From contig NZ_KB235914.1 of the NCBI RefSeq assembly GCF_000332175.1, positions 2,848,868 through 2,912,867 of the forward strand: a stretch of 64,000 nucleotides of DNA, written 5' to 3'. The DNA comes from Pseudanabaena sp. PCC 6802 (GTDB lineage Bacteria; Cyanobacteriota; Cyanobacteriia; Pseudanabaenales; Pseudanabaenaceae). A model generated the notes under the pieces. The model made no database searches. It was not told where the DNA came from and worked only from the letters and a program-made list of their open reading frames with translations. Both the position numbers and the translations under genes were made by a program. This document shows, piece after piece, positions 1 to 64,000 of this stretch (its first letter is position 1; every line of letters begins with the position of its first letter).

Positions 1-131
1 AGCACTGCCCATAACAGCTAGAGTGAAGCCTCTCTGCGATCGCCTTACCTACACTCCAGAATCAGGAAATCTCGTTGGCAATCTGCTATATAGTTGTCAC
101 ATTAGATCCACAAGCGATCCCAACAACGTCT

Positions 132-536
132 ATGAATACGCAGAACTACGAGTTCAATGACTCAGAAAACAGTATATTTGCTGATGTCGCTACCAAAATG
201 AGAGCCGTTGGCTTTATCAGCATGTTCTTTGGCTCGGTGGGAGCTGTACTGAGCCTCTTTCTCTTGTCACAGGCTAAAGAACCCCGTGCCACTCACCAAG
301 CCATCCTGGGAATCATCCAGGGAGGTTATTTTCTCTTGATTGGAACCTGGACGAGTAATGCTGGCTCGTCGTTTAAGCAAATTGTCGATAGTAGAGGGAA
401 AGATATTAGTAACCTCATGGATGCTATGAGATCCCTCAGGAAACTGTATACGCTGCAATACTGGCTGCTGGCCTTGGCAATGGTGGTTGTTGTATTTGCT
501 GCGATCGCCAGCTTTTTAGCAGGACTGAAAGTGTAG
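132..536 (+). CDS. Hypothetical three-helix membrane protein
   Basis: I do not recognise the family. The product is 134 residues from the ATG at 132. A TTG at 75 preceded by AGGA would add 19 residues and cannot be excluded. Three hydrophobic stretches are visible, at about residues 24-48, 57-80 and 108-132, separated by short charged loops, so it is probably an integral inner- or thylakoid-membrane protein. It stands alone, with a 190-bp gap to the next gene. No catalytic motif is seen. Confidence 0.55.
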   Translation: MNTQNYEFNDSENSIFADVATKMRAVGFISMFFGSVGAVLSLFLLSQAKEPRATHQAILGIIQGGYFLLIGTWTSNAGSSFKQIVDSRGKDISNLMDAMRSLRKLYTLQYWLLALAMVVVVFAAIASFLAGLKV

Positions 537-728
537 CTCGCAGTGCTTGCAACATAGGTTTTAAAAAAGCCGTCTCCCTGCCCCTCTGCCTCCTATAGCG
601 CTAGGCAAATTCAAAGTTTTACGGTAAATTTTGAGGTTTGGCAACGCCGTGAGTTAATAATTCGGTGTTGTATTGGGTATTATATAAATATTAAGATATG
701 TAAACTCCTACCCGATCGCACACAACTG

Positions 729-1016
729 ATGCAAACACTAATGCAAACAAAATCTATGACTGGAAATCCGCCTGCAAAGATTGGCAAACCGATGGAGGCT
801 TTTGTTTTAGAGAAGGCGACATTACGTCATTGTCAACTACAACTTGAAGGTTTTGATAAACCCGTAGCAGGCATCGAGTACAAAGGCGAGTACTACAGTT
901 TTTTCAGATTTTTGACCACATGGGATGAAGCTGAAAAAATTGCCAACCGTCTCAAAGGCACTTGCGTAATCACGCCAGTTAAAAAAGGTTGGGTAATTTG
1001 GGCTTACGAATATTAG
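729..1016 (+). CDS. Small conserved hypothetical protein
   Basis: A 95-residue soluble protein. The N-terminal 20 residues look disordered; ATGs at 741 and 756 are alternative starts and no clear Shine-Dalgarno decides between them. The rest is compact and mixed alpha/beta, with a tyrosine/phenylalanine cluster (GEYYSFFRFLTTWDEA) and a C-terminal KKGWVIWAYEY. The look is that of the small single-domain proteins common in cyanobacteria, but I cannot give it a function. It is convergent with thiG. Confidence 0.55.
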   Translation: MQTLMQTKSMTGNPPAKIGKPMEAFVLEKATLRHCQLQLEGFDKPVAGIEYKGEYYSFFRFLTTWDEAEKIANRLKGTCVITPVKKGWVIWAYEY

Positions 1017-1121
1017 TCAGTGTCTGGCGTGCTGTGGAGAATTTTTTGATGAGTTGGCAACCCTCAAAATACTTCCCAGCAATCGATATTTAAACTGGCC
1101 GACAACTCAACTTACCAGGTA

Positions 1122-1982
1122 TTAGCTATTAACGGTGCCAGTTAGGGGGGAACTGGCACTAGCGTAGGCTTTAATTGGAATGCGCCCAGCTAAATAAGCC
1201 ATTCTGCCCGCCTCCGCAGCCATTCTCATGCCAGTTGCCATACTTACCGGATCGCTAGCCTGGGCGATCGCCGTATTAATCAACAACGCATCTGCACCCA
1301 TTTCCATTGCTGCTGCCGCTTCGCTGGGCACCCCAATCCCAGCATCTACTACTACGGGAACTTGGGCGCGATCGATAATAATGGCGATATTGGCGGCATT
1401 TTTAATGCCCTGCCCCGATCCAATCGGCGAACCGAGCGGCATCACGGTCGCACAGCCAATTTCTTCTAAGGCTTTTGCTAAGAGCGGGTCAGCATTGATG
1501 TAAGGCAGAACGGCAAAACCTTCTTTGACTAGTTGTTCGGCAGCGCGATAAGTACCAATTGGATCTGGGAGTAAATACTTGGCATCGGGAATTACTTCCA
1601 GCTTCACGAAATTGTTGTCCTCCTGCCCGAGGATCTTAGCCATTTCTCTCCCCAGCCGCGCCACCCGCACTGCCTCCTCAGCAGTCTGGCATCCCGCCGT
1701 GTTTGGTAATAACCAGTATTTGCTCCAGTCCAGCGCTTCTGCTAAACCCTCGTGACCTGGTGCATTAGTTTGCACCCGCCGCACTGCTACCGTGACGATT
1801 TCGCTACCGCTAGCAGCGATCGCCGCTCGCATGACTTCAAAATTGGTATATTTACCCGTACCAGTCATTAAGCGCGAGTTAAACTTCCGTCCTGCAATTT
1901 CTAGCTGCTTAATTCCAAGATCGGAGCCAGAAGTAGGGGTGTTTTCAGGCGATATAGTGGTGGGCTGTAACTGTGTAGGCAT
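1122..1982 (-). CDS. thiG: Thiazole synthase ThiG
   Basis: Makes the thiazole phosphate half of thiamine from 1-deoxyxylulose 5-phosphate, a glycine/tyrosine-derived imine and ThiS thiocarboxylate, in the cytoplasm. The full TIM-barrel is present: [19 protein letters not shown] at the N terminus, the Schiff-base lysine in [24 protein letters not shown], and the phosphate-binding [20 protein letters not shown] and LLINTAIA. I use the ATG at 1982 (286 residues); a TTG at 2012 would add ten. No thiS, thiE or thiO lies beside it and no THI-box structure is evident upstream. Family assignment is secure. Confidence 0.95.
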
Positions 1983-2081
1983 GAATTTAAGCGCGATCGA
2001 TTCAGAAAACAAGTCCAGTCTAACCTGGATTATTCACGGGCAATGCAAATTGGGGAGAAAAAAGAGCTTGAAACTCTGGCT

Positions 2082-2187
2082 ACAGCGGTTTTCAGATTGG
2101 AAAGAGTAGAAGGTTTGGGGCAACGCCCCCAAGAAGGAGTAGAACCCCTTCACCCCCAAAAATAAAACCCGTTCTCAGGTAAAAATA
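2082..2187. repeat. MITE-like palindromic repeat, family C copy 1
   Basis: About 105 bp with a GC-rich palindromic core (GGGGCAACGCCCCCAAGAAGG ... CCCTTCACCCCC) and an AACCCGTTCTCA end. It aligns along its whole length with 47843-47955. It fills the gap between thiG and the acetyltransferase gene and contains no gene. Confidence 0.6.
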
Positions 2188-2190
2188 GTT

Positions 2191-2688
2191 TTATGCGAGC
2201 CAATCCGTTCGCTGCAATTGGTAAACGAGGCAGTCGTCATCGCCAAACTGGCGGCGCTCGACGAATTGGAAGCCCAGTCGTTCGTAGAAGCGGATGGCAC
2301 GAGTGTTGCTGGCTAGCGGATCGATCAGTACGGCTGTTACAGCAGGATCGGCAAAACAGCGTTTGAGGGCGAGCTGCATCATTTTGGTGCCGTAACCTTT
2401 GCCCAAATCGCTTTCTTCCCCAATCCAGATGTCTATAGCGCGGAGATTTTCAGCAACATCGCCCCAATAGTGGCTATCCTCGCGCGCTGGGTCGATAATC
2501 TGGATAAATCCAATGGGGCGATCGCCTAGTTCTGCAATCAGTTGCTCGCGCCAGTCAGGGTTGCGATGCAGTTCCACCTCCCAATCCCAGTCATCGTTGG
2601 GGTCTGATGCAATTACTTGCGGTTGCTCGTCCCAATGTCGCAGTAGATCCAGATCGTCGGGGGTAGCGGGGCGTAAGGTTACAATCAT
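2191..2688 (-). CDS. GNAT acetyltransferase, AAC(6')-like
   Basis: A GCN5-family N-acetyltransferase using acetyl-CoA; substrate unknown. The domain spans the whole 165 residues: LRPATPDDLDLLRHWDE at the start, the acetyl-CoA pyrophosphate loop ESDLGKGYGTKMM, then DPLASNTRAIRFYERLGF and a final beta strand. Motifs such as IDIWIGEE resemble the aminoglycoside 6'-acetyltransferase subgroup, but chromosomal members often act on other amines, so a resistance role is not implied. The ATG at 2688 starts the domain; an upstream ATG would add 15 poorly matching residues. Confidence 0.85.
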   Translation of the reverse strand: MIVTLRPATPDDLDLLRHWDEQPQVIASDPNDDWDWEVELHRNPDWREQLIAELGDRPIGFIQIIDPAREDSHYWGDVAENLRAIDIWIGEESDLGKGYGTKMMQLALKRCFADPAVTAVLIDPLASNTRAIRFYERLGFQFVERRQFGDDDCLVYQLQRTDWLA

Positions 2689-2868
2689 GGTATTTGATAA
2701 AAAATATAAATTTAGCGCATACCCACTATGCACTGGATGAAGAGCTAGATAAACTGAGAAAAGTCGAATATTAATAATTTTCGATGAAGCTAAAAAAGTA
2801 GGTGCTTCTATGACTACCCAATAGATAATGTTGGAATTACAACGATTTTGGCGCGCAATAAAGACGGT

Positions 2869-4392
2869 ATGTCTAAATTTCCTTGGCTGCGATCGCTAGT
2901 TTTGCTGATCGTATTTGGTTCTGTGGCTGGTGCGATGCTGGCGATCTGCGAGCGTCTCATTTGGATCTATAGCGCGATCGCTACCTCTTCCCCCCTGTTG
3001 GCAGGATTGGTAGTCTTGCTACTAGCAGGGTTGTTAGCGGGATTATTTTGGGTAATTTGGCGCTATTTCAATTTGTTTCAGCGTCGCCCTAAAAAGCCGC
3101 GCCCCGAGCCTCAGGTATCTAGCAATAAGGTAGAAGCTGCAGAAGATAGCTTGCAAGCACTCCAGAAACAGGTAAGCCAAATTCAAGATGAGGTAATGCG
3201 GCGATCGCTGCTAGAGCGCTCTGAGGAATTACGCCAAAACATTGCACGACCGGAATTTCAGGTTGTCTTATTCGGTGTCGGTTCGGCGGGCAAAACCTCG
3301 TTGGTGAACGCGCTCCTCGGCGAGCAAATCGGCGATGTGGGCGCGCCTATGGGTACGACAAAGGCAGGGCAGGTATATGGGCCAATTAAGATTAAGGGGT
3401 TGAAATTTCCGATCGCGATTACAGATAGCCCAGGTATTTTGGAGGCAGGCGTAGCGGGCACTAAACGCGAAGGTTTGGCACGTCGGCTTGCCACAGAAGC
3501 AGATTTACTTTTGTTTATGGTCGATGACGATCTGCGCTCTTCTGAATACGAACCGCTCAAAGCTTTAGCAAAAATCGGCAAGCGATCGCTGCTACTGTTC
3601 AACAAAACCGATCGCTACACAAAGAAGGATCGCGAAATTTTGCTCGAACGCCTGCGCCAGAGAGTGAGGGAGTTTATCGCACCAGAGGATGCGATCGCGA
3701 TCGCGGCTCGACCTGCTCCCCTCACCCTGGAATCCGGCGAAACTGTAACCCCACCACCACGCCTCCAGGCCTTACTAGATCGAATGGTCGAGGTTCTCCG
3801 TCGTGAAGGTGACGAGCTGGTTGCCGATAACGTTTTGCTGCAATCGCAGCGACTGGGTGAAGAGGCACGCACGGCAATTAATGCCCAACGCCAGGCGCAG
3901 GCTGACAAGGCGATCGAACGTTTCCAGTGGTTAGCAGCAGGTGTAATTTTTGCCACGCCATTACCTGTCGTGGATTTACTGGCAACGGCGGCGGTAAACG
4001 CGCAGATGGTGGTTGAAATTGCGAAGATATACGGCTGCGACATCGATTTAGAACGCAGCAAGGAATTAGTATCTTCTTTAACAACAACTTTAGCAAGTCT
4101 GGGAATTGTTAAAGGGGTAGTCCAAATTGTGAGCGCGGCAATTTCAGTGACGGTAGTTGGTTATTTACTCAAGGCAACCGTACAGGCGATCGCGGGAGCA
4201 TACCTTACTCGCATTGCTGGTAAAAGCTTTATCGAATATTTCAGTCGCAATCAAGATTGGGGAGATGGCGGTATTGCTGAAGTCGTACAGCGTCAGTTCC
4301 AACTCAACCGCCGCGATGAATTTATGAAGTCTTTTGTGAAAGAAGCAATGAGTCGCGTCATGCAGCTATCAAAGATATCAGAGGAGGTTTGA
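2869..4392 (+). CDS. Membrane-anchored GTPase with DUF697-type C terminus
   Basis: A Era/dynamin-like P-loop GTPase. From the ATG at 2869 it has 507 residues (a TTG at 2848 adds seven). Two membrane segments lie in the first 70 residues, followed by a short coiled coil and the G domain: G1 GVGSAGKTS, G3 DSPGI, G4 NKTD. The C-terminal 170 residues hold hydrophobic helices (WLAAGVIFATPLPVVDLLATAAVNAQM) typical of the DUF697/YcjF family, which would return the chain to the membrane. Such proteins are common in cyanobacteria, but their role is not settled. It is monocistronic. Confidence 0.85.
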   Translation: MSKFPWLRSLVLLIVFGSVAGAMLAICERLIWIYSAIATSSPLLAGLVVLLLAGLLAGLFWVIWRYFNLFQRRPKKPRPEPQVSSNKVEAAEDSLQALQKQVSQIQDEVMRRSLLERSEELRQNIARPEFQVVLFGVGSAGKTSLVNALLGEQIGDVGAPMGTTKAGQVYGPIKIKGLKFPIAITDSPGILEAGVAGTKREGLARRLATEADLLLFMVDDDLRSSEYEPLKALAKIGKRSLLLFNKTDRYTKKDREILLERLRQRVREFIAPEDAIAIAARPAPLTLESGETVTPPPRLQALLDRMVEVLRREGDELVADNVLLQSQRLGEEARTAINAQRQAQADKAIERFQWLAAGVIFATPLPVVDLLATAAVNAQMVVEIAKIYGCDIDLERSKELVSSLTTTLASLGIVKGVVQIVSAAISVTVVGYLLKATVQAIAGAYLTRIAGKSFIEYFSRNQDWGDGGIAEVVQRQFQLNRRDEFMKSFVKEAMSRVMQLSKISEEV

Positions 4393-4482
4393 GAATCTCG
4401 GGCGCAATACGGGCGCAATAGTATAATTATGGCTGCGGATTCTAGATGCTTCGATCTGGTATAGGGAACAATTCTCTCCATG

Positions 4483-4587
4483 TATAGCCATAGGCAGATC
4501 TGTTAGGACAGGGGGGTGTGGGGGCTGCGCCCCCACGCAGGGGTGGAACCCCTGCACCCCGCCCTAAGCCTGTTGGCTATAGCTATA
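4483..4587. repeat. MITE-like repeat, family A copy 1
   Basis: A 105-bp element with TATAGC-type terminal inverted repeats (TATAGCCATAGGCAGATCTG at one end, CTGTTGGCTATAGCTATA at the other) and a strongly self-complementary GC-rich core. It is nearly identical, in inverse orientation, to 25313-25417, and related to 24801-24911, 36703-36801 and 38189-38286. It sits directly in front of the methyltransferase gene and creates a false 5' extension of that reading frame. Confidence 0.8.
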
Positions 4588-4611
4588 AGTTTACGTTATT
4601 CTCAAAATATT

Positions 4612-6093
4612 ATGCAATTAGATAACATCTCGGATCGTAATTTCTCCCTAAATCAAGGCCAATTCCCAGCTAGGGACTATGTCTCGCCAGGTTTAAAAAC
4701 AATCAAACCAGATACATGCTTCCCTCACATGATCGTTGGAGATACTCATACGTGTGGATGGCGGTATCTGCGTCGCGAGATTCCACATAATTGGTACGTC
4801 GATCGAAGATGCCAATCCATCGGATTCCTCAGTCGCGATGAAGCCCATATTCTATACAACAATGCCCTCCAGTTTGCAGGCAAAAGAGCATTGGAAATTG
4901 GTTGTTGGATGGGATGGTCGGCTTGCCATCTGGCATTAGCAGGCGTGAACCTGGATGTTATCGATCCTTTACTATCGCGATCGCCAAATCAGGAAAGCAC
5001 GATCGGTTCATTGGAGTCCGCTTCTAAAACATTTGGCACGTTTGGGAAAGAAGTAACTCTTATGGCTGGATATAGCCCTCAAAAAGTAGACGAACTAGCA
5101 GCACAGAAACAGCGTCGGTGGTCGCTGATCTTTATCGATGGCAACCACGATGCACCCTATCCTTTGAACGATGCCATTACCTGCGAGAAATATGCCGAAC
5201 CCGATGCCATGATTCTCTTCCACGATCTCGCATCTCCTGATGTTGCACAGGGGCTGGATTATCTTCGCGATCGCGGTTGGAATACGATGATTTATCAAAC
5301 CATGCAAATCATGGGCGTGGCATGGCGCGGTAACGTCACGCCAGTCGAACACATACCCGATCCAAATGTAGATTGGCAGATGCCAGAGCATTTACGGCAG
5401 TACGTTGTCAGTGGGAGTGGTAAAATCACTGGCTCATCTATTCATGAAGAAGAGTTTCAAGCAATACTCTCTCTAATTCGCCCTTTTACTCTTTTGAGCG
5501 ATCGACGGCTGTTTTCCCTTTATTCCCTTACTAAGCAAGCTTGCTCGAGCGATCGTCCTGGTAATATCGTTGAATGCGGTAGTTACAAGGGTGGAGCGGC
5601 GGCACTGATGGCAGCGGTAGTCAAGCGCTACAGTCAAAGGTCAAGATATGTATATGCTTGCGATACATTTGAAGGTATGCCCGATCCAACTGAAGTAGAT
5701 CGTCATAATGGCATACCTGCTAACAATACTGGCTTTGGGGTCGGCACTCTCAAAGCACCGATAGAGGAGAACTTAACTAAAGTTTGTCAAATCCTTGATG
5801 TTATGGGTATTGTCAAACCAGTTAAGGGACTTTTTGCCGAAACATTACCTATTCATAAGCAAGAAATTGGCGATATCGTTTTACTACATGCTGATGGAGA
5901 CTGGTATGAGTCTACTATGGATATCTTTAATAACCTTTACGATCGCGTTATAACAGGCGGTGCAATTCAAATTGATGATTACGGTCATTGGGAAGGCTGT
6001 CGCAAAGCCGTGCACGATTTTGAGCACCTGCACGGTCAGTCTTTCGATTTGCAAAAAATTGATTATACTGGTGTATGGTTTTTTAAAAAATAA
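4612..6093 (+). CDS. Two-domain methyltransferase: class I SAM domain plus TylF/macrocin O-methyltransferase domain
   Basis: A 493-residue fusion of two S-adenosylmethionine domains. The N-terminal half has ALEIGCWMGWSACHLALAG (motif I) and LIFIDGNHDAPYPLNDA, the pattern of the Methyltransf_24 class. The C-terminal half is TylF-like: GNIVECGSYKGGAAALMAAV, YACDTFEGMPDPTE, LLHADGDWYESTMDIFNNL and GGAIQIDDYGHWEGCRKAVHDF, which includes the metal-binding aspartates of that family. TylF enzymes O-methylate sugars in macrolides and glycans, so a surface-polysaccharide or secondary-metabolite role is likely. The start is the ATG at 4612, because everything upstream in frame is repeat DNA. Confidence 0.88.
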   Translation: MQLDNISDRNFSLNQGQFPARDYVSPGLKTIKPDTCFPHMIVGDTHTCGWRYLRREIPHNWYVDRRCQSIGFLSRDEAHILYNNALQFAGKRALEIGCWMGWSACHLALAGVNLDVIDPLLSRSPNQESTIGSLESASKTFGTFGKEVTLMAGYSPQKVDELAAQKQRRWSLIFIDGNHDAPYPLNDAITCEKYAEPDAMILFHDLASPDVAQGLDYLRDRGWNTMIYQTMQIMGVAWRGNVTPVEHIPDPNVDWQMPEHLRQYVVSGSGKITGSSIHEEEFQAILSLIRPFTLLSDRRLFSLYSLTKQACSSDRPGNIVECGSYKGGAAALMAAVVKRYSQRSRYVYACDTFEGMPDPTEVDRHNGIPANNTGFGVGTLKAPIEENLTKVCQILDVMGIVKPVKGLFAETLPIHKQEIGDIVLLHADGDWYESTMDIFNNLYDRVITGGAIQIDDYGHWEGCRKAVHDFEHLHGQSFDLQKIDYTGVWFFKK

Positions 6094-6111
6094 CTGGCTT
6101 ACTAGTTGATG

Positions 6112-6360
6112 TTACGGCGAGTCAATTAAATTGCGGTAAAGATAAGGATCGGCAACTATCTGATAGGTAATGCCTCGATATTTCAGATTAATTATCGCCT
6201 CGACTGCTACAGGCATTTTAATTTGATTTTGTTTTGTAATATTTGCACCTCTATACTTACCAGTTGGCTCATTTGAGGTAATCTCGATTGCCAAGGGGTT
6301 GCACATCTCGGCTGGATGCATTTCACGCCTGCGCGTATATTAGACACCGCGATACTTTAG
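6112..6360 (-). pseudogene. DUF4278-like gene with nonsense codon
   Basis: The 69-residue open frame below 6321 contains EITSNEPTGKYRGANI and INLKYRGITYQI, the internal and C-terminal signature of the small cyanobacterial DUF4278 proteins, as I recall that family. The family usually opens with another LKYRGVSY. Reading upstream in the same frame gives LKYRGV, then TAA (6340-6342), then YTRRREM. A single change of TCA to TAA would explain this. No ATG precedes the first LKYRG, so the start is probably lost too. Confidence 0.55.
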
Positions 6361-6731
6361 TTGTGTTGATGTTTGTAATAAAGGATGGACTTCGATCTCT
6401 TCAATATCTAGAGACAAGTGCATATATTTCTCCTTGGTCTTTGAAAGGTGTTCTAATTTCCCGAAACCAGAACAAAATAAGTTCTATGCTTCTGTTATAT
6501 GACTTGAAACTAGAACGAACAATACAGAAAAGTTAAGGAATTTACAGGTGGCGATCGCCTTAACTTTTCAACCTGACACCAAATCCGCGTTAATTACCCC
6601 TAAGAGCCTGGCGACTGGAAGTCGCGGCTACACAAACAAAGTCTGCCTGCGCAGACTCTAAGAAATGGGGGTGACAAACCAGAATTTGGTATGAGACCTA
6701 AGCCGATTGTCTGCACGCATTATGAGGTTTA
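6343..6731. other. Intergenic region, no gene
   Basis: An AT-rich stretch between the DUF4278 remnant and the alpha-mannosidase 3' end. An 82-codon open frame across 6288-6536 has no protein-like character and overlaps the remnant. The only structure is the inverted-repeat copy at 6579-6662. Confidence 0.5.
6579..6662 (+). repeat. Inverted repeat flanking the alpha-mannosidase gene, left copy
   Basis: About 84 bp: CCAAATCCGCGTTAATTACC, then CTGGCGACTGGAAGTCGC, then ACAAACAAAGTCTGCC and TGCGCAGACT. The reverse complement of 10071-10154 matches it along the full length with scattered changes. Each copy holds two small hairpins (GCGACTggaAGTCGC and AGTCTGCctGCGCAGACT). Confidence 0.75.
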
Positions 6732-9700
6732 CTAATCCCCCAGAGCTGACTTACTGCCGAACTGGACTCGAAAAGTTTTGATTTCGTAGGGCTGAAATTC
6801 ACAGGAGAACTGGTGAAGCGAGCGTGCAATTGTCTCGCCAAAATCCCTCTCCATCAAATCGCACTCTACCACTGTTTTTATCTCCGAACTAAAAGCAACC
6901 TCAGTTGTTACTCTTTCTCCATGCGCTTCATACAGTCGCACAATCCAGCCGGAGGTATCTTCAGCCAATTTGAACGCAGAGAGCACGATCGCTTTTGAAG
7001 ATATGGAGAGGAAGCTCCAACAATCGCGATCGTCATCTTGCCCTGTGGGTCTACTGGGGAAAATCTCCAACGGATTGTTGAGATTGTAGCCCTCGCGAAC
7101 GATTTGGGCATGTTGCCAGCTACCTTGATGTGGCAATAGCCTGTAGGTAAATTCGCTAACGCCGCGATCGGCATGGAGGGCTGGCCAGTTAGGGCTGCGC
7201 AGTAAAGTCAGGCGAAGCCGATCTGGTTTGGCATCATAGCCATATTTGCAATCATTCAGAACGCTCAACCCTATGCCGTCACTGCTGAGGTCAGCCCAAA
7301 ACTGAGCGGGAACCTCAAATTTAGCTCTGGCCTCCGGTGTCTCTGCCATCGTGCTACGGGCGATCGCTCCCATAGGAATTTCATAGGTGGCAAAGGGAGC
7401 GGAAAATGATAGGGGGAATGCCATTTTGACCAGTACGCGATCTTCTTGCCAATCCACTATATTTTTGACAGTTACGTAGGCACTATAGGCATCCAGGTAA
7501 ATATCCTGTTGGAAGCGAGATCGACCAAACCTTTTGACAATGCTGAGCGATACTCGAATGGGACCTTGTTCTTGGATTATGAGCGATTCCAGTTGAGCGT
7601 TTGGTAGTTGCTTGCTCTCATAGGCTGGATCGATATTCCAGGCATCCCAGTATTGACCGCGATCGCTGAAGAATTGTAATTCGCATGACTTGCCAAGCAA
7701 TGAATTGTTATAGCGCTTATCGAAAATTTGGTCTATATCACCTGTTTGGGAATTAATTGTAACTTTGAGATATTGATTCTCAAGATAAATTTCAGGGTTT
7801 AGTTCTGAGCTTGTGATGCTTACAGGGGGGATTGGCGCTACAAAGCGATCGCTTTCTGCTGGGAGAATTTGGTAATTGGCGAAGCCAAAGCTGGGAATGT
7901 CCTTAGCGATGATGAGTATACCTTTCTCAGTTTTTTGGATTGGTAAAAGCTCTGGCGACGGGTTAGCTAGATTAGCGACTGATGCGAGACCGAACTGTAA
8001 GTTTTTGGCTCTGTCGTCATCCTCATAATTAAGAGTCGCAGGATCGCTAGGGTTTTGTCCCCCCTTCCCCAAAGGAGAGGGACTAGGGGAGAGGGCTGCA
8101 ATTTCTATAACCTCCGTTCGCGACCAATTCAGGAAATTCCAAATTGCTATTGACAATGGCAATGATGAATCTTGTAGGGGCAAATCCTCTGTGTTTATCC
8201 CGAGGTTTGGAGCAGGCACAGGGGCACTGCCCCTACAGATATTTGGGTACATTTTTTCATGGGGATCGCCTAAGACTTGCGCGATTATCGATTGACAAAG
8301 ACGAGCGACCTCATCCCATACCAAATCTGCGTCGTGAAATACCTCAGGGATGGATGTGCCGGGGAGAATATCGTGAAACTGATTTAACATTAGACCCTGC
8401 CAAGCTTTGTTTAGTGCTGGTTGTGGGTACGCTGCTTGTTGCGCGATCGCGGCGATCGCACGTATCTTCTCAGTATTAGCAATCAGAATTTCTGCTCTGC
8501 GGTGCTTGCGCTTCTGATCGGCTTTAGTCGTGTAGGTGCCGCGATGGAATTCCAAATACAGTTCGTCTTGCCAGCAGGGAATACTGCTCTCATCCATTTC
8601 CTGTTTGAGCTTTAGAATGAAATCCTCCGCTGTCGATGACTCTAGAGTAAAGAACAAATCGGATTTACTCCATTCGCGCCCTAGATCCAGCATATCCGCT
8701 GTAGGGCCGCCGCCGCGATCGCCCACGCCATAGAGCCAGAGACATTCTGGGATACTATGTTTTTGTTCCTGTTGTGAAAGAAATTTGGCGATCGCTACTG
8801 GCTCGATACCCAAACCAATTTCGTTACTAAAGTATGTGAAGATTTTGCTACCATCCAAGCCCTGCCACCAGAATATTTGATGTGGGAATTTATTTGTATC
8901 GTTCCAGGTCAGCTTTTGGGTGATAAAAGCGACAAATCCACTTTTACTCAGGATCTGCGGTAACTGCCAGTTGAACCCAAAGGTATCGGGCAGCCAGGCA
9001 ATCCTACTATCCCTTCCAAATTTTTCACGGAAATATTGCTTGCCGTAGAGAATTTGTCGAATTAGGGATTCCCCGTTCGGCAAATTGCAATCCGGCTCCA
9101 CCCACATGCTACCGATTGGTTCCCATTTCCCTGCCCGTACTGATGTCTGAATCTGCGCGAAAAGTTCGGGATATTCCTCTTCCATCCACAGATAGGAAAG
9201 TGCCGTGCTTTGATTGAAAATTAACTCGGGGTAATCCTTCTGTAACTGCAATGCCGAACTGAACGTACGCTGCATGACATCCTTCGTCTCCGCGATCGCC
9301 CAGAGCCACGCCACGTCAATATGGGCATTTCCCAACAAATAAACCTTTCTGTGCTTGAGAAATTCACCAATCGGCAGCAGCGATCGCCGGATCTCTGCTA
9401 GTTCAGATAACCATTCGCTGTCAATACCTTGGGAATTAGCCTTCGCTAGCAACCTCTCAAGCTGGGATGCGCTTGCGTCCAGGTTGAAGTTCCGATCGAG
9501 CAATTGCGGTAAGTAGGCTTGAATTATACCCAGTTCTGTTGCTAATTTACCGGGATCGCAAGGCAGATGCGGATATTCAAATAGAATTTCCGACTTTTGC
9601 AAGGCACCGCGATCGTGTTTGGGCGCAATGAGGTTGAGGGTAAAGGTAAAGGTGCGCTCGGGTTCGATATTTTGGGCGAGGAGAAGACGACATTTCTGAT

Positions 9701-10007
9701 CGAATAGATCGCCAGTGTGTATCCTATTACCGTCAATAAATATTTCAGCTAGGGATGCCCACCAGAGTAAACTCAATCGCAAAGTCGCACCCTGAATGGA
9801 TAAACCGTTGACGGATTTTGGTACTTGCCAGGTTTGTTGGCAGCAAATGCGATCGCCCAGCTCGAGCATCAACATGCCTTTCTCATTCAGCGGTATAGGC
9901 TGAGAGTTAGGATCGGCTCCCCGCTCATGCCAATCCGATAAAATACCGATCTGAGCAAAGGAGCGCAGGTTACCGATAATTTGGTCTAATCGCTGTGAAA
10001 TATCCAA
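6732..10007 (-). CDS. GH38 alpha-mannosidase
   Basis: A 1091-residue cytosolic-type glycoside hydrolase that removes alpha-linked mannose with retention. The catalytic half shows the zinc ligands His229 and Asp231 in NAHIDVAWLWA, the nucleophile/zinc ligand Asp341 in WLPDTFGFNWQLP, and a later MLNQFHDILPGTS that supplies the fourth ligand. The C-terminal half is the usual beta-sandwich region (YLKVTINSQTGDIDQIFDK, YEIPMGAIARS, FPLSF). There is no signal peptide. Length and motifs fit the bacterial/vacuolar type. The gene is alone between two copies of an inverted repeat, so it may have moved as a unit. Confidence 0.93.
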   Translation of the reverse strand: MDISQRLDQIIGNLRSFAQIGILSDWHERGADPNSQPIPLNEKGMLMLELGDRICCQQTWQVPKSVNGLSIQGATLRLSLLWWASLAEIFIDGNRIHTGDLFDQKCRLLLAQNIEPERTFTFTLNLIAPKHDRGALQKSEILFEYPHLPCDPGKLATELGIIQAYLPQLLDRNFNLDASASQLERLLAKANSQGIDSEWLSELAEIRRSLLPIGEFLKHRKVYLLGNAHIDVAWLWAIAETKDVMQRTFSSALQLQKDYPELIFNQSTALSYLWMEEEYPELFAQIQTSVRAGKWEPIGSMWVEPDCNLPNGESLIRQILYGKQYFREKFGRDSRIAWLPDTFGFNWQLPQILSKSGFVAFITQKLTWNDTNKFPHQIFWWQGLDGSKIFTYFSNEIGLGIEPVAIAKFLSQQEQKHSIPECLWLYGVGDRGGGPTADMLDLGREWSKSDLFFTLESSTAEDFILKLKQEMDESSIPCWQDELYLEFHRGTYTTKADQKRKHRRAEILIANTEKIRAIAAIAQQAAYPQPALNKAWQGLMLNQFHDILPGTSIPEVFHDADLVWDEVARLCQSIIAQVLGDPHEKMYPNICRGSAPVPAPNLGINTEDLPLQDSSLPLSIAIWNFLNWSRTEVIEIAALSPSPSPLGKGGQNPSDPATLNYEDDDRAKNLQFGLASVANLANPSPELLPIQKTEKGILIIAKDIPSFGFANYQILPAESDRFVAPIPPVSITSSELNPEIYLENQYLKVTINSQTGDIDQIFDKRYNNSLLGKSCELQFFSDRGQYWDAWNIDPAYESKQLPNAQLESLIIQEQGPIRVSLSIVKRFGRSRFQQDIYLDAYSAYVTVKNIVDWQEDRVLVKMAFPLSFSAPFATYEIPMGAIARSTMAETPEARAKFEVPAQFWADLSSDGIGLSVLNDCKYGYDAKPDRLRLTLLRSPNWPALHADRGVSEFTYRLLPHQGSWQHAQIVREGYNLNNPLEIFPSRPTGQDDDRDCWSFLSISSKAIVLSAFKLAEDTSGWIVRLYEAHGERVTTEVAFSSEIKTVVECDLMERDFGETIARSLHQFSCEFQPYEIKTFRVQFGSKSALGD

Positions 10008-10070
10008 ATCCTTTGCCTCTTTATCTATGCAAGATTATGCCAAATCCCAATACATTAACCCCTTTTCTTG

Positions 10071-10154
10071 CAGTCTGCGTAGGCAGACTTTGTTTCTATA
10101 GCTGCGACTTCTAGTCGCCAGGCAATTATAGGGGTAATTCATGCGGATTTGATA
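10071..10154 (-). repeat. Inverted repeat flanking the alpha-mannosidase gene, right copy
   Basis: The inverse counterpart of 6579-6662, between the start of the mannosidase gene and the end of the antiporter gene. It shares the hairpins GTCTGCGTAGGCAGAC and GCGACTTCTAGTCGC. It just touches the antiporter stop region and may act as a transcription terminator. Confidence 0.75.
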
Positions 10155-11498
10155 TTACGTCCAGATCAAAAAGCGTAGAATCATGTAAATGGCGGCGGCG
10201 ACAAGCTGTAGAAACATCACTGGAATGCCATAGCGCAGGAATTTTTTGAACGTGATACGCTTGCCGTGCTGCTCGGCAATCCCAGCCGCCACAATATTCG
10301 ACGAAGCTCCCACTACAGTTCCATTTCCACCGAGCGTGGCACCATACATCATGGCATAAAACAGGGGCAGAACGATCGCGGGAAATTGTCCCTTGAAGTC
10401 CGGTGATAGAACCTCTGCACCTGCAAACCCCACGTTTACGACATATTGTTTTAGCAAGGGTACCATTGCCACCACCAGCGGGATATTGGGTACTACACTG
10501 GATATCAATCCCACAAAAAAGAGGATGACAATCGAACCAAGGAAAATATTTTTTCCCAAAAGTACTGTTAAAACCCCTGATAAAGAAGTGATAACCCCTG
10601 TCTTCTCCAATCCTCCAATTACAACAAAGATACACATAAAGAAAATCAGCGTACTCCAATCAACATCTCGCAAAATGTGGCTGACGGTATCGATTTTGCT
10701 GTGGTGGGCGAGCATCATAGCTAGGGCTGCACCCAGGAGTGCAACTGTAGCTGGCGAGACTGGAACCGGTAGCGATTCTCCGACTACGAAAAATACAAGT
10801 ACAAAGGCTGCGATTAGTGCTCCCACAATTAAAGTACGGGGATGATTGATTTTAGGGCGCGGCAGTTCTTCTAAACTATCGAGCTTTTTATTCCAGATTT
10901 TGCGAAACAAAAATGGGAGAACGGCAACAACTACACCAACAGCGATCGCGCCACCCAGACTAAGCCGTATTAGATAGTCGGTAAAGCTGAGATTAACCGC
11001 ATCGCCCACAATATAGGTGGCGGGATCTCCAACGATGGTCAACAGCCCCGAACTATTGGCAACGAACACCATCAAAATTAAGAGCGGCACAAAATCTACG
11101 CCCACTTCCTGTGCCATCGGCGGCACCAGCGGTGCCAGCAGCATCACGGTTGTTGCATTTGGTAAGAAAGCACAGATGGGCGTGGTAATCGCCACAATGC
11201 CCAGCAATAGGCGATCGCCCCTTCCTTTCGCCAAAATCACAATTTGCGTTGCCAGGTAGTCAAATATCTTAGTGGGTTCAAACGCCCGCACCATCACCAT
11301 CACGCCAAAAAACAGACCGAGCGTGCCGTGGCTTTGACCGATGTAGCCAATTGCTTGTTGCAGGGTCATCACATTCGCCGCCACCAGGATTAATGCACCT
11401 AGAAATGCAGCAACAGTGAAGTGAATCCATTCTGTAATTAACAGGAAAATTAAACCGCCAAAGACGGCTATTGATAAAACAGCTTGCCAATTTTCCAT
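10155..11498 (-). CDS. ArsB/NhaD-family (ion transporter superfamily) permease
   Basis: A 447-residue integral membrane protein with about 11-12 hydrophobic helices and two inverted halves. Signatures are FFGVMVMVRAFEPTKIFDYLA, AFLPNATTVMLLAPLVPPMA, ANSSGLLTIVGDPATYIVGDAV and, in the second half, LISSVVPNIPLVVAMVPL and LGGNGTVVGASSNIVAAGIAE. The paired N-A-T and G-N-G/G-D-P hairpins are typical of the IT superfamily, which includes NhaD Na+/H+ antiporters and ArsB. Substrate cannot be told from sequence; no ars genes are adjacent. Start is the ATG at 11498. Confidence 0.88.
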   Translation of the reverse strand: MENWQAVLSIAVFGGLIFLLITEWIHFTVAAFLGALILVAANVMTLQQAIGYIGQSHGTLGLFFGVMVMVRAFEPTKIFDYLATQIVILAKGRGDRLLLGIVAITTPICAFLPNATTVMLLAPLVPPMAQEVGVDFVPLLILMVFVANSSGLLTIVGDPATYIVGDAVNLSFTDYLIRLSLGGAIAVGVVVAVLPFLFRKIWNKKLDSLEELPRPKINHPRTLIVGALIAAFVLVFFVVGESLPVPVSPATVALLGAALAMMLAHHSKIDTVSHILRDVDWSTLIFFMCIFVVIGGLEKTGVITSLSGVLTVLLGKNIFLGSIVILFFVGLISSVVPNIPLVVAMVPLLKQYVVNVGFAGAEVLSPDFKGQFPAIVLPLFYAMMYGATLGGNGTVVGASSNIVAAGIAEQHGKRITFKKFLRYGIPVMFLQLVAAAIYMILRFLIWT

Positions 11499-11719
11499 AA
11501 AATCCTTTGTTTTTTAGTCAGATTTAGGACATCATCATGTGTTTTGACAAAATTTCCAGAAATATAGGTATGTCTGAGCTAGACTAGCAACCTATGCAAT
11601 CTAACATAAAGGGCTTTTAGTTGCCATCAGTACAAATTAACAGCAACCTTTGGGCATTTGTATTAAGGCTCTCAACTACAATAGTGAATTACAACAACGG
11701 TATATAAGGTAGAGGAAAC

Positions 11720-12430
11720 TTGGTAATTAGCGATCTACAATCCCACGTGGAGATGGTGGGTTTGATTTTAGTATTTGCGATCGCCCATAGCGGTTTGGCA
11801 AGTTTGCGGATGCGCGGTGAGGAATATATCGGAGCCAGGGCTTATCGAGTCATTTTTGCGCTGGTGAGTTTATCTTTAGCCGTTCCGCTGTTTATCTACT
11901 ATTTCAATCATCGCTACGATGGCGTGCAACTGTGGCAGGTGCAGGGCGTACCCGGCGTACATGAGTTTGTCTTAGGGCTGTCAGCAATCGCATTCCTATT
12001 CCTATATCCCGCCACGTTCAATCTAGGCGAGGTGGCGGCAATCCAGAAACCGCAGGTGCATCTGTTCGAGACGGGAATTACGCGCGTGGCGCGTCACCCC
12101 CAACTCATTGGCATGACTCTATGGTGTATTGCTCATACTGTGTGGTTGGGAACTTCCTTTGCACTGGTCACCGCGATCTCGCTGGTAGGCTATCACCTGT
12201 TTGGCGTGTGGCACGGCGATCGCCGCTTATATCAGCGTTATGGCGAAGCCTTCCTAGAATTAAAGCAGCGCACGTCGGTTATTCCTTTTCTAGCGATCGC
12301 GCAAGGTAGGCAAGAATTTAGGTGGCAGGAATTTATCCGCCCTGCTTATATTGGCGTTGCCATTACGATCGTGCTTTTTCGCTGGCTCCATCCCATTGCG
12401 ATCGATTCCTCAGCGCGGGTCTTTTGGTAG
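11720..12430 (+). CDS. NnrU family membrane protein, Z-ISO-like
   Basis: A 236-residue protein with six predicted membrane helices. ITRVARHPQLIGMTLWCIAHTVWLG carries the conserved HPQ motif and a second histidine; AIAHSGLASLR near the N terminus adds another. In plants and cyanobacteria this family includes the 15-cis-zeta-carotene isomerase, a haem b enzyme, so a carotenoid role is likely by family. NnrU itself is linked to denitrification in proteobacteria. The TTG at 11720 is preceded by AGAGGA; an ATG at 11753 is the alternative. The 3' end overlaps dciA by 21 bp in convergent orientation. Confidence 0.82.
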   Translation: MVISDLQSHVEMVGLILVFAIAHSGLASLRMRGEEYIGARAYRVIFALVSLSLAVPLFIYYFNHRYDGVQLWQVQGVPGVHEFVLGLSAIAFLFLYPATFNLGEVAAIQKPQVHLFETGITRVARHPQLIGMTLWCIAHTVWLGTSFALVTAISLVGYHLFGVWHGDRRLYQRYGEAFLELKQRTSVIPFLAIAQGRQEFRWQEFIRPAYIGVAITIVLFRWLHPIAIDSSARVFW

Positions 12431-13066
12431 GCGATTGGATGGTGCTGGGGATTCTTCTTCTGGTGTTGTATTGAAATAAAAAAATCTTTGTCGAGCGCAG
12501 GTACGGCACATTTGCCATCGTTGGAGCTCTCCGATGGGAGTGGCGCAACTGCAACAAGGGCATCGAGGTAGATGGGCGGTACTCTGTTTTACTGCATTTG
12601 ACCATCGCAGGAAGGCTTCGATCGCTGTTTCAGGTGGGCTAGCAGGAGTTTTGATAACTGGCTGTGGCGATCGCACAAAACTGGGATGCTTTTGCATGAG
12701 TTCGGTCGGTTCGGCAGCTTTTGCGGAGTCTACTACTTCAGTTTTGGTAACTTTTGGGGGTAAAGAAGCCCACTTAGCGGTGGAAAAATGAATGTCTGCT
12801 AAAGGCGGTGCCGAGCCTATTAGCAGGGGGTTGAGCTTGGCAAGAATGCTCCGCCGCTGAAATACCAATGCCTGCGACCAGACCGAACTGGAAACGGCTA
12901 CTTGCAAAACCTGTCGATAAATTCCACTGGGGCGAGTTTGCACCGCAACGTTATTACCGACCACGGCTTCCCAATGCTTAATTACCTGCAAAAACTGTCG
13001 CCTATGCTTCCAGGTTTCCTCTGCCTGAATGCGCTCTACGATTTGCCTTACGTCGCTTAGTGACAT
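12410..13066 (-). CDS. dciA: DciA-like DUF721 protein with C-terminal zinc ribbon
   Basis: A 218-residue protein. The N-terminal 85 residues are a DUF721 domain (LQVIKHWEAVVGNNVAVQTRP ... LQVAVSSSVWSQALVFQRRSIL), the fold of DciA, the bacterial replicative-helicase operator that loads DnaB where DnaC is absent. A proline-rich linker follows, then a four-cysteine ribbon, CPCCSCATPIGELQRWQMCRTCA. This arrangement is usual for cyanobacterial homologues. The assignment to DciA function is by family only. It is convergent with the NnrU gene. Confidence 0.8.
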   Translation of the reverse strand: MSLSDVRQIVERIQAEETWKHRRQFLQVIKHWEAVVGNNVAVQTRPSGIYRQVLQVAVSSSVWSQALVFQRRSILAKLNPLLIGSAPPLADIHFSTAKWASLPPKVTKTEVVDSAKAAEPTELMQKHPSFVRSPQPVIKTPASPPETAIEAFLRWSNAVKQSTAHLPRCPCCSCATPIGELQRWQMCRTCARQRFFYFNTTPEEESPAPSNRLPKDPR

Positions 13067-13144
13067 TGATTGTTATTGATTGTTATGGCACAAGTTATAT
13101 TGCTATTTATTTCTACCAAATTTCCAGTCTTCCCCGCCAGGAAG

Positions 13145-13258
13145 TTAGGCAAGATAGCTTTCTAAGAGCTTGATGAATTCTTGCTTGGAGACAGCGGCAT
13201 AGGCAAAGTTGAGGAGATCTTTAGCGATCGAATTACTGCGATCTCTATTCGCGATCTT
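13145..13258 (-). pseudogene. Short C-terminal coding remnant
   Basis: Downstream of xisI, the minus strand reads KIANRDRSNSIAKDLLNFAY followed by AAVSKQEFIKLLESYLA and a stop at 13145-13147, with no start codon. The heptad-rich, codon-biased look suggests the tail of a lost gene. The family is not recognised, and chance is possible. Confidence 0.25.
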
Positions 13259-13265
13259 TTATTTC

Positions 13266-13601
13266 TTAGGCCACCCCAAACTCAGTATACTTCCGCACAT
13301 AGGGTGCTTGAAAACCTAATACAATATCCTCCTTAGGTACTCCCATTGCTACCAATTCATGTGCCACCCGCAGTTCTGTTGTATTTTGCTGCACCCAAAT
13401 CTTGCCATCCTTAATATCCAGATGTAGCACGCAGCCATGCACCCGCCGATGTCCATCCCAACCGACATCGACCACCTGATAACGATCCTGTTGCGTATCG
13501 AAAATCGTTTGCGATTCAATCTCACCATTAGAAATAGGAGTCGCCGCATATTCTGTCAACAGCGCTTGCACGAACTGACGATACTGCTCTATCTCATCCA
13601 T
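13266..13601 (-). CDS. xisI: XisI family protein
   Basis: A 111-residue XisI homologue. Recognisable blocks are YRQFVQALLTEYA, FDTQQDRYQVVDVGWDG, HLDIKDGKIWVQQNTTE, VAHELVAMGVPKEDIVLGF and a final YTEFGVA. XisH and XisI were named as accessory factors for excision of the fdxN element in Anabaena; most genomic copies occur as xisH-xisI pairs of unknown role, possibly toxin-antitoxin-like or nuclease-related. The ATG at 13601 overlaps the end of the broken xisH frame, the usual coupling of the pair. XisI itself looks intact. Confidence 0.9.
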   Translation of the reverse strand: MDEIEQYRQFVQALLTEYAATPISNGEIESQTIFDTQQDRYQVVDVGWDGHRRVHGCVLHLDIKDGKIWVQQNTTELRVAHELVAMGVPKEDIVLGFQAPYVRKYTEFGVA

Positions 13602-13854
13602 TGTAGAATCACCTCATTTAATGGGGCATAAACAATTCGATTAATTTGGTATCGCTCTACCGAGATTTGCAAAAACTCCCTTTGAAAAAAAGCTTCATGC
13701 CTGCCCTTTCTGCTGCTAGTAAACGCTCTGCACCCAAGTCAATTTCAAACTTTGCCCCACCAGCTTCCATCTTCAGTGGATCGTCAGTAATTACCCAATT
13801 CTCCTTCTGAAGCGCCACTTTGACAGCTTCATGAAATAGATCCCGATCAGCCAT
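13589..13854 (-). pseudogene. xisH: xisH with internal deletion and frameshift
   Basis: The first 55 or so residues are a good XisH N terminus: ADRDLFHEAVKVALQKENW, DDPLKMEAGGAKFEIDLGAE, RLLAAERAG. The frame then ends after FCKSR at 13657. In another frame just downstream, FLQISVERYQINRIVYAPL and NEVILQWMR match the family's C terminus and stop at 13589-13591, overlapping the xisI ATG. About 50 middle residues, holding part of the nuclease-like core, are missing. It is therefore inactive unless the fragments have another use. Confidence 0.8.
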
Positions 13855-13966
13855 TTTACCTATGCAAATATTTAACCCTATCTTACCTCCAGTACCCCAA
13901 TCTGACTTAACTTCTAGTCTTCATTGTAAGGTGAGTTACTGAAATACACAATGACATATGTATTAA

Positions 13967-14036
13967 TATGCGCATATTTTCCTTGACATGCATTTTAAGA
14001 TATGCGTATCATTTAAATTAAATTAATACGCATTTA
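13967..14036 (+). promoter_or_regulatory. Promoter with repeated palindromic operators
   Basis: The region upstream of the fusion gene holds a perfect 14-bp palindrome AATATGCGCATATT, a near palindrome GATATGCGTATC, and a half site TAATACGCATT. A TTGACA at 13983-13988 and TATCAT 18 bp downstream make a plausible sigma-70 promoter that overlaps the second operator. Repeated operators over a promoter are typical of autoregulated ribbon-helix-helix proteins. Confidence 0.55.
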
Positions 14037-14045
14037 GAGTTAATC

Positions 14046-15323
14046 ATGCCTGCGCTGAATATCTATGTTACTGATGAGCTTAAAGATCGCATGAATAAGG
14101 TTGATGCTAATTGGTCAGAAATATGTCGTAGAGCAATAGAAGTAGAACTACTGCGTTTTGAGGAGCAGGCATCACACCAATTTGAACTTGTTGAGGTAAA
14201 AGAATGGATCAGCGAGTCTTTAGATCCAACCTCAGTCCACAGCAATGTTGTAGTGAAACCTTTTTTACACAAAACAGATTCCTCAAAAAATGAGGTGAAG
14301 GTACTTCTGGATTTCTACACGGAGTTAATGTCAGAACTACATAAGTTTCATTTGACTACTCTTAAAGGAAACCTTGGCAATTTGTTGGAGGTTAAGCATC
14401 GAGCTGACGTTTTGTTCCCGGGACGTGACTGGTTATCCGGCAGCTTAGGCATTAAGCTACAAATGTGTTTTAACCATCCTGTAACATCTACGCAAAAATT
14501 AACCTTAGAGCCTGTCAAGGCAGAATTAGTAACTTTGTCCATACAAGAGGAACATACAAACTTCTCGGTAAAAAATGAGGTTCTTCCTCTACTTCATGCT
14601 CCAACTTCACAATTGGCGACTGTTGAAAAGTTTATCGATATTGAGCCAGAGATTGTTGAATACGAGAGTACCAACTTTAAAGTTCCATCTTTTCCTAGTG
14701 AAGTTTATTCTGATTTTAGGAAAGCATGGAACAATGTCTATGAAGAACTTTACTGTGGTAAGTGCAAACCAATTTCCTCTACTATTATCAAGCGACTTTG
14801 GAAAGGATGGTATCATCCAAACATAGAAACAGATATTGAAAACTGGGGATTTGAGTGGAGCGAAAAGAATAGTCATCGGGAACCAGAAGATGAACAAGAG
14901 GAGTTAGTAAATAAGTTTTATGAAGAATTCTTAGGGGATAACTACTGTGGTGGACGAGACTGGATTTTTCTCGCCTTTATTGAGTTTGTCTCAAAATTCA
15001 TATTTGACGGGGAATTTCTAGAGTTAAGTAGGATCGACCCATTACAGCTAAACTCGCTACCTCTAGATGAACGAGATAGCCTTCCAGCACAATCAGGAAT
15101 TTACTTTGTACTAGATGAATTGGGAACGATTCACTACATTGGGATGTCTGTCAATCTTCAACGACGATGGTACTCACACCATCGGCAGGAAGACTTTGAT
15201 TTGATTGAGAGGGCAAAAATTGCATATATTTCTGCACTTCCTAAACATTATCTTAGAGAAATAGAAGCTGCTTTGATTCAAAGCTTTGTTCCACGACTTA
15301 ATGTATTGGGAAAACTGGCTTAA
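14046..15323 (+). CDS. Ribbon-helix-helix / GIY-YIG nuclease fusion
   Basis: A 425-residue protein. Residues 1-45 (MPALNIYVTDELKDRMNKVD, WSEICRRAIEVELL) look like a beta-helix-helix DNA-binding domain of the antitoxin type. Residues about 60-330 are unrecognised, aromatic- and acid-rich, with GRDW motifs (FPGRDWLSGSLGIKLQ and YCGGRDWIFLAF). Residues 345-420 are a GIY-YIG nuclease: SGIYFVLDELGTIHYIGMS, VNLQRRWYSHHR, and the metal-binding glutamate in EIEAALIQSFVPRLN. It probably binds the palindromes upstream of its own gene. No partner gene is adjacent; it follows the xisHI locus and precedes an aminotransferase. Target and role are unknown. Confidence 0.75.
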   Translation: MPALNIYVTDELKDRMNKVDANWSEICRRAIEVELLRFEEQASHQFELVEVKEWISESLDPTSVHSNVVVKPFLHKTDSSKNEVKVLLDFYTELMSELHKFHLTTLKGNLGNLLEVKHRADVLFPGRDWLSGSLGIKLQMCFNHPVTSTQKLTLEPVKAELVTLSIQEEHTNFSVKNEVLPLLHAPTSQLATVEKFIDIEPEIVEYESTNFKVPSFPSEVYSDFRKAWNNVYEELYCGKCKPISSTIIKRLWKGWYHPNIETDIENWGFEWSEKNSHREPEDEQEELVNKFYEEFLGDNYCGGRDWIFLAFIEFVSKFIFDGEFLELSRIDPLQLNSLPLDERDSLPAQSGIYFVLDELGTIHYIGMSVNLQRRWYSHHRQEDFDLIERAKIAYISALPKHYLREIEAALIQSFVPRLNVLGKLA

Positions 15324-15362
15324 CAGTTACGCGAGCTTTCTATAGTGGGATATCACTAAGCT

Positions 15363-16541
15363 TTAGATTGCGGTTTTGTGGATAAATTCTCCGATCTTCT
15401 GGGCGGCTAAGCGCAGGACTTCTGGATCGTGTACCAGCGCAAACCGAACGTAACCTTCGCCATATTTGCCGAAACCTGCGCCAGGTGAAAGTGCCACACC
15501 TGTTGTTTGCACCAGATCCATACAAAACTTAACCGAATCCCGCGCCCATTGCTCTGGCAGCTTTGCCCATAGGTACATCGTCGATGGCGGAGTCGGGATC
15601 TGCCAGCCAATTTCATGTAGGGCTGCCACCATCGCATCCCGCCGTTGCCGAAAAATATCAGTAGAGCGCGTCACCTCGGTGCGATCGCCCAACAAAGCCG
15701 CGATCGCGCCGCGCATGATGCCGCGATATTGGTTGAAGTCCACAACTGCCTTTATCTGCCGCAGAGCGCTAATTAACTGCCGATTCCCCACCGCAAACCC
15801 AATCCGAAAGCCGCCCATGCTATAGGACTTTGACATCGTAAAAAACTCAATCGAGACCGATCTTTCCCGATCCGATTGCAAAATCGACGGTGGTGTGGAG
15901 CCATCAAACACGAAGTCCACGTAGGGAAAATCGTGTACCAGCACCAGATTATGAGTTTGGCAAAACTGCACTGCCCGATCGAAAAACTCCCGCGAGGCGA
16001 TCGCCGTGGTGGGGTTATGGGGATAGCTCAGTACCATTAATTTCGACTGCGCTAGCACGGGGGTGGGAATATCGTCAAATACAGGTAGGAAGGCATTCTC
16101 AGCTAGTAATGGCATTCCGTAGATCTGCCCGCCAGCCAGGTGAACGCCGCCGTAGTGGGAAGGATAGCCAGGATCTAAGAGCAGAGCAAAGTCACCCGGA
16201 TTTAAAATTGCCAGCGGTAAATGGGCGGTACCCTCTTGGGAGCCAATCAACGGCATTACCTCCGCGTCCGGATCGACGCTCGCGCCAAACCTGCGCTCTA
16301 CCCAGGTTGCTGCTGCCGCTCGCATGTCGCCAATATCGCGAAACAGGGCATAGCCGTGGGTACCAGGATCGTTTAAAGCTGCTGCGATCGCCTCCAGAAT
16401 GTGCGGTGCGGTGGGCAGGTCGGACGAACCCAGCGAAAGGTCGAGAATTGTTTGACCGGCTCGGTTCGCCGCCGCCTTGGCGGTATCCATGTCGGCGAAT
16501 ACATTAGAACCTAAAGGTTTAAGGCGATCTGCAAATTGCAT
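15363..16541 (-). CDS. PLP-dependent aminotransferase, LL-diaminopimelate/aspartate type
   Basis: A 392-residue class I/II fold-type I aminotransferase. The Schiff-base lysine is Lys238 in TMSKSYSMGGFRIGFAVG; the phosphate-binding and substrate residues are in IGSQEGTAHLPLAIL, DPGYPSHYGG, SYPHNPTTA and HDFPYVDFVFDG; the C-terminal arginine is in GYVRFALVHD. The succinyldiaminopimelate/LL-DAP aminotransferase-like subgroup is favoured by the pattern GSSDLPTAPHILEAI, but substrate cannot be fixed from sequence. Cytoplasmic, monocistronic. Confidence 0.88.
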   Translation of the reverse strand: MQFADRLKPLGSNVFADMDTAKAAANRAGQTILDLSLGSSDLPTAPHILEAIAAALNDPGTHGYALFRDIGDMRAAAATWVERRFGASVDPDAEVMPLIGSQEGTAHLPLAILNPGDFALLLDPGYPSHYGGVHLAGGQIYGMPLLAENAFLPVFDDIPTPVLAQSKLMVLSYPHNPTTAIASREFFDRAVQFCQTHNLVLVHDFPYVDFVFDGSTPPSILQSDRERSVSIEFFTMSKSYSMGGFRIGFAVGNRQLISALRQIKAVVDFNQYRGIMRGAIAALLGDRTEVTRSTDIFRQRRDAMVAALHEIGWQIPTPPSTMYLWAKLPEQWARDSVKFCMDLVQTTGVALSPGAGFGKYGEGYVRFALVHDPEVLRLAAQKIGEFIHKTAI

Positions 16542-16615
16542 AAACTTTCCCAGAGCAAGGTAGAGATTAAGTATATTAGTAGAAGCAAAACATATAGGTA
16601 TACAGGTCTAAAGTC

Positions 16616-16825
16616 ATGGCATGTAAAAAAAGATCTACGCTAGCCACAGCGATTCGACTGCATCGTAATTTTCACTTCAAAACTGGACTGCTACTAGATA
16701 CTGGTGTCAGACTTCTTGGCGTTCATCGTTGCCTGCTTACTAAACCATTCTACAAAGCCGCAAAGTTGGCAGGTTATGCAAACGTTGCACTGGCAAGTAT
16801 GGCACTGGTCGTACTTGAGGACTAA
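16616..16825 (+). CDS. Possible small hypothetical protein
   Basis: A 69-residue frame with a basic N terminus and a hydrophobic C-terminal segment (AGYANVALASMALVVL). It has an AGG about 12 bp upstream and occupies an otherwise empty gap. I do not recognise it, and it may not be real. Confidence 0.35.
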   Translation: MACKKRSTLATAIRLHRNFHFKTGLLLDTGVRLLGVHRCLLTKPFYKAAKLAGYANVALASMALVVLED

Positions 16826-16860
16826 CTATACCTACCTGGTTGACTGAGCAAATTCTGTAA

Positions 16861-16920
16861 GGGCGGGTTTAGCAAGTAAGTAAACGGTTTTATACAGAGC
16901 TTTTAGGCAAAACCCGCCCC
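16861..16920. repeat. GGCAGGTTT-type hairpin repeat, copy 1
   Basis: GGGCGGGTTTAGC and AAAACCCGCCCC form a 10-bp inverted repeat around a loop of about 40 nt. The same ends recur at 27379-27434 and 37968-38030, with a half copy near 38108. It may also terminate transcription of the small upstream frame. Confidence 0.55.
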
Positions 16921-17007
16921 CTACCACCACTTGGGCTTTTTAAAACTTTTGTCAGTCAATGAGGATAGCTAAATATATTTTAGAAAAACATTGGAGAAAT
17001 AACAGAA

Positions 17008-17361
17008 ATGATTACTTTGACAGATGCGGCGATCGCGCGAGTAAGAAATCTACAAACACAAAAGGGGACTACTGCCCCTCTAAGGGTTGGGATTAAAAAA
17101 GGTGGCTGTTCCGGGCTTTCCTACGTCATGGAGTTTGCCGAGCAACTGCAACCGGACGATAACCAATTTGAGTGCAATGGCGTTAATGTTGTCGTCAACG
17201 ACGAAAATTTACCCCAATTGCAAGGTTTGGAACTAGACTATACGGAAGACTTTATGGGTGGTGGTTTCCGCTTTCGCAACCCCAATGCCAGTAAGTCTTG
17301 CAGTTGCGGCACCTCCTTTGCCACGCCCAAGGAGACAGGTACTCCTGTAAGCTGTAGCTAG
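17008..17361 (+). CDS. A-type iron-sulfur carrier (IscA/SufA/ErpA family)
   Basis: A 117-residue HesB-fold protein that carries Fe-S clusters or iron to target apoproteins. The three conserved cysteines are Cys34 (GGCSGLSYVMEF) and Cys98/Cys100 (SKSCSCGTSF); FMGGGFRFRNPNAS is the family's C-terminal loop. ATG at 17008 follows GGAGAAATAACAG. The solute-binding protein gene follows 30 bp later in the same direction, but no other suf genes are nearby. Confidence 0.93.
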   Translation: MITLTDAAIARVRNLQTQKGTTAPLRVGIKKGGCSGLSYVMEFAEQLQPDDNQFECNGVNVVVNDENLPQLQGLELDYTEDFMGGGFRFRNPNASKSCSCGTSFATPKETGTPVSCS

Positions 17362-17391
17362 TCAAAGCTCAAATCGATCGTTACTCCGTCA

Positions 17392-19023
17392 ATGCGGTAC
17401 CCACTTCAACTAGTCAAAAAATCTATATTCCTGTTGCTGACTGGTATAGTCCTGGTCAGCATTCTTTTTGCTTGTACCAGTACCCAACCCGATCCCCAAA
17501 AATCGGGTAACGGGCGCATCACAATCGGTACCACCAGCACGATTAAGACACTCGACCCTGCTGATGCCTACGATCAACTTACTGGTAATATTCACTTCAA
17601 CACGCTCGAACGCCTTTACACCTATAAGCCTGGAACGACCGAGCTAGTACCGCAACTAGCTACTGCTATGCCCAAAGCGAGCGCGGATGGGTTAGTCTAT
17701 ACGATCCCGGTGCGGACAGGTGTAAGATTCCACGATCGCACCGATTTTACTGCCGAGTCAATGGCATTCTCGCTGCGCCGCTTCATCCAGCTCAAAGGCG
17801 CGCCATCTTTTTTGCTGTCGGATGTAATTAAATCCGTGCGTTCCAATAATGATGCTCGCGAATTGATCGTGACGCTAAAACAGCCATTTCCGCTATTCCC
17901 GAAGCTTTTAGCGTTTACGGGCGCGGGCGCGATTTCACCTCTGGCTTATGGTGGTAGCGGCAACAAAGATTTCTTCCCCAAGCAGATAGTTGGTACGGGG
18001 CCTTATCAACTGGCTCAGTATGTTGAGGGCAACCTGCTGCGCCTTGATGCCTTTCCAGACTACTGGGGACAGAAACCTGCGAATCGAGGCATCGACATCC
18101 AGTTTTTATCTTCTAATGCCAATCTCTTAAATGCATTTAAAACCGGGGCGGTGGACGTGGCATTTCAAACTCTTAGCCCTACCCAGATTCACAGTCTAGA
18201 AACTAATGCTGCCCAACAAGGTTGGACAGTGGCTTCTAACCAGGGGGCGACGATGCTATTTATGGTATTGAATGTAGCGCAACCGCCACTAGATAACATT
18301 AAGGTGCGGCAGGCGCTGGCAGCGGCTATGGATCGACCGCTGTTGCAAGAACGGGTATTTCAAGGGCAGAGAGTTCCCGTTTACAGCCTGATTCCTGCTA
18401 CTCTGAGCGCCTATCGTCCAGTATTTCAAAATCTCTACGGTGACGGTAACGCCAAGCTTGCCAGACAGCTACTCACCAAAGCCGGATACTCGGACGATCG
18501 CCCCGTCAAAATTTCGATCTGGTACACGCCCAAATATGCAGGCAATGGCGATTTGGTCGCCAGTACGCTCAAAGCAGCGATCGCCAAGAGCGTGGGCAAA
18601 ATCCTCCAAATTAAGTTAGAGAAAGTCGATCAAACCGTTGCCTATGCCTTTATTGATAAGGGGGCTTACTCGGCGTTCCTGTTAGATTGGGTGCCTGACT
18701 CTTTCGATCCTGATAACTTTACTTATCCATTCTTATTATGCGAAGAAGCCGATCGAAATGGCTGCACTAAAGGCGGCAGTCAATATTTTGGCTCCTTCTA
18801 TAACAATCCAGAAATGAATCAATTGCTGGCTCAACAGCGCTTGGAGCAAGATCCAGTCAAACGCGATCGGATCTTCGCTAAAATTCAAGATATCTTGGGT
18901 AGGGATGTCCCGTTTATCCCCCTCTGGCAAAACCGCGAATATGCCTTCGCTCGACCTGGTGTGAAAGGGGTCGCGATCGAGCCAACCCAACAATTACCCT
19001 ATAGTTCAATTCACAAAACCTGA
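17392..19023 (+). CDS. Family 5 ABC transporter solute-binding lipoprotein
   Basis: A 543-residue periplasmic binding protein of the peptide/nickel/opine class (SBP_bac_5). The signal sequence ends in the lipobox SILFACTS, giving a lipid-modified Cys28. Family landmarks follow: TIKTLDPADAYDQLTGNI, LATAMPKASADGLVYTIPVR, VRFHDRTDFTAESMAFSLRR, VGTGPYQLAQY, LDNIKVRQALAAAMDR and a C-terminal VPFIPLWQN. No permease or ATPase genes are adjacent, so the transporter partners are elsewhere. The following kinase gene begins 10 bp downstream and may be cotranscribed. Confidence 0.92.
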   Translation: MRYPLQLVKKSIFLLLTGIVLVSILFACTSTQPDPQKSGNGRITIGTTSTIKTLDPADAYDQLTGNIHFNTLERLYTYKPGTTELVPQLATAMPKASADGLVYTIPVRTGVRFHDRTDFTAESMAFSLRRFIQLKGAPSFLLSDVIKSVRSNNDARELIVTLKQPFPLFPKLLAFTGAGAISPLAYGGSGNKDFFPKQIVGTGPYQLAQYVEGNLLRLDAFPDYWGQKPANRGIDIQFLSSNANLLNAFKTGAVDVAFQTLSPTQIHSLETNAAQQGWTVASNQGATMLFMVLNVAQPPLDNIKVRQALAAAMDRPLLQERVFQGQRVPVYSLIPATLSAYRPVFQNLYGDGNAKLARQLLTKAGYSDDRPVKISIWYTPKYAGNGDLVASTLKAAIAKSVGKILQIKLEKVDQTVAYAFIDKGAYSAFLLDWVPDSFDPDNFTYPFLLCEEADRNGCTKGGSQYFGSFYNNPEMNQLLAQQRLEQDPVKRDRIFAKIQDILGRDVPFIPLWQNREYAFARPGVKGVAIEPTQQLPYSSIHKT

Positions 19024-19032
19024 GCATGACTC

Positions 19033-20118
19033 ATGATTCTAGTTATAGAAGATGACGACGATATCAGAGAGAATATCTTGGAAATCCTGAGCGACTCGGG
19101 TTTCGAGGCGATCGCGGCACCAAATGGGAAGATTGGCGTTGAGCTAGCCCAGCAACATAAGCCTAACCTGATTATCTGCGATGTCACGATGCCAGAGCTT
19201 GGTGGTTACGACGTAATCGCCAAACTACGACAAGAACCTGAATTGGCGCTGACTCCCTTCATCTTTCTGACAGGGATGTACGACCAAACTAGCCTGCGTC
19301 ATGGCATGACCTTAGGCGCAGATGACTATTTGAGCAAGCCCATTTCTCGCAAAGTATTGCTAGATGCCATTAATACCCGTCTGGAAAAGCAAGCTTTAAT
19401 TAATCGTCAAGCACGCTCGAAGTTAGATGCACTGCGTAATAGTATCTCGTTATCGCTGCCTCACGAACTTATTACACCTCTAAGCGGTATTCTGGGTCTA
19501 GCTCAGATTCTGATTGAAGAATATGCGACGATTTCGCCAAATGAAATTCTCGAAATCGCTCAGGATATCGAAGCCTCGGGACAGCGCCTCAATCGATTAA
19601 TTCAAAACTTCATTACTTACGCAGAGCTACAAATCGATCGGAAACCGCTATCTGAAGACGAACAATCTAAGCTATCTACAGAAACTAGCAACGTGATTAT
19701 TACCAGAGTAGCGATCGCTAAAGCAAAACTGGCAAACCGAGAGGCAGACCTACAGCTAGAACTGGATGACGAGATCGCTTTGGCAGTTCCAGAAACTAAG
19801 CTGCAAAAAGTTTTGGAGGAAGTAATCGACAATGCTTTTAAGTATTCGGTTGTGGGGACACCAGTGCATATCTCCAGTCAGAAGATCGATAATCATGCCG
19901 TTATCAGGATCGGCGATCGCGGTAGAGGCATGACCGCAGCTCAAGTTAATGATGTGGGGGGCTATATGCAGTTCGAGCGCACGCTATACGAACAGCAGGG
20001 ATCGGGACTGGGCTTAGCGATCGTCAAACGCATAACCGAACTCTATGGAGGTAGTTTTCGGATCGAAAGTGAGGTCAACGTCCAAACCACAGTCGAGATT
20101 TCCTTACCTGGTTGCTAG
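19033..20118 (+). CDS. Hybrid response regulator / histidine kinase
   Basis: A 361-residue cytosolic protein. Residues 1-120 are a receiver with acidic pocket IEDDDD, phospho-acceptor Asp50 in LIICDVTMPE, and the conserved lysine in YLSKPIS. Residues 135-200 are a HisKA domain with His144 in SLPHELITPLSG. The ATPase domain has N box EEVIDNAFKYS, G1 IGDRGRGMTAAQV and G2 GSGLGLAIVKR. The receiver-kinase order without a membrane sensor is common in cyanobacteria, where such proteins act in phosphorelays. Signal unknown. The gene for a STAS protein lies convergent just downstream. Confidence 0.93.
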   Translation: MILVIEDDDDIRENILEILSDSGFEAIAAPNGKIGVELAQQHKPNLIICDVTMPELGGYDVIAKLRQEPELALTPFIFLTGMYDQTSLRHGMTLGADDYLSKPISRKVLLDAINTRLEKQALINRQARSKLDALRNSISLSLPHELITPLSGILGLAQILIEEYATISPNEILEIAQDIEASGQRLNRLIQNFITYAELQIDRKPLSEDEQSKLSTETSNVIITRVAIAKAKLANREADLQLELDDEIALAVPETKLQKVLEEVIDNAFKYSVVGTPVHISSQKIDNHAVIRIGDRGRGMTAAQVNDVGGYMQFERTLYEQQGSGLGLAIVKRITELYGGSFRIESEVNVQTTVEISLPGC

Positions 20119-20140
20119 ACAGCCACTAGTTTGTCAGCTC

Positions 20141-20557
20141 TTATGCCGTTATCGAGGACTGGCGAGGTATAGCTATGATGTCTTCCGCATTCTGACAATT
20201 TGTGCCGGGCAGAATATCAAAAAATCTTTGCGTTCCAGTTAGCTCGATCAGAACTTCCACAGATTCGCTTAAGTCGCACAGCGCCAACCGACCGCCATTA
20301 GCCTTAAGGATGGTCAAGGCTGAGATCAGAGCACCCAAACCGCTATTGTCGATGAATGACACGTCATGCATATCTACAACCAAAATATCTGGTTTGCTCT
20401 TGGCAGCGACAACAATCTCTTGGAAAAAATCCTCAAAATGGCTGATATCTAGACTGCCAGAAAGCTTGATTGTCTGAACCACAGGACTCATATCAACCTT
20501 TACCTTACGCCTCGGAGATTTTAGATTTGGATTCATCAACATGATTGGTCGTTGCAA
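20141..20557 (-). CDS. STAS-domain anti-sigma factor antagonist
   Basis: A 138-residue SpoIIAA/RsbV-type protein. The domain covers residues 25-125, with the phosphorylatable serine Ser72 in VSFIDNSGLGALISA and a conserved LALCDLSESVEVLIELTGTQ. Such proteins bind an anti-sigma kinase and are inactivated by phosphorylation. The first 20 residues are basic and may be a linker or an overlong start; an ATG at residue 23 is the alternative. No cognate RsbW or sigma factor is adjacent. Confidence 0.88.
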   Translation of the reverse strand: MQRPIMLMNPNLKSPRRKVKVDMSPVVQTIKLSGSLDISHFEDFFQEIVVAAKSKPDILVVDMHDVSFIDNSGLGALISALTILKANGGRLALCDLSESVEVLIELTGTQRFFDILPGTNCQNAEDIIAIPRQSSITA

Positions 20558-20599
20558 GAGGGTGTATTTGGAGTGCAGGTGTCACCAACTCAAATTGCT

Positions 20600-20920
20600 A
20601 GATTCTAGCAATTGTGCTTTATGCAGATCTAATTCGGTCGGTTGCGATCGCTATCGCTCTTCCTGCGCGCTGGTTGCGAGTCCATAAAGCAAAATGGCTG
20701 CACGATCGGGGCGATCTAGTTTATGCCTGGGGGAGACATGCCAGAATTGCATAACCGCCATAGATAAAGTTACGCGCTTTGGTAGCAGCAACCTCAACGC
20801 GATCGATACCTTGCTCGCGATTTGGATAACGACTGAATAAACCTAACTTAACTGGAGATCGTGAAAAACTCGGGAATTTTTTGGCGATCGCCCTATGTTT
20901 ATTGCGGTTATACCAATTTA
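20600..20920 (-). pseudogene. Decayed coding fragment, family unknown
   Basis: On the minus strand one frame reads LGLFSRYPNREQGIDRVEVA then ATKARNFIYGGYAILA before a stop, and a neighbouring frame continues RHKLDRPDRAAILLYGLATS then AQEER, a stop, and RSQPTELDLHKAQLLES. Both look protein-like with the same polarity, which suggests a frameshifted relic. No start codon is seen and no family is recognised. Confidence 0.3.
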
Positions 20921-21063
20921 AATTGTCGGGGGTACAGACGAGGGGTGTGGGGGCAATGCCCCCAAGAAGGGGAGGCAGGGCGGTCTTGGGGGTTCCCCCG
21001 CTAGAGCCACTGCCTGCTCCACCACTTTACCCCGTTTCATCTGTTGGGTTTACTATACAAATT
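20914..21063. repeat. MITE-like repeat, family B copy 1
   Basis: About 150 bp, opening AATTTAAATTGTCGGGGGTA and ending CTGTTGGGTTTACTATACAA, with a GC-rich core GGGGGCAATGCCCCC. It aligns at both ends with 46651-46757. The terminal repeats are imperfect. A spurious 87-codon frame crosses it. Confidence 0.6.
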
Positions 21064-21140
21064 CCGGCGGGTCGTCACCGCGTGCAGATGGGCGCGCAGC
21101 AATTGCCTGTCATTGAAGGAAAAAAAGGTTTGAGTACAAA

Positions 21141-21722
21141 CTAAGTGCTAGCTCCTGTCGCAGTTCGAGCAGTTTCAGTATTCTCTGACTTGGGCGGGAC
21201 TTTACGAATTTCGGTACAAAATGAAGTGACGTTAGACATGCCAACGGTTATACCAGCACGGAGGCACAGATTGGGGCGGGGAAACCAGAATTTTTCCTCA
21301 GAGTAAACCGTGCCATACTCCGTGATCAGGCTCAAGACATCATCGGAACTCATGACATAACGCCCGACTACGGGTGCTTTTTCCGCATAGCCCTGATGCC
21401 GCAGCAGGTGGCCCTGTTGTATATCATCACCATCTGCGATCGGCACGAATATAGTGAAACCTTTATGGTTACCCTCGCCCACCGTATCTTTGTTGTCCCA
21501 TTCCATTGAGCCATTCCACGTTACTTTGGCGGCACATAATGCCTGTTCGGGGTTAAAGCCGTGTTGCTCGCACAGTTCGATTACCTGAGGATCTTGTACG
21601 GACAGCATCTCCAGGTGAATTTCAGACGTACCGCTTTCAGCTTTTTTGATAATAAGGTGATGGCTAGTGCGCGTTGATGTCCAGGTACCAGCTCTGTGCT
21701 GGAAAAATTCCACTATATTCAT
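21141..21722 (-). CDS. CpcS/CpeS-family phycobiliprotein lyase
   Basis: A 193-residue lipocalin-like beta barrel that attaches phycocyanobilin (or related bilin) to a cysteine of phycobiliproteins. The family opening MNIVEFFQHRAGTWTSTRTSHH is clear, followed by VTWNGSMEWDNKD, HKGFTIFVPIADG, GHLLRHQGYAEKAPVVGRY and SEEKFWFPRPNLCLRAG. The C-terminal 25 residues are low complexity. It lies downstream of gvpJ in the same direction with a 270-bp gap, so it is probably not part of that operon. Confidence 0.88.
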   Translation of the reverse strand: MNIVEFFQHRAGTWTSTRTSHHLIIKKAESGTSEIHLEMLSVQDPQVIELCEQHGFNPEQALCAAKVTWNGSMEWDNKDTVGEGNHKGFTIFVPIADGDDIQQGHLLRHQGYAEKAPVVGRYVMSSDDVLSLITEYGTVYSEEKFWFPRPNLCLRAGITVGMSNVTSFCTEIRKVPPKSENTETARTATGAST

Positions 21723-21990
21723 GTTTGATTATTTACACTTATGGCGATCGGCTGTCAGAAATACAGGCTTATTATTTATTAGGGCTTAGGCAAAAATCCT
21801 GTCGGTAGGGCGAGCATTACCCACCTTACTACACGCATAGTAGGAAAAAGTTTATTTTGCGCAAGTCCTGATTAACTTAATGTTACCGCAAAGTTTTTAC
21901 AAAGCAGCTTTCAAGTAAGAGGGGATAGCTAAACAGGACTTGGTGTAACGCGAGTTCGTAGCCCTATAATGCAGGATCGTGCATCCCAAA

Positions 21991-22323
21991 CTAATTGACG
22001 GTGCGTTTCTGGGGCAGTGTATTTGTCTTCAAAACTGCTAGCTCTTGCTCTAATAAACTAATGCGCTCCAGGAGTTGCTGATTTGCCAGCATGAGTTCTT
22101 GGGCGCGAGTACTGAGATATGGATCTGATTCCCACCAGTTAATGCCGATTTCTTTAGCTTTATCCACAGAAGCCACCAGCAAGCGAATCCTAATGCTGAG
22201 CAATTCCACATTGCCGACCGTGACGGTAATGTCTCCCGCGATGACAATGCCCTTGTCTAATACCCGTTCCAGGACATCAGCCAGGGAAGAGCTACCAGTA
22301 TTTGTTCTAATCGTTTGCGTCAT
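21991..22323 (-). CDS. gvpJ: Gas vesicle protein GvpJ
   Basis: A 110-residue GvpA/J-family protein. Residues 12-70 align with GvpA (SSLADVLERVLDKGIVIAGD, VGNVELLSIRIRLLVASVDK), and the C terminus extends as a coiled coil (LMLANQQLLERISLLEQELA). GvpJ is a minor shell or nucleation protein. The gene starts seven bases after gvpN ends, the usual cyanobacterial order gvpA-C-N-J. No gvpK, gvpF/L, gvpG, gvpV or gvpW follows here. Confidence 0.9.
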   Translation of the reverse strand: MTQTIRTNTGSSSLADVLERVLDKGIVIAGDITVTVGNVELLSIRIRLLVASVDKAKEIGINWWESDPYLSTRAQELMLANQQLLERISLLEQELAVLKTNTLPQKRTVN

Positions 22324-22330
22324 TGCGTCG

Positions 22331-23209
22331 TCATGGTAGCTGATCTAGTAGTTTGGCCAGAGATGCTTCTAACTCAGGCGTGCGATCGAATCTGGAGATG
22401 AGGACATCATGGCACAAATCGCGAAAATCTTCATTCTGGCCCGAGATGGGAATGTCATGCTCGTGACAGATCCGACCGATCATCAAACAAATTCGCAAAC
22501 TGGAAGATTTAGTATGCTCGGAGCGACGACGATAGCTCCGTACTAAGTTGATAATCTTGAGAGATTGTGTGGGACTCAGCCCCACACGATTAGTTAGAAT
22601 CAGCTTTTCAGTCTCGATGTCACTCTCGCCAATCTCAATTGTGATCATGCGATCCATCAAGGCATCCTGGGTAGCATGCACGCCTGCATATTCTTCAGGG
22701 TTAGAAGTAAATATCGCCCGAAATTGCGGGTGTACTCGCACGTACTCATTCTGGGAGCTATCCGGTGGAAGGACGATTAACTTCTCCTCTAGCGTACTGA
22801 GCAGGACATTGTTTACCTCAGGGCGCGATCGATTAAACTCATCATAAATTAGGGTAAAGCCTTCCTTGGCAGCGAGCGTGAGGCGGGAATCCACCCAACT
22901 GCTGCGCATGTCGTCTTCTACCTTGAGGACGGAGTGAATGTAGTTATCTACAACTTTTTTACGGGTGTAGCCTGACTGCGACCCTATGAGTTTTGAGGAT
23001 TTTAAATCTTCATCGCCATAAATCAACACCATAGGGCGACCGAGCAGTCCCGCTAGATGCATTGCCATTGTCGTTTTGCCCGTACCAGCCGGCCCGCGCA
23101 GGTGGATGGCAAAGCCAGATTGCAGGTATCGTAAAGCGCGACGAGCAATTTGTCGAGTGAAGTCGGTACTGACAAATTGCTTGGGATTAGCTTGTAGAAC
23201 TGTTGTCAT
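22331..23209 (-). CDS. gvpN: Gas vesicle AAA+ ATPase GvpN
   Basis: A 292-residue MoxR-type AAA+ protein required for full gas vesicle growth. Walker A is GPAGTGKT at residues 39-46, Walker B is TLIYDEFNRSRPEVNNVLLS, and the sensor region includes RAIFTSNPEEYAGVHATQDALMDR. Length and sequence fit the family closely. Same strand as gvpC, 125 bp downstream. Confidence 0.95.
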   Translation of the reverse strand: MTTVLQANPKQFVSTDFTRQIARRALRYLQSGFAIHLRGPAGTGKTTMAMHLAGLLGRPMVLIYGDEDLKSSKLIGSQSGYTRKKVVDNYIHSVLKVEDDMRSSWVDSRLTLAAKEGFTLIYDEFNRSRPEVNNVLLSTLEEKLIVLPPDSSQNEYVRVHPQFRAIFTSNPEEYAGVHATQDALMDRMITIEIGESDIETEKLILTNRVGLSPTQSLKIINLVRSYRRRSEHTKSSSLRICLMIGRICHEHDIPISGQNEDFRDLCHDVLISRFDRTPELEASLAKLLDQLP

Positions 23210-23334
23210 ATTTCAATAAGCCCAGTAGTAGCTACATTGTTGCTAGAGGCAAGTCGCACTTAACTTTAACCCTAATTTGCGGATCGCGATCGCTCGATTG
23301 CGATCCACAAGTCCAACGATCGAATGCGATCGCT

Positions 23335-24321
23335 CTAGGCTTGCTCGACCATTTTTAGTAAAGCATTTAAAATGTCAGACGGATCTACTTTTAGAGAATT
23401 AGCACCTCGAGCCAGTAAATCTCTGACGCGATCGCGGTTATTCACAACCTGCATAACGGATGGCTTGCCGTCTAATTTGCTGATGTAGTCCTTGATGAAC
23501 TGCTGAATTTTATTGGCACTGGGAACGACTGGTGCAGGCTGAGGAGCAGGAGTGACAGCGGGAGCAACAGTTTTGGGAGCAGCGGCTTTGGTCTCTTTAG
23601 TAGCAGTTGCAGGTTTAGACGCAGGTTTGGTTGCTGCTGCCTTAGGCGCGGCTTTAGAACTGGCGGTCTTTCTCGTGCTGCTAGCTTTAGATTTTGGGGC
23701 TGGAGGTACGATTTCCTCTGCGTCATCCTCCATACTCCAGACAGACTGCTTAATATAGTTGCAGTATTCTGCTAGTTCTTGACGCAAAGCCTCGGACATG
23801 GCCGCGCGATCTTCAGCAAACTCTTCCAGTTGCGTTTTTACTTCAACGGCGCGATCCGCCACTTCCTGTTGCCGTTGCTCGGCATCCGCAGTTGCCTGAG
23901 CCAGGAAATCTTGAAAGTATTGGACGCGCAGGGTCGTGTCGATTTCGGCTTGCTCGATGCGCTGTCGAGCAACTTCTGCCATGTGCGCTTGGACGGCGGC
24001 GGCACGATCCATGGCTTCAGCAATGCGATTGTTGGCATCGCGGGCAGCAGCAACGATTCTGGTTTGGTGAATTTCTGCGATCTGCGATCGCACGCTAGCA
24101 GCCCGCGCCTTCACCTCTATGGCACGCTGCATACTATCGAGTTTAGCTTGAGCGAGGCGCTGTTGTTGGGCTTGCGCTAATTCTTGGGCTAATTCCTCCG
24201 CTCGTACCTGAATCTCGTGCAGTCGATCTGAGCGATCTAGCTGGCATTGTGCGACAAACTCCTCTCGCTCTTGCAGTCTTTGTTGTTTGGCTCTAGCAAA
24301 CTTTCGCATCAAAGAGGCCAT
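23335..24321 (-). CDS. gvpC: Gas vesicle outer-surface protein GvpC with extended C terminus
   Basis: A 328-residue protein. Residues 1-195 are the alpha-helical 33-residue repeats of GvpC, recognisable from recurrent blocks such as QQRLAQAKLDSMQRAIEVKA, QTRIVAAARDANNRIAEAMD and QRIEQAEIDTTLRVQYFQDF. GvpC binds the outside of the GvpA ribs and stiffens them. Residues 205-270 are an Ala/Lys/Pro/Thr-rich linker, and residues 270-328 (NKIQQFIKDYISKLDGKPSV ... LLARGANSLKVDPSDILNAL) look like a small helical domain that I do not know from the classic GvpC. The start is the ATG at 24321. Confidence 0.93.
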   Translation of the reverse strand: MASLMRKFARAKQQRLQEREEFVAQCQLDRSDRLHEIQVRAEELAQELAQAQQQRLAQAKLDSMQRAIEVKARAASVRSQIAEIHQTRIVAAARDANNRIAEAMDRAAAVQAHMAEVARQRIEQAEIDTTLRVQYFQDFLAQATADAEQRQQEVADRAVEVKTQLEEFAEDRAAMSEALRQELAEYCNYIKQSVWSMEDDAEEIVPPAPKSKASSTRKTASSKAAPKAAATKPASKPATATKETKAAAPKTVAPAVTPAPQPAPVVPSANKIQQFIKDYISKLDGKPSVMQVVNNRDRVRDLLARGANSLKVDPSDILNALLKMVEQA

Positions 24322-24513
24322 AGTGAGTTCCTCAATATGTAGATTTGGCTGAATTTAGGCTAAGTTAAAAACGCACGAATATGCGTATGGCGCGAATAAT
24401 AATGAGAATCTATGCAAGGCAAGAATCTTATAGACAAATAGGAACTTGGATATAAACCCCAAGTTCCCACTGCTATCTTTGCGATCGATCCAACCTGCTA
24501 AAATTGAGGGTAT

Positions 24514-24732
24514 CTAAGCCGCAGGCACGGCTGCAGAGGTGGTGAGACCAACTGCTTCTGCGTACTTGAGGTATGTTTCTACAGAGGCGATGACAACGCG
24601 GGCTTCAATTGCTAGCAACTCAATCCCTACCAGAGAGACTCTTACCCAAGCATCGATCACTACACCTTTATCAAGGATGCGATCGACTACTTCCGCAAGG
24701 CTAGAGGAAGAATTTACCTTTTCAACTGCCAT
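24514..24732 (-). CDS. gvpA: Major gas vesicle structural protein GvpA, copy 2
   Basis: A 72-residue small hydrophobic shell protein that forms the ribs of the gas vesicle wall. The sequence is the canonical one ([40 protein letters not shown]). The protein is identical to the product at 24961-25179, while the DNA differs at many silent positions. It lies directly upstream of gvpC. Confidence 0.97.
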
Positions 24733-24800
24733 AAAAATAACACTCCAAAATTCTTTGTACTGACGTTAGGTACTCCAAAAGAGTAAGAATCCTTGACTCT

Positions 24801-24911
24801 GAAGCTATAGCTGTAGACGGATAGGCCAATAAGGGGTACGAGGACTGCGCTCCTATGCAAGGGAGGCTAACCCTGCGACCTGTACTAAACCTGTTGGCTA
24901 TAGCAGCTATA
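24801..24911. repeat. MITE-like repeat, family A copy 2 (diverged)
   Basis: A divergent copy of the 105-bp family between the two gvpA genes. Ends are GAAGCTATAGCTGTAGACGG and CTGTTGGCTATAGCAGCTAT. The core palindrome is partly lost. By position it would lie in the gvpA-gvpA spacer of the transcript. Confidence 0.6.
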
Positions 24912-24960
24912 AATTTAGTGAAATGGCAATGGTTTAAAAATTGCCAACTAGATAGACGAA

Positions 24961-25179
24961 CTATGCAGCGGGAACGGCAGCGGAGGTAGTGAGGCCAACT
25001 GCTTCTGCGTACTTGAGATATGTTTCTACGGAAGCGATCACGACGCGGGCTTCGATCGCTAACAACTCAATCCCTACCAGAGAAACTCTTACCCAAGCAT
25101 CGATCACGACACCTTTGTCGAGGATGCGGTCTACTACTTCAGCTAAGCTGGAGGACGAGTTAACTTTTTCAACTGCCAT
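24961..25179 (-). CDS. gvpA: Major gas vesicle structural protein GvpA, copy 1
   Basis: First gene of the gas vesicle cluster. I place the start at the ATG at 25179, giving the canonical 72 residues; a longer in-frame extension to 25287 is repeat-free but has no GvpA-like sequence. The protein is identical to the second copy. The RBS region reads AACAGGAGTTTTTTT before the ATG. Confidence 0.97.
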
Positions 25180-25312
25180 AAAAAAACTCCTGTTGTATTT
25201 ACTAAGATATTTCCCAACTTCGCTGCTTTCCATAGCTAAAGTGAGAAAATTTTTATCCAAACCACGCGATGTCAAACAGCTATCCAATTCAGATAGGCTC
25301 TAGAGCATCATT

Positions 25313-25417
25313 TATAGCTATAGCCAACAGGCTTAGGACGGGGTGCAGGGGTGGAACCCCTGCGTGGGGGCGCAGCCCCCACACCCCCCTGTCCTAACAG
25401 ATCTGTCTATGGCTATA
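25313..25417. repeat. MITE-like repeat, family A copy 3
   Basis: A 105-bp copy, almost the exact inverse of 4483-4587, with TATAGCTATAGCCAACAGGC at one end and GATCTGTCTATGGCTATA at the other. It lies about 130 bp upstream of the first gvpA ATG, so it may carry or affect the gvpA promoter. The rest of the 25180-25642 gap shows no gene. Confidence 0.8.
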
Positions 25418-25642
25418 CAATATTTCTGCTTGCACAACTTAATGAACTTAATGAATATGTAGTTCCTAGCCCGGTTACATATCAAATGTCGATCTATGCA
25501 AGTTTGTACAGTATTCAGTTTTAACCACCCTTACTTAGCATATAGCAATAATCGTGATTTTTTGAACCCAGCCGGATTTTTCTCAGAAAATCTAAGCCAG
25601 ATTGCGATATTCGAGAGTATCTACAGCCAGGTGGGATTAAGC

Positions 25643-26899
25643 TTAGGCAGTAAATTTCTTAAACACTAAAGTGACGTTATGACCGCCAAAACCAAACGAG
25701 TTAGATGCTGCCACGTCGATTGTCATGGCGCGAGATGCGTGCGGTACGTAGTCCAGATCGCACGCCGGATCTGGATTGACTAGATTAATTGTGGGTGGGG
25801 CGCAATCTCTAGCTACAGCCAGGACTGAAGCAACGGCTTCAATCCCGCCAGAACCGCCCAACAGGTGGCCGGTCATGGACTTTGTCGAACTGACGGCGAG
25901 CTTGTAAGCACTATCGCCAAATACTTTTTTTATTGCGGTAGTTTCGTTGGAATCGTTTGTGGACGTGCTGGTGCCGTGGGCATTGATGTAATTGACCCGA
26001 TCCGGAGTCAGGTTTGCATCCTTGAGTGCCAGGGACATGGCTCTTGCCGCACCTTCATGCTCCGGTGCGGGGGATGTCATGTGATAGGCATCGCAGGTAG
26101 CTCCGTAGCCGACAATTTCCGCCAGAATATTAGCTCCTCTTGCCTGGGCATGTTCGAGGGTTTCTAAGATTAAAATGCCCGCGCCTTCCCCCATCACAAA
26201 GCCATCGCGATCGCGATCGAAAGGCCGGGAAGCATGGGCAGGATCGTCGTTGCGGGTGGACATGGCACGGGCTGCTGTAAAACCGGCAAAGCTAAGCGGC
26301 GTAATTGCCGCCTCTGTGCCGCCACAGATCATTGCCTGGGCGTAGCCGCGTTGTACTAAGCGGAAAGCATCGCCAATAGCATTGGAGCCTGCGGCACAGG
26401 CAGTCACAGTGCAGGAGTTCGGTCCTTTTGCGCCAGTACGAATAGCAGTTAAACCCGCTGCCATGTTGGCGATCATCATGGGGATCATGAACGGACTGCA
26501 GCGATCGGGACCTTTAGTCATTAAGATTTCCGCTTGATCTTCTAAAACCTTAAGACCGCCAATACCCGTACCGATCAAGACCCCAATCTGCTCGGCGTTG
26601 AGGGGGGTAATTTCAAGCTTGGCACTTTCAAGTGCCTGGAGGCTAGCGGAAACGGCAAATTGGGCAAAGCGATCCATGCGCTTTGCTTCTTTGCGATCTA
26701 GATAAGTATGCGGGTCGAAACCTTTCACCTCTCCAGCGATCCGACATTCGTGCTTGGCCGCATTAAAAAGAGTGACATCGCTAATGCCATTTTTGCCAGC
26801 AATTAAACCTTGCCAGTACTCTTCAACAGTATTGCCAATAGGTGTGATAGCACCTAAGCCAGTAATGACCACGCGGGAGAGGGATTGAGAGGTTTGCAT
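25643..26899 (-). CDS. fabF: Beta-ketoacyl-ACP synthase II (FabF)
   Basis: A 418-residue condensing enzyme that elongates acyl-ACP with malonyl-ACP. The catalytic triad is visible: Cys168 in NSCTVTACAAGSNAIGDAF, and histidines in YINAHGTSTSTNDSNET and STKSMTGHLLGGSGG. FNSFGFGG-type C-terminal motif is ASNSFGFGGHNVTLVFKKF. It is the last gene of plsX-fabH-acpP-fabF, 103 bp after acpP. Confidence 0.97.
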   Translation of the reverse strand: MQTSQSLSRVVITGLGAITPIGNTVEEYWQGLIAGKNGISDVTLFNAAKHECRIAGEVKGFDPHTYLDRKEAKRMDRFAQFAVSASLQALESAKLEITPLNAEQIGVLIGTGIGGLKVLEDQAEILMTKGPDRCSPFMIPMMIANMAAGLTAIRTGAKGPNSCTVTACAAGSNAIGDAFRLVQRGYAQAMICGGTEAAITPLSFAGFTAARAMSTRNDDPAHASRPFDRDRDGFVMGEGAGILILETLEHAQARGANILAEIVGYGATCDAYHMTSPAPEHEGAARAMSLALKDANLTPDRVNYINAHGTSTSTNDSNETTAIKKVFGDSAYKLAVSSTKSMTGHLLGGSGGIEAVASVLAVARDCAPPTINLVNPDPACDLDYVPHASRAMTIDVAASNSFGFGGHNVTLVFKKFTA

Positions 26900-27002
26900 T
26901 GTAGTGATTTTCGATCGGTGGTTGATTGTTAAGTTGTTTAGTTGCTAGCAGGCGATCGCTCTAACCACTAAAAATTACAAGCGCACGAGCTGGGCTATGC
27001 AA

Positions 27003-27242
27003 CTATGCTGCTGCTTTCTTATCGATATAGTCAACGGCGTTTTGGACTGTGGCAATTCCTTCTGCATCTTCATCGGGGATCTCGATACCAAATTCTTCTT
27101 CTAGAGCCATAACTAGCTCTACGGTATCGAGGGAGTCAGCACCTAGATCGTTGGCGAAACTAGCTTCGGGCTTAACTTCGGCCACATCTACGCCGAGTTG
27201 CTGTGCCACAATGTCCTGAACTTTTGCAAGAGTGTCGCTCAT
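27003..27242 (-). CDS. acpP: Acyl carrier protein
   Basis: A 79-residue acidic helical protein. The phosphopantetheine serine is Ser37 in [20 protein letters not shown]. Carries growing acyl chains for the FabF and FabH products on either side. Typical length and sequence. Confidence 0.98.
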
Positions 27243-27378
27243 TTAACTATGTCTCTAAGGTTGTAATGAAAAGTTTAGCGCTAATAATTTTAGCGAATAA
27301 TGGTAGTTTAAATTGCAAAAAACTAAAGATGGGGACTGATTGTGCCACTTAAGCGATTGGTTCCAGCCGCAAGTGTAA

Positions 27379-27434
27379 GGGCAGGTTTAGCCCTAATTTA
27401 GTGGTTGTAACCGTAGATTGACTGCCAAACCTGC
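27379..27434. repeat. GGCAGGTTT-type hairpin repeat, copy 2
   Basis: GGGCAGGTTT and AAACCTGC form an inverted repeat in the fabH-acpP spacer; its ends match 16861-16920 and 37968-38030. It may weaken readthrough from fabH into acpP or stabilise the acpP transcript. Confidence 0.45.
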
Positions 27435-27473
27435 TCTCTAAGAGGATTTTACTCACTAGAATTCTCATATCTC

Positions 27474-28427
27474 CTAATGCCAGCGAAATATGGCAGCGCC
27501 CCAACTTAAACCCGCACCAAATCCTGATGTGGCGATCGCGTCACCGGGCTTAATTTTGCCAGCTCTCACCCATTCATCTAATGCTAAAGGGATGGAGGCC
27601 GCCGAGGTATTGCCGTAATTTGCGAGATTGCTCACCACTTTGGTCGGTTCGATCCCCATTCTGGCTTGAACGGCATCGAGAATGCGCTGGTTAGCTTGAT
27701 GCAGGATCAACCAGTCGATCTCAGCCACCTGCAGGTTAGCACGATGTAAGGCTTTTTCCAGTACTTCCGGAACAGCGGTCACGGCAAATTTATATACCTC
27801 CTTACCGTTCATGGTGATAGGAGCGTAGGTCTGGAGATCGCGATCGTAACTGAGATTCAGCAAACCGTTGCCCCGACCATCACTGCGCAGCTCGAACCCC
27901 AGTAGCCGATCCTGCTCGCTGTCCTGCATTACCACCGCGCCCGCACCATCGCCAAACAAAATGCACGTACCGCGATCGCTCCAGTTTACCCAGCGCGACA
28001 AAACGTCAGCACCGATCAGCAAAATATTCTGATAGGTTCCCGCGCGCAGGAACTGCGCGGCCGTTACCAGGCCGAATACGAAACCGGAACAGGCCGCACT
28101 GATATCAAAAGCTACTGCCCGTTCGGCACCTAGCAACTCCTGTACCTTAGCGGCTGTGCCAAATAAATCGTCTGGGGTGGAGGTGGCAAGCACGATCAGA
28201 TCTAGATCCTGGGCAGTAATTCCAGCCGCAGCGATCGCTTTGCGACCCGCATCCGCTGCCAGAGTCGCCACACCCACATCCGGCGCATCAACGATTCGAC
28301 GTTGTTTGATACCCGTGCGAGTCGTAATCCACTCATCTGATGTATCGACCAACTCAGCCAGATCGTCATTGGTCATTACTTTATCCGGCACGGACGATCC
28401 ACTACCAATTAAGCGTACACCTCTCAT
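27474..28427 (-). CDS. fabH: Beta-ketoacyl-ACP synthase III (FabH)
   Basis: A 317-residue enzyme that starts fatty acid synthesis from acetyl-CoA and malonyl-ACP. The catalytic Cys113 is in DISAACSGFVFGL, the histidine in DWLILHQANQRILDAV and the asparagine in NYGNTSAASIPLAL. The C-terminal GFGAGLSWGAAIFRW is typical. It sits between plsX and acpP on the same strand. Confidence 0.97.
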   Translation of the reverse strand: MRGVRLIGSGSSVPDKVMTNDDLAELVDTSDEWITTRTGIKQRRIVDAPDVGVATLAADAGRKAIAAAGITAQDLDLIVLATSTPDDLFGTAAKVQELLGAERAVAFDISAACSGFVFGLVTAAQFLRAGTYQNILLIGADVLSRWVNWSDRGTCILFGDGAGAVVMQDSEQDRLLGFELRSDGRGNGLLNLSYDRDLQTYAPITMNGKEVYKFAVTAVPEVLEKALHRANLQVAEIDWLILHQANQRILDAVQARMGIEPTKVVSNLANYGNTSAASIPLALDEWVRAGKIKPGDAIATSGFGAGLSWGAAIFRWH

Positions 28428-28493
28428 TTATCTACATCCTCGGTTTGGTTATGAGCATTGGTTGGGGGGTTAGGGGCATCACCTAACCCCCAT

Positions 28494-29555
28494 CTAAGTA
28501 GGTGGATCGTCTGGAGCGTCCATGTCAACTGATACAGGTACTTGCTCTTTCTGGCTTTTAATTTGTTCGCGCAGCCTTTCTAAGACTTGATTGTCCACGG
28601 CATCTTTGGCGACGCGGATGGCGTTCAGGACGCTGGATGCTTTCGAGCTACCGTGCCCGATCACGCATACGCCTGCTACGCCTAAAAGTAAAGCACCGCC
28701 ATATTCATCGTAGTCCATGCGCTCTTTCACTTTTCTGAGGTTGGGGCGCAACAGTAAGGTGCCTAGCTTACCGCGCCAGCCTCTTGGTAATTCTTCTTTA
28801 AGAATTTGCATAGCGACAAGACCAACGCTTTCGGCAAACTTGAGTAACACATTCCCAACAAAGCCGTCGCACACCACCACGTCAAAATTGCCCGATAAGA
28901 CATCGCGACCTTCGGCATTACCAGCAAATGGGATGGAATTATTATCTGACAAGGACTGATGCACCCTCACGCTGAGGTCGTTACCCTTAGATGGTTCTTC
29001 ACCGATGTTCAGCAAGCCTAGTTTGGGTTGACTGATGCCGAGCGCATAACGGCTATAAAGCAAGCCCATCATGGCGAATTGTTCGATAAATTTGGGACGA
29101 CAGTCTACATTGGCTCCCACATCCAGAACCAGTACGGGTTTGTGGGGGATGAGCGTGGGGAATAGGGCACCGATCGCGGGGCGATCGATACCTGGTAGCC
29201 TGCCGAGACGCAATAGCGCGGCTGCCATCGCAGCACCCGTATGTCCTGCAGAAATGACGGCATCGGCCTCCTTTTGTCTGACTAAATTCATAGCGACGGC
29301 GATTGAAGATTTAGGCTTGCGCCGCAGTCCCTCCAGAGGTTCTTCGTGCATGTCGATCGAACCATCTGCTGCCACGATTTCTACGCCTTTATTGTGGCTG
29401 GCCTCTGGATGGTGTTGCTTAAGGTAGGTCGATATGGCATCGCGGTCTCCGACTAGCAAAACCTCTACACCTAACTTAGCTTGAGCCATTAAAGCTCCGG
29501 CAATAATTTCTCTTGGGGCATAGTCCCCACCCATAGCATCAACTGCAATTCGCAC
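28494..29555 (-). CDS. plsX: Phosphate acyltransferase PlsX
   Basis: A 353-residue enzyme converting acyl-ACP to acyl-phosphate for phospholipid synthesis. MRIAVDAMGGDYAPREIIAG is the family opening, with LLVGDRDAI, DAVISAGHTGAAMAAALLRL, VLDVGANVDCRP, GEEPSKGNDL and VVCDGFVGNVLLKFAE. It is the first gene of the operon; ATG at 29555. The last 25 residues are variable. Confidence 0.97.
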   Translation of the reverse strand: MRIAVDAMGGDYAPREIIAGALMAQAKLGVEVLLVGDRDAISTYLKQHHPEASHNKGVEIVAADGSIDMHEEPLEGLRRKPKSSIAVAMNLVRQKEADAVISAGHTGAAMAAALLRLGRLPGIDRPAIGALFPTLIPHKPVLVLDVGANVDCRPKFIEQFAMMGLLYSRYALGISQPKLGLLNIGEEPSKGNDLSVRVHQSLSDNNSIPFAGNAEGRDVLSGNFDVVVCDGFVGNVLLKFAESVGLVAMQILKEELPRGWRGKLGTLLLRPNLRKVKERMDYDEYGGALLLGVAGVCVIGHGSSKASSVLNAIRVAKDAVDNQVLERLREQIKSQKEQVPVSVDMDAPDDPPT

Positions 29556-29582
29556 GTGTGGTTATTCCTGATTTGACTCTTG

Positions 29583-29610
29583 GATTTAATTTGTAAAAAT
29601 TAATTAAATC
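29583..29610. promoter_or_regulatory. Inverted repeat upstream of plsX
   Basis: GATTTAATT and AATTAAATC form a perfect 9-bp inverted repeat spaced by 10 bp, 28 bp in front of the plsX start. Its position suits an operator for the fatty-acid operon. This is a positional inference; I know no cyanobacterial regulator with this site. Confidence 0.35.
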
Positions 29611-29783
29611 TGCCAAAAATTTTAACAGTTAAGCTGACCATCCCCTAGTATGAAAATTTTTCTGGTACTGTCCGTTAAAATGAAATATATGCTTGGGTGC
29701 GATCGCCAGGGTGTTAAGTTACACTTATGCCGATATGCTCTAAGCTTAGATAATCATTGATGTAACTCAGAGGAAATAAGCGA

Positions 29784-30101
29784 ATGCTACATCGCAAGAT
29801 ATATCAACTCTGTGAAGCCAAAAGCGATGTGTGGATTTACCTGAGGGATCAAGGTCGTTGGCTAGAAAGAGCGCGTATCTTAGACATTGAAGGCGACGTG
29901 GTGACGCTACGCTACGAAACTGAGGACGAGGACGAGGTTTGCTCTTGGGAAGAAATGGTACGCCTGGAGAGTATTGGTGCCGTCACGCAGAAACTGGCAT
30001 CCGTGCCCAAAGGCAACGTTACATCCAGTGAAATTCTGGTATCTGAGGACTGCCCCGAGTCCGAACAAATTCATCCGCGTCCTGAGTCATCTAGCGATTA
30101 G
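29784..30101 (+). CDS. Small conserved cyanobacterial protein (DUF6679-like)
   Basis: A 105-residue protein. The first 70 residues (MLHRKIYQLCEAKSDVWIYL, RDQGRWLERARILDIEGDVV, CSWEEMVRLESIGAVTQKL) form a compact beta-rich domain that I recall as a conserved cyanobacterial family, possibly DUF6679; the name is not certain. The C-terminal tail is acidic and disordered. Function unknown. It precedes the NFACT gene by 28 bp and may share its transcript. Confidence 0.75.
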   Translation: MLHRKIYQLCEAKSDVWIYLRDQGRWLERARILDIEGDVVTLRYETEDEDEVCSWEEMVRLESIGAVTQKLASVPKGNVTSSEILVSEDCPESEQIHPRPESSSD

Positions 30102-30129
30102 CAGGCACCACAGTTTGTGACCCCCTACC

Positions 30130-31863
30130 ATGCAACAGGTCGATCTAACTACACTGGTGGCAGTTTGCCATGAGCTAGCCATTTGCTGCCTGCCAGCTAA
30201 GTTAGAACAGGTGCATCAAAGCGATCGCTACACGCTTTATCTCTGTCTGCGTACTTTGCAAGCAAAGCAGTGGTTGCTAATTTCGTGGCATCCCCAAGCG
30301 GCAAGATTGCACCTGAGCGATCCGCCGCCCAACGCACCGGATACGTTTACATTCAGCCAACAAATTTGGCATCAAGTTGCGGGTTTAGCTTTAGTAGGCT
30401 TGCAGCTTGTCAGCACTTGGGAGAGAGTTGTCGATTTGCAATTTGCCTGCCGTCCGGGCGATGAGGTACTGTGGCACCTGTATGTGGAAATTATGGGTAA
30501 GTACAGCAATGCAATCCTGGTCAATGCCAGTGGCGCGATCGTCACAGCCGCTCACCAGGTTAGCTACAAGCAGTCCAGCGTGCGTCCGATTCAAACTGGC
30601 GATCGCTACGAGTTGCCGCCTGCTTTGCTCGAAACTATACCGACGCTGACGGAGACATTTGCCACCTGGTACGATCGCCTGACCCTGATTCCCCAGGAAA
30701 TTTCCCGCAGCCTGTTAACAAACTATCGCGGTTTGAGTTCGGCATTGGCGCGATCGCTCTTAGCAGCAGCGGGTATAGATCCCGCCACCAAAACCGATGC
30801 AATTGCACTTACCGATTGGCAAGCTCTGTTTGCCGCTTGGCAAAATTGGTTGCAGTGTCTGGAGTCCCGCAAATTTACGCCAGCACTAACAGATAGGGGC
30901 TATACGGTAATTGGGGGATCTAGTAGGGAGAGTGCGAATATTTTTGGATATCCAATTAACGATCTATTGCGCGGATATTATTGCGATCGCCTTCAGGAGC
31001 AGGAATTTAAACAACTGTGGCAGCAAATCGATCGGGTAATTCAGTCGCAGATTGCGAAGTTACAGCATAAGTCGGGTGATTTCCACCAACGGCTGGAACA
31101 ATCAGAGCAGGCAGATACGCTCAAACATCAAGCGGATTTGTTAATGGCACATTTGCAGGACTGGCAACCTGGGATGTCTGCGATCGAGGTGTGGGATTTT
31201 GTCACAAATTCAACTGTAGAGATAGCTCTCGATCCATTGCAAACTGCCGTGCAAAATGCCCAGAATTTCTACAGGCGACATCAGAAACAGAAACGGGCGA
31301 AAGAAGCGATCGCGCCGCTACTGACAGCAGTTCAACAGGAAATCGCATACTTGCAGCAAGTTGGAACTCTGGCGACACAGTTAGAAACAAGCGATTTGAA
31401 ATCTTTACAGGAAATTCAGCAGGAGTTAGCGTCACAAGGATATCTCAAGCTAGCCAATCATCGCAGCGACGATCGCTCCAGAGGGAAAAGCAAGCGTGAG
31501 GAACCGCTCAATTGTCACCGCTTTCGTAGTCCCAGTGGATTTGAGATTTGGGTGGGACGCAATAACTATCAAAATGAGATAATGACTTTCCGAATCGCAG
31601 GCGACTACGATCTGTGGTTTCACACCCAGGAAATTCCAGGCAGTCACGTACTATTGCGCCTGGAACCTGGCGCAGTTCCTGACGATCTCGATCTGCAAGC
31701 TGCGGCTAATTTAGCCGCCTATTACAGTCAAGCGAGACAGAGCGATCGCGTACCTGTAATATTTACCGAACCCAAATACGTGTTTAAGCCTAAGGGAGCA
31801 AAACCCGGCATGGTAGTTTACAAACAGGAGCGCGTAATTTGGGGACAGCCATCTCGATGTTAG
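30130..31863 (+). CDS. NFACT family protein (RqcH/Rqc2 homologue)
   Basis: A 577-residue protein of the Rqc2/Tae2/FbpA family, which binds obstructed 50S subunits and recruits tRNA-Ala to tail stalled peptides. The NFACT-N region spans about residues 1-250, followed by a long coiled coil (residues 290-420) and the C-terminal NFACT-R/DUF814 domain with FRSPSGFEIWVGRNNYQNE, DYDLWFHTQEIPGSHVLLRL and KPKGAKPGMVVYKQER. Older annotations call it fibronectin-binding protein. Size and domain order fit an intact protein. Confidence 0.92.
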   Translation: MQQVDLTTLVAVCHELAICCLPAKLEQVHQSDRYTLYLCLRTLQAKQWLLISWHPQAARLHLSDPPPNAPDTFTFSQQIWHQVAGLALVGLQLVSTWERVVDLQFACRPGDEVLWHLYVEIMGKYSNAILVNASGAIVTAAHQVSYKQSSVRPIQTGDRYELPPALLETIPTLTETFATWYDRLTLIPQEISRSLLTNYRGLSSALARSLLAAAGIDPATKTDAIALTDWQALFAAWQNWLQCLESRKFTPALTDRGYTVIGGSSRESANIFGYPINDLLRGYYCDRLQEQEFKQLWQQIDRVIQSQIAKLQHKSGDFHQRLEQSEQADTLKHQADLLMAHLQDWQPGMSAIEVWDFVTNSTVEIALDPLQTAVQNAQNFYRRHQKQKRAKEAIAPLLTAVQQEIAYLQQVGTLATQLETSDLKSLQEIQQELASQGYLKLANHRSDDRSRGKSKREEPLNCHRFRSPSGFEIWVGRNNYQNEIMTFRIAGDYDLWFHTQEIPGSHVLLRLEPGAVPDDLDLQAAANLAAYYSQARQSDRVPVIFTEPKYVFKPKGAKPGMVVYKQERVIWGQPSRC

Positions 31864-31872
31864 ACCGCTGAG

Positions 31873-31953
31873 TTATTGGTGGGGAGCGTATTCTAATAAT
31901 TCGCGAACCCGATCCAATAATTTTCTGGGACGTTGCTCAACAGTAGTCGTCAT
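31873..31953 (-). pseudogene. Tiny ORF resembling an integron-type integrase N terminus
   Basis: The minus strand encodes 26 residues from an ATG at 31953: TTTVEQRPRKLLDRVRELLE then YAPHQ. RPRKLLDRVRE resembles the first helix of integron and related tyrosine integrases, where a KLLDxVR motif near the N terminus is common. Only about a dozen residues match and no catalytic part remains, so this is a suggestion, not an identification. Confidence 0.25.
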
Positions 31954-31954
31954 G

Positions 31955-32098
31955 TTAGGCTGAAATTATCTATCTAGATCGCCTATACGGGATGTTACCC
32001 AGAAAAAATCTGTCTAACACACCCAAATGGGCGATTAGGTCGAAATGTTCTGGCTAATCATCTTAATTAGGTGTTTAGGTAGAAAAAATCAGTCTAAA
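31955..32098 (+). repeat. Four-unit direct repeat with 40-bp period
   Basis: Units start at 31955, 31995, 32035 and 32075, each about 24 bp of repeat and 16 bp of spacer. The consensus begins TTAGGTNGAAA and ends TCTGTCTAA, so each unit is also an imperfect dyad (TTAG...CTAA). The first unit begins with GTTAGGC at 31954-31960. No CRISPR-associated genes are near and the repeats are too diverged for CRISPR. Confidence 0.6.
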
Positions 32099-32476
32099 AT
32101 ATAGTTATACGTACCGATATCGCCGATTGAGTCCGTTGAGATTGTCTGAGTGCGATCGCAAACAAGCAAACAAGACGTATCGGTTACGTTTGCAAGTCCC
32201 AACAGGGGATCGGCGATCGCATAGATAAGCAGTTCGAGATTAGGCAAGCATAACGGGTCTGTTTTCTGCTCAAGTTCGGACAGTGGATCGGGGCGATCGC
32301 AAGAGATAAATAATTGTGAAGCGATCGGTGTATAACACATCATTGGAGCGGAAAATATTGAGATATTGCGGTTTTGAGTTGGGGGCGATCGCTTACCGCT
32401 CAATTTAGCCGTTAGCCCTCACACCCCAATTGCTGGCGACTACTGGTTGCTGTATTACAAGGAGTAAGTAAGTAAA
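32099..32476. other. Intergenic region, no supported gene
   Basis: A 104-codon minus-strand frame (32089-32403) lacks recognisable protein features and begins inside the repeat array. The region would contain the promoter for the 91-residue ORF downstream, but I cannot point to clear -35/-10 boxes. Confidence 0.4.
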
Positions 32477-32752
32477 ATGACGGATGAGCAGAAGAAAGCA
32501 GAATTACTCAATGCGGGGGAGGCAGCGGCTTTTGCCTCAGAACTCGCTAATGCAAATATCAGAAAATACCTTGAGTTACACGGAGGTAGCGGCGCAAAGT
32601 TTGTAATGCAAACTGCGGACGGTCAAGCAAAATTTGTAATGAAAATTGCAGACGATACAATTGCAGAGGCATCTGAAATTGTCAGGAAAAGTGCAGAACT
32701 TGCCGCACGAAATCTTCAAGAGTTCATTGCCAGAGAAAAAGGAGAGATCTGA
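32477..32752 (+). CDS. Small acidic/helical protein coupled to the HExxH enzyme
   Basis: A 91-residue protein with helical N and C termini (ELLNAGEAAAFASELANANI and ASEIVRKSAELAARNLQEFI) around a repeated central motif: AKFVMQTADGQ then AKFVMKIADDT. ACAAGGAGTAAGTAAGTAAA gives a strong Shine-Dalgarno. Its TGA overlaps the next gene's ATG (TGATG), so the two are translationally coupled. If the neighbour is a peptide-modifying enzyme, this is the candidate substrate or a leader-bearing precursor. The family is not recognised. Confidence 0.7.
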   Translation: MTDEQKKAELLNAGEAAAFASELANANIRKYLELHGGSGAKFVMQTADGQAKFVMKIADDTIAEASEIVRKSAELAARNLQEFIAREKGEI

Positions 32753-33636
32753 TGCAAACGCTCTCTCCAGAAATAAAGCGTCCAGTAAAGGAAGTTGTCT
32801 TCTCTAGTCCATTTTTGTCTTTGGAGAGAGTGGCTTTCAATATTGCTGCGATTGAAAACTTTGCAAGTCAGAACGGTCACGATAGCAATACTCTGAGCGC
32901 ATGGGACACCCTGAGATTTCTCCAACACCAAGATCTACCTCTAACTGCAAAATTAAGTATTAACCCAGAAACTGTTTGGTTTTGTGGGGATTCAATTGAA
33001 TTTGCTTCTGCTGTAAAAAACTTGATGGGAAATGTTCCAATCCCCATTAACCATGCCTTCAATGCAGAAGAAATAGCATTATTCCAACCTGCCTATAATG
33101 ATGCAATATCTAGATTTTCGACACTTTTCCCTGAACTATTTGCATCATTTGTATTACTTATTCGCTATGTAATTTTTGCGCGCAGAGATCATTATAGCGG
33201 AGGAACAGTATCAAGTCGAATAGGACTGATCTGGCTTTCTCCTAATAAAGACTGGTCTGATGATGAGTGGCTTGAGAATATAATTCACGAATTTGTTCAC
33301 AATGCTCTTTTCTTCGAGGATCTTGTTCATTGCATATTTTTGGCTGGAAGTACGCGGCTTGAAGAACCTGATGCTCTTGCAACTAGCGCCATTCGGCAGG
33401 TAAAACGTGGCTATGATAAATCGTATCACTCAGCCTTTGTCTCTCAGACGATCATAGAGTATTATCTGGCGGTTGGACAGGTGGAGAAAGCTGCTAGCTT
33501 CATCTTCCCACTTGTTGTTTGTGTAGAGGATTTAGCTAAGAACACAAAGTTGGTTTCTGAGCATGGGAAAGAATTACTGATGGATCTTTGTATCAAGGTA
33601 TTAGAGAAGTACTCAATGTTGAGCAGTAGTATTTAA
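32752..33636 (+). CDS. Putative HExxH-type peptide modification enzyme
   Basis: A 294-residue protein. WLENIIHEFVHNALFFEDLVH supplies an HExxH motif (His179, Glu180, His183). The downstream block RQVKRGYDKSYHSAFVSQTI resembles the second conserved region of the HExxH peptide-modification family (mod_HExxH, TIGR04267), members of which include alpha-ketoglutarate-dependent peptide beta-hydroxylases in RiPP clusters. A metallopeptidase is the alternative. The protein is shorter than typical members. It is coupled to the small ORF upstream. Family placement is probable, not sure. Confidence 0.62.
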   Translation: MQTLSPEIKRPVKEVVFSSPFLSLERVAFNIAAIENFASQNGHDSNTLSAWDTLRFLQHQDLPLTAKLSINPETVWFCGDSIEFASAVKNLMGNVPIPINHAFNAEEIALFQPAYNDAISRFSTLFPELFASFVLLIRYVIFARRDHYSGGTVSSRIGLIWLSPNKDWSDDEWLENIIHEFVHNALFFEDLVHCIFLAGSTRLEEPDALATSAIRQVKRGYDKSYHSAFVSQTIIEYYLAVGQVEKAASFIFPLVVCVEDLAKNTKLVSEHGKELLMDLCIKVLEKYSMLSSSI

Positions 33637-33666
33637 CGGGTTATTTTCAGAGGAGGATAGTATCCA

Positions 33667-34149
33667 GTGACAGACATAGTGCGCTTCTCAAACGCACCGA
33701 TTGTTTTCACAAAAGCTGAGTCTCTGTTCACCGCAATAGTGGATAAGCTTAGACGCATCCTGCCTTATGCCGAGTTTCAGCATATTGGCAGCACTGCTAT
33801 CCCTGGAACCTTAACTAAAGGTGATCTTGACATCATGGTACGGGTTTCACAGGAAAAATTTTGTGAGGCAGACCTACAGCTTGCAGAGCTTTTTGATCGA
33901 AATACCAGTTCATTTCAAAGCAACGAGTTCTCAGCATTCCAAGATGTCACATCCGATCCTGAATTGGGTGTGCAGCTTGTTGCTATTGGCTCCGAAGCTG
34001 ACCACTTTCACTTGTGGCGACAGCTACTGGAAAGTAATGCTGAACTAAGATGCAAGTACGATGAGTTAAAGCGGAGTTTTGAGGGGCAGTCTATGGAATC
34101 GTACCGTGAAGCAAAAGCGCAGTTTATCACTGATTCTCTCAGGGGCTAA
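33667..34149 (+). CDS. GrpB family protein (nucleotidyltransferase fold)
   Basis: A 160-residue GrpB/UPF0157 protein. The signature is AEFQHIGSTAIPGTLTKGDLDIMVRV, where GS and the DxD pair form the nucleotidyltransferase active site; LVAIGSEADHFHLWRQLLES and YREAKAQFI follow. The start is GTG at 33667, with GAGGAGG upstream. Its stop codon lies inside the left arm of an attC-like inverted repeat, the position expected for an integron gene cassette. GrpB genes are frequent in such cassettes. Molecular function unproven. Confidence 0.85.
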   Translation: MTDIVRFSNAPIVFTKAESLFTAIVDKLRRILPYAEFQHIGSTAIPGTLTKGDLDIMVRVSQEKFCEADLQLAELFDRNTSSFQSNEFSAFQDVTSDPELGVQLVAIGSEADHFHLWRQLLESNAELRCKYDELKRSFEGQSMESYREAKAQFITDSLRG

Positions 34150-34235
34150 CCAGCGCGTGCACCGGAACGGAGGCATATGCTATCGGTTATGATACAAATA
34201 TTGTTGCCGTCCGGTGACGCGCCAGGCGTTAGCTC
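34143..34235. other. attC-like imperfect inverted repeat
   Basis: The left arm GGCTAACCAGCGCGTGCACC pairs with the right arm ending GGTGACGCGCCAGGCGTTAG across about 93 bp, with simple terminal boxes GCTAAC and GTTAGC. The two arms differ by unpaired single bases, as in the extrahelical bases of integron attC sites. The grpB stop codon (plus) and the mazF stop codon (minus) both lie in the terminal boxes. A plain bidirectional terminator is the alternative. Confidence 0.5.
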
Positions 34236-34552
34236 AGCCCAAGCTGTACTCGGATTGCCAATTCCACAGCAGTCATTTCTTCAGAAGTTATTTCCCCTGC
34301 CCTCTTCCTCATTCTTTGCTTGGAAACAGTTGTCAGCTGATCTGCCATTGCCTTCCCTTGATGACCTTGCAGGGTTACCATTGCTTCACTTGGGTATATT
34401 CGAGACACATTACTAGTTATCGGCACAACCTGAACTCGGTTAAGATTTCGGTTTGCAGCATTGTTGCTGACTATAACTGCGGGTCGCTCTTTCTTGATTT
34501 CGCCACCGACTGACGGATCGAAATTAATCCACCACACTTCACCTCTGTTCAT
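34229..34552 (-). CDS. mazF: MazF-type toxin endoribonuclease
   Basis: A 107-residue PemK/MazF protein that cleaves mRNA at short sequence motifs. NRGEVWWINFDPSVGGEIKKERPAVIV is the classic opening, followed by VQVVPITSN and GKAMADQLTTVSKQRMRKR. It starts with an ATGA overlap on the antitoxin stop, so translation is coupled. The 3' end lies within the attC-like structure. Confidence 0.92.
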   Translation of the reverse strand: MNRGEVWWINFDPSVGGEIKKERPAVIVSNNAANRNLNRVQVVPITSNVSRIYPSEAMVTLQGHQGKAMADQLTTVSKQRMRKRAGEITSEEMTAVELAIRVQLGLS

Positions 34553-34770
34553 TTTTCACTGTCTCCAATCAGAGCCTCAGCCCACGCTAAAGCCTCTGTT
34601 TCGCGCTCTTTATCTTCAGCCATGAGCTTGTAGGCAGCATCTAGTTCATCCTTGATAACGTGAGGGCGTAACAAATCTTCAATAAACTGACTAATAGCCC
34701 CCTTTCCGACCACAGTATATAGGCCGTCGTATACCTGTTCGTCAATACTTATTGTCAACTTCTTATGCAT
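34549..34770 (-). CDS. MazE-like antitoxin
   Basis: A 73-residue protein: HKKLTISIDEQVYDGLYTVV and GAISQFIEDLLRPHVIKDEL, a ribbon-helix-helix DNA-binding N terminus with a helical, acidic C terminus that would bind the toxin. I place the start at the ATG at 34770 because GGAGGA precedes it by five to six bases; an upstream ATG would add 14 residues that are not family-like. Confidence 0.85.
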   Translation of the reverse strand: MHKKLTISIDEQVYDGLYTVVGKGAISQFIEDLLRPHVIKDELDAAYKLMAEDKERETEALAWAEALIGDSEK

Positions 34771-34780
34771 GATTTCCTCC

Positions 34781-34808
34781 TTACACGTACACGTATACGT
34801 AAAGTATA
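34781..34808 (-). promoter_or_regulatory. Operator palindrome of the mazEF pair
   Basis: A perfect 10-bp palindrome ACGTATACGT at 34791-34800 with an adjoining ACGTGTACGTGT half repeat sits directly upstream of the antitoxin Shine-Dalgarno. Autorepression by the antitoxin or the complex at such sites is the rule for this family. Confidence 0.55.
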
Positions 34809-35094
34809 TCACCAGTTTTGATTAAAGGGGCAATCTGCTATTGTGTACTGGTGTGTTGAGATCTAACAAACGCATGCACTCGGATGCTCGGCGATCGCTT
34901 ACTTGCTTTGTGTATTAGCTTCCTGCTCGCGCCGGTGATGCTTTCCGTTGGGCGACCAAACTCTCGCACGTAAAGGTCTGAAAAAATTGTGCAACCAAGA
35001 GAAAGCAACAATGATGTGGAGGCAGCACGCGCAAAGTGGCTATCAGCAAGCAAACGCGCTTCTCAACTTGCTACCAAACTCTATGAACTACCAT

Positions 35095-36354
35095 CTAACC
35101 GCTTCGCTGAGCTAGAGGTTTCTGACGCTTCTTCGCCCCAAGTTGCCTCAGAGATCCCTTAGAACGGGTTTCTGTGGTAGAGCTTAGCGACTCTGCGTTT
35201 ATGAGGCTAGTTCCTAACCCCAATGCCCAATTGAGCATAACTTTCGCAGCCGCGACATCTCGATCCTCAACACAGCCGCATTGAGAACAACGATGAACGC
35301 GCCGATCCAGTGTTTTCTTTTCCTGATGACCGCAATTTGGGCAAGTTTGGGACGGCTTAACCTTTTGGGTTGGAACCTCGACAAATATCCCGCCCGCTTC
35401 GACAAGCTTGTATTCCAAAGCTTTACGAAACATCCCCATTCCCACATCCAAAACAGAGCGATTTAACCCCGATTTTTGGCGTTTACGCTTACCCTTCTTA
35501 GCTTTAGCGGTCATCCCTTTAAGATTGAGTTTTTCGGTGGCAACGAGGCTATTACAGCTCACGATCTCTGCTGCCTGTTTGTGTACCCAATCTTGTCTCT
35601 GATTTGCAGCTTTGCGCTGCAATGCTGAAACGCGTTTTTGCGCTTTCTTCCAGCGTTTTGACGCTTTAACCTTTTTCTTAAAGTTCGGAGATTGTTTCCT
35701 CCGTTTTTGTTTGGATGCAATCTTGATCTTGGTTTGGGTCTTTGCCATGAATCGAGGGTTCTCAATCATGGTGCTGTCACTCATCGCAGCAGCAGTCAGG
35801 CACCCAAAATCAATGCCGATTGCACCTATCCCCGTTTCTCGAACTGGCTCACACTGAACGGTGATGGAGGCAAACCACTTTCTACGCCGATATAAAATCG
35901 TACAAGTTGATGGCGTTCCCCATGTCCGCGCTTTTCCACGCATCTGAATCTGTCCTAAATTGGACAAGTCCAAATAGCCGTTATTGCCTGTCGTGTGCGC
36001 TTTCCAGCCCGAAGAACACGGATATGTCCAACCCGAATAGTCGCGAATTGATTTGAATCGGGGGTAGCCACCTAAACCCGCAAAGAAACGCTGAAATGCG
36101 AAATCAACCCGCTTTAAAGTCGCCTGTAGAGCATGAGAACCAAGTTCTTTGTACTCTGCCCAAACTTCCTTAAATGCAGGTAAACGATTCTGCCGATCAA
36201 AATAATCAACCTTCTCGCCACGCTTTTGATAGCTGTCTTTGCGGTCTGCTAACGCGCTGTTATACAGATATGCATGAAGCCGTCTCCACTCGAAAAGCTT
36301 GGCTTCTTGAGCAGGTTTCGGATAGAGGCGAAAGGTAATACGGCGTGTTAGCAT
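35095..36354 (-). CDS. tnpB: TnpB RNA-guided nuclease (IS200/IS605-type, solo)
   Basis: A 419-residue OrfB/TnpB protein. The RuvC residues are Asp182 in AIGIDFGCLTAAA, Glu274 in VATEKLNLKG and Asp366 in CVEDRDVAAAKV; the zinc finger is CPNCG/CSQCGC. The N-terminal RITFRLYPKPAQEAKLFEWR is intact, so the protein should be active. No tnpA accompanies it, so the element cannot move without help in trans. TnpB guide RNA normally spans the 3' end of the gene, here the region just below 35150. A small ribbon-helix-helix ORF is divergent 28 bp away. Confidence 0.93.
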   Translation of the reverse strand: MLTRRITFRLYPKPAQEAKLFEWRRLHAYLYNSALADRKDSYQKRGEKVDYFDRQNRLPAFKEVWAEYKELGSHALQATLKRVDFAFQRFFAGLGGYPRFKSIRDYSGWTYPCSSGWKAHTTGNNGYLDLSNLGQIQMRGKARTWGTPSTCTILYRRRKWFASITVQCEPVRETGIGAIGIDFGCLTAAAMSDSTMIENPRFMAKTQTKIKIASKQKRRKQSPNFKKKVKASKRWKKAQKRVSALQRKAANQRQDWVHKQAAEIVSCNSLVATEKLNLKGMTAKAKKGKRKRQKSGLNRSVLDVGMGMFRKALEYKLVEAGGIFVEVPTQKVKPSQTCPNCGHQEKKTLDRRVHRCSQCGCVEDRDVAAAKVMLNWALGLGTSLINAESLSSTTETRSKGSLRQLGAKKRQKPLAQRSG

Positions 36355-36382
36355 GGTGTCATTATAGCACTAATAAGGCACT

Positions 36383-36511
36383 ATGAAGCGATCCTCTTTA
36401 AGGCTTTCTGATGAAGAATATGCAAAGGTTTCTGAGTACGCAGAGAAAACAGAACAGTCAATTAATGACGTAATCCGTCAAATCATTCGCGAGTGGAAGC
36501 CTAAATCCTGA
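36383..36511 (+). CDS. 42-residue ribbon-helix-helix protein divergent from tnpB
   Basis: Encodes KRSSLRLSDEEYAKVSEYAE followed by KTEQSINDVIRQIIREW, the beta-helix-helix pattern of CopG/Arc repressors. It starts 28 bp from the tnpB start on the opposite strand, so it could control the shared promoter region. The pair may be a unit of the insertion element. Confidence 0.65.
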   Translation: MKRSSLRLSDEEYAKVSEYAEKTEQSINDVIRQIIREWKPKS

Positions 36512-36702
36512 TTGGCAACTCCGCTTCGCTCCATTGCCGCGCTATCCTTCCCTACTCTCAGCGAAGCGGAGTAGGGACTGCCGCGATTACGTTCAACCAG
36601 GATCGAGCCATGGCGATCCCGAAGCTCGAACAGCGGACGAGCACCTTCTTCAGTCAGCCAAACATGACGCGGAGCAGTTCTTTCGGGAGTATCATGACCT
36701 TG
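36512..36702. other. Intergenic region with an inverted repeat
   Basis: CTCCGCTTCGCT at 36524 pairs with AGCGAAGCGGAG at about 36559, a candidate hairpin or the element's end. A 97-codon minus-strand frame crosses this region and the neighbouring MITE and is not a credible gene. Confidence 0.4.
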
Positions 36703-36801
36703 ATAGACAGATCTGTTAGGACAGGGGGTGTGGGGGCTGTTACCCGACACGCAGGGGTGGAACCCCTTCACCCCGTCCTAAGCCTATTGGCTATAGCTAT
36801 A
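36703..36801. repeat. MITE-like repeat, family A copy 4
   Basis: About 99 bp, in the same orientation as 4483-4587: ATAGACAGATCTGTTAGGAC at the left end and CTATTGGCTATAGCTATA at the right. The right end overlaps the 3' end of rimI by a few bases. The core differs from copy 1 at several positions. Confidence 0.75.
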
Positions 36802-37324
36802 CTTCCCATCCTTTGCTGGCAAGCCTGACCTGAATATCTTGCCGCCATAATTGGAGCATGTGGGGAAATTCGGGTAAATTAATTCCCTTGAGCCAGAGAA
36901 TGAGGGCATCTTCATTACTGACTTTGTAATAGTTGCGCCTCCTACCAACATGGATGAAGCCAAAACTCTCATACAGATTAATGGCGGCGCGATTAGATTC
37001 TCTTACCTCCAAAGTCGCCCATTCTAAACCTTTAGTATGCGCTGCTTCTAGTAATCCCCAAACCAGGTACTTCCCAAACCCCTGACGGTGATACTCCGGC
37101 CTGACCGCCAGGATTGTAATATGCGCCTCTTCTAGAATTGCCCACAGGCAACCAAACCCTAAGACTTCATTTTCTGATGTGACTAGAGCTAGCAAAGCGC
37201 TGTTGGGACTGTCTATCTCGCGCTCGTAGGCATCCATACTCCAAAAATCGCCCAAGCAGGTGCGATCGATACTTTTAATCTGGGGGAGTAATTCCCGATC
37301 GATCGCTGCGAGCCGCACTTTCAT
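36797..37324 (-). CDS. rimI: Ribosomal-protein-alanine N-acetyltransferase RimI
   Basis: A 175-residue GNAT protein that acetylates the N-terminal alanine of ribosomal protein S18, by family. Motifs: FWSMDAYEREIDSPNSALLA, ITILAVRPEYHRQGFGKYLV (acetyl-CoA loop), LEVRESNRAAINLYESFGFI and VGRRRNYYKVSNEDALILWL. The C-terminal 30 residues run beyond the usual end and finish in repeat-adjacent DNA. It starts eight bases from the end of uspA. Confidence 0.9.
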   Translation of the reverse strand: MKVRLAAIDRELLPQIKSIDRTCLGDFWSMDAYEREIDSPNSALLALVTSENEVLGFGCLWAILEEAHITILAVRPEYHRQGFGKYLVWGLLEAAHTKGLEWATLEVRESNRAAINLYESFGFIHVGRRRNYYKVSNEDALILWLKGINLPEFPHMLQLWRQDIQVRLASKGWEV

Positions 37325-37331
37325 GAAAATC

Positions 37332-37784
37332 CTAGCGCACTACAATCACGGGCTGGGTAGCGTGATGCACTACATAATCGCTGACACTGCCAAGCATGAG
37401 GCGCTCCACCGTACCCAAACCTCGCGAACCCATAATCAGAAAGTCAGGCGCTTCATCCTTAACCACAGAACAAATAACTTCTCTGGGATTTCCAATTTTC
37501 AGGCTGGTTTGACACTCTAAGCCTGCTTCCTGACAAGCAGACTCTGCTTTCTGTAGAAGAGTTTGTCCCGTCTCCATCAAAGCTTTCTCTAACTCTATAT
37601 TCGGTACGCTTTGCCAGCCAACCCAATCTCCAGTTGGCATCATGACTTTGGGGAAGTAATCGCTCACTGGTTCTACTACAGTGATTAATACTACAAGGGC
37701 TTGAGTTGGCACCGCCAACTCTATTGCTTTTTGCAATGCTTTATGGCTGGCTTCAGAACCATCTATTGCGACCAGAAGTTTCAT
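37332..37784 (-). CDS. Universal stress protein (UspA family)
   Basis: A 150-residue Rossmann-like USP. The ATP-binding pattern is complete: MKLLVAIDGSEASHKALQKA at the start and LIMGSRGLGTVERLMLGSVS then VVHHATQPVIVV at the end (G-2x-G-9x-G-S/T). It lies immediately upstream of rimI on the same strand. Confidence 0.92.
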   Translation of the reverse strand: MKLLVAIDGSEASHKALQKAIELAVPTQALVVLITVVEPVSDYFPKVMMPTGDWVGWQSVPNIELEKALMETGQTLLQKAESACQEAGLECQTSLKIGNPREVICSVVKDEAPDFLIMGSRGLGTVERLMLGSVSDYVVHHATQPVIVVR

Positions 37785-37967
37785 ATAACCCTCGCGTGCT
37801 ATACGTGTCGATAAATTATGCTGCTGAGAATACGTTGCCGAGCATCTATACTACACTTTTGCAGCTCAATTAAGCTATGCATGTGGTTTTTAGAGCTTTC
37901 TACTTTAATTGTATGCCCGTACGTTGGCGATCGCTCAAGTTCTAAACTATTCGTTATCTTGTCGATA

Positions 37968-38030
37968 GGGACAGGTTTGGCTAAAAGTTGTCGACTTTTA
38001 GCAATAGCACTCTCACAAAACCTGCACCTA
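37968..38030. repeat. GGCAGGTTT-type hairpin repeat, copies 3 and 4
   Basis: GGGACAGGTTT...AAAACCTGCAC encloses a perfect hairpin GCTAAAAGTtgtcgACTTTTAGC. A second partial copy with the same GCAGGTTTGGCTAAAAGTTG start lies at 38108-38146. The remainder of the 37785-38188 gap holds no gene. Confidence 0.55.
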
Positions 38031-38188
38031 CCTCCAGACTGTTAAGCTATAAATTGCAATCTTTAATAAAATTTAAAATATTTGTTAATGTAAAAACGTT
38101 GATGTAGTGGCAGGTTTGGCTAAAAGTTGTTGGCTTTTAGCAATCCTGTACTAACAGATCTTTCTGCGGCCATAAATGCGGCTATAAA

Positions 38189-38286
38189 TATAGCTATAGT
38201 CAACAGGCTTAGGACGGGGTGAAGGGGTTTCACCCCTGCGTGGAGGTGCTGCACCCCCACCCCCTGTCCTAACATATCTGTCTATA
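38189..38286. repeat. MITE-like repeat, family A copy 5
   Basis: About 98 bp with ends TATAGCTATAGTCAACAGGC and CATATCTGTCTATA, oriented like 25313-25417. It lies 37 bp upstream of the cysteine synthase ATG and so in or next to its promoter. Confidence 0.75.
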
Positions 38287-38322
38287 ACACAGTATTTGGT
38301 AGTGGGTGAAATTCCATTGAAT

Positions 38323-39327
38323 ATGACAACTGATATTTGCCTTGGCTTTTCGGGCGCAATTGGTAATACGCCGCTAATTAAAATCGAGTCGCTATCTGCA
38401 GCTACCGGTTGCACTATTCTTGGTAAGGCGGAATTTCTCAATCCAGGTGGTAGCGTCAAAGACAGAGCGGCGCTATTTATGGTGTTGCAGGCGGAAAAGG
38501 ACGGTGCGATCGCTCCCGAAGGCACAATTGTCGAAGGTACGGCAGGCAATACGGGAATTGGGTTGGCTCTGGTTGCTAATGCCAAGGGTTATCGCTGTGT
38601 CATCGTGATGCCCAACAATCAGTCACAGGAAAAAATCGACCTATTACGAACGCTGGGGGCAGAAGTAGAGTTAGTTCCGCCAGTACCTTTTTCAAATCCT
38701 GGAAATTTCTATCATGTCGCTCGCGATCGCGCTGAAGGCCTGGAGAATGCTTTTTGGGCGAACCAGTTTGAAAATATGGCTAACTCCGATGCCCACTACC
38801 ACACTACCGGCCCTGAGATCTGGCATCAGTCCGGCATGACACTAGATGGAATTATCATGTCATCTGGCACGGGGGGCACAATTGGCGGTGTAACTGCTTA
38901 TCTTAAAGAGCAAAACTCCCAAATAGCTACTTATTTGATCGATCCGACCGGCTCCGGTTTGTATAGCTTTTTGACTACAGGGGAGTTTAAAGCTGAGGGT
39001 AGCTCGATTACCGAGGGCATCGGCATTAACCGCGAGACGGCAAATTTTCACCGCGCCAGACTTGATGGGGCTTTTCAAGGCAGCGATCGCGAGGTAATTG
39101 AAATGGCGCATTACCTGCTCAAGCACGACGGCCTGTTTGTCGGTAGTTCTGCCGCCCTAAACGCAGTGGGGGCGGTACGCCTTGCCAGACAGTTAGGGCC
39201 GGGCAAAGTAATTGCCACAATTTTATGCGACGGTGGGGGCAGGTACCAAAGCCGCATGTTTAACCCCGAGTGGCTGGCGGAAAAAGGCTTAACTCCTACA
39301 GCCCAAGATCTGGAATTCCTAGGCTAA
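38323..39327 (+). CDS. Cysteine synthase A-like PLP enzyme
   Basis: A 334-residue O-acetylserine sulfhydrylase-type protein. The PLP lysine is in FLNPGGSVKDRAALFMV; the phosphate cup is SSGTGGTIGGV; VEGTAGNTGIGLALVA is the substrate loop. The C-terminal CDGGGRYQSRMFNPEWLAEK is typical of the CysK/cystathionine-beta-synthase subgroup found in cyanobacteria and plants. I chose the ATG at 38323; the open frame extends nine residues to a TTG in repeat-adjacent DNA. Confidence 0.9.
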   Translation: MTTDICLGFSGAIGNTPLIKIESLSAATGCTILGKAEFLNPGGSVKDRAALFMVLQAEKDGAIAPEGTIVEGTAGNTGIGLALVANAKGYRCVIVMPNNQSQEKIDLLRTLGAEVELVPPVPFSNPGNFYHVARDRAEGLENAFWANQFENMANSDAHYHTTGPEIWHQSGMTLDGIIMSSGTGGTIGGVTAYLKEQNSQIATYLIDPTGSGLYSFLTTGEFKAEGSSITEGIGINRETANFHRARLDGAFQGSDREVIEMAHYLLKHDGLFVGSSAALNAVGAVRLARQLGPGKVIATILCDGGGRYQSRMFNPEWLAEKGLTPTAQDLEFLG

Positions 39328-39426
39328 CGTGCAGTGCGATCGAGGCAAAGCGGTAGCGATCGCGCCTCAAAATCAAAACTATGGCAGAATTAAGCTAACT
39401 TCAAGTAGCAAGAGTGGCAGAAACCT

Positions 39427-40266
39427 ATGATTACTCTACCCTCTGAACAACTCCACTTGCCTACGGCAGCAGAACTGCCCGATTCCGATGACACTCCTGT
39501 GGATAACGAACTCCAGAACGATACTCCCAATATCTTGCTAGAGATATTGCGGTGGATTTGGCGCGATCGCTCCGATTGGTATTGGGGCGTGGATATGGGG
39601 ATCTACTACGAACCCAACCTGGAGCAGCCAGAGCAATCTAAAGCGATTGTACCTGATGGCTTCCTAGCTTTAGGAATAAAGCAGCGCCGACCGGATGAAG
39701 GTGGACGTTCTAGCTATCCGCTGTGGCAGGAAAAGATTCTACCAATTTTAGTTTTAGAGGTAGGTTCTAAGACCTATAATGGGGAATACGATGGCAAAGT
39801 CACTGATTATACGGCATTTGGGATTTTGTATTATGCGATCTACAATCCATTCAGTGGCAAAGGCTCCCACAAAGAACGGCAATTTCTGCAAGTGTACAAA
39901 CTGATCGATGGTAAGTATGAGTTGATGCCATTGGTAGTGCTAACAGAGGGAGGCCGGATGGCATGGCTGAGCGAGATTGGGTTGGGGATTGGCTACGAGC
40001 GAGGTATGCGAGGGGATTGGCAAAGGGATTGGCTGTATTGGTACGATCGCTCTGGGGTTAGATACCTGACTGATGCCGAACGCGCCGATCGGGAAAAACT
40101 AGCCAAAGAAGAAGCGGAACGGGCTAAAGCACAAGCGGAAGCGATCGCTCAACAAGAAAAACTGGCTAAAGAGCAAGCAGAAGCGATCGCTCAACAAGAA
40201 CGTCAAGAGAAGGAAAAACTAGCAGCATATCTCAGATCCATTGGCATTAATCCTGATGAGATTTAA
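39427..40266 (+). CDS. Uma2 family protein (PD-(D/E)XK nuclease fold)
   Basis: A 279-residue member of the large cyanobacterial Uma2 family. The core is IVPDGFLALGIKQRRPDEGG, LPILVLEVGSKTYNGEYDGK and YGILYYAIYNPF, with the nuclease-like D...ExGS...K pattern. The C terminus is a coiled coil of near-repeats (EAIAQQEKLAKEQAEAIAQQ) ending in LRSIGINPDEI. Function unknown; usually present in many copies per genome. Confidence 0.9.
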   Translation: MITLPSEQLHLPTAAELPDSDDTPVDNELQNDTPNILLEILRWIWRDRSDWYWGVDMGIYYEPNLEQPEQSKAIVPDGFLALGIKQRRPDEGGRSSYPLWQEKILPILVLEVGSKTYNGEYDGKVTDYTAFGILYYAIYNPFSGKGSHKERQFLQVYKLIDGKYELMPLVVLTEGGRMAWLSEIGLGIGYERGMRGDWQRDWLYWYDRSGVRYLTDAERADREKLAKEEAERAKAQAEAIAQQEKLAKEQAEAIAQQERQEKEKLAAYLRSIGINPDEI

Positions 40267-40488
40267 GGCTCGATCGCATGAGAAACAACCTATAAAGCGA
40301 TCGTTGGCGATATCTCTGAATAAACATGGCGATCGCACATAGATTCGGTCATATTTTTGAATAGGAAGACCAGGTGGGATATAGCGGCTAACTTCTTTTT
40401 GCATTTCTTCTTGGGTATCGAGCAGTTGTATTCCTTCCTTTGTTACTGGCGAGCAGGATAAAGTAAGCAAGGAAAGTAACAAAAGCAT
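40219..40488 (-). CDS. Possible small lipoprotein
   Basis: About 89 residues from the ATG at 40488: LLLLSLLTLSCSPV has the form of a lipoprotein signal with Cys in the lipobox. The mature part includes SRYIPPGLPIQKYDRIYV, similar in style to small cyanobacterial lipoproteins with an iPxGtP motif. It overlaps the 3' end of the Uma2 gene by 48 bp on the opposite strand, so the C-terminal part may be an artefact of decay. Confidence 0.45.
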   Translation of the reverse strand: MLLLLSLLTLSCSPVTKEGIQLLDTQEEMQKEVSRYIPPGLPIQKYDRIYVRSPCLFRDIANDRFIGCFSCDRALNLIRINANGSEICC

Positions 40489-40556
40489 TATCAAATGTCT
40501 TGCCGAATATTTAATTGATACATCCCAACTAGCAACTAATATTAAAAACGGTGTAG

Positions 40557-40578
40557 TTATTACAATAAATTGTTATAA
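40557..40578. promoter_or_regulatory. AT-rich dyad upstream of the KefB-type gene
   Basis: TTATTACAAT and ATTGTTATAA form a 22-bp dyad with 18 of 22 positions symmetric, about 33 bp before the GTG start. A candidate operator; the regulator is unknown. Confidence 0.35.
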
Positions 40579-40610
40579 CTTTTAACAATAATGTTGGGTC
40601 AGTAGATTCT

Positions 40611-42416
40611 GTGCAAGAAGACTTTAGGTTAATTGTTGATTTGGTAACGGTTTTGGCAGCCGCCTCAGTGGGTGGGTTGCTGGCGGCGGGGTTGCGCCTG
40701 CCCGTAATCTTGGGTTATCTGTGCGGCGGCATTATTGTTGGCCCCTCCGGTTTGGGTTTAATCAAAGAATTAATTCAGGTGGAAACCCTCGCGCAGTTTG
40801 GCGTGGCATTTCTGCTATTTGCCTTGGGCGTTGAGTTCTCGCTGGCACAGCTTAAAAAAGTGCAGGCAATTAGCTTGGGTGGTGGTGGTTTGCAAATCCT
40901 CTTGACGATCGCTCTGACCGCCATCCTTTCATGTACGGTCGGGTGGGTTACTACTCCGATTCAAGGGGTATTTCTCGGTGCCATCCTCTCGCTATCTTCA
41001 ACGGCAGTCGTCTTGCGCAGCCTGATTGAAGGCAATGAAATCGATTCCGTGCACGGTCAAGTGACGTTGGGAATTTTGATCGTACAGGATCTGGCGTTGG
41101 GTTTGATGCTGGCAGTGCTGCCTGCCCTGGATAGCCCGCCAGAGGTAGTAGGTGCTGCGGTGCTCAAAGCCTTACTGGTCACGGCTTTGTTTGCTGGTGG
41201 CGCGATCGCGGCTGGCATCTGGTTAATTCCGCCATTGCTGCGAGCGGTGGCGAGTACGGAAAGCCGCGAATTATTCGTGCTCAGCGTAATTGTTCTGTGC
41301 TTAGGAATTGCTCTGCTGACCGAACATCTGGGTTTGTCAATTGAAATGGGAGCGTTTGTGGCAGGCTTGATGATTTCGGAAGTAGAGTACGCCGATCAAA
41401 CCCTGTCCTACGTGGAACCGCTGCGCGATGTATTTGCTACGTTATTTTTCGCAGCGATCGGGATGCTGATCGATCCGGTATTTTTGTGGCAGCATCTGGA
41501 ATTAATCTTAGGTTTGGTGGCACTGGTCATGCTCGGCAAATTCCTAATTGTAGTGCCGCTGGTACAGCTATTTCGCTATCCACTGCGCGTTGCGATTATT
41601 GCTGGGTTGGGCTTAGCACAAATTGGGGAGTTTTCCTTTGTGCTCGCAAGCGAAGGACAGAAGCTAGGTTTGGTATCGCGTCAGGTGTATTTGCTAATTT
41701 TGGGGACGACAGCGGTAACGCTGATGATTACGCCCTTTTTACTGAAGGCTACACCCTTAGTATTCAAGCTCATGGAAACCGTTCCGTTTCTGCAAAATTG
41801 GTTGAATCAAACTGATATCCCTCAGGAGATTTCTGATTCTGCCATTCTGTGCGATCACGTGATTGTCTGTGGCTACGGGCGAGTCGGTCAAAACATCGTC
41901 AACCTCCTGCAAACCAGGGGCTATCGATTGTTGGTAATCGAGCAATCGGAAGCTAAATTACAGATACTGCGCGATCGCAAAATTCCCTATCTCTATGGTA
42001 ACTGCGCCAGTCCCTTGGTATTGGAAAAAGCGGCGGTGGAAAAAGCTCGTTCTATGGTAGTCGTAACGGGTGATGCCATGAGTACGCGACTGTGTTTGCA
42101 GAGAGCCATTGCGATCGCTCCAGAGTTAGATATCGTCGCCCGCGCTTCTAAGGATGCGGATATCGACTCGCTTTATCAATTGGGGGCGCGTGAAGTCGTG
42201 CATCCGGAGTTTGAGGCCAGTTTAGAACTCTCTACCCACTTGTTACTTGCTTTAGGCGAGACATCTCAGGCAGTACAGTCAGAAATTATGGAAGTTCGCC
42301 GCAGCCGCTATGCCGATCTGCGCCCAGACATTGCCTGCAGCCTCCCGCAAAACGGCGCTGTGCCCAATCCAGCACTTTTGCCTATTATCGAACTAGAACA
42401 AGATAAAGCATCGTAG
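40611..42416 (+). CDS. CPA2 cation:proton antiporter with TrkA-N domain (KefB-like)
   Basis: A 601-residue membrane protein. Residues 1-390 form the Na+/H+ exchanger domain of about 12 helices (LPVILGYLCGGIIVGPSGLG, LSLSSTAVVLRSL, GILIVQDLALGLMLAV, LSIEMGAFVAGLMISE). Residues 415-540 are an RCK/TrkA-N domain with GYGRVGQNIVNLLQTRGYRL and a Rossmann GxGxxG. It exports K+ or Na+ in exchange for protons, probably gated by a nucleotide. The start is GTG at 40611. Confidence 0.92.
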   Translation: MQEDFRLIVDLVTVLAAASVGGLLAAGLRLPVILGYLCGGIIVGPSGLGLIKELIQVETLAQFGVAFLLFALGVEFSLAQLKKVQAISLGGGGLQILLTIALTAILSCTVGWVTTPIQGVFLGAILSLSSTAVVLRSLIEGNEIDSVHGQVTLGILIVQDLALGLMLAVLPALDSPPEVVGAAVLKALLVTALFAGGAIAAGIWLIPPLLRAVASTESRELFVLSVIVLCLGIALLTEHLGLSIEMGAFVAGLMISEVEYADQTLSYVEPLRDVFATLFFAAIGMLIDPVFLWQHLELILGLVALVMLGKFLIVVPLVQLFRYPLRVAIIAGLGLAQIGEFSFVLASEGQKLGLVSRQVYLLILGTTAVTLMITPFLLKATPLVFKLMETVPFLQNWLNQTDIPQEISDSAILCDHVIVCGYGRVGQNIVNLLQTRGYRLLVIEQSEAKLQILRDRKIPYLYGNCASPLVLEKAAVEKARSMVVVTGDAMSTRLCLQRAIAIAPELDIVARASKDADIDSLYQLGAREVVHPEFEASLELSTHLLLALGETSQAVQSEIMEVRRSRYADLRPDIACSLPQNGAVPNPALLPIIELEQDKAS

Positions 42417-42542
42417 ATAAATGGCGATCGCTATATTAAGCTAGCCAAATAATTGTAAAGTAATCGCAAAACAGACCACATCCGCAGGAAAACCTATCTA
42501 GAATGTAGTCAAAGATACTACCTTACTAGAGGGTATAGACTT

Positions 42543-42689
42543 ATGAAACTACTCGACTTGGTATCAAAAATAACGCAGTACCTCAGCGAAGCGTCGGCGA
42601 GGATCTTCGGCCCCAGGCACGATGACTACCCCAAAACAGGGGTTCAACCTTACACTGGGGATCCATCAGAGGAACCGAAATGGGGTTAA
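42543..42689 (+). CDS. Small conserved cyanobacterial protein (48 aa)
   Basis: Encodes KLLDLVSKITQYLSEASARI followed by FGPRHDDYPKTGVQPYTGDP. I recall similar 45-60 residue proteins in many cyanobacteria with the same YLSEAxxRIF and YPxTGVQPYxGDP motifs. The N terminus is an amphipathic helix. Function unknown. It lies 126 bp after the antiporter gene. Confidence 0.7.
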   Translation: MKLLDLVSKITQYLSEASARIFGPRHDDYPKTGVQPYTGDPSEEPKWG

Positions 42690-42789
42690 TGCTGAAATTG
42701 TCAGCAATCGGTAACTAACATTCAACTGGCGATCGTTAAATCTGAGCGATCGAACTCAAATCTTTATTAACTTTATCAATTGTGAAAAC

Positions 42790-42832
42790 TTTACAAAACC
42801 CGTTCGAGCCACTGCGCGATCGGGTTTTGTGT
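42790..42832 (+). terminator. Terminator-like hairpin
   Basis: ACAAAACCCG and CGGGTTTTGT form a perfect 10-bp stem with a 21-nt loop, between the 48-residue gene and the kinase gene. There is no long T run, so it may instead be a processing or regulatory structure. Confidence 0.5.
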
Positions 42833-42915
42833 TACAGGGGTAGGGATTGCCGTAAATTTGGCAGCCAGTGCTATAATCGCTGCGCGGTTTAGACGTTAGG
42901 GGAGTATCTCCTTTC

Positions 42916-45135
42916 TTGCGTATGCACACACCACTACTCATGCAAGGTCAGTTACTAGACGATCGCTATTTAGTGATCCAATCTTTGGAGTCTGGTAGAT
43001 ATAGCCAGACCTACATTGCCAAAGATGTAACCCAACCTGACAGCCCTCAATGCAAAATCTCCTGCTTTCGCCCCGTTAGTGCTGACTATGTCAGCCTGGA
43101 AGTAGCACGTGAAATCTTTCAGCGCGAAGTACAAAAACTGCATCATTTAGGTACTCAATGCGATCGCGTACCCTACGTCTTATCTGCTTTTGAATATAAA
43201 AAAAATTTTTACTTAGTTGAAGAAATCATCGAGGGACGTTCCCTAGCTGATGAGTTAAAGGTCGGCAGGTTGTTGAGCGAGACCGAAGCGATCGCCATGG
43301 CGACGGACGTACTGGAAACATTGGCAGTCGTACATGAGGAGGGATTAATCCACGGTGATATCAACCCCGCTAATTTAGTCGCCTCCATTAGCGATCGTGC
43401 AAACGACACTCCTGAGGTCATTCCGATCGACTTTGCCGGGCTGCGGAGAATTTGCAATCCGCTTCTACCCCTACAGCCCGTGCCGTTGTTGGGAACGCCT
43501 AGCTATATGCCAATCGAACAAACACAAGGTTCCCCACAACCAAGTTACGATCTCTACGCGCTCGGGCTTACGACTATTCAAGCACTCACCGGGCAACACC
43601 CCAGCCAAATGGAGATCGATTTTGCCACGGGCGCGATCGCCTGGCCATCTCACGTCACGGTCAGTAGCAAACTAGCGGATATCCTGGAACGCATGGTTCA
43701 CCTTCTGCCCGAGGAGCGCTATCAGTCGGCAACTGAAGTATTGGCTGATTTGAAGAGTTTACAGCCATCAGGCGCGATGCAATTAGCTGCGAGCGTTCTA
43801 GACCGCATGAAGAAGAAATCGCTAATCGCAGTTATCAGTTCGATTGCGGTTGTCGTAACGGCTGGCTCCTTCTTTTATCTTGGGAAACATGTATCTCGGG
43901 TATCATCGGGACAATCTAATCTCACTTCCAATCCCACTACTGTTGCGAACGATTCGTCTAGCACCACAGAGAATCGCAATCCCGATGCCACAAAACAGCA
44001 AGTTAGTAAAGTATTAGATCGACAGACCAATAAACAAGATCGGCGATCGCTGCTCTACAGTAGGGGCATAGAGCATTCCAAAGGTACTGAGCCTAAGCTC
44101 AAGTCGTTCGTGCGCAGTCCTTCACCTATACCAGTGCCTACGACTCCATCAACTCCATCAACTCCATCATCATCAACCGATACAACTGATAGTAGCGATC
44201 GGGCAAATGTCTCACCTCCCCCAGTCCCTAGCAAACTAGCTGTATTGCCCGCGCTCAGTCCTCGCTATACCCTAATGGGACATACAGGTTCTGTTGTAGC
44301 GATCGACTTTTTTGCCAACGGACACAGCTTTGTGAGTGGTAGTGATGATAAAACCCTGAGATTGTGGGATACAAGAGCGCGCCGTGCGCTTACAGTGATG
44401 TCCAATCATTCGGGCTATGTATCTAGCATTACCGCTGTTGCCACCAGTCCTGACGGTCATACATTTGCAAGCGGGAGTCTAGATAATACGGTAAAAATAT
44501 GGAACTTTAGAAGCGGCAAACCCGCGCAGTTGCTCGTTGGTCATACCAATCGAATCATGTCTGTAGCATTCGATCCCAGCGGTCAATATTTGGTGAGCGG
44601 CAGTGGCGATCGCACCGTGAAATTGTGGGATCTATCGCGCGGTAAATCTGTCCTGACTCTAAGAGGACATACGGATGTCGTTACAACCGTAGCGGTTAGT
44701 CCAGATGGGAAATTGATTGCCAGTGCAGGAGAAGATCGCACGATCGTCCTGTGGGACGCGATTAAAGGGACAAGGGTTCGCACTTTAAGAGGTCATCAAG
44801 GCACAGTCAAAGCCCTGGCTTTTAGCTCAGATGGGAGAATTCTGGCCAGTGGTAGCGATGATAAGACAGTAAGGCTATGGGATGTCGCTTCTGGGAAATT
44901 AGTTCGCACGTTCAGCGGTCACGCTCAGTCAGTCACATCTCTAGCTTTTAGAGCAGATGGTCAACTGCTTGCCAGCGGAAGCACTGATAAGCAGATCGGG
45001 CTGTGGGATATCAAAACTGGTGCCGTACGAATTCTAACTGGACATTCTGAAGCAGTTCTAGCAGTTGCTTTCAGCGACAAAGATAATACTTTGATCAGCG
45101 GTAGTGCCGATAAGACAATTATTGTGTGGAAATAA
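42916..45135 (+). CDS. Serine/threonine kinase-like protein with WD40 repeats
   Basis: A 739-residue protein in three parts. The kinase domain (residues 15-275) has a glycine-poor P-loop and an unusual VAIK equivalent, HGDINPANL for the catalytic loop, and IDFAGLRR in place of DFG. A membrane segment follows (SLIAVISSIAVVVTAGSFFY, about residues 298-317), then a Ser/Thr/Pro-rich linker, then seven WD40 repeats (from LSPRYTLMGHTGSVVAIDFF to the final WK) forming a propeller. This architecture is common in filamentous cyanobacteria. Kinase activity is uncertain because of the altered motifs. TTG at 42916 or ATG at 42922 are possible starts. Confidence 0.9.
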   Translation: MRMHTPLLMQGQLLDDRYLVIQSLESGRYSQTYIAKDVTQPDSPQCKISCFRPVSADYVSLEVAREIFQREVQKLHHLGTQCDRVPYVLSAFEYKKNFYLVEEIIEGRSLADELKVGRLLSETEAIAMATDVLETLAVVHEEGLIHGDINPANLVASISDRANDTPEVIPIDFAGLRRICNPLLPLQPVPLLGTPSYMPIEQTQGSPQPSYDLYALGLTTIQALTGQHPSQMEIDFATGAIAWPSHVTVSSKLADILERMVHLLPEERYQSATEVLADLKSLQPSGAMQLAASVLDRMKKKSLIAVISSIAVVVTAGSFFYLGKHVSRVSSGQSNLTSNPTTVANDSSSTTENRNPDATKQQVSKVLDRQTNKQDRRSLLYSRGIEHSKGTEPKLKSFVRSPSPIPVPTTPSTPSTPSSSTDTTDSSDRANVSPPPVPSKLAVLPALSPRYTLMGHTGSVVAIDFFANGHSFVSGSDDKTLRLWDTRARRALTVMSNHSGYVSSITAVATSPDGHTFASGSLDNTVKIWNFRSGKPAQLLVGHTNRIMSVAFDPSGQYLVSGSGDRTVKLWDLSRGKSVLTLRGHTDVVTTVAVSPDGKLIASAGEDRTIVLWDAIKGTRVRTLRGHQGTVKALAFSSDGRILASGSDDKTVRLWDVASGKLVRTFSGHAQSVTSLAFRADGQLLASGSTDKQIGLWDIKTGAVRILTGHSEAVLAVAFSDKDNTLISGSADKTIIVWK

Positions 45136-45177
45136 GCGATGCATACTTTACAGGTATTCCTTCAACTGTAAAAAACC

Positions 45178-45846
45178 TCACAATAAAATTAATCCTAGCC
45201 TTGCCCCAAGCGTGACTGCTTCAGTGCGGCTTTGAGCGTTGAGTTTAGAGAAAATAGATGAGATATGAAATTTTACAGTATGTTCGGAGATCGCTAAACG
45301 CTTGGCGATCGCCTTGTTGCCCTGCCCCTCAGCCAACAGATCGAGTACTTCAATCTCCCTTGCCGTCAATGCTTGGGGTGGGAGTGGAGCAAGTTCGCGA
45401 TTATGATTGGGAGCGTTACCGATCAACATCTCTAGGGTATCGTTAGTCAGTACGATCAAACCTGCTGCTGCTGCCAGAACTGCAGCCACAATCTCATCCA
45501 CATTTGCCGATCTTGGTAAGATAGCATGTACGCCAGCTTTCAGTGCTTCTACTACGCTTTCTGGCTCAGGACTATCGGTAAGTGCAATAAATGCTGGCGC
45601 ACCTGTAGTAGCCTCCTGGTGGTTTTGCCCGATTGGCGACAGATCGGCGATCGCCATTGCTAATGGTTCTTCTTCCCCATTCCACTCCATTAACACTACA
45701 TCGGGTCGCTGTGCTTGAACTTGCGTTTTAAGGAGACCCGTATTTGTATTTACACTCATGACTTCAAGTTCAGAGTTGGATTTGAGTAACGATTCCAACC
45801 CTGCCCGCATCACTAAATTCTCAGTGGCAATCAAGACGCGAACCAT
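45178..45846 (-). CDS. NarL/LuxR-type response regulator lacking the phospho-aspartate
   Basis: A 222-residue regulator. The C terminus is a complete LuxR helix-turn-helix (LTAREIEVLDLLAEGQGNKA, IAKRLAISEHTVKFHISSIF). The receiver keeps its fold, but the phospho-acceptor position reads VVLMEWNGEE, with Glu54 for Asp, and the acidic pocket ADD is replaced by ATEN. It is therefore probably not controlled by phosphorylation. It overlaps the upstream protease gene by 16 bp, which implies cotranscription. Confidence 0.9.
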   Translation of the reverse strand: MVRVLIATENLVMRAGLESLLKSNSELEVMSVNTNTGLLKTQVQAQRPDVVLMEWNGEEEPLAMAIADLSPIGQNHQEATTGAPAFIALTDSPEPESVVEALKAGVHAILPRSANVDEIVAAVLAAAAGLIVLTNDTLEMLIGNAPNHNRELAPLPPQALTAREIEVLDLLAEGQGNKAIAKRLAISEHTVKFHISSIFSKLNAQSRTEAVTLGARLGLILL

Positions 45847-46631
45847 ATCTGTCTCACGAATCCAGACGTAGTATTATTTCTATATCTATTTGCAGATCTG
45901 CATGTCGATCTGTGCGCCGATCGGGCAACCGATCGCTGAAAGAGATGTAAGCGATCTCCCTCTCTTATGTTAAGAGAGAGCAAAAATTTCTCCACAGTAT
46001 TGCTTGGAATTGCCAGCGCTAGTCCGTTAACAATCATAGTGTTAATCCCAATTACGCGACCTCGCGCATCCGCCAGCAGGCCGCCGGAATTACCTGGTGC
46101 TAATTGTACATCTGATAATATCCACGACGGTTGTTCCATAGAAACATACCCCGAGCCATGTATATGGGAACTATTAATTGCCCGATCTGCACTTGTTACA
46201 ATACCCGTATTGAGGGCACCAACCATACCGAGGGGATTTCCCACTGCCAACACTAACTCTCCCACCCGCAGGTTGTCAGAGTTCGCAACGATCGCATGGG
46301 GAAGATCTTCTGTTTGACTTAGCTGCAATGCTGCTAAATCTAAGCTTGGCTCTCTAGCAATCGCGACTGCATCCAATACCCGTTGATTTGAGAGTGTAAC
46401 GGTAGCTCTGTTACTGCGCACCACATGGGCATTAGAAACGATTAAGCCGAGATCGTTCCAAATTACTCCAGACCCGCTACCACCGTAACCATCTTCGATC
46501 TTTACAGTCCAGTGCTGTAGTCGATCGACAATGCTTGCCATCTCATTCGCAATATCCGTATTGGCGAAATCTGCGAAGGGAAAACCAGCCCGACTGGAAT
46601 TCTGGTTCGCGTTTTGGCTTGAATCGTTCAT
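45831..46631 (-). CDS. Trypsin-like serine protease, HtrA-type without PDZ
   Basis: A 266-residue S1C-family protein. The catalytic triad is intact: His69 in LIVSNAHVV, Asp98 in PSLDLAALQL and Ser182 in LAPGNSGGLLADA. No PDZ domain follows; the last 40 residues are basic and unlike a protease, which suggests readthrough beyond an original stop. There is no signal peptide, so it may be cytoplasmic. It lies between the regulator gene and the catalytically dead paralogue. Confidence 0.88.
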   Translation of the reverse strand: MNDSSQNANQNSSRAGFPFADFANTDIANEMASIVDRLQHWTVKIEDGYGGSGSGVIWNDLGLIVSNAHVVRSNRATVTLSNQRVLDAVAIAREPSLDLAALQLSQTEDLPHAIVANSDNLRVGELVLAVGNPLGMVGALNTGIVTSADRAINSSHIHGSGYVSMEQPSWILSDVQLAPGNSGGLLADARGRVIGINTMIVNGLALAIPSNTVEKFLLSLNIREGDRLHLFQRSVARSAHRSTCRSANRYRNNTTSGFVRQIWFAS

Positions 46632-46650
46632 CGGTTGCTCCTTGTACCCA

Positions 46651-46757
46651 TTTAAATTATTCGGGTTACAGATAAGGGTGTGGGGGGCGTTGCCCCACGC
46701 AGGGGTGGAACACCCTTCACCCCGTTCGATCTGTCGTGTTTACTGTGCAAATTGGGA
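46651..46757. repeat. MITE-like repeat, family B copy 2
   Basis: About 107 bp between the two HtrA-like genes, beginning TTTAAATTATTCGGGTTACA and ending GTCGTGTTTACTGTGCAAAT, with a core GGGGCGTTGCCCC. Its ends match 20914-21063. Confidence 0.6.
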
Positions 46758-47696
46758 TTAGCTTTTTCTAGGGCGCTCGCCAATCGTCACGACCACATCT
46801 ATCAAATTCCCCCCGCGTATAACTCGCATATTGACGGTTTGTCCCACTTGTTCGGTGCCTAGTAACGCTTGCACGTCACCTGTATCCGCGATCGCGCGAT
46901 CGCACATTGCCACCAGGATATCGCCAATCAGAATACCAGAGCGATCGGCGGGGCCGTCTGATTCGACGTTAATAACTAATACACCACTTGTTTCTGTTAG
47001 CCCTAAAGCATTGCGTAGAGTGTTGGGAATTAAAACGGGTTGCATGCCCAAGCCCAAATAACCGCGCTCGATTCTACCCTTGGTAATCAACTGGTTTACG
47101 ACTGAATTTACGGTTGAAATCGGAATTGCCAGTACCATACCGCGCGGGCCAGATGTATTAATGCCAACTACGTGACCGGCTGCATCCACCAAGGCTCCAC
47201 CATCCAGGCTAGGATACAGTCTCAAATCGAGCCTGATAAATTGGTCGATCAGCCCGCCGCACCAACTGCGCCAGGCTCCGCCCAAGGCGCTGACCACACC
47301 CATACTAGCACTGAGGCTTCCTTCTTTATCTCTGCCAATACCCATGACTATATGCCCGACTCGCAAGGAGGTCGTGTCGCCAAGCGCAGCTACATGCGCG
47401 ATCGCTGGAATGTTGCCATCGTTAAACCTCAAAACAGCAATATCTGTACTGGGGTCGCGTCCCACAATTGCCACCGGTACGGTACTGCTATCCGCCAAAG
47501 TAACCGTGACATTATCCTCTCGCTTGATTGCCTGCTCTGTCGTTACAATAATTCCAGAATGCCAATGTACGCCGCTAGCTGAAAAGCGCGATCGACCGTT
47601 AACTGCTACAACTGCATGTCCTGCCCTAGCGACTGTTTCCGCTAAGTTATTCGACATAGCCCACAATAACCCTTCACCTGTATTTGCTTCTGTCAT
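46758..47696 (-). CDS. HtrA-like protein with PDZ domain and lost catalytic residues
   Basis: About 312 residues from the ATG at 47696, which is preceded by AAAAGG (an ATG at 47726 adds ten). The protease fold is recognisable, but the catalytic His is replaced in SGIIVTTEQAI and the GNSGG serine in YPSLDGGALVDA; only the Asp in DPSTDIAVLR remains. A normal PDZ domain follows (RGYLGLGMQPVLIPNTLRNA, GVLVINVESDGPADRSGILI, GDILVAM). It is likely a binding or scaffold protein, perhaps working with the adjacent active protease. Confidence 0.88.
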   Translation of the reverse strand: MTEANTGEGLLWAMSNNLAETVARAGHAVVAVNGRSRFSASGVHWHSGIIVTTEQAIKREDNVTVTLADSSTVPVAIVGRDPSTDIAVLRFNDGNIPAIAHVAALGDTTSLRVGHIVMGIGRDKEGSLSASMGVVSALGGAWRSWCGGLIDQFIRLDLRLYPSLDGGALVDAAGHVVGINTSGPRGMVLAIPISTVNSVVNQLITKGRIERGYLGLGMQPVLIPNTLRNALGLTETSGVLVINVESDGPADRSGILIGDILVAMCDRAIADTGDVQALLGTEQVGQTVNMRVIRGGNLIDVVVTIGERPRKS

Positions 47697-47842
47697 TGCC
47701 TTTTCTCTGAATCCTGAAAGCATCATGCCACTACTGCCTACCAGAGCGCATCAGTGAAATGGGGAGCTACCCACCTGGAAAATTGGCTAGTGGTTTAAGC
47801 AACACAGTAATCGATCGATTACTCAAATTTGCTCTCAGAGTA

Positions 47843-47955
47843 TATAGCGGCTTTCAGACGAAAACGAGAAGGGGGTTTGGAGGCTTTGCCCCTAAGAAGG
47901 GTTTCCACCCCTTCACCCCATAAACTAAACCCTTTCTCAATGGCAAAGCGCTATA
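47843..47955. repeat. MITE-like repeat, family C copy 2
   Basis: A 113-bp element with terminal inverted repeats TATAGCGGCTTT and AAAGCGCTATA, aligning with 2082-2187. It occupies the 47727-48053 gap, in which I see no gene. Confidence 0.65.
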
Positions 47956-48053
47956 ACTGAATCTTGAGAAAGGACATCTATCTCTTATAAATGGCATTCT
48001 ATACTTCTTCTCTGACATAATGTAACAACGAGGTACGCGCTTAAGAAAAACCT

Positions 48054-48386
48054 ATGCAATTCTATTCATCAATCCACCAAATTCCCGAGCTAGCTGGCCT
48101 GTCACCAGAACAGGCAAAGCAAGCATGGCAGTTTTGCTACTGGAAATATGCCTTCAAAAATTGGCAGAGTTTGGCGTGTTTATTTGCTGTAGGCGTTCTG
48201 GCCGTTATAGGCTCAAAGTTTTTCGGCCCCGTACTCGGTGCAGCAATTGGCGGTGCAATTGGCGGTGCTCTTTTTTGGTTTGTCACTGCAAACGTACTTC
48301 GCCCCCATTTGCGTAACTATGTCAGCCACCATTTCGCACCTACAAGTCCGTCAGCAGAAGTGGCTCCACACGATTCGTCTAATTAG
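48054..48386 (+). CDS. Hypothetical small membrane protein
   Basis: A 110-residue protein with an N-terminal soluble helix pair (IHQIPELAGLSPEQAKQAWQ) and two hydrophobic segments rich in glycine (WQSLACLFAVGVLAVIGSKF and AIGGAIGGALFWFVTANVL). Not recognised. It precedes the tRNA gene by 55 bp. Confidence 0.6.
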   Translation: MQFYSSIHQIPELAGLSPEQAKQAWQFCYWKYAFKNWQSLACLFAVGVLAVIGSKFFGPVLGAAIGGAIGGALFWFVTANVLRPHLRNYVSHHFAPTSPSAEVAPHDSSN

Positions 48387-48441
48387 CGATCGCAACTTGC
48401 TAAAAACGCACGCACCTTTGATATACTTGATAGGCATTTTA

Positions 48442-48513
48442 GGGTGACTGGCGCAACGGTAGCGCATCGGACTCTTAATCCGCTGGTTCGGGGTTCGAAT
48501 CCCCGGTCACCCA
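48442..48513 (+). tRNA. tRNA-Lys(CTT)
   Basis: A 72-nt cloverleaf: acceptor GGGTGAC/GTCACCC with discriminator A, D arm GCGC...GCGC, anticodon loop CTCTTAA with anticodon CTT, and T arm CGGGGTTCGAATCCCCG. CCA is not encoded. The recombinase gene begins 153 bp downstream, so its 3' half is the probable attachment site of the element that follows. Confidence 0.95.
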
Positions 48514-48666
48514 TGTTTTTGTTGCAATAAAATAGCCTAAATTTTAACTAAAACCCTACCCTTGCTTGGCTTTTGGACTTATGGCTATTTTGTCAATACC
48601 ACCTAATACTACCTAATACCACCTAAACTACACTAAAAAAGTAGGCATAATTTTAGGCTAGACAAA

Positions 48667-49785
48667 ATGGACGAGAATAGGACGCAGGGATTTGATGGAA
48701 GAATTGCTCAGGCTAATGGGCGGCTCCGAACTGGCAAGGTGGGGGCAGCGATCCAACGCATTGGCGATCGCTTAGTAATTCGTGCCATTTTCCCCCCTAA
48801 ACCCGATAGCGATCGCGAGAGACCCTATCAGCAACGCCTGTTCCTTGGCTATCATGCGAATCCGACTGGGATAAGCTTGGCTGAGGCAGAAGCCCGTAAG
48901 ATTGGTGCTTTGCTCGATTGTGGCGAATTTAAATGGGAACCGTATCTAAGAAAGAAAAGTGAAGGCGCGGGTACCGTGAGAGATCTGATCGCGAGATTTG
49001 AGGCAGAATACTTCTCAAAACGGGCGTGATCGCCTAAGACAGAAACCACCTGGAATAAGGAATACAGGCAGGTCTTCTCTCGGTTGCCACTTGACCAGGT
49101 GCTGACGGCTGAAATATTGAGAGAAGTTGTACTCGCAACTGAACCGGATACTCGCACTAGGCAACGCTTTTGTATGGTGACTAAGGCTTTGGCAACATTC
49201 GCGGGGATAGAATTTGACGCGCAATCCTATCGCGGGAAGTATTCGCCCAAGCATGTCACGCCGCGAGATTTGCCTGACGATCGTCCGATCGCAGAGTGGT
49301 ACTACAAAATTTCTAACCCAGCGTGGCAATGGATTTATGGGGCGATCGCTACCTATGGCTTGCGACCGCATGAGGCTTTTTACCTCGACCTGGCGGACTT
49401 CCCGATCGTGACGGTGACAGAAGGGAAGACTGGGCGACGGCGTGTATGGCCGTGCTATCCAGAGTGGGCAGAGCAATTCAATTTGCGCGATCGGAAGCTC
49501 CCAGCGGTGACGGGGCGAAATAATAGCGAGTTGGGGGAGAGGGCGGCTAAATACTTTAAGCGAGTGGGGCTACCGTTTGTGCTTTACGATCTGCGCCACT
49601 GCTGGGCGGTGAGAACCTTGGAATTTGGCTTGGATATTTCGCTAGCTTCTCAGCAAATGGGTCATGCCGTCCAGGTGCATACCGATCTCTACCATGCCTG
49701 GATTTCAGAGCGGCATCACCAGCGGGCGTATGAGGCGATTATGATGCGAAGCGATCGACCTAAAGCCCCCATAATTATTCCCTAG
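48667..49785 (+). pseudogene. Tyrosine recombinase (integrase) with an in-frame TGA
   Basis: One continuous frame of about 372 codons is broken only by TGA at 49027-49029: ...EAEYFSKRA, stop, SPKTETTWNKEYRQVFSRLP.... After it come the core-binding and catalytic regions, with GLRPHEAFYLDL, LYDLRHCWAVRTLEFGLDIS, QQMGHAVQVHTDLYHAWI giving Arg, the His-Arg block, His and Tyr. The stop lies in GTGATCGC, one C-to-T step from the HIP1 octamer, and would revert to CGA (Arg). Either the gene is dead, the stop is read through, or a shorter protein starts at the TTG at 49084. Confidence 0.85.
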
Positions 49786-50027
49786 TCTCGATCGGCTCCT
49801 TGCTCATCCATGCGGCGGGATAGGTGACGTATCTCTTGCAGAAGTATGTTAAAGCGTTGGTCGCTTTCTTCATGACGCTGTTTAAATTCAGCATCACGCT
49901 GTCTTGACTCAATTTGCGCCTGGGTGAGCAGGGTGATATTCTCAGCCATCATGCGCTGAGTCTCTGACATAAAGGCAATAGCCTCTTCTACTGTGCGAAC
50001 TCTTCTTTCTAGTGGTTCTTGGGTCAT
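49782..50027 (-). CDS. Small coiled-coil protein of the integrated element
   Basis: An 81-residue, almost wholly helical protein (VEEAIAFMSETQRMMAENIT, DAEFKQRHEESDQRFNILLQ, IRHLSRRMDEQG). It resembles the small coiled-coil proteins often found in cyanobacterial mobile regions. The 3' end touches the integrase gene by four bases, convergently. Function unknown. Confidence 0.65.
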   Translation of the reverse strand: MTQEPLERRVRTVEEAIAFMSETQRMMAENITLLTQAQIESRQRDAEFKQRHEESDQRFNILLQEIRHLSRRMDEQGADRD

Positions 50028-50037
50028 GGTTTTTATC

Positions 50038-50631
50038 TTAATTCATCCCATCAATTATCCCACTTACTCCAAGCACAATAAGACTTAATCCTGTGAGTAT
50101 CCCCCCACCAAGGAGTGAGATGCCTGTAATTCCCTCATACGCCCAGAAAGCGCGAACGATATCACGTTCCTGAGTAGCAGCATAAAACTCAACTAGGGTC
50201 AGTACTAAGCCTAGGACTGATAACCAGCCTACTAAACCACCAACTCCTACAAACAGGTAACTTTTCCACCCCCTTCTCAACAGGATCATTATCAAGGTTA
50301 AAAGCCCCAGGCTTCCGAAACAGATCTGCCACCACCTTTTTGAGATTTTCTTTTGTAAATTCAAAGGTTTAGTGGAATTCCACTCCACTCGTTTTTTACT
50401 GTCTCTTCCTAAAATCCGAACTTTCTCGATCGCATCTAGCTTAAAAGTTTCTAGCTTAGGCATTACTGTTTCAAGTAGCGCTGGGTACTCAACTGTTTTC
50501 TCGTCAGTTCTGCTGATTAGGACAGTTAGCTCTTTCCCGAAACGAGTAACTTTGATGCTTACGTTCCAGCCATACAGGTAGTCCTGTAGAGACTGCTGCA
50601 CTTCAAGATCTGTTGCTTGCCTCTTGCCCAT
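50038..50631 (-). CDS. Hypothetical membrane protein
   Basis: A 197-residue protein. Residues 1-95 are soluble, with an alpha/beta pattern (LQDYLYGWNVSIKVTRFGKE); the rest holds three hydrophobic segments (WQICFGSLGLLTLIMILLRR, YLFVGVGGLVGWLSVLGLVL, ISLLGGGILTGLSLIVLGVS). Not recognised. Part of the minus-strand lysogeny-side gene set. Confidence 0.6.
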   Translation of the reverse strand: MGKRQATDLEVQQSLQDYLYGWNVSIKVTRFGKELTVLISRTDEKTVEYPALLETVMPKLETFKLDAIEKVRILGRDSKKRVEWNSTKPLNLQKKISKRWWQICFGSLGLLTLIMILLRRGWKSYLFVGVGGLVGWLSVLGLVLTLVEFYAATQERDIVRAFWAYEGITGISLLGGGILTGLSLIVLGVSGIIDGMN

Positions 50632-50661
50632 AGTCGCTGTCTCCCGTATATAGCTCTTACG

Positions 50662-50910
50662 CTAATCTGGACAAAACTCTAGGCTGAGCCTGATTCTTAG
50701 CTTACCCTTTACCCACTGCGGTGAACCTGGCTCTAGGATCTCACACACTACCTCCCCATTTAACCAGTCGTGGGTTTCATCGCTTATGTCTAGCCTACGG
50801 TGACAAGCCTCAATAAAGTCACCCGCTTTAAACATTTGCTCAGGGATAACGATCCAGTTTCCCTCTCTGGATACAGCCGTCTCAGAATCTAGTGGTTCAA
50901 ATTGGTTCAC
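50662..50910 (-). CDS. KGK-domain protein
   Basis: An 82-residue protein. WLNGEVVCEILEPGSPQWVK and GKLRIRLSLEFCPD match the KGK domain (PF08872 as I recall), a cyanobacterial family of unknown function named for its Lys-Gly-Lys motif. Members are mostly chromosomal; here it lies in the integrated element next to the repressor gene. Confidence 0.75.
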   Translation of the reverse strand: MNQFEPLDSETAVSREGNWIVIPEQMFKAGDFIEACHRRLDISDETHDWLNGEVVCEILEPGSPQWVKGKLRIRLSLEFCPD

Positions 50911-50919
50911 TGGTACCCC

Positions 50920-51258
50920 CTACCTTCCTGCTTCCGCGATCGCAATTAGGCGATCGGACACCACACGGCTAACCTGCGCCAATTCTTTTGGTGGCATTCG
51001 TCTAATTTCCATGACAATTTCATTTAAGTCTGGGCCTTTAGGAACAGGTTTATCCTCCAGGTAAGCTATTAAACCCTCTAAGGTGTATCCCGCCTTACTG
51101 GCTATTAAAGACAAATTTTCGATCGAAGGCATTGCATCTCCTGATTCCCAAGACTGAATAGAAGCAAAAGATACACCTAGTTCCTTTGCAAATTTCCGTT
51201 GGCTTACATGGCCGCGCAAGTCCTTTATCAAACCCGAAAGTCTTTCCTTACTGTTCAT
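50920..51258 (-). CDS. XRE-family repressor
   Basis: A 112-residue protein with an N-terminal Cro/CI helix-turn-helix: VSQRKFAKELGVSFASIQSW then ESGDAMPSIENLSLIASKAG. The C-terminal part is a short helical dimerisation region. It faces the CopG-like gene across a 128-bp control region, like a phage immunity switch. Confidence 0.88.
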   Translation of the reverse strand: MNSKERLSGLIKDLRGHVSQRKFAKELGVSFASIQSWESGDAMPSIENLSLIASKAGYTLEGLIAYLEDKPVPKGPDLNEIVMEIRRMPPKELAQVSRVVSDRLIAIAEAGR

Positions 51259-51386
51259 TATTTCCCTAGCCGAATAGTCTATTTGTCAACTGCCCGACAA
51301 ATATACTTTACCCGAAATTGACATGTAGCCTAATAGGATAGTAGACTGACTAGGGTAATCATCAAATTGAAAGGATAGGCAGTCAA
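51259..51386. promoter_or_regulatory. Divergent control region of the element
   Basis: Between the repressor and the CopG-like gene. TATTTGTC and GACAAATA form an 8-bp inverted repeat around 51288-51311, a good operator candidate. TTGACA at 51318-51323 and TAGACT at 51342-51347, spaced 18 bp, form a rightward promoter. Confidence 0.5.
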
Positions 51387-51563
51387 ATGACTACTAAAGT
51401 CAAGTTAACTATCTCGTTAGATGAGGAGCTTGATAAAAAGCTCCGAATTAACGCTGTAATGCACCGCAAAAATATTAGTGATGTTGTGGTTGCAGCCCTT
51501 TCTGTATATCTAGCTTGCCCAGACAAAGGCCGTAACTCCAAAACAAATGGGGGTGCAGCATGA
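51387..51563 (+). CDS. CopG-like small DNA-binding protein
   Basis: A 58-residue protein: TTKVKLTISLDEELDKKLRI then KNISDVVVAALSVYL, a ribbon-helix-helix. It is the first gene of the rightward operon and overlaps the next by ATGA. It may serve as a Cro-like or Arc-like early regulator. Confidence 0.7.
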   Translation: MTTKVKLTISLDEELDKKLRINAVMHRKNISDVVVAALSVYLACPDKGRNSKTNGGAA

Positions 51564-51847
51564 CACTAATTCCGACTACCGAGCGACTACCTGGCTACGA
51601 GCTGCGGCTCCCCTTCTACCTGGAAGCATTTACCGATATTTACCGCGCAGCCACTGAGATGATGGAGAACCCAGACAAGGCTCTCACAGCAACAGAGTGG
51701 GTGCGTATAGAACGCCGTCGGCAAACAGCCATCTACGAAATTGCCACCCTGCTGGAGATTCCAGATCTACCACCGCCAGGTGCGCAGTTATCGCCCGAGC
51801 AATGGCAGCAATGCCTTGATTTCATTAATGCTCAGGAGGGAGCCTAG
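51560..51847 (+). CDS. Hypothetical protein, tandem paralogue 1
   Basis: A 95-residue helical protein. YRAATEMMENPDKALTATEW, IYEIATLLEIPDLPPPGAQL and QWQQCLDFI match the next gene's product position by position, so the two arose by duplication. Not recognised outside the pair. Confidence 0.65.
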   Translation: MTLIPTTERLPGYELRLPFYLEAFTDIYRAATEMMENPDKALTATEWVRIERRRQTAIYEIATLLEIPDLPPPGAQLSPEQWQQCLDFINAQEGA

Positions 51848-52177
51848 ATGCCTTCCAGCTACCAGGAAGTTCTATTTGAGTGGATTAAGGTTTACCACGA
51901 TACCACTGCTACGCTGGAAAACCCGCCAGAAATGCTCTCTGCAACAGATTGGAAACTGGTAGAAAGCACTCGCGAATTTGCTCTCTACCAGATTGCGACA
52001 TTGCTGCGAATCCCCGAGCTAACACCGCTAGGGAAGATTCTAACGCCATTACAACGGCAGCAATGCCTTGATTTTATTCGCGATCGCCAGGCAGAGCAAT
52101 CAGTATGTCCATGCGGCAGGATGACAGCCCTAGATTGCTGTGGTGAATGCGGTCTGGAGTCGTTGCCATGCCCATGA
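51848..52177 (+). CDS. Hypothetical protein, tandem paralogue 2 with zinc ribbon
   Basis: A 109-residue protein. Residues 1-75 repeat the upstream paralogue (TATLENPPEMLSATDWKLVE, LYQIATLLRIPELTPLGKIL, QRQQCLDFI). The C terminus adds CPCGRMTALDCCGECG, a likely zinc ribbon missing from the first copy. It overlaps the HNH gene start. Confidence 0.65.
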   Translation: MPSSYQEVLFEWIKVYHDTTATLENPPEMLSATDWKLVESTREFALYQIATLLRIPELTPLGKILTPLQRQQCLDFIRDRQAEQSVCPCGRMTALDCCGECGLESLPCP

Positions 52178-52476
52178 ACCGCGCACTCTATCCCGAGGAT
52201 TGGGAAGCGATCGCCCTTGCGATCAAGAACAAGGCTAAATGGGAATGCCAAGCTTGCGGCAAAAAGTGCATTCAACCGCACCAGGTAGCGGCGGCTTACA
52301 AAGCCAATGTCAGAGCATGGGCAACCTATACCCTGACCGTGCATCACCTCGATCACAACCCAGGCAATAACGCGCCTGACAACCTGATCGCGCTTTGCGC
52401 TCCGTGCCATCGCCGCGCCCACGCTAGGGATAAGCGGTATGGCAAGCCTAACCCCGATCAGCTTGCATTGATTTGA
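52147..52476 (+). CDS. HNH endonuclease
   Basis: A 109-residue HNH protein: WECQACGKKCIQPHQ, the His pair in YTLTVHHLDHNPGNNAPDNL and IALCAPCHRRAH, with CxxC pairs binding a structural zinc. ATGs at 52168 or 52174 may be the true start. HNH proteins of this size often accompany phage packaging, but no terminase lies beside it here. Confidence 0.85.
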   Translation: MRSGVVAMPMNRALYPEDWEAIALAIKNKAKWECQACGKKCIQPHQVAAAYKANVRAWATYTLTVHHLDHNPGNNAPDNLIALCAPCHRRAHARDKRYGKPNPDQLALI

Positions 52477-52484
52477 GTACACAT

Positions 52485-52520
52485 GATCGCTCTTCGCATC
52501 GAGGGGCGATCGCCTTCATT
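52485..52520 (+). terminator. HIP1-based hairpin after the HNH gene
   Basis: GATCGC and GCGATC arms enclose a short loop and are followed by CCTTCATTTTTC, a rho-independent-like layout made from HIP1 sequences. Confidence 0.4.
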
Positions 52521-52534
52521 TTTCATGAGAACGC

Positions 52535-52723
52535 ATGGCTAAACAACACGATACAAGCCCAGAAACCTTACTAAGGTACATAAAAATCTTAGAGAATCAG
52601 CTTTTCACTGTAAGAGGAGAGGTAATTCATATACTTGAAAAACTGAACCGCGATGCCGAGCATCACCGTTTTTTAACTGCGATTACACGATTAGAGCAGG
52701 TGAAACGGACAATCAACCTATAA
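52535..52723 (+). CDS. Small helical hypothetical protein
   Basis: A 62-residue protein (SPETLLRYIKILENQLFTVR, LTAITRLEQVKRTINL) predicted to be a helical hairpin or coiled coil. Not recognised. Part of the early operon. Confidence 0.55.
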   Translation: MAKQHDTSPETLLRYIKILENQLFTVRGEVIHILEKLNRDAEHHRFLTAITRLEQVKRTINL

Positions 52724-52728
52724 CCACA

Positions 52729-52763
52729 CAGCGATCGCACCTGACATAACCAGGGCGATCGCT
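52729..52763 (+). repeat. 35-bp HIP1 hairpin leader, copy 1
   Basis: Identical over 35 bp to 52988-53022. CAGCGATCGC and GCGATCGCT form a stem around ACCTGACATAACCAGG, followed by a T-rich stretch, a Shine-Dalgarno and ACTATG. The hairpin could end the previous transcript and shield the next ribosome-binding site. Confidence 0.8.
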
Positions 52764-52782
52764 CTTTATTTTGGAGAAAACT

Positions 52783-52983
52783 ATGATTGGCAAGTTTTGG
52801 GACGGTAAATATTTGCCGCTTCATTCGGAGGTGGGCGAAATCAAGAATGAATCTGGTGCCTGGCAATTCATCCTTAGCGCTGGAATGGTGCCAATGGTGG
52901 TTAGCCACCAGACAAAGAAGGTTTGGGTTCTAAGCTGGGAAACAATTCACCAGCTAGCGCTTGATGCCGGAATTGACGAGTAA
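52783..52983 (+). CDS. Small hypothetical protein
   Basis: A 66-residue beta-rich protein from the ATG at 52783 (GGAGAAAACT upstream): IGKFWDGKYLPLHSEVGEIK, MVPMVVSHQTKKVWVLSWET. Not recognised. It is framed by the two copies of the hairpin leader. Confidence 0.6.
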   Translation: MIGKFWDGKYLPLHSEVGEIKNESGAWQFILSAGMVPMVVSHQTKKVWVLSWETIHQLALDAGIDE

Positions 52984-52987
52984 ACAC

Positions 52988-53022
52988 CAGCGATCGCACC
53001 TGACATAACCAGGGCGATCGCT
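52988..53022 (+). repeat. 35-bp HIP1 hairpin leader, copy 2
   Basis: The exact second copy of 52729-52763, upstream of the winged-helix gene; the similarity extends into the following T-rich stretch and the AGGAGAAACTATG ribosome-binding region. Confidence 0.8.
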
Positions 53023-53047
53023 TTCATTTTTACAGGAGAAACTATGC

Positions 53048-53392
53048 ATGACAGAAGAGTTCGCAATTGTACATTACACAGAGGAATTCAAGATTTTGCA
53101 TTACTTATCAGGTCTCAGACAAAATCAGGGAGTAAGGGTAGTGAATATAGTTTATGGTGTGGGACTTCCTGCTAACCCTAACTCCGCAAGCCAAGTCAGA
53201 AGATGTTTGGAGAGCCTAAAAACACAAGAGTTAGTGGACGATTATAAAACCCGTTCTAATTCCAACAGAAAACTTTGGAAAATCACCGATAAAGGGCGTT
53301 CCGATCTTGCAAGGGCGAAGGAAGCTATCGAGGCAGTTATTCAAGCTGCTAAAGAAAAACTCAGACAAATACCCGACGATTCTGAGGTGTAG
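53048..53392 (+). CDS. Winged-helix DNA-binding protein
   Basis: A 114-residue protein with a MarR/PadR-like wing: NIVYGVGLPANPNSASQVRR, CLESLKTQELVDDYKT, RKLWKITDKGRSDLARAKEA. The C terminus is a helix. Two bases separate it from the helicase gene, so it may control or assist replication. An ATG at 53044 is in another frame. Confidence 0.75.
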   Translation: MTEEFAIVHYTEEFKILHYLSGLRQNQGVRVVNIVYGVGLPANPNSASQVRRCLESLKTQELVDDYKTRSNSNRKLWKITDKGRSDLARAKEAIEAVIQAAKEKLRQIPDDSEV

Positions 53393-53394
53393 AC

Positions 53395-56061
53395 ATGCCA
53401 GAAGGAATCAGAGAAGACCACTTTCAAGAGTGGACTAAAGGCAGTGGTGTAAGCGAGAGAATTACCAGTCTCAATGTCGAATCCCTCACCGACCCCCAGG
53501 AAATCGACAAACGACTTAACCGAAACAGCCGTCGGCGCACTAAACATAGCGATTGGGGCACAGGTGGATGGTATGTCAGTGGAGTAGATCCCAGTACCGG
53601 AGAACGGCACGGTATTGGCGCGCAATTCAAACCCGACCGACCGCGCTTAAAGGGCGACAAGCCCATTAAATACGAGAGCGTCAGCGATTCCGAATCCGTT
53701 CCCCTGTTTCTCGATACGGGCGATCGCTACTACTGGCCGAATATTCTCAAAGGCAACGATGCGATCGTCATCACCGAAGGAGCTAAAAAGGCTGGTGCGG
53801 GGCTTACCGCTGGTGTCCCCACCATCAGCGTGCCAGGTGTGAGCAACGGGCAGAAACAGGGGCGGCTCAAAGAGTACCTGCACGCGTTCTGCAAACTGGG
53901 GCGGCGCGTCTATCTCTGTTTCGATTCAGACATACTGGTCAAATTCCAGGTGCGTAGAGCGCTCGACACCCTAGGGCGGCTAATTGCCGAGTGCGGATCG
54001 ACGGTCTCTGTTATCAATCTGCCAGCCGAAACCAAGGGCATGGACGACTACATCGTCGCCAGGGGCGGCATCGCCTTTAAAGCCCTGCTATCAAAAGCTC
54101 AAACCTTTGAGGAATGGCGCAACGACCCCACCGAGATCCAAAGGCTCAATGCCAAAGAGGAAAAATGCTTTACCCAACTCGTATTTGAGGAGCTTTACAC
54201 CGCAACCCCCTGGGTGTGCATCGCCGAAACACTCCATCGCTGGACTGGCACGCACTACGAACCATCTCCCGATGCGATCGAGCGCCGCCGGATCTGGGAT
54301 TACTGCAATAAGCACGGCACGGTCACCGATGACGGCTACAGCGAGGTCAAAGTGTCTTACAAATATGCCAATCCCGCCATAGTCTCTCGCTGTCTGGAAT
54401 GGGCAAAGCAAGGCACGTCGATCGACCCCGAAAGTGTCAACCCCTCCGGCCTCAACCTTGCCAATGGCGTACTTAGCCTGACTTGGGAAGGCAGCAAACC
54501 CACCTGGCGGCTAGTCCCCCACACTCCCGATATCGTCTACACCTACTGCTCAAAGGTTGCGTACCAGCCGGACATCGATGGCGCGATCGCAGACCAATTA
54601 CTAATTGCCCTCGACCCTCCCCAGCGGGACATTTTCCTCAAGACTATGGCGGCGGCGTTTGACCTCACCACCGTGCGTCAATTCCTGCGCGATCGCCTGC
54701 GAGTTCTACTACTCAAGGGTGACGGCTCTAACGGCAAGGACACGCTGCGAGAGACGATCGGGGAAATATTCGCGCAGGGGCTAACCGGATGCACCTTCTC
54801 CGACTTCCAGCAGTACGACGAGGGGCGCAAGTTCCCGCTGGCAAAGCTGGCATACAGTCGCATCAACTGGGCATGTGAAAACCAGGACAATATCCGGCTC
54901 GACAAATTGCAAGTCCTTAAACAAGTCGCTACGGGCGACCCGATCGACATTGAACCAAAAAACAAAGAAGAGTACTCTATCAAACCCAAGGCAGTGCTTG
55001 CTTTCAATATCAACGAGACACCAGGCTTACTGGCCGCCCAGGAAGCAATCCGATCGCGCTATACGATCCTCCAGTTCGCGAAAACGTTTAAAGCCAACCC
55101 CCAGCACGAGGGCGAAATCCAGGCTGACCCGCGCTTCAAGCACAATCCCGAGTTCATCCAGTACCAGGTCGCACCGGCGCTGCTCAATAAACTCCTGGAA
55201 GCGCTTACCCGCCTCACCACCGAGGGCATCGACTACACCTGCACCGACGCGGCGATCGAGGAAGCCCGCAAATCTTCTAGCCACTTATTCCGGTGGGCGG
55301 ACGATATAGGTCTAACTGTCGGTAGTGGTGGGGAAGAACTCCTTGTAGGGGAATTGTATGAGAGCCTTAAGCAATGGTACCTAGACAATGAGTGGCTGAC
55401 CGTTGAAATTGACTCAAAGGGTAAAGAAAAGACGATATGGCTAGATGTAGGAAGTAAATCTGACCCAGTGGTCAAAGCTTCGCATCAAATGCGCGATCGG
55501 CTCTCTAAAATCTTTCCCACGGTCAAATTTGGCAAGCGCTCCAAAAAAGGTGTATCTCTTACTGGTCTTATTTTTTTTGATTCAGTAGTAAAAATAGGAT
55601 CACTAGGATCACCACCCCCCGAAAACGCAGAAGGGGAAATCGATTCCAGGATCGGTGTAGGATCACCGGAGGATCACCAGAGGATCACCGGAGGATCACC
55701 CGACTTAACAAAACTTCAAGAAGGTGATCCTATAGAGGCTGCTGGTGATCCTCCGGTGATCCTAGGGGTGATCCTACAAGATGCCCCAAAAAACGGACAC
55801 AGTAACGGTTACAAGGTAGGTGGTGATCCTGGTGATCCTAAAAACGCACTTACTGTAGAAAAATTTTCTGAGGGCGATCGCGTTGTAATTAAAAACTGCG
55901 CTCTTGCAGTCGAGCGACACCCAAAAATCAAAGACGATCTCAAGTGGGCAGTCTGGGGAATTACAGATCTTTTGCCAGATGGCGAAGCCTGTTGCAGGTC
56001 TGGCCCGTACCGATATGTGTTCCGTCTAGAGTGGCTAGCGAGGTGGTGGAAAGATGCCTAA
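53395..56061 (+). CDS. DUF3854-type primase / SF3 helicase replication protein
   Basis: An 888-residue replication protein. Residues 100-235 are a toprim-like DUF3854 domain (AIVITEGAKKAGAGLTAG, RVYLCFDSD, AETKGMDDYIVARGG). Residues 400-640 are a D5-like SF3 helicase: Walker A GDGSNGKDTLRETIGE at about 440, then CENQDNIRLDKLQVLKQVAT, GDPIDIEPKNKEEY and LAFNINETPGL. Residues 660-730 are a helical DNA-binding-like region. Residues 735-815 are low complexity and are encoded by the GGATCACC array. Such proteins replicate phage-like and plasmid-like elements from their own origin. Confidence 0.92.
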   Translation: MPEGIREDHFQEWTKGSGVSERITSLNVESLTDPQEIDKRLNRNSRRRTKHSDWGTGGWYVSGVDPSTGERHGIGAQFKPDRPRLKGDKPIKYESVSDSESVPLFLDTGDRYYWPNILKGNDAIVITEGAKKAGAGLTAGVPTISVPGVSNGQKQGRLKEYLHAFCKLGRRVYLCFDSDILVKFQVRRALDTLGRLIAECGSTVSVINLPAETKGMDDYIVARGGIAFKALLSKAQTFEEWRNDPTEIQRLNAKEEKCFTQLVFEELYTATPWVCIAETLHRWTGTHYEPSPDAIERRRIWDYCNKHGTVTDDGYSEVKVSYKYANPAIVSRCLEWAKQGTSIDPESVNPSGLNLANGVLSLTWEGSKPTWRLVPHTPDIVYTYCSKVAYQPDIDGAIADQLLIALDPPQRDIFLKTMAAAFDLTTVRQFLRDRLRVLLLKGDGSNGKDTLRETIGEIFAQGLTGCTFSDFQQYDEGRKFPLAKLAYSRINWACENQDNIRLDKLQVLKQVATGDPIDIEPKNKEEYSIKPKAVLAFNINETPGLLAAQEAIRSRYTILQFAKTFKANPQHEGEIQADPRFKHNPEFIQYQVAPALLNKLLEALTRLTTEGIDYTCTDAAIEEARKSSSHLFRWADDIGLTVGSGGEELLVGELYESLKQWYLDNEWLTVEIDSKGKEKTIWLDVGSKSDPVVKASHQMRDRLSKIFPTVKFGKRSKKGVSLTGLIFFDSVVKIGSLGSPPPENAEGEIDSRIGVGSPEDHQRITGGSPDLTKLQEGDPIEAAGDPPVILGVILQDAPKNGHSNGYKVGGDPGDPKNALTVEKFSEGDRVVIKNCALAVERHPKIKDDLKWAVWGITDLLPDGEACCRSGPYRYVFRLEWLARWWKDA
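55597..55838. repeat. Mirrored array of twelve GGATCACC octamers: candidate replication origin
   Basis: Six direct octamers start at 55597 (last base T), 55606, 55660, 55671, 55682 and 55693, and six inverted ones (GGTGATCC) at 55723, 55744, 55755, 55767, 55822 and 55831. Spacings are 9 bp in the outer pairs and 11-12 bp in the inner groups, about one helical turn. Both the outer pairs and the inner groups are centred at 55717. The octamers are read in different frames, so selection acts on the DNA rather than the protein. Confidence 0.85.
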
Positions 56062-56260
56062 AAAATCACCCTGGAAAACCACATCTGACGCTTGCGAGGA
56101 ATTGGGGTTAACCACCCGCCAACTCTGGAAGTTGCGCGAGGACATGACGATCGGGAAACACTATCGCACCATCAGCCGCGCCACTGCCAAGCGCCCAACG
56201 TACCAATGGCACATCGGCAACATCGCCACGCTACTACAAACACCGCTTGAGAACCGTTGA
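56054..56260 (+). CDS. Excisionase-like small DNA-binding protein
   Basis: A 68-residue basic protein: TTSDACEELGLTTRQLWKLR has the form of a winged helix-turn-helix of the MerR/Xis kind, followed by HYRTISRATAKRPTYQWHIG. It overlaps the end of the helicase gene by eight bases. An excisionase or copy-control role is plausible but unproven. Confidence 0.65.
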   Translation: MPKKSPWKTTSDACEELGLTTRQLWKLREDMTIGKHYRTISRATAKRPTYQWHIGNIATLLQTPLENR

Positions 56261-56268
56261 AATTAAAA

Positions 56269-56294
56269 GCGATCGCTCTCTCACGGCGATCGCT
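56269..56294. terminator. Bidirectional HIP1 hairpin between convergent genes
   Basis: AGCGATCGC and GCGATCGCT form a perfect 9-bp stem with an 8-nt loop, flanked by AAAA and AAATTTG. It separates the rightward early operon from the leftward gene set. Confidence 0.6.
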
Positions 56295-56335
56295 AAATTT
56301 GTTATTACTCGTGTATATAGTCAGACTTCTTTAGT

Positions 56336-56842
56336 TTAGCTTTCCTGATAGACAGAGAGGAAGACTCTACCTTTCTCGTACAAGGGCAGTACAGAGTTAG
56401 TTAGATCTGCGTTGTGCATCCTCACACATCCGTATGTGGGATAAAGCGTTTGGTACGGTTCCCACGCACCAGGCCATCCACACGCAGAACCGCCGCCATG
56501 CAGACAGATGCCAGCGCGATTGTTTCCGTCTTCATTCCCCTCTAAGTCACCCATGTCAAAAGTTATCCATCCATACGATTTTTTGACGTGAGCAGGTACA
56601 CTGTCTGCATTCTCCAAATCCCGATAAACATCGCCAAGCAGGTAAAGCCCTGGCGGAGTATCGGATTGTGCCCAGCGCCATTCGTTCTCTCCGTACTGCC
56701 CTCTAGCTAGACAAGGCAATTCCCAGAGAAGCTTGCCATCGTAGCTATACGCCTTTACTGTCTCTGAGACATCGTTGACAATTAGGTGGAAATCGTTGGC
56801 ACTAAATCCGAACTCTTGGGGTTTGCGTTTCGGGCCGATCAT
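56336..56842 (-). CDS. L,D-transpeptidase (YkuD-like)
   Basis: A 168-residue protein from the ATG at 56842; longer frames overlap the next gene. The YkuD pattern is visible: GICLHGGGSACGWPGAW supplies the histidine and PTYGCVRMHNADLTN the catalytic cysteine block. These enzymes cross-link or trim peptidoglycan via L,D-peptide bonds. No signal peptide is present, so it would need lysis, a holin or another route to reach the wall. It is the last gene of the leftward module, where phages often keep lysis genes. Confidence 0.8.
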   Translation of the reverse strand: MIGPKRKPQEFGFSANDFHLIVNDVSETVKAYSYDGKLLWELPCLARGQYGENEWRWAQSDTPPGLYLLGDVYRDLENADSVPAHVKKSYGWITFDMGDLEGNEDGNNRAGICLHGGGSACGWPGAWEPYQTLYPTYGCVRMHNADLTNSVLPLYEKGRVFLSVYQES

Positions 56843-56846
56843 AAGC

Positions 56847-57404
56847 TTACTTAGATAAAGGGGGTAGTTGTGGGGGAGTTTGCGGGGGCTTTTGTGTTGA
56901 CACAGAGGGGTTGTTAACTTGATAAACCTTGCGATTTTTCTCAATCTCAAGCTTCAACTCAGCTATTGAGGCTTTAATCTGGTCAGCCAGTTCAAAAAAT
57001 CGTTCCTGGTTTCTCTTGCTGTCCTGGAGCAGTTGCAAAATCAATCCTATCTGCTGATTTTGTAGCTGAAGGATAGACGCAACCTCTTCTTGAAACTGTT
57101 TCGATGACTGCAATTGATTTGCGAGAAGCGTTCTAGTAAATTCGTTTAGCGTTCCAAAAGTGTTCTCGCTCTGCTTTAAATCCACCTCTCTCTCTTTAGC
57201 ATCAGCATCAATCCTTGCTCTGATCTCAGCCCCCTTAGTTTGAGAGAAAAAATCGACAATTCGCGGCAAGATTTTAATAAGCGCCATGCCCAACAGCAGC
57301 CACAGTAGCCTATCTACGCCTAAACTGGTGGCAAGATCGAGGACTGGTTGAGGGCGTATTTGCGGGGGCTGTTCAGGCTGTACTTGCTGGGCAATTAATT
57401 TCAT
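56847..57404 (-). CDS. Single-span membrane coiled-coil protein
   Basis: A 185-residue protein. A short Pro/Gln-rich N terminus, one membrane helix (VDRLLWLLLGMALIKILPRI, about residues 30-50), a long charged coiled coil (residues 55-160) and a Pro-rich tail. The topology resembles holin/spanin or virion-anchor proteins. It ends four bases before the transpeptidase start and overlaps the preceding gene by one base. Confidence 0.7.
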   Translation of the reverse strand: MKLIAQQVQPEQPPQIRPQPVLDLATSLGVDRLLWLLLGMALIKILPRIVDFFSQTKGAEIRARIDADAKEREVDLKQSENTFGTLNEFTRTLLANQLQSSKQFQEEVASILQLQNQQIGLILQLLQDSKRNQERFFELADQIKASIAELKLEIEKNRKVYQVNNPSVSTQKPPQTPPQLPPLSK

Positions 57405-58036
57405 CAGCTAAACTCTGTTACCTGTGCGTTACCGTTATTGTTAGTCCATAGCCCCTTGATTACTCCAGTAAAGTTAACTGGAGATTCGTAATAGACGGAA
57501 GGATTTATTCTTGCGCTAAAAGCGTTAGCGGTAGGAGCGACACCAAAACCGACATACAACACGCCCGTACTGTTGTTATATATCGTGAAAGTTTTGCGGT
57601 TAGAGTTAGCTGTCAACAAATCTACCGCCGCTGCGCTGCTAGCGGCAACAGATGTTTGGGTTGCATTTCCGCTAGTTATCGCACTTGAGGGTTCTGAATA
57701 GAGAGGCATATTAAATCTCCAGATTTCTAAAGTGTAGTTCCCTAACCAATCGGCGGGAGTAAATTCAAGTAAGTATTCGCCGTTGATCGGTGGCAATCGG
57801 ATAACCTGACTAGATAGCTTCAAAGGGAAAGAGTCGAGAATTATCGGTAACTGGGGATTACCAATGATTCTGTTTAAAGTTCCCGCTACTTGCCAAGTAT
57901 CAGGCTTGGGCGGTCGCTTAACAGTCACCACAAGTTCTCTTTCTGTTAGGAGTCGGTTGACAACATGCTTACCGCTTTTACTGTTCAGGTTTTGCCCGTA
58001 GATAAGAATGCGTGAAAGTCCTGTTTTAGCTGGCAT
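57404..58036 (-). CDS. Putative virion surface or fibre-like protein
   Basis: A 210-residue protein. Residues 1-115 are beta-rich (LLTERELVVTVKRPPKPDTW, YLLEFTPADWLGNYTLEIWR). After a Ser/Ala linker, residues 140-210 form a compact beta domain: RKTFTIYNNSTGVLYVGFGV and VYYESPVNFTGVIKGLWTNN. I have seen this type of domain in phage structural proteins, and the plus-strand product at 59817-60623 carries a comparable ending. Function is inferred. Confidence 0.65.
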   Translation of the reverse strand: MPAKTGLSRILIYGQNLNSKSGKHVVNRLLTERELVVTVKRPPKPDTWQVAGTLNRIIGNPQLPIILDSFPLKLSSQVIRLPPINGEYLLEFTPADWLGNYTLEIWRFNMPLYSEPSSAITSGNATQTSVAASSAAAVDLLTANSNRKTFTIYNNSTGVLYVGFGVAPTANAFSARINPSVYYESPVNFTGVIKGLWTNNNGNAQVTEFS

Positions 58037-58275
58037 ATATATTCCTCAGCTTCCTCTAGAGAAATCCACTCATCATCTTCTTCATCCTCATCAGTATCCC
58101 AACCGCCATAACTATCGTAAGCATACTCTAGGAAGCTTTTAGCGTTAACCGCTTCCAACATTCCAGCCTCGTTAGCGATATAGTTTCGCTCATCAAGCGG
58201 AATATCAGAAGCGGGTAACTTGCTTTGTAGAATCGCGTTAAATCCTGGATCTCCAGGCAATAGCAATTTCTTCAT
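57985..58275 (-). CDS. Small acidic hypothetical protein
   Basis: A 96-residue protein with a basic start (KKLLLPGDPGFNAILQSKLP) and an acidic stretch (GGWDTDEDEEDDEWISLEEA). It overlaps the next gene by 52 bp and is separated from the previous one by four bases. Acidic proteins of this size can be assembly chaperones, but nothing proves that here. Confidence 0.6.
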   Translation of the reverse strand: MKKLLLPGDPGFNAILQSKLPASDIPLDERNYIANEAGMLEAVNAKSFLEYAYDSYGGWDTDEDEEDDEWISLEEAEEYICQLKQDFHAFLSTGKT

Positions 58276-58279
58276 AAGC

Positions 58280-58885
58280 TTAGAGAATCAAAGTTAAATC
58301 GCCTTGTTGGTAAGTTCCTGCACTAGTACTAAACCCAGTGGGAACCTTAGCGCTTGGATCGTAGAAGGTGCTAAATTTAGCGCTTTCTTCGCCCTTGGCA
58401 ACTGACCCCTTAACTCTTGGTGGACGTGGGAAGGACGCGCCGAAAACTAAATCAGTCTCAGCGCCTGTCACTTCCTTGATTCCCAAAGCCTTGGCTGAAC
58501 CAGAAATCACATTCCAGCGTTTGAGGGACATTGCCCATGCGTATTTAACACCGATCAATGTCACGTAAACCGCTTTTTGCCGCTGAGTTGTAGCCTTGCG
58601 GCCTTTAGACTTAGCTCTGCTGATATCCCAACCCGCTTTAGCGGCATCATCTTCTTTCGCGAAAGAAACATACGAGCTTTCAATGCCAGTGGTACGAGTG
58701 CGAGATGCTTTTCTGGGCTTAGGGTGATTTGCTTTGTAAATCAAGCCCTGAACCGCTGTATTAGCGTCTACAGCGGTATGTCCCAATGCGGTACTTACGC
58801 CGGAATCGGCAGTAGTTTTGAAGGCGTATTTTATGTCTGCGTATGGTGCCGCCATTGCCACCCATACTAATTTTGCTTTTGTCAT
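58280..58885 (-). CDS. Candidate major structural protein of the element
   Basis: A 201-residue, Ala/Lys-rich protein without signal or membrane segments: PYADIKYAFKTTADSGVSTA, KASRTRTTGIESSYVSFAKE, VTLIGVKYAWAMSLKRWNVI. I do not recognise the family. It is the second gene after the leftward promoter, where an abundant virion protein is expected, and it has the size and composition of a coat protein. This is inference from position. Confidence 0.55.
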   Translation of the reverse strand: MTKAKLVWVAMAAPYADIKYAFKTTADSGVSTALGHTAVDANTAVQGLIYKANHPKPRKASRTRTTGIESSYVSFAKEDDAAKAGWDISRAKSKGRKATTQRQKAVYVTLIGVKYAWAMSLKRWNVISGSAKALGIKEVTGAETDLVFGASFPRPPRVKGSVAKGEESAKFSTFYDPSAKVPTGFSTSAGTYQQGDLTLIL

Positions 58886-58930
58886 TTCAGTTACCTTAAA
58901 TTTGGATAATCGTTAACCTATCGTCAATCG

Positions 58931-59290
58931 CTAAGCGGTTACAGCAGTAGCACTTTGTCTATCTAAAGGCGAACGACTTTGGAAACTGTAGGTTTCAGTA
59001 ACGTAGAATTTTCCATCCGTTGCATCTAATTCGGGAACACCAGAGAAAGGCGCGGGATAGCTATTTAAATCACTAGCATTACCAGGATCTGCGTTATACG
59101 CGATTTGCGCTGTATTAGCAGCAGTTAATAGCACGGTGAAAAATTCAGCAACTTTCATATCTGCCGCTGCAATTGCTAATTCGCCCATGCATTTTTCAGC
59201 GTCAAAAACAATCGTATTGCCAGCAATAGTTACAGCAGCGGGGTCACCAAAACCTGCGCTTAATTGTTGAAAAGTTAAATCAGCAGCCAT
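58931..59290 (-). CDS. Candidate virion protein, first gene of the leftward module
   Basis: A 119-residue protein with low charge and many Ala/Thr: DLTFQQLSAGFGDPAAVTIA, IAAADMKVAEFFTVLLTAAN, LDATDGKFYVTETYSFQSRS. TAGGAGATATTTTCAC provides a good Shine-Dalgarno. Not recognised. Position and composition suit an abundant structural protein. Confidence 0.6.
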   Translation of the reverse strand: MAADLTFQQLSAGFGDPAAVTIAGNTIVFDAEKCMGELAIAAADMKVAEFFTVLLTAANTAQIAYNADPGNASDLNSYPAPFSGVPELDATDGKFYVTETYSFQSRSPLDRQSATAVTA

Positions 59291-59558
59291 GTGAAAATAT
59301 CTCCTACTAGGTTAAAAGTTACCAATAACACGTTTAACTCACGAATTTGTATCGCGTTTAAATTCATGCAATAAAAACGCAAGTGTCTGTATTTTAGCTG
59401 CTAAACAAATCGTTTTGTCAAGGGGTAAGTGTGGCTATAGAAAGCCTTAAGAGACAAGGCTTTAAGTTAATCGGTCTTATTACCAAAACCTAGGGTTTTG
59501 CAAAAACGCAAGACGCAATTTATAGTGGTAGAAAATTAATTAATACGCGCAATAAGCT
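59291..59558. promoter_or_regulatory. Divergent promoter region between the two late modules
   Basis: Rightward: TTGCAA (59498-59503), 17 bp, TATAGT (59521-59526), a near-consensus promoter. Leftward: TTGACA (59421-59416 on the minus strand) with TAAAAT 19 bp on. A perfect palindrome CAAAACCTAGGGTTTTG (59484-59500) overlaps the rightward -35, AAAGCCTT/AAGGCTTT form a hairpin at 59441-59463, and AAAAACGCAAG occurs twice (59373 and 59502). Confidence 0.6.
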
Positions 59559-59768
59559 ATGAAACTAATTTGTTACCCCTTACTTTGTACCGATTCCAGA
59601 AAAGCCATTTTAAGACAGTCTAAAAACGTCTTAAAGAGTCATCGATATTCACCTAAAGGTGATTTGCTCCAAAGACTAGCTAAAAAGCTTGGTTGGAATA
59701 TTGATAGGGTAGCTGAACAGCTTCACAAGGAAAGGGAATATTTGCTTAAACAAGAGTCCAGGAAATAG
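59559..59768 (+). CDS. Small basic hypothetical protein
   Basis: A 69-residue protein with a helical C terminus (DLLQRLAKKLGWNIDRVAEQ then LHKEREYLLKQES). First gene after the rightward late promoter. Not recognised; it could be a regulator of this module. Confidence 0.55.
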   Translation: MKLICYPLLCTDSRKAILRQSKNVLKSHRYSPKGDLLQRLAKKLGWNIDRVAEQLHKEREYLLKQESRK

Positions 59769-59816
59769 CTATTCTTCCGTTTAAACCATTAACTTAATTA
59801 ATTAACTTAATACCGC

Positions 59817-60623
59817 ATGAGAATACAACAAACGATTAATCGCAACGTTCAGATACTTCAACCAATGCCGATAAATAGTAGCGATATTGTTACTATTTAC
59901 CGTCCTGGTGTAGTATCCCCACAAGATAGGGTAGCTACGGCTAGGTTCTACGGATTCATTACTTCCCTGCGATTGCTGGTAGATATAAAGAGCTTACCAG
60001 AATCGCAAATTCCCGATTTGGATGTAGCGACATCCCGCGCAGATAGACTGATGAAACTTAGAGATGTCGAATGGCGTTCCGAAAGAAAGGAATTGCAACT
60101 TTTGCTCAAGACTAGCGCAACGGGATGGGTAAAGATTGCATCTGTCAGCTTGTTAAATCGAGTCCCCTTTTATCACATGGATATAATGCCATTTCTCACT
60201 AATGGCGTAGCCTTTGAGTTAGCCAATAACGCTGTGTTGGGGGCACGAATAATTAATGCGGGATATGGATTGCTCCAAAACGGTGATGAGGTTGTCTTAT
60301 ACGGTTCCGCTAAAGAAGAAATCACTTCTTTGCCAACCGATAGCCCAGAAATCAGTTATGCCACAAGTTACGATTTCGAGATACCCACTCATTTAAGCTT
60401 GATTCTCCCAGCTAATCCAAATCGACAACAAGTTACCCTGACAAATAAGAGTGACCTAGAAGATGTCTATATTAGTTACAGTGCAGATTTAGTGGTAGGT
60501 AAAGGCATCTGTTTAAAACGTGGTGGAGGTTCCTACGAAATCAATCTAAGTAACTTGTATCGCGGCAATATTTACGCAATTGCTGCAAATCTAGCACAAC
60601 TTAGCGGGATAGAGGCAGTGTAG
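59817..60623 (+). CDS. Putative virion-associated beta protein
   Basis: A 268-residue protein without membrane segments. The C-terminal 75 residues (RQQVTLTNKSDLEDVYISYS, GKGICLKRGGGSYEINLSNL, YRGNIYAIAANLAQ) resemble in pattern the end of the minus-strand protein at 57404-58036. The centre has a beta-rich character (GARIINAGYGLLQNGDEVVL). Not recognised; a structural role is inferred. Confidence 0.62.
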   Translation: MRIQQTINRNVQILQPMPINSSDIVTIYRPGVVSPQDRVATARFYGFITSLRLLVDIKSLPESQIPDLDVATSRADRLMKLRDVEWRSERKELQLLLKTSATGWVKIASVSLLNRVPFYHMDIMPFLTNGVAFELANNAVLGARIINAGYGLLQNGDEVVLYGSAKEEITSLPTDSPEISYATSYDFEIPTHLSLILPANPNRQQVTLTNKSDLEDVYISYSADLVVGKGICLKRGGGSYEINLSNLYRGNIYAIAANLAQLSGIEAV

Positions 60624-60628
60624 TCATT

Positions 60629-60799
60629 ATGCAAATTAGAGACCCTTGGATAGGTGAACCACCACCACCACAAAGAAAGCGAATTGTCTTTACCTTCACG
60701 GCATTGGGTAAAGAACAAGCCGAAATCCTGCTAACAAATAAAATGCGCTACCTTCCCGATCTAACATTGCCAATCCTTGAATTTACCAAGATTATTTGA
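60629..60799 (+). CDS. Small hypothetical protein (56 aa)
   Basis: Encodes QIRDPWIGEPPPPQRKRIVF then TFTALGKEQAEILLTNKMRY. It begins six bases after the previous gene and ends just before the next, so it is probably translated as part of the operon. Not recognised. Confidence 0.5.
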   Translation: MQIRDPWIGEPPPPQRKRIVFTFTALGKEQAEILLTNKMRYLPDLTLPILEFTKII

Positions 60800-60801
60800 T
60801 T

Positions 60802-62814
60802 ATGGGAATTTTTGACCCTGGCGAAGATTATACCGATCCAGAACTAACCGAATCTCGGTATGAAGATTACGGGGCACTTGGACAATATCGTACTCGCGTA
60901 TATGATGGCAACGGACAATTGCCGATTACGCCTTGGATTCCAGGGTTAGATAATCAACGCTATTTAATGCCCGATCCATTTGCGCCTAATCCCAATGATG
61001 ACGATGCAACAGCAGATGTTTATCGCACTAAATGTGAAACCTGTGTTGTGGTTCAGTGGAGGAATATAGGGCGATGGACGCGTAATCCTTTTGGAATCCT
61101 TGTATTAGTAACCAAAGCGATTCCGGTATATTCTTGTACCCGTAGACCGGAATGCAGGGATAGAGGCAGGGATAGGGATGACCCAAAATTACCACCGGAA
61201 CCGAAAATTCCTAAAGGATGGGGTTTGCGGGTTTGGTGGGGATGGTGGATACAGGTAATCGTATCTACCGAATATTGGGCAAACCCCCAAACTGGAGAAC
61301 GCGGCGAAATCAAGCGTGTTCGCCGACAATATACCTATGGGAGCGGGATAAACAAAATCATAGAGGTAGAGGGATCATCGAACGGGGCTGGCATTTTTAC
61401 GTTTCCCTTGGAAAATGTCAACGGACAGCAATTTAATGTTTTAGTAACCGAAATTGTGGCGGCAGGGGGTAAATCGGATTCGCCTTTTTTAAGTGGTATC
61501 GTAGGGTACAACGGTTACTCAGGTGGCTATTTTAACTACAAAAAACTGACTGACGTAAAGCTGTTGGCGGTGGAACGCTATATCCTCAATCCCTTAGTCC
61601 GGCAGCAATTCCCATCTTATTTCTACAATGGGTCAATTCCCAGTGATAGCAACGGATATGCGAATGAAGAATTTAATAATACCCACGAATTAAATGCGCG
61701 GATGGGCTACACCTTCTGGGACGAAGTTAAGCGGACATTTGCGCGATTGCGGCAACGCAAGTTTACCCGCCCTGTGCCCAATGCATTTCCCTACAGAGAA
61801 GAAGAATTTGATTTATATACCGATTGGTTTCGACCGAACGGCATTCCCTATTTATTCGGTCTTGGGAATTGGGCTGGACGCTCTATGTATTGGAGTGTCA
61901 TAAAGACTGAATTATTGCCACCGTCAGGAAGCCCAGTTAACCCTAAAGATAATGGACATAATAACCCTAATGGAGAGGACCCCATGAGTTGCTGTGAAGA
62001 ACAAAGCGATTTGTTGAGAGCAATCTATAAGCGATTAGGTTGCGATCAATATCCCATTGAGGTGCCAGAAACCTTGGTACCTAATGATGATACAGAGAAA
62101 GGCAAAACTCAGCAAATAGAAGATTTAACCAATTTGGTTTTTTGGGAAATTAAACAGTTAGATGCATTAACAGGGCAATTTCCAATAGAGATCGAAATAC
62201 CTGCCGCTCCAGAAGTAGGTGTTAAAGAGCAAAAACTGAAATTTCCGAATATTGCCGAAAGCTTGGCGGAAATAGTTGGCTTACTCGTGCCTAATTCCGT
62301 TGACAATAATATCGCTATCGACTTAATTAACCGATTGTTCACGGAAGTGATAGCGGCAAAAAATGCGGCAATTATTGGGCAAGATTTGGCATATGCCAAT
62401 AGCGAATATCTAGGCTACAAAATCAAGCAAATTACCCGTGATGTCCCTAGTTCAGTTAACCTAGAAAAGCTTGGCACGTATAAGGACTTTGCTAAAGAAG
62501 GCAATTACAAGCTGGTTTCTTGGGAAAATGTGGACAAAAATACCGCTCAATCATTTTTCTCGAAACTGATGTTCTCAGCGTCAATCATCAAAGAAGTATT
62601 TTTTGTCTCTGGACGCAAAGATCCAAAGGGTAGGCGCATACAGCAAACATTGAAAGACGTACAAGGTAATGCCAAGGAAACGGAGAACAATTGGGCACAG
62701 TATCTTGACGATCCATTAGACCAAGGCAAAAAGGATAAAGATAGACCAAAAATCATTGAAAAAAATGAGGGAGTTATAGCAGATAATCCTTTGGGTGGTG
62801 GTGCAGGGAGTTAA
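60802..62814 (+). CDS. Large unrecognised protein of the rightward late module
   Basis: A 670-residue protein. The N-terminal 70 residues are acidic and Pro/Asn-rich. A cysteine cluster follows (YRTKCETCVVVQW, IPVYSCTRRPECRDRG) around a hydrophobic stretch, then a tryptophan-rich segment (GWGLRVWWGWWIQVIVSTEY). Residues 180-400 are beta-like; MSCCEEQSDLLRAIYKRLGC near residue 395 adds cysteines; the C-terminal 250 residues are helical with a coiled-coil look. No known capsid, portal or terminase motif is visible. The ATG at 60802 is preferred to a TTG six bases upstream. Confidence 0.65.
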   Translation: MGIFDPGEDYTDPELTESRYEDYGALGQYRTRVYDGNGQLPITPWIPGLDNQRYLMPDPFAPNPNDDDATADVYRTKCETCVVVQWRNIGRWTRNPFGILVLVTKAIPVYSCTRRPECRDRGRDRDDPKLPPEPKIPKGWGLRVWWGWWIQVIVSTEYWANPQTGERGEIKRVRRQYTYGSGINKIIEVEGSSNGAGIFTFPLENVNGQQFNVLVTEIVAAGGKSDSPFLSGIVGYNGYSGGYFNYKKLTDVKLLAVERYILNPLVRQQFPSYFYNGSIPSDSNGYANEEFNNTHELNARMGYTFWDEVKRTFARLRQRKFTRPVPNAFPYREEEFDLYTDWFRPNGIPYLFGLGNWAGRSMYWSVIKTELLPPSGSPVNPKDNGHNNPNGEDPMSCCEEQSDLLRAIYKRLGCDQYPIEVPETLVPNDDTEKGKTQQIEDLTNLVFWEIKQLDALTGQFPIEIEIPAAPEVGVKEQKLKFPNIAESLAEIVGLLVPNSVDNNIAIDLINRLFTEVIAAKNAAIIGQDLAYANSEYLGYKIKQITRDVPSSVNLEKLGTYKDFAKEGNYKLVSWENVDKNTAQSFFSKLMFSASIIKEVFFVSGRKDPKGRRIQQTLKDVQGNAKETENNWAQYLDDPLDQGKKDKDRPKIIEKNEGVIADNPLGGGAGS

Positions 62815-62818
62815 ATCA

Positions 62819-64000
62819 ATGGGATTAAAAATAGTATTATCAGCGCTAGCAAGCCGAAAAAGACGGCAGGAAATCACCAAGGGGAAGCCCAGACAGATAA
62901 ATCCCGCTGGAACGATTGTTCGCAAAGAAAATGGAGGGATGCTTGATGTTTTGCTTGGATGGGGTAAGCGAATAGTTGGATTTGTGGTAAGCCTGCTACC
63001 CGTTGTTGGCGGATGGGCAACAACGGTATGGTCATGGCTGATTGGCGCGGCAACAGCTATCGTTAATTTTGACTGGAATGCTAGTGACAAGCAGATAGAA
63101 GAATGGATAAAGGGTAATAATATTGCTTTAGCCTCAACTTGGGGTAATGCTGTAGGCGAAATTGCTGGTAGCGTTGCCGCGTTAGCAATTGGAGCAGGAG
63201 TATCGTTACTTGTTCCCGTGATCGGCGGTAAAGCGCTTGCAGCTATCGTTAAATCTCGGCTTATCGCAGAACGTGCTGATGATGTAATCGGAGCATTACG
63301 CTCTGCGCTTCAAGCTACCGTTGGAACGATGGCTAAAAATTCAGGTCTTAGCTTGTACGTGAATATTCGCAAAGCCATACGCTTAATTCCTGCGTTCAAA
63401 GGATGGGGTAGAGAGGGAGGCAAGCCATTTATCATCGCCGAAAAGGTTGAGGAGGCAATCCAAGCTATTCCTAACGAGTATTTACGGGCTTTTACGGATA
63501 GCGCGGTAGACCAGTTTTTTGAATCGTTTGTAGAGTCTGGATATATCGTAGCGAATACGATTGATGAGCAATGGCAATTACATAAAGCGAGTGCCACTAC
63601 GATTCTTGGCAAAGAGACTACTTTGGAAATTTACCCAGATCCAGAAATTAAAGAGGAGAAGATTGTATTAAAAGGGAACCAACGATTGCTTAAACCACAA
63701 TTGAGTACGGTTTTGGCTAACGCACAGATTATCAAAAATAAGGATGTAGGGCAGATTGCGGGTATGCCTGCGTCAGAATTTGTAAGTGCAGTACCAACAA
63801 TGCGGTCGCTTACCATCATTCTGTATAGCAAAGAAAAACCCCCTTTCTTCGATAGGAAAACCAAGAAAAGAGCTAAGCCGGTACAGGTATCGATTCCCGA
63901 TTACAAAAAAGGGTTGACTTGGCAACAAATCAAAGACGCTTGCAAAAACCACACTTGGGGTAAATTTCATGGTATCGCAAAGCTCGATAACGGACGCACC
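62819..64000 (+). CDS. Large unrecognised protein, runs off the window
   Basis: At least 394 residues from the ATG at 62819, four bases after the previous stop, still open at 64000. A basic N terminus is followed by two hydrophobic hairpins (IVGFVVSLLPVVGGWATTVW, EIAGSVAALAIGAGVSLLVP), then a charged alpha/beta region (LIPAFKGWGREGGKPFIIAE, VDQFFESFVESGYIVANTID). The pair of Gly-rich membrane segments suggests a membrane-inserting role, for example in DNA entry or assembly. Not recognised. Confidence 0.7.
   Translation, partial: MGLKIVLSALASRKRRQEITKGKPRQINPAGTIVRKENGGMLDVLLGWGKRIVGFVVSLLPVVGGWATTVWSWLIGAATAIVNFDWNASDKQIEEWIKGNNIALASTWGNAVGEIAGSVAALAIGAGVSLLVPVIGGKALAAIVKSRLIAERADDVIGALRSALQATVGTMAKNSGLSLYVNIRKAIRLIPAFKGWGREGGKPFIIAEKVEEAIQAIPNEYLRAFTDSAVDQFFESFVESGYIVANTIDEQWQLHKASATTILGKETTLEIYPDPEIKEEKIVLKGNQRLLKPQLSTVLANAQIIKNKDVGQIAGMPASEFVSAVPTMRSLTIILYSKEKPPFFDRKTKKRAKPVQVSIPDYKKGLTWQQIKDACKNHTWGKFHGIAKLDNGRT

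Follow-up and report, generated by a model that had tools for sequence, protein, structure and literature searches.

We identified a mirrored array of twelve octamers inside a helicase gene of Pseudanabaena sp. PCC 6802, and we argue that it is very probably the replication origin of the 17-kb element that carries the gene. The octamers would act as iterons, bound by the C-terminal winged helix of the helicase that the same gene encodes. The argument draws on sequence comparison and structure models.

The array and the helicase gene around it

All coordinates (Table 1) refer to the window, that is, the whole stretch of 64,000 nucleotides that was analyzed, unless stated otherwise. The helicase gene sits in an integrative element of about 17.1 kb, for which a tRNA-Lys gene is the integration target. 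The 23-bp repeat that contains the 3' end of this tRNA recurs once in the genome (C5:2914492-2914514), 1.6 kb beyond the window and 17.1 kb from the first copy. The tyrosine integrase of the element is interrupted, and the element may have lost excision or may depend on help for it; alternatively, the stop may be a sequencing error or may be recoded. The genes searched to the right of the helicase (56336-63612) gave no Pfam or PHROGs match, save a weak YkuD-like one at 56336-56950.

Judged by its domains, the product of 53395-56061 is of the primase/SF3-helicase type of initiator. Both D5_N and DUF5906 exceed the Pfam cut-offs, DUF3854 was matched at E 2e-28, and the closest solved relative by sequence is the SaPI5 primase-helicase (PDB 7ola; profile match, E 4e-20, and Foldseek fold match), with the hexameric C962R also among the PDB relatives. 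AlphaFold2 modeled the helicase and the winged helix with confidence (pLDDT mostly >85 for the latter) and gave residues 729-846 no confident structure; the C-terminal segment after this linker is poorly modeled because the alignments were built from window and viral contig sequences alone. By fold, the winged-helix model comes closest to the RFX DNA-binding domain, at weak Foldseek E-values (0.07-0.19), and a Foldseek search with the isolated winged helix returned nothing below E 0.001. We treat the RFX match as a lead that may reflect a shared fold at most.

Near the 3' end of the gene, 242 bp (55597-55838) contain twelve octamers, six per strand. Eleven of them are exact copies of GGATCACC, the remaining one is GGATCACT (55597-55604), and AGGATCAC(C) is common to all twelve. 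The initial annotation, made from the letters of the window, had reported twelve copies of a single word; the twelve sites and their split between the strands stand, although one copy has a mismatch. The mirrored array itself is real. An exact search of the window returned eleven GGATCACC, all within 55606-55838, as against 1.26 expected by chance, and none of 100 shuffles reached eleven. When codons were reshuffled over the final 666 nt, 2000 trials never produced more than three copies of any octamer, compared with the twelve observed. No other octamer cluster of more than four copies was found within the 64 kb; HIP1-like GCGATCGC-type octamers, a common cyanobacterial repeat unrelated to the array, form clusters of four at 8443, 32152, 40044, and 52731. 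The 5.6-Mb genome holds 74 copies of GGATCACC, 11 in the array and 63 elsewhere. Because these 63 are scattered, the octamer is not a genome-wide repeat; such a repeat was what the annotation had named as fatal to its own reading.

The left six octamers point right and the right six point left. On the forward strand, a pair spaced by 9 bp is followed by a quartet with steps of 11, 11, and 11 bp; on the reverse strand, an inner group with steps of 21, 11, and 12 bp is followed by a second 9-bp pair. These positions bear out the proposed array centers at about 55717, as well as the 11-bp quartet on the left, but not its claimed counterpart on the right, where the inner group is uneven. Likewise, the mirror that had been called strict is near-perfect: five of the six left/right pairs fall within 1 bp of one center, while the innermost pair misses it by 10 bp (p = 0.002 when positions are randomised and strand order is kept, a test used in place of strand permutation, which is weak for 12 sites). 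As the annotation had noted, the octamers are read in different codon frames, three on the forward strand and two on the reverse. The array should cost the protein little, since it encodes a predicted disordered linker between the winged helix and the C-terminal segment.

Table 1. Features of the element and of the octamer array, in window coordinates
Feature	Position	Strand	Basis
tRNA-Lys (CTT), integration target	48442..48513	+	
attL, 23-bp direct repeat, contains tRNA 3' end	48501..48523	+	
Tyrosine integrase, one in-frame stop; ORFs 48667-49029 and 49084-49785	48667..49785	+	
Initiator helicase gene (type assigned from domains), 888 aa; DUF3854 (113-224), D5_N (263-431), DUF5906/SF3 (440-543)	53395..56061	+	Pfam, PHROGs
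Predicted winged-helix DNA-binding domain, about residues 630-728	55282..55578	+	AlphaFold2 models
Predicted recognition helix, residues 696-706	55480..55512	+	AlphaFold2; covaries with octamer
Predicted wing hairpin, residues 709-728; counterparts of 718-719 separate three octamer classes	55519..55578	+	AlphaFold2, covariation
Segment just left of array, 75% A+T, candidate unwinding element	55560..55599	.	composition
Predicted disordered linker, residues 729-846, contains array-encoded 735-815	55579..55932	+	pLDDT <50
Octamer 1, GGATCACT, one mismatch, outer left pair	55597..55604	+	
Octamer 2, GGATCACC, outer left pair, 9 bp from octamer 1	55606..55613	+	
Octamer 3, left inner quartet	55660..55667	+	
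Octamer 4, left inner quartet	55671..55678	+	
Octamer 5, left inner quartet	55682..55689	+	
Octamer 6, left inner quartet	55693..55700	+	
Center gap, 22 bp, A/T 15/22	55701..55722	.	sequence
Octamer 7, right inner group	55723..55730	-	
Octamer 8, right inner group	55744..55751	-	
Octamer 9, right inner group	55755..55762	-	
Octamer 10, right inner group	55767..55774	-	
Octamer 11, outer right pair	55822..55829	-	
Octamer 12, outer right pair	55831..55838	-	

Arrays in homologous elements

Protein searches turned up the helicase on cyanobacterial chromosomes and plasmids and on viral contigs; the viral-contig homologues were found with an alignment query, a single-protein scan of genome contigs and of viral contigs having given no matches. 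The 160 loci sampled were reduced to 76 non-redundant homologues, the DNA after the winged-helix region was searched in each, and an array was called where one octamer was present in at least five copies. As background, the adjacent helicase DNA holds two to four copies of one octamer, and shuffles yield at most four. Arrays were called in 59 of the 76 homologues, and 58 remained once L096, an in-frame 18-bp protein repeat, had been set aside; in the other 17, the 560 bp that follow the winged helix showed no clear array. Relative to the helicase, arrays start at a nearly constant place, most of them 40-160 bp past the winged helix, and more than 20 different octamers occur among the 58, including TGAACCAA, CCGCACCA, CCGCCCCA, CCGACCCA, GTGAGTCA, and GTTAACCC, and further GTGAAGCA, CGTAACCC, GCACCCCC, GGGTCACC, GGACGCAA, and CGAAGGCA. 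The annotation had anticipated arrays at the same place in homologues, with another octamer and the same mirrored spacing, and the spacing of pair plus group indeed recurs among the 58. Its opposite outcome, homologues that generally go without an array, was not seen, despite the 17 that do. What has to be given up is the idea that an array inside the gene is special to this one, for in this cyanobacterial helicase family that position is normal. Since the array keeps its position beside the winged helix in 58 of the 76 homologues, these comparisons support reading it as an origin.

In most of the cyanobacterial elements, including the one in the window, the reading frame runs through the array, which is thus coding; the array is non-coding and lies just past the stop codon in about 20 representatives from phage contigs and in a few further ones. 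This coding state requires at least three changes on the helicase-core tree, and we counted changes rather than rows because the group labels of the tree cluster by kinship. Arrays within the open reading frame use both strands in 32 of 33 cases, and at least two codon frames on one strand in 28 of 33. In five groups, which include coding and non-coding arrays, octamers were compared with the intervening DNA, and in each group the octamers were the better conserved (0.97 v 0.72, 0.99 v 0.89, 0.93 v 0.79, 0.97 v 0.75, and 1.00 v 0.74). Together, the mixed frames and strands, the greater conservation of octamers than of spacers, and the occurrence of arrays in both coding and non-coding form argue for selection at the level of the DNA. 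Further, copies on the same strand show a peak of phase coherence at 10.5-10.75 bp (0.47; jitter control ≤0.09), a spacing period that turns same-strand octamers toward one side of the helix.

The helicase family extends to large phages, as illustrated by a phage contig (L117:4008-9867) on which helicase and array are followed by a DNA polymerase III beta clamp and a large terminase. On several complete plasmids, no other obvious replication initiator is annotated, a context that favors replication from the array. Two loci suggest that arrays expand through local duplication: in L070, what looks like a second copy of the array lies in the same orientation (z+44 to z+399), and L044 has extra copies on one side in 21-bp steps (z+377 to z+461). 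Octamer arrays also lie near three loci (L018, L020, and L021, with CTGTTACA, GGAGTTAC, and CTGGTGCA) that match only the DUF3854 end of the protein and belong to the homologues matching DUF3854 only (L018-L034).

Winged helix, octamer, and the role of the array

After correction for distance in the helicase core, octamer similarity across the 58 arrays tracks residues 678-727 and no other part of the protein (partial r 0.21-0.26, against ≤0.13 in other windows of the protein; permutation p 0.002). Among closely related Nostoc arrays, the wing residues RN, KQ, and KD pair with CCGCACCA, CCGCCCCA, and CCGACCCA, respectively, and this column is the only one of 513 to separate all three octamer classes, in a comparison for which kinship is a confounder. 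L010 and L047 differ by 40% in the helicase core, yet both have CCGCACCA and RN; the core of L008 is only 21% different, but it has CCGCCCCA and KQ.

A single genome (G327) offers a natural exchange of both parts. It holds two copies of one element (L067 and L068) that are 99.9% identical over 3949 bp; the identity spans the whole helicase and the recognition helix, ends at the first wing codons, and returns 295-388 bp further on. Between these points, wing, linker, and array all differ, and the octamer is GGGTCACC in one copy and AGNNTTCC in the other. In the AGNNTTCC array, the 6+6 mirror is exact, a pair and quartet facing a quartet and pair, and the layout of the window is thereby repeated with an unrelated word: positions 77, 86, 165, 176, 187, and 197 face 220, 230, 241, 252, 331, and 340, and each left/right pair sums to 417 (p = 0.0005; the position-randomised test gave this value in L067 and L068 alike). 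Five GGGTCACC copies that persist downstream of the AGNNTTCC array are left over from the older array, and the two sequences indicate that wing and array were replaced together, as one block. The covariation with residues 678-727, the wing residues, and this joint replacement point to the encoded helicase as the reader of the octamers.

In the mechanism we propose, one winged helix probably reads each octamer, with the wing and the recognition helix making most of the contacts, and the helicase or its winged-helix fragment would be expected to prefer AGGATCACC DNA over scrambled DNA. Octamers facing the same way lie on one side of the DNA, and the six-facing-six layout would probably assemble two oppositely oriented helicase rings, which would then melt AT-rich DNA and depart both ways. 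We infer the two opposed rings from the mirror layout and from the AT-rich center: across the family, AT content is 62% in the center gap, 55% in the other spacers, and 52% in the flanks. GC skew gave the origin reading no support: in five complete circular plasmids, it showed no consistent switch at the array. A half-module, made up of a 9-bp pair and a group with steps of 11-12, 11-12, and 21 bp, recurs with unrelated octamers; its pair is turned outward in the window and inward in Nostoc plasmids.

Alternatively, the array could be an origin whose inverted layout works without two head-to-head rings, as a reservoir, in handcuffing copy-number control, or in the loading of one ring. This we consider unlikely, though well within reason. 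It would accommodate the copy number per half, which is often six but not always (L044, L046, and L093 have extras beyond six), and also the nearest relatives of the window (the TGAACCAA group), whose arrays are less symmetrical and contain few left-facing copies. Against it stand the AT-rich center and the fact that, in many octamer families unrelated to one another, the right half mirrors the left with the same spacings, as two opposed assemblies would lead one to expect. Six copies per half as a strict rule was rejected, as counts vary; this variation and the lower symmetry of the TGAACCAA group weaken the double-hexamer step more than the origin step.

That the array might instead be an operator or a centromere, serving regulation or partition and bound by the helicase or by another protein of the element, appears improbable to us. 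Iteron arrays can have partition or incompatibility roles, and as such sites elsewhere they lend this explanation a precedent. The array studied here, however, stays with the helicase gene across plasmids, integrative elements, and phages, its octamer covaries with the helicase's own winged helix, and its place is the 3' end of the gene, a long way from the promoter, while the plasmid ParM genes form a separate, divergently oriented cluster. We give hardly any credence to repeats that merely encode a low-complexity linker, or that arose by neutral tandem expansion, with no function in the DNA: the encoded segment is predicted to be disordered and L096 does have an in-frame 18-bp repeat, but this explanation is already contradicted by the use of both strands and several codon frames (in the window as in the family), by octamers that outconserve their spacers and are phased near 10.5 bp, and by arrays of the same type that are non-coding in phage contigs. 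Just as implausible is a site at which a satellite-like element is packaged or recombined, since, although a tRNA-integrated element could be a phage satellite, plasmids and large phages keep the same arrangement, and a packaging site has no need to follow the wing of an initiator.

If the array is an origin read by its own helicase, the exchange in G327 and the covariation signal suggest a further step, on which we are evenly divided: wing hairpin and origin array may together form a portable cassette, a few hundred bp long, that sets specificity, with the mirrored 6+6 sites as the template on which two opposed hexamers form. Since about 20-150 bp separate the wing codons from the start of the origin, one recombination event could swap reader and word, and such a swap would make a new compatibility group at once. 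The paired swap thereby suggests how replicons change compatibility in one step, and it may explain why the origin is placed in or right behind the gene. More broadly, our results offer a map, derived from sequence, of initiator, binding word, and candidate origin in a large family that spans cyanobacterial plasmids, integrative elements, and phages, for whose origins our literature search found no published description. The many natural pairs of word and wing make both the recognition code and the loading of two SF3 rings on 6+6 sites directly testable, and the system could also yield compatible cyanobacterial vectors.

Comparison with known systems

The C-terminal domain of SaPI Rep binds iterons directly downstream of its gene, apparently as two hexamers, and Cch2 of SCCmec shows iteron binding like that of SaPI Rep, directly 3' of its own gene (PMC7581432). 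With SaPI Rep (7ola/7om0) and Cch2, the system described here shares a related D5/SF3 helicase, a C-terminal DNA-binding domain (here predicted), and short iterons 3' of the helicase domain. It differs from them in that the reading frame runs through the iterons, which are therefore coding, in the mirrored octamers with their pair and quartet spacing, and in DUF3854 as the primase-like part; its iteron binding is putative.

The alpha protein of phage P4 is said, in the title of Ziegelin et al. 1993 as listed among the references of PMC8628076, to combine primase, helicase, and origin recognition in one polypeptide, a combination that our protein would share, the last function being putative here. 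The C-terminal domain of the P4 protein binds the origin, and we know of no report that the P4 origin and crr repeats lie inside coding sequence. SV40 large T antigen and papillomavirus E1 are SF3 initiators that load as double hexamers at arrays of short inverted sites. Unlike the helicase studied here, they have an N-terminal origin-binding domain and few sites; a comparison with these two proteins is also drawn in PMC7581432.

In phage lambda, the origin lies inside the initiator gene O, whose product consists of two domains and a flexible linker (PMC6022878). Both systems have iterons in the gene of their own initiator (by our reading), where they encode the linker and sit beside an AT-rich segment. 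Lambda O, in contrast, is unrelated and not a helicase (the Pfam and PHROGs matches of our protein are limited to DUF3854/D5/primase families, with none to lambda O), and its four 18-bp iterons are each an inverted repeat, with no 6+6 mirrored octamers.

Among cyanobacterial plasmid Reps, CyRepA1 and CyRepA2 likewise have an N-terminal DUF3854, and their C-terminal helicase is DEXDc (PMC10079941), whereas in our protein D5_N and DUF5906 take its place and no DEXDc domain is among the Pfam matches. Iterons go unmentioned in the CyRepA paper, and CyRepA2 requires its ORF and the upstream region (PMC10079941). The latter counts against placing the origin in the array, a conflict tempered by the CyRepA2 helicase being DEXDc and not SF3.

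The wing of RFX1 reads the major groove (PMC4333399), a mode that fits the covariation of wing and octamer and belongs to the best fold match of our winged-helix model, although RFX1 is a eukaryotic transcription factor and the Foldseek match is weak. A self-loading initiator helicase with an adjacent iteron origin is thus already known from other systems; what appears to be new is the mirrored, in-gene, word-swapping design and, as proposed here, the cassette of wing plus array.
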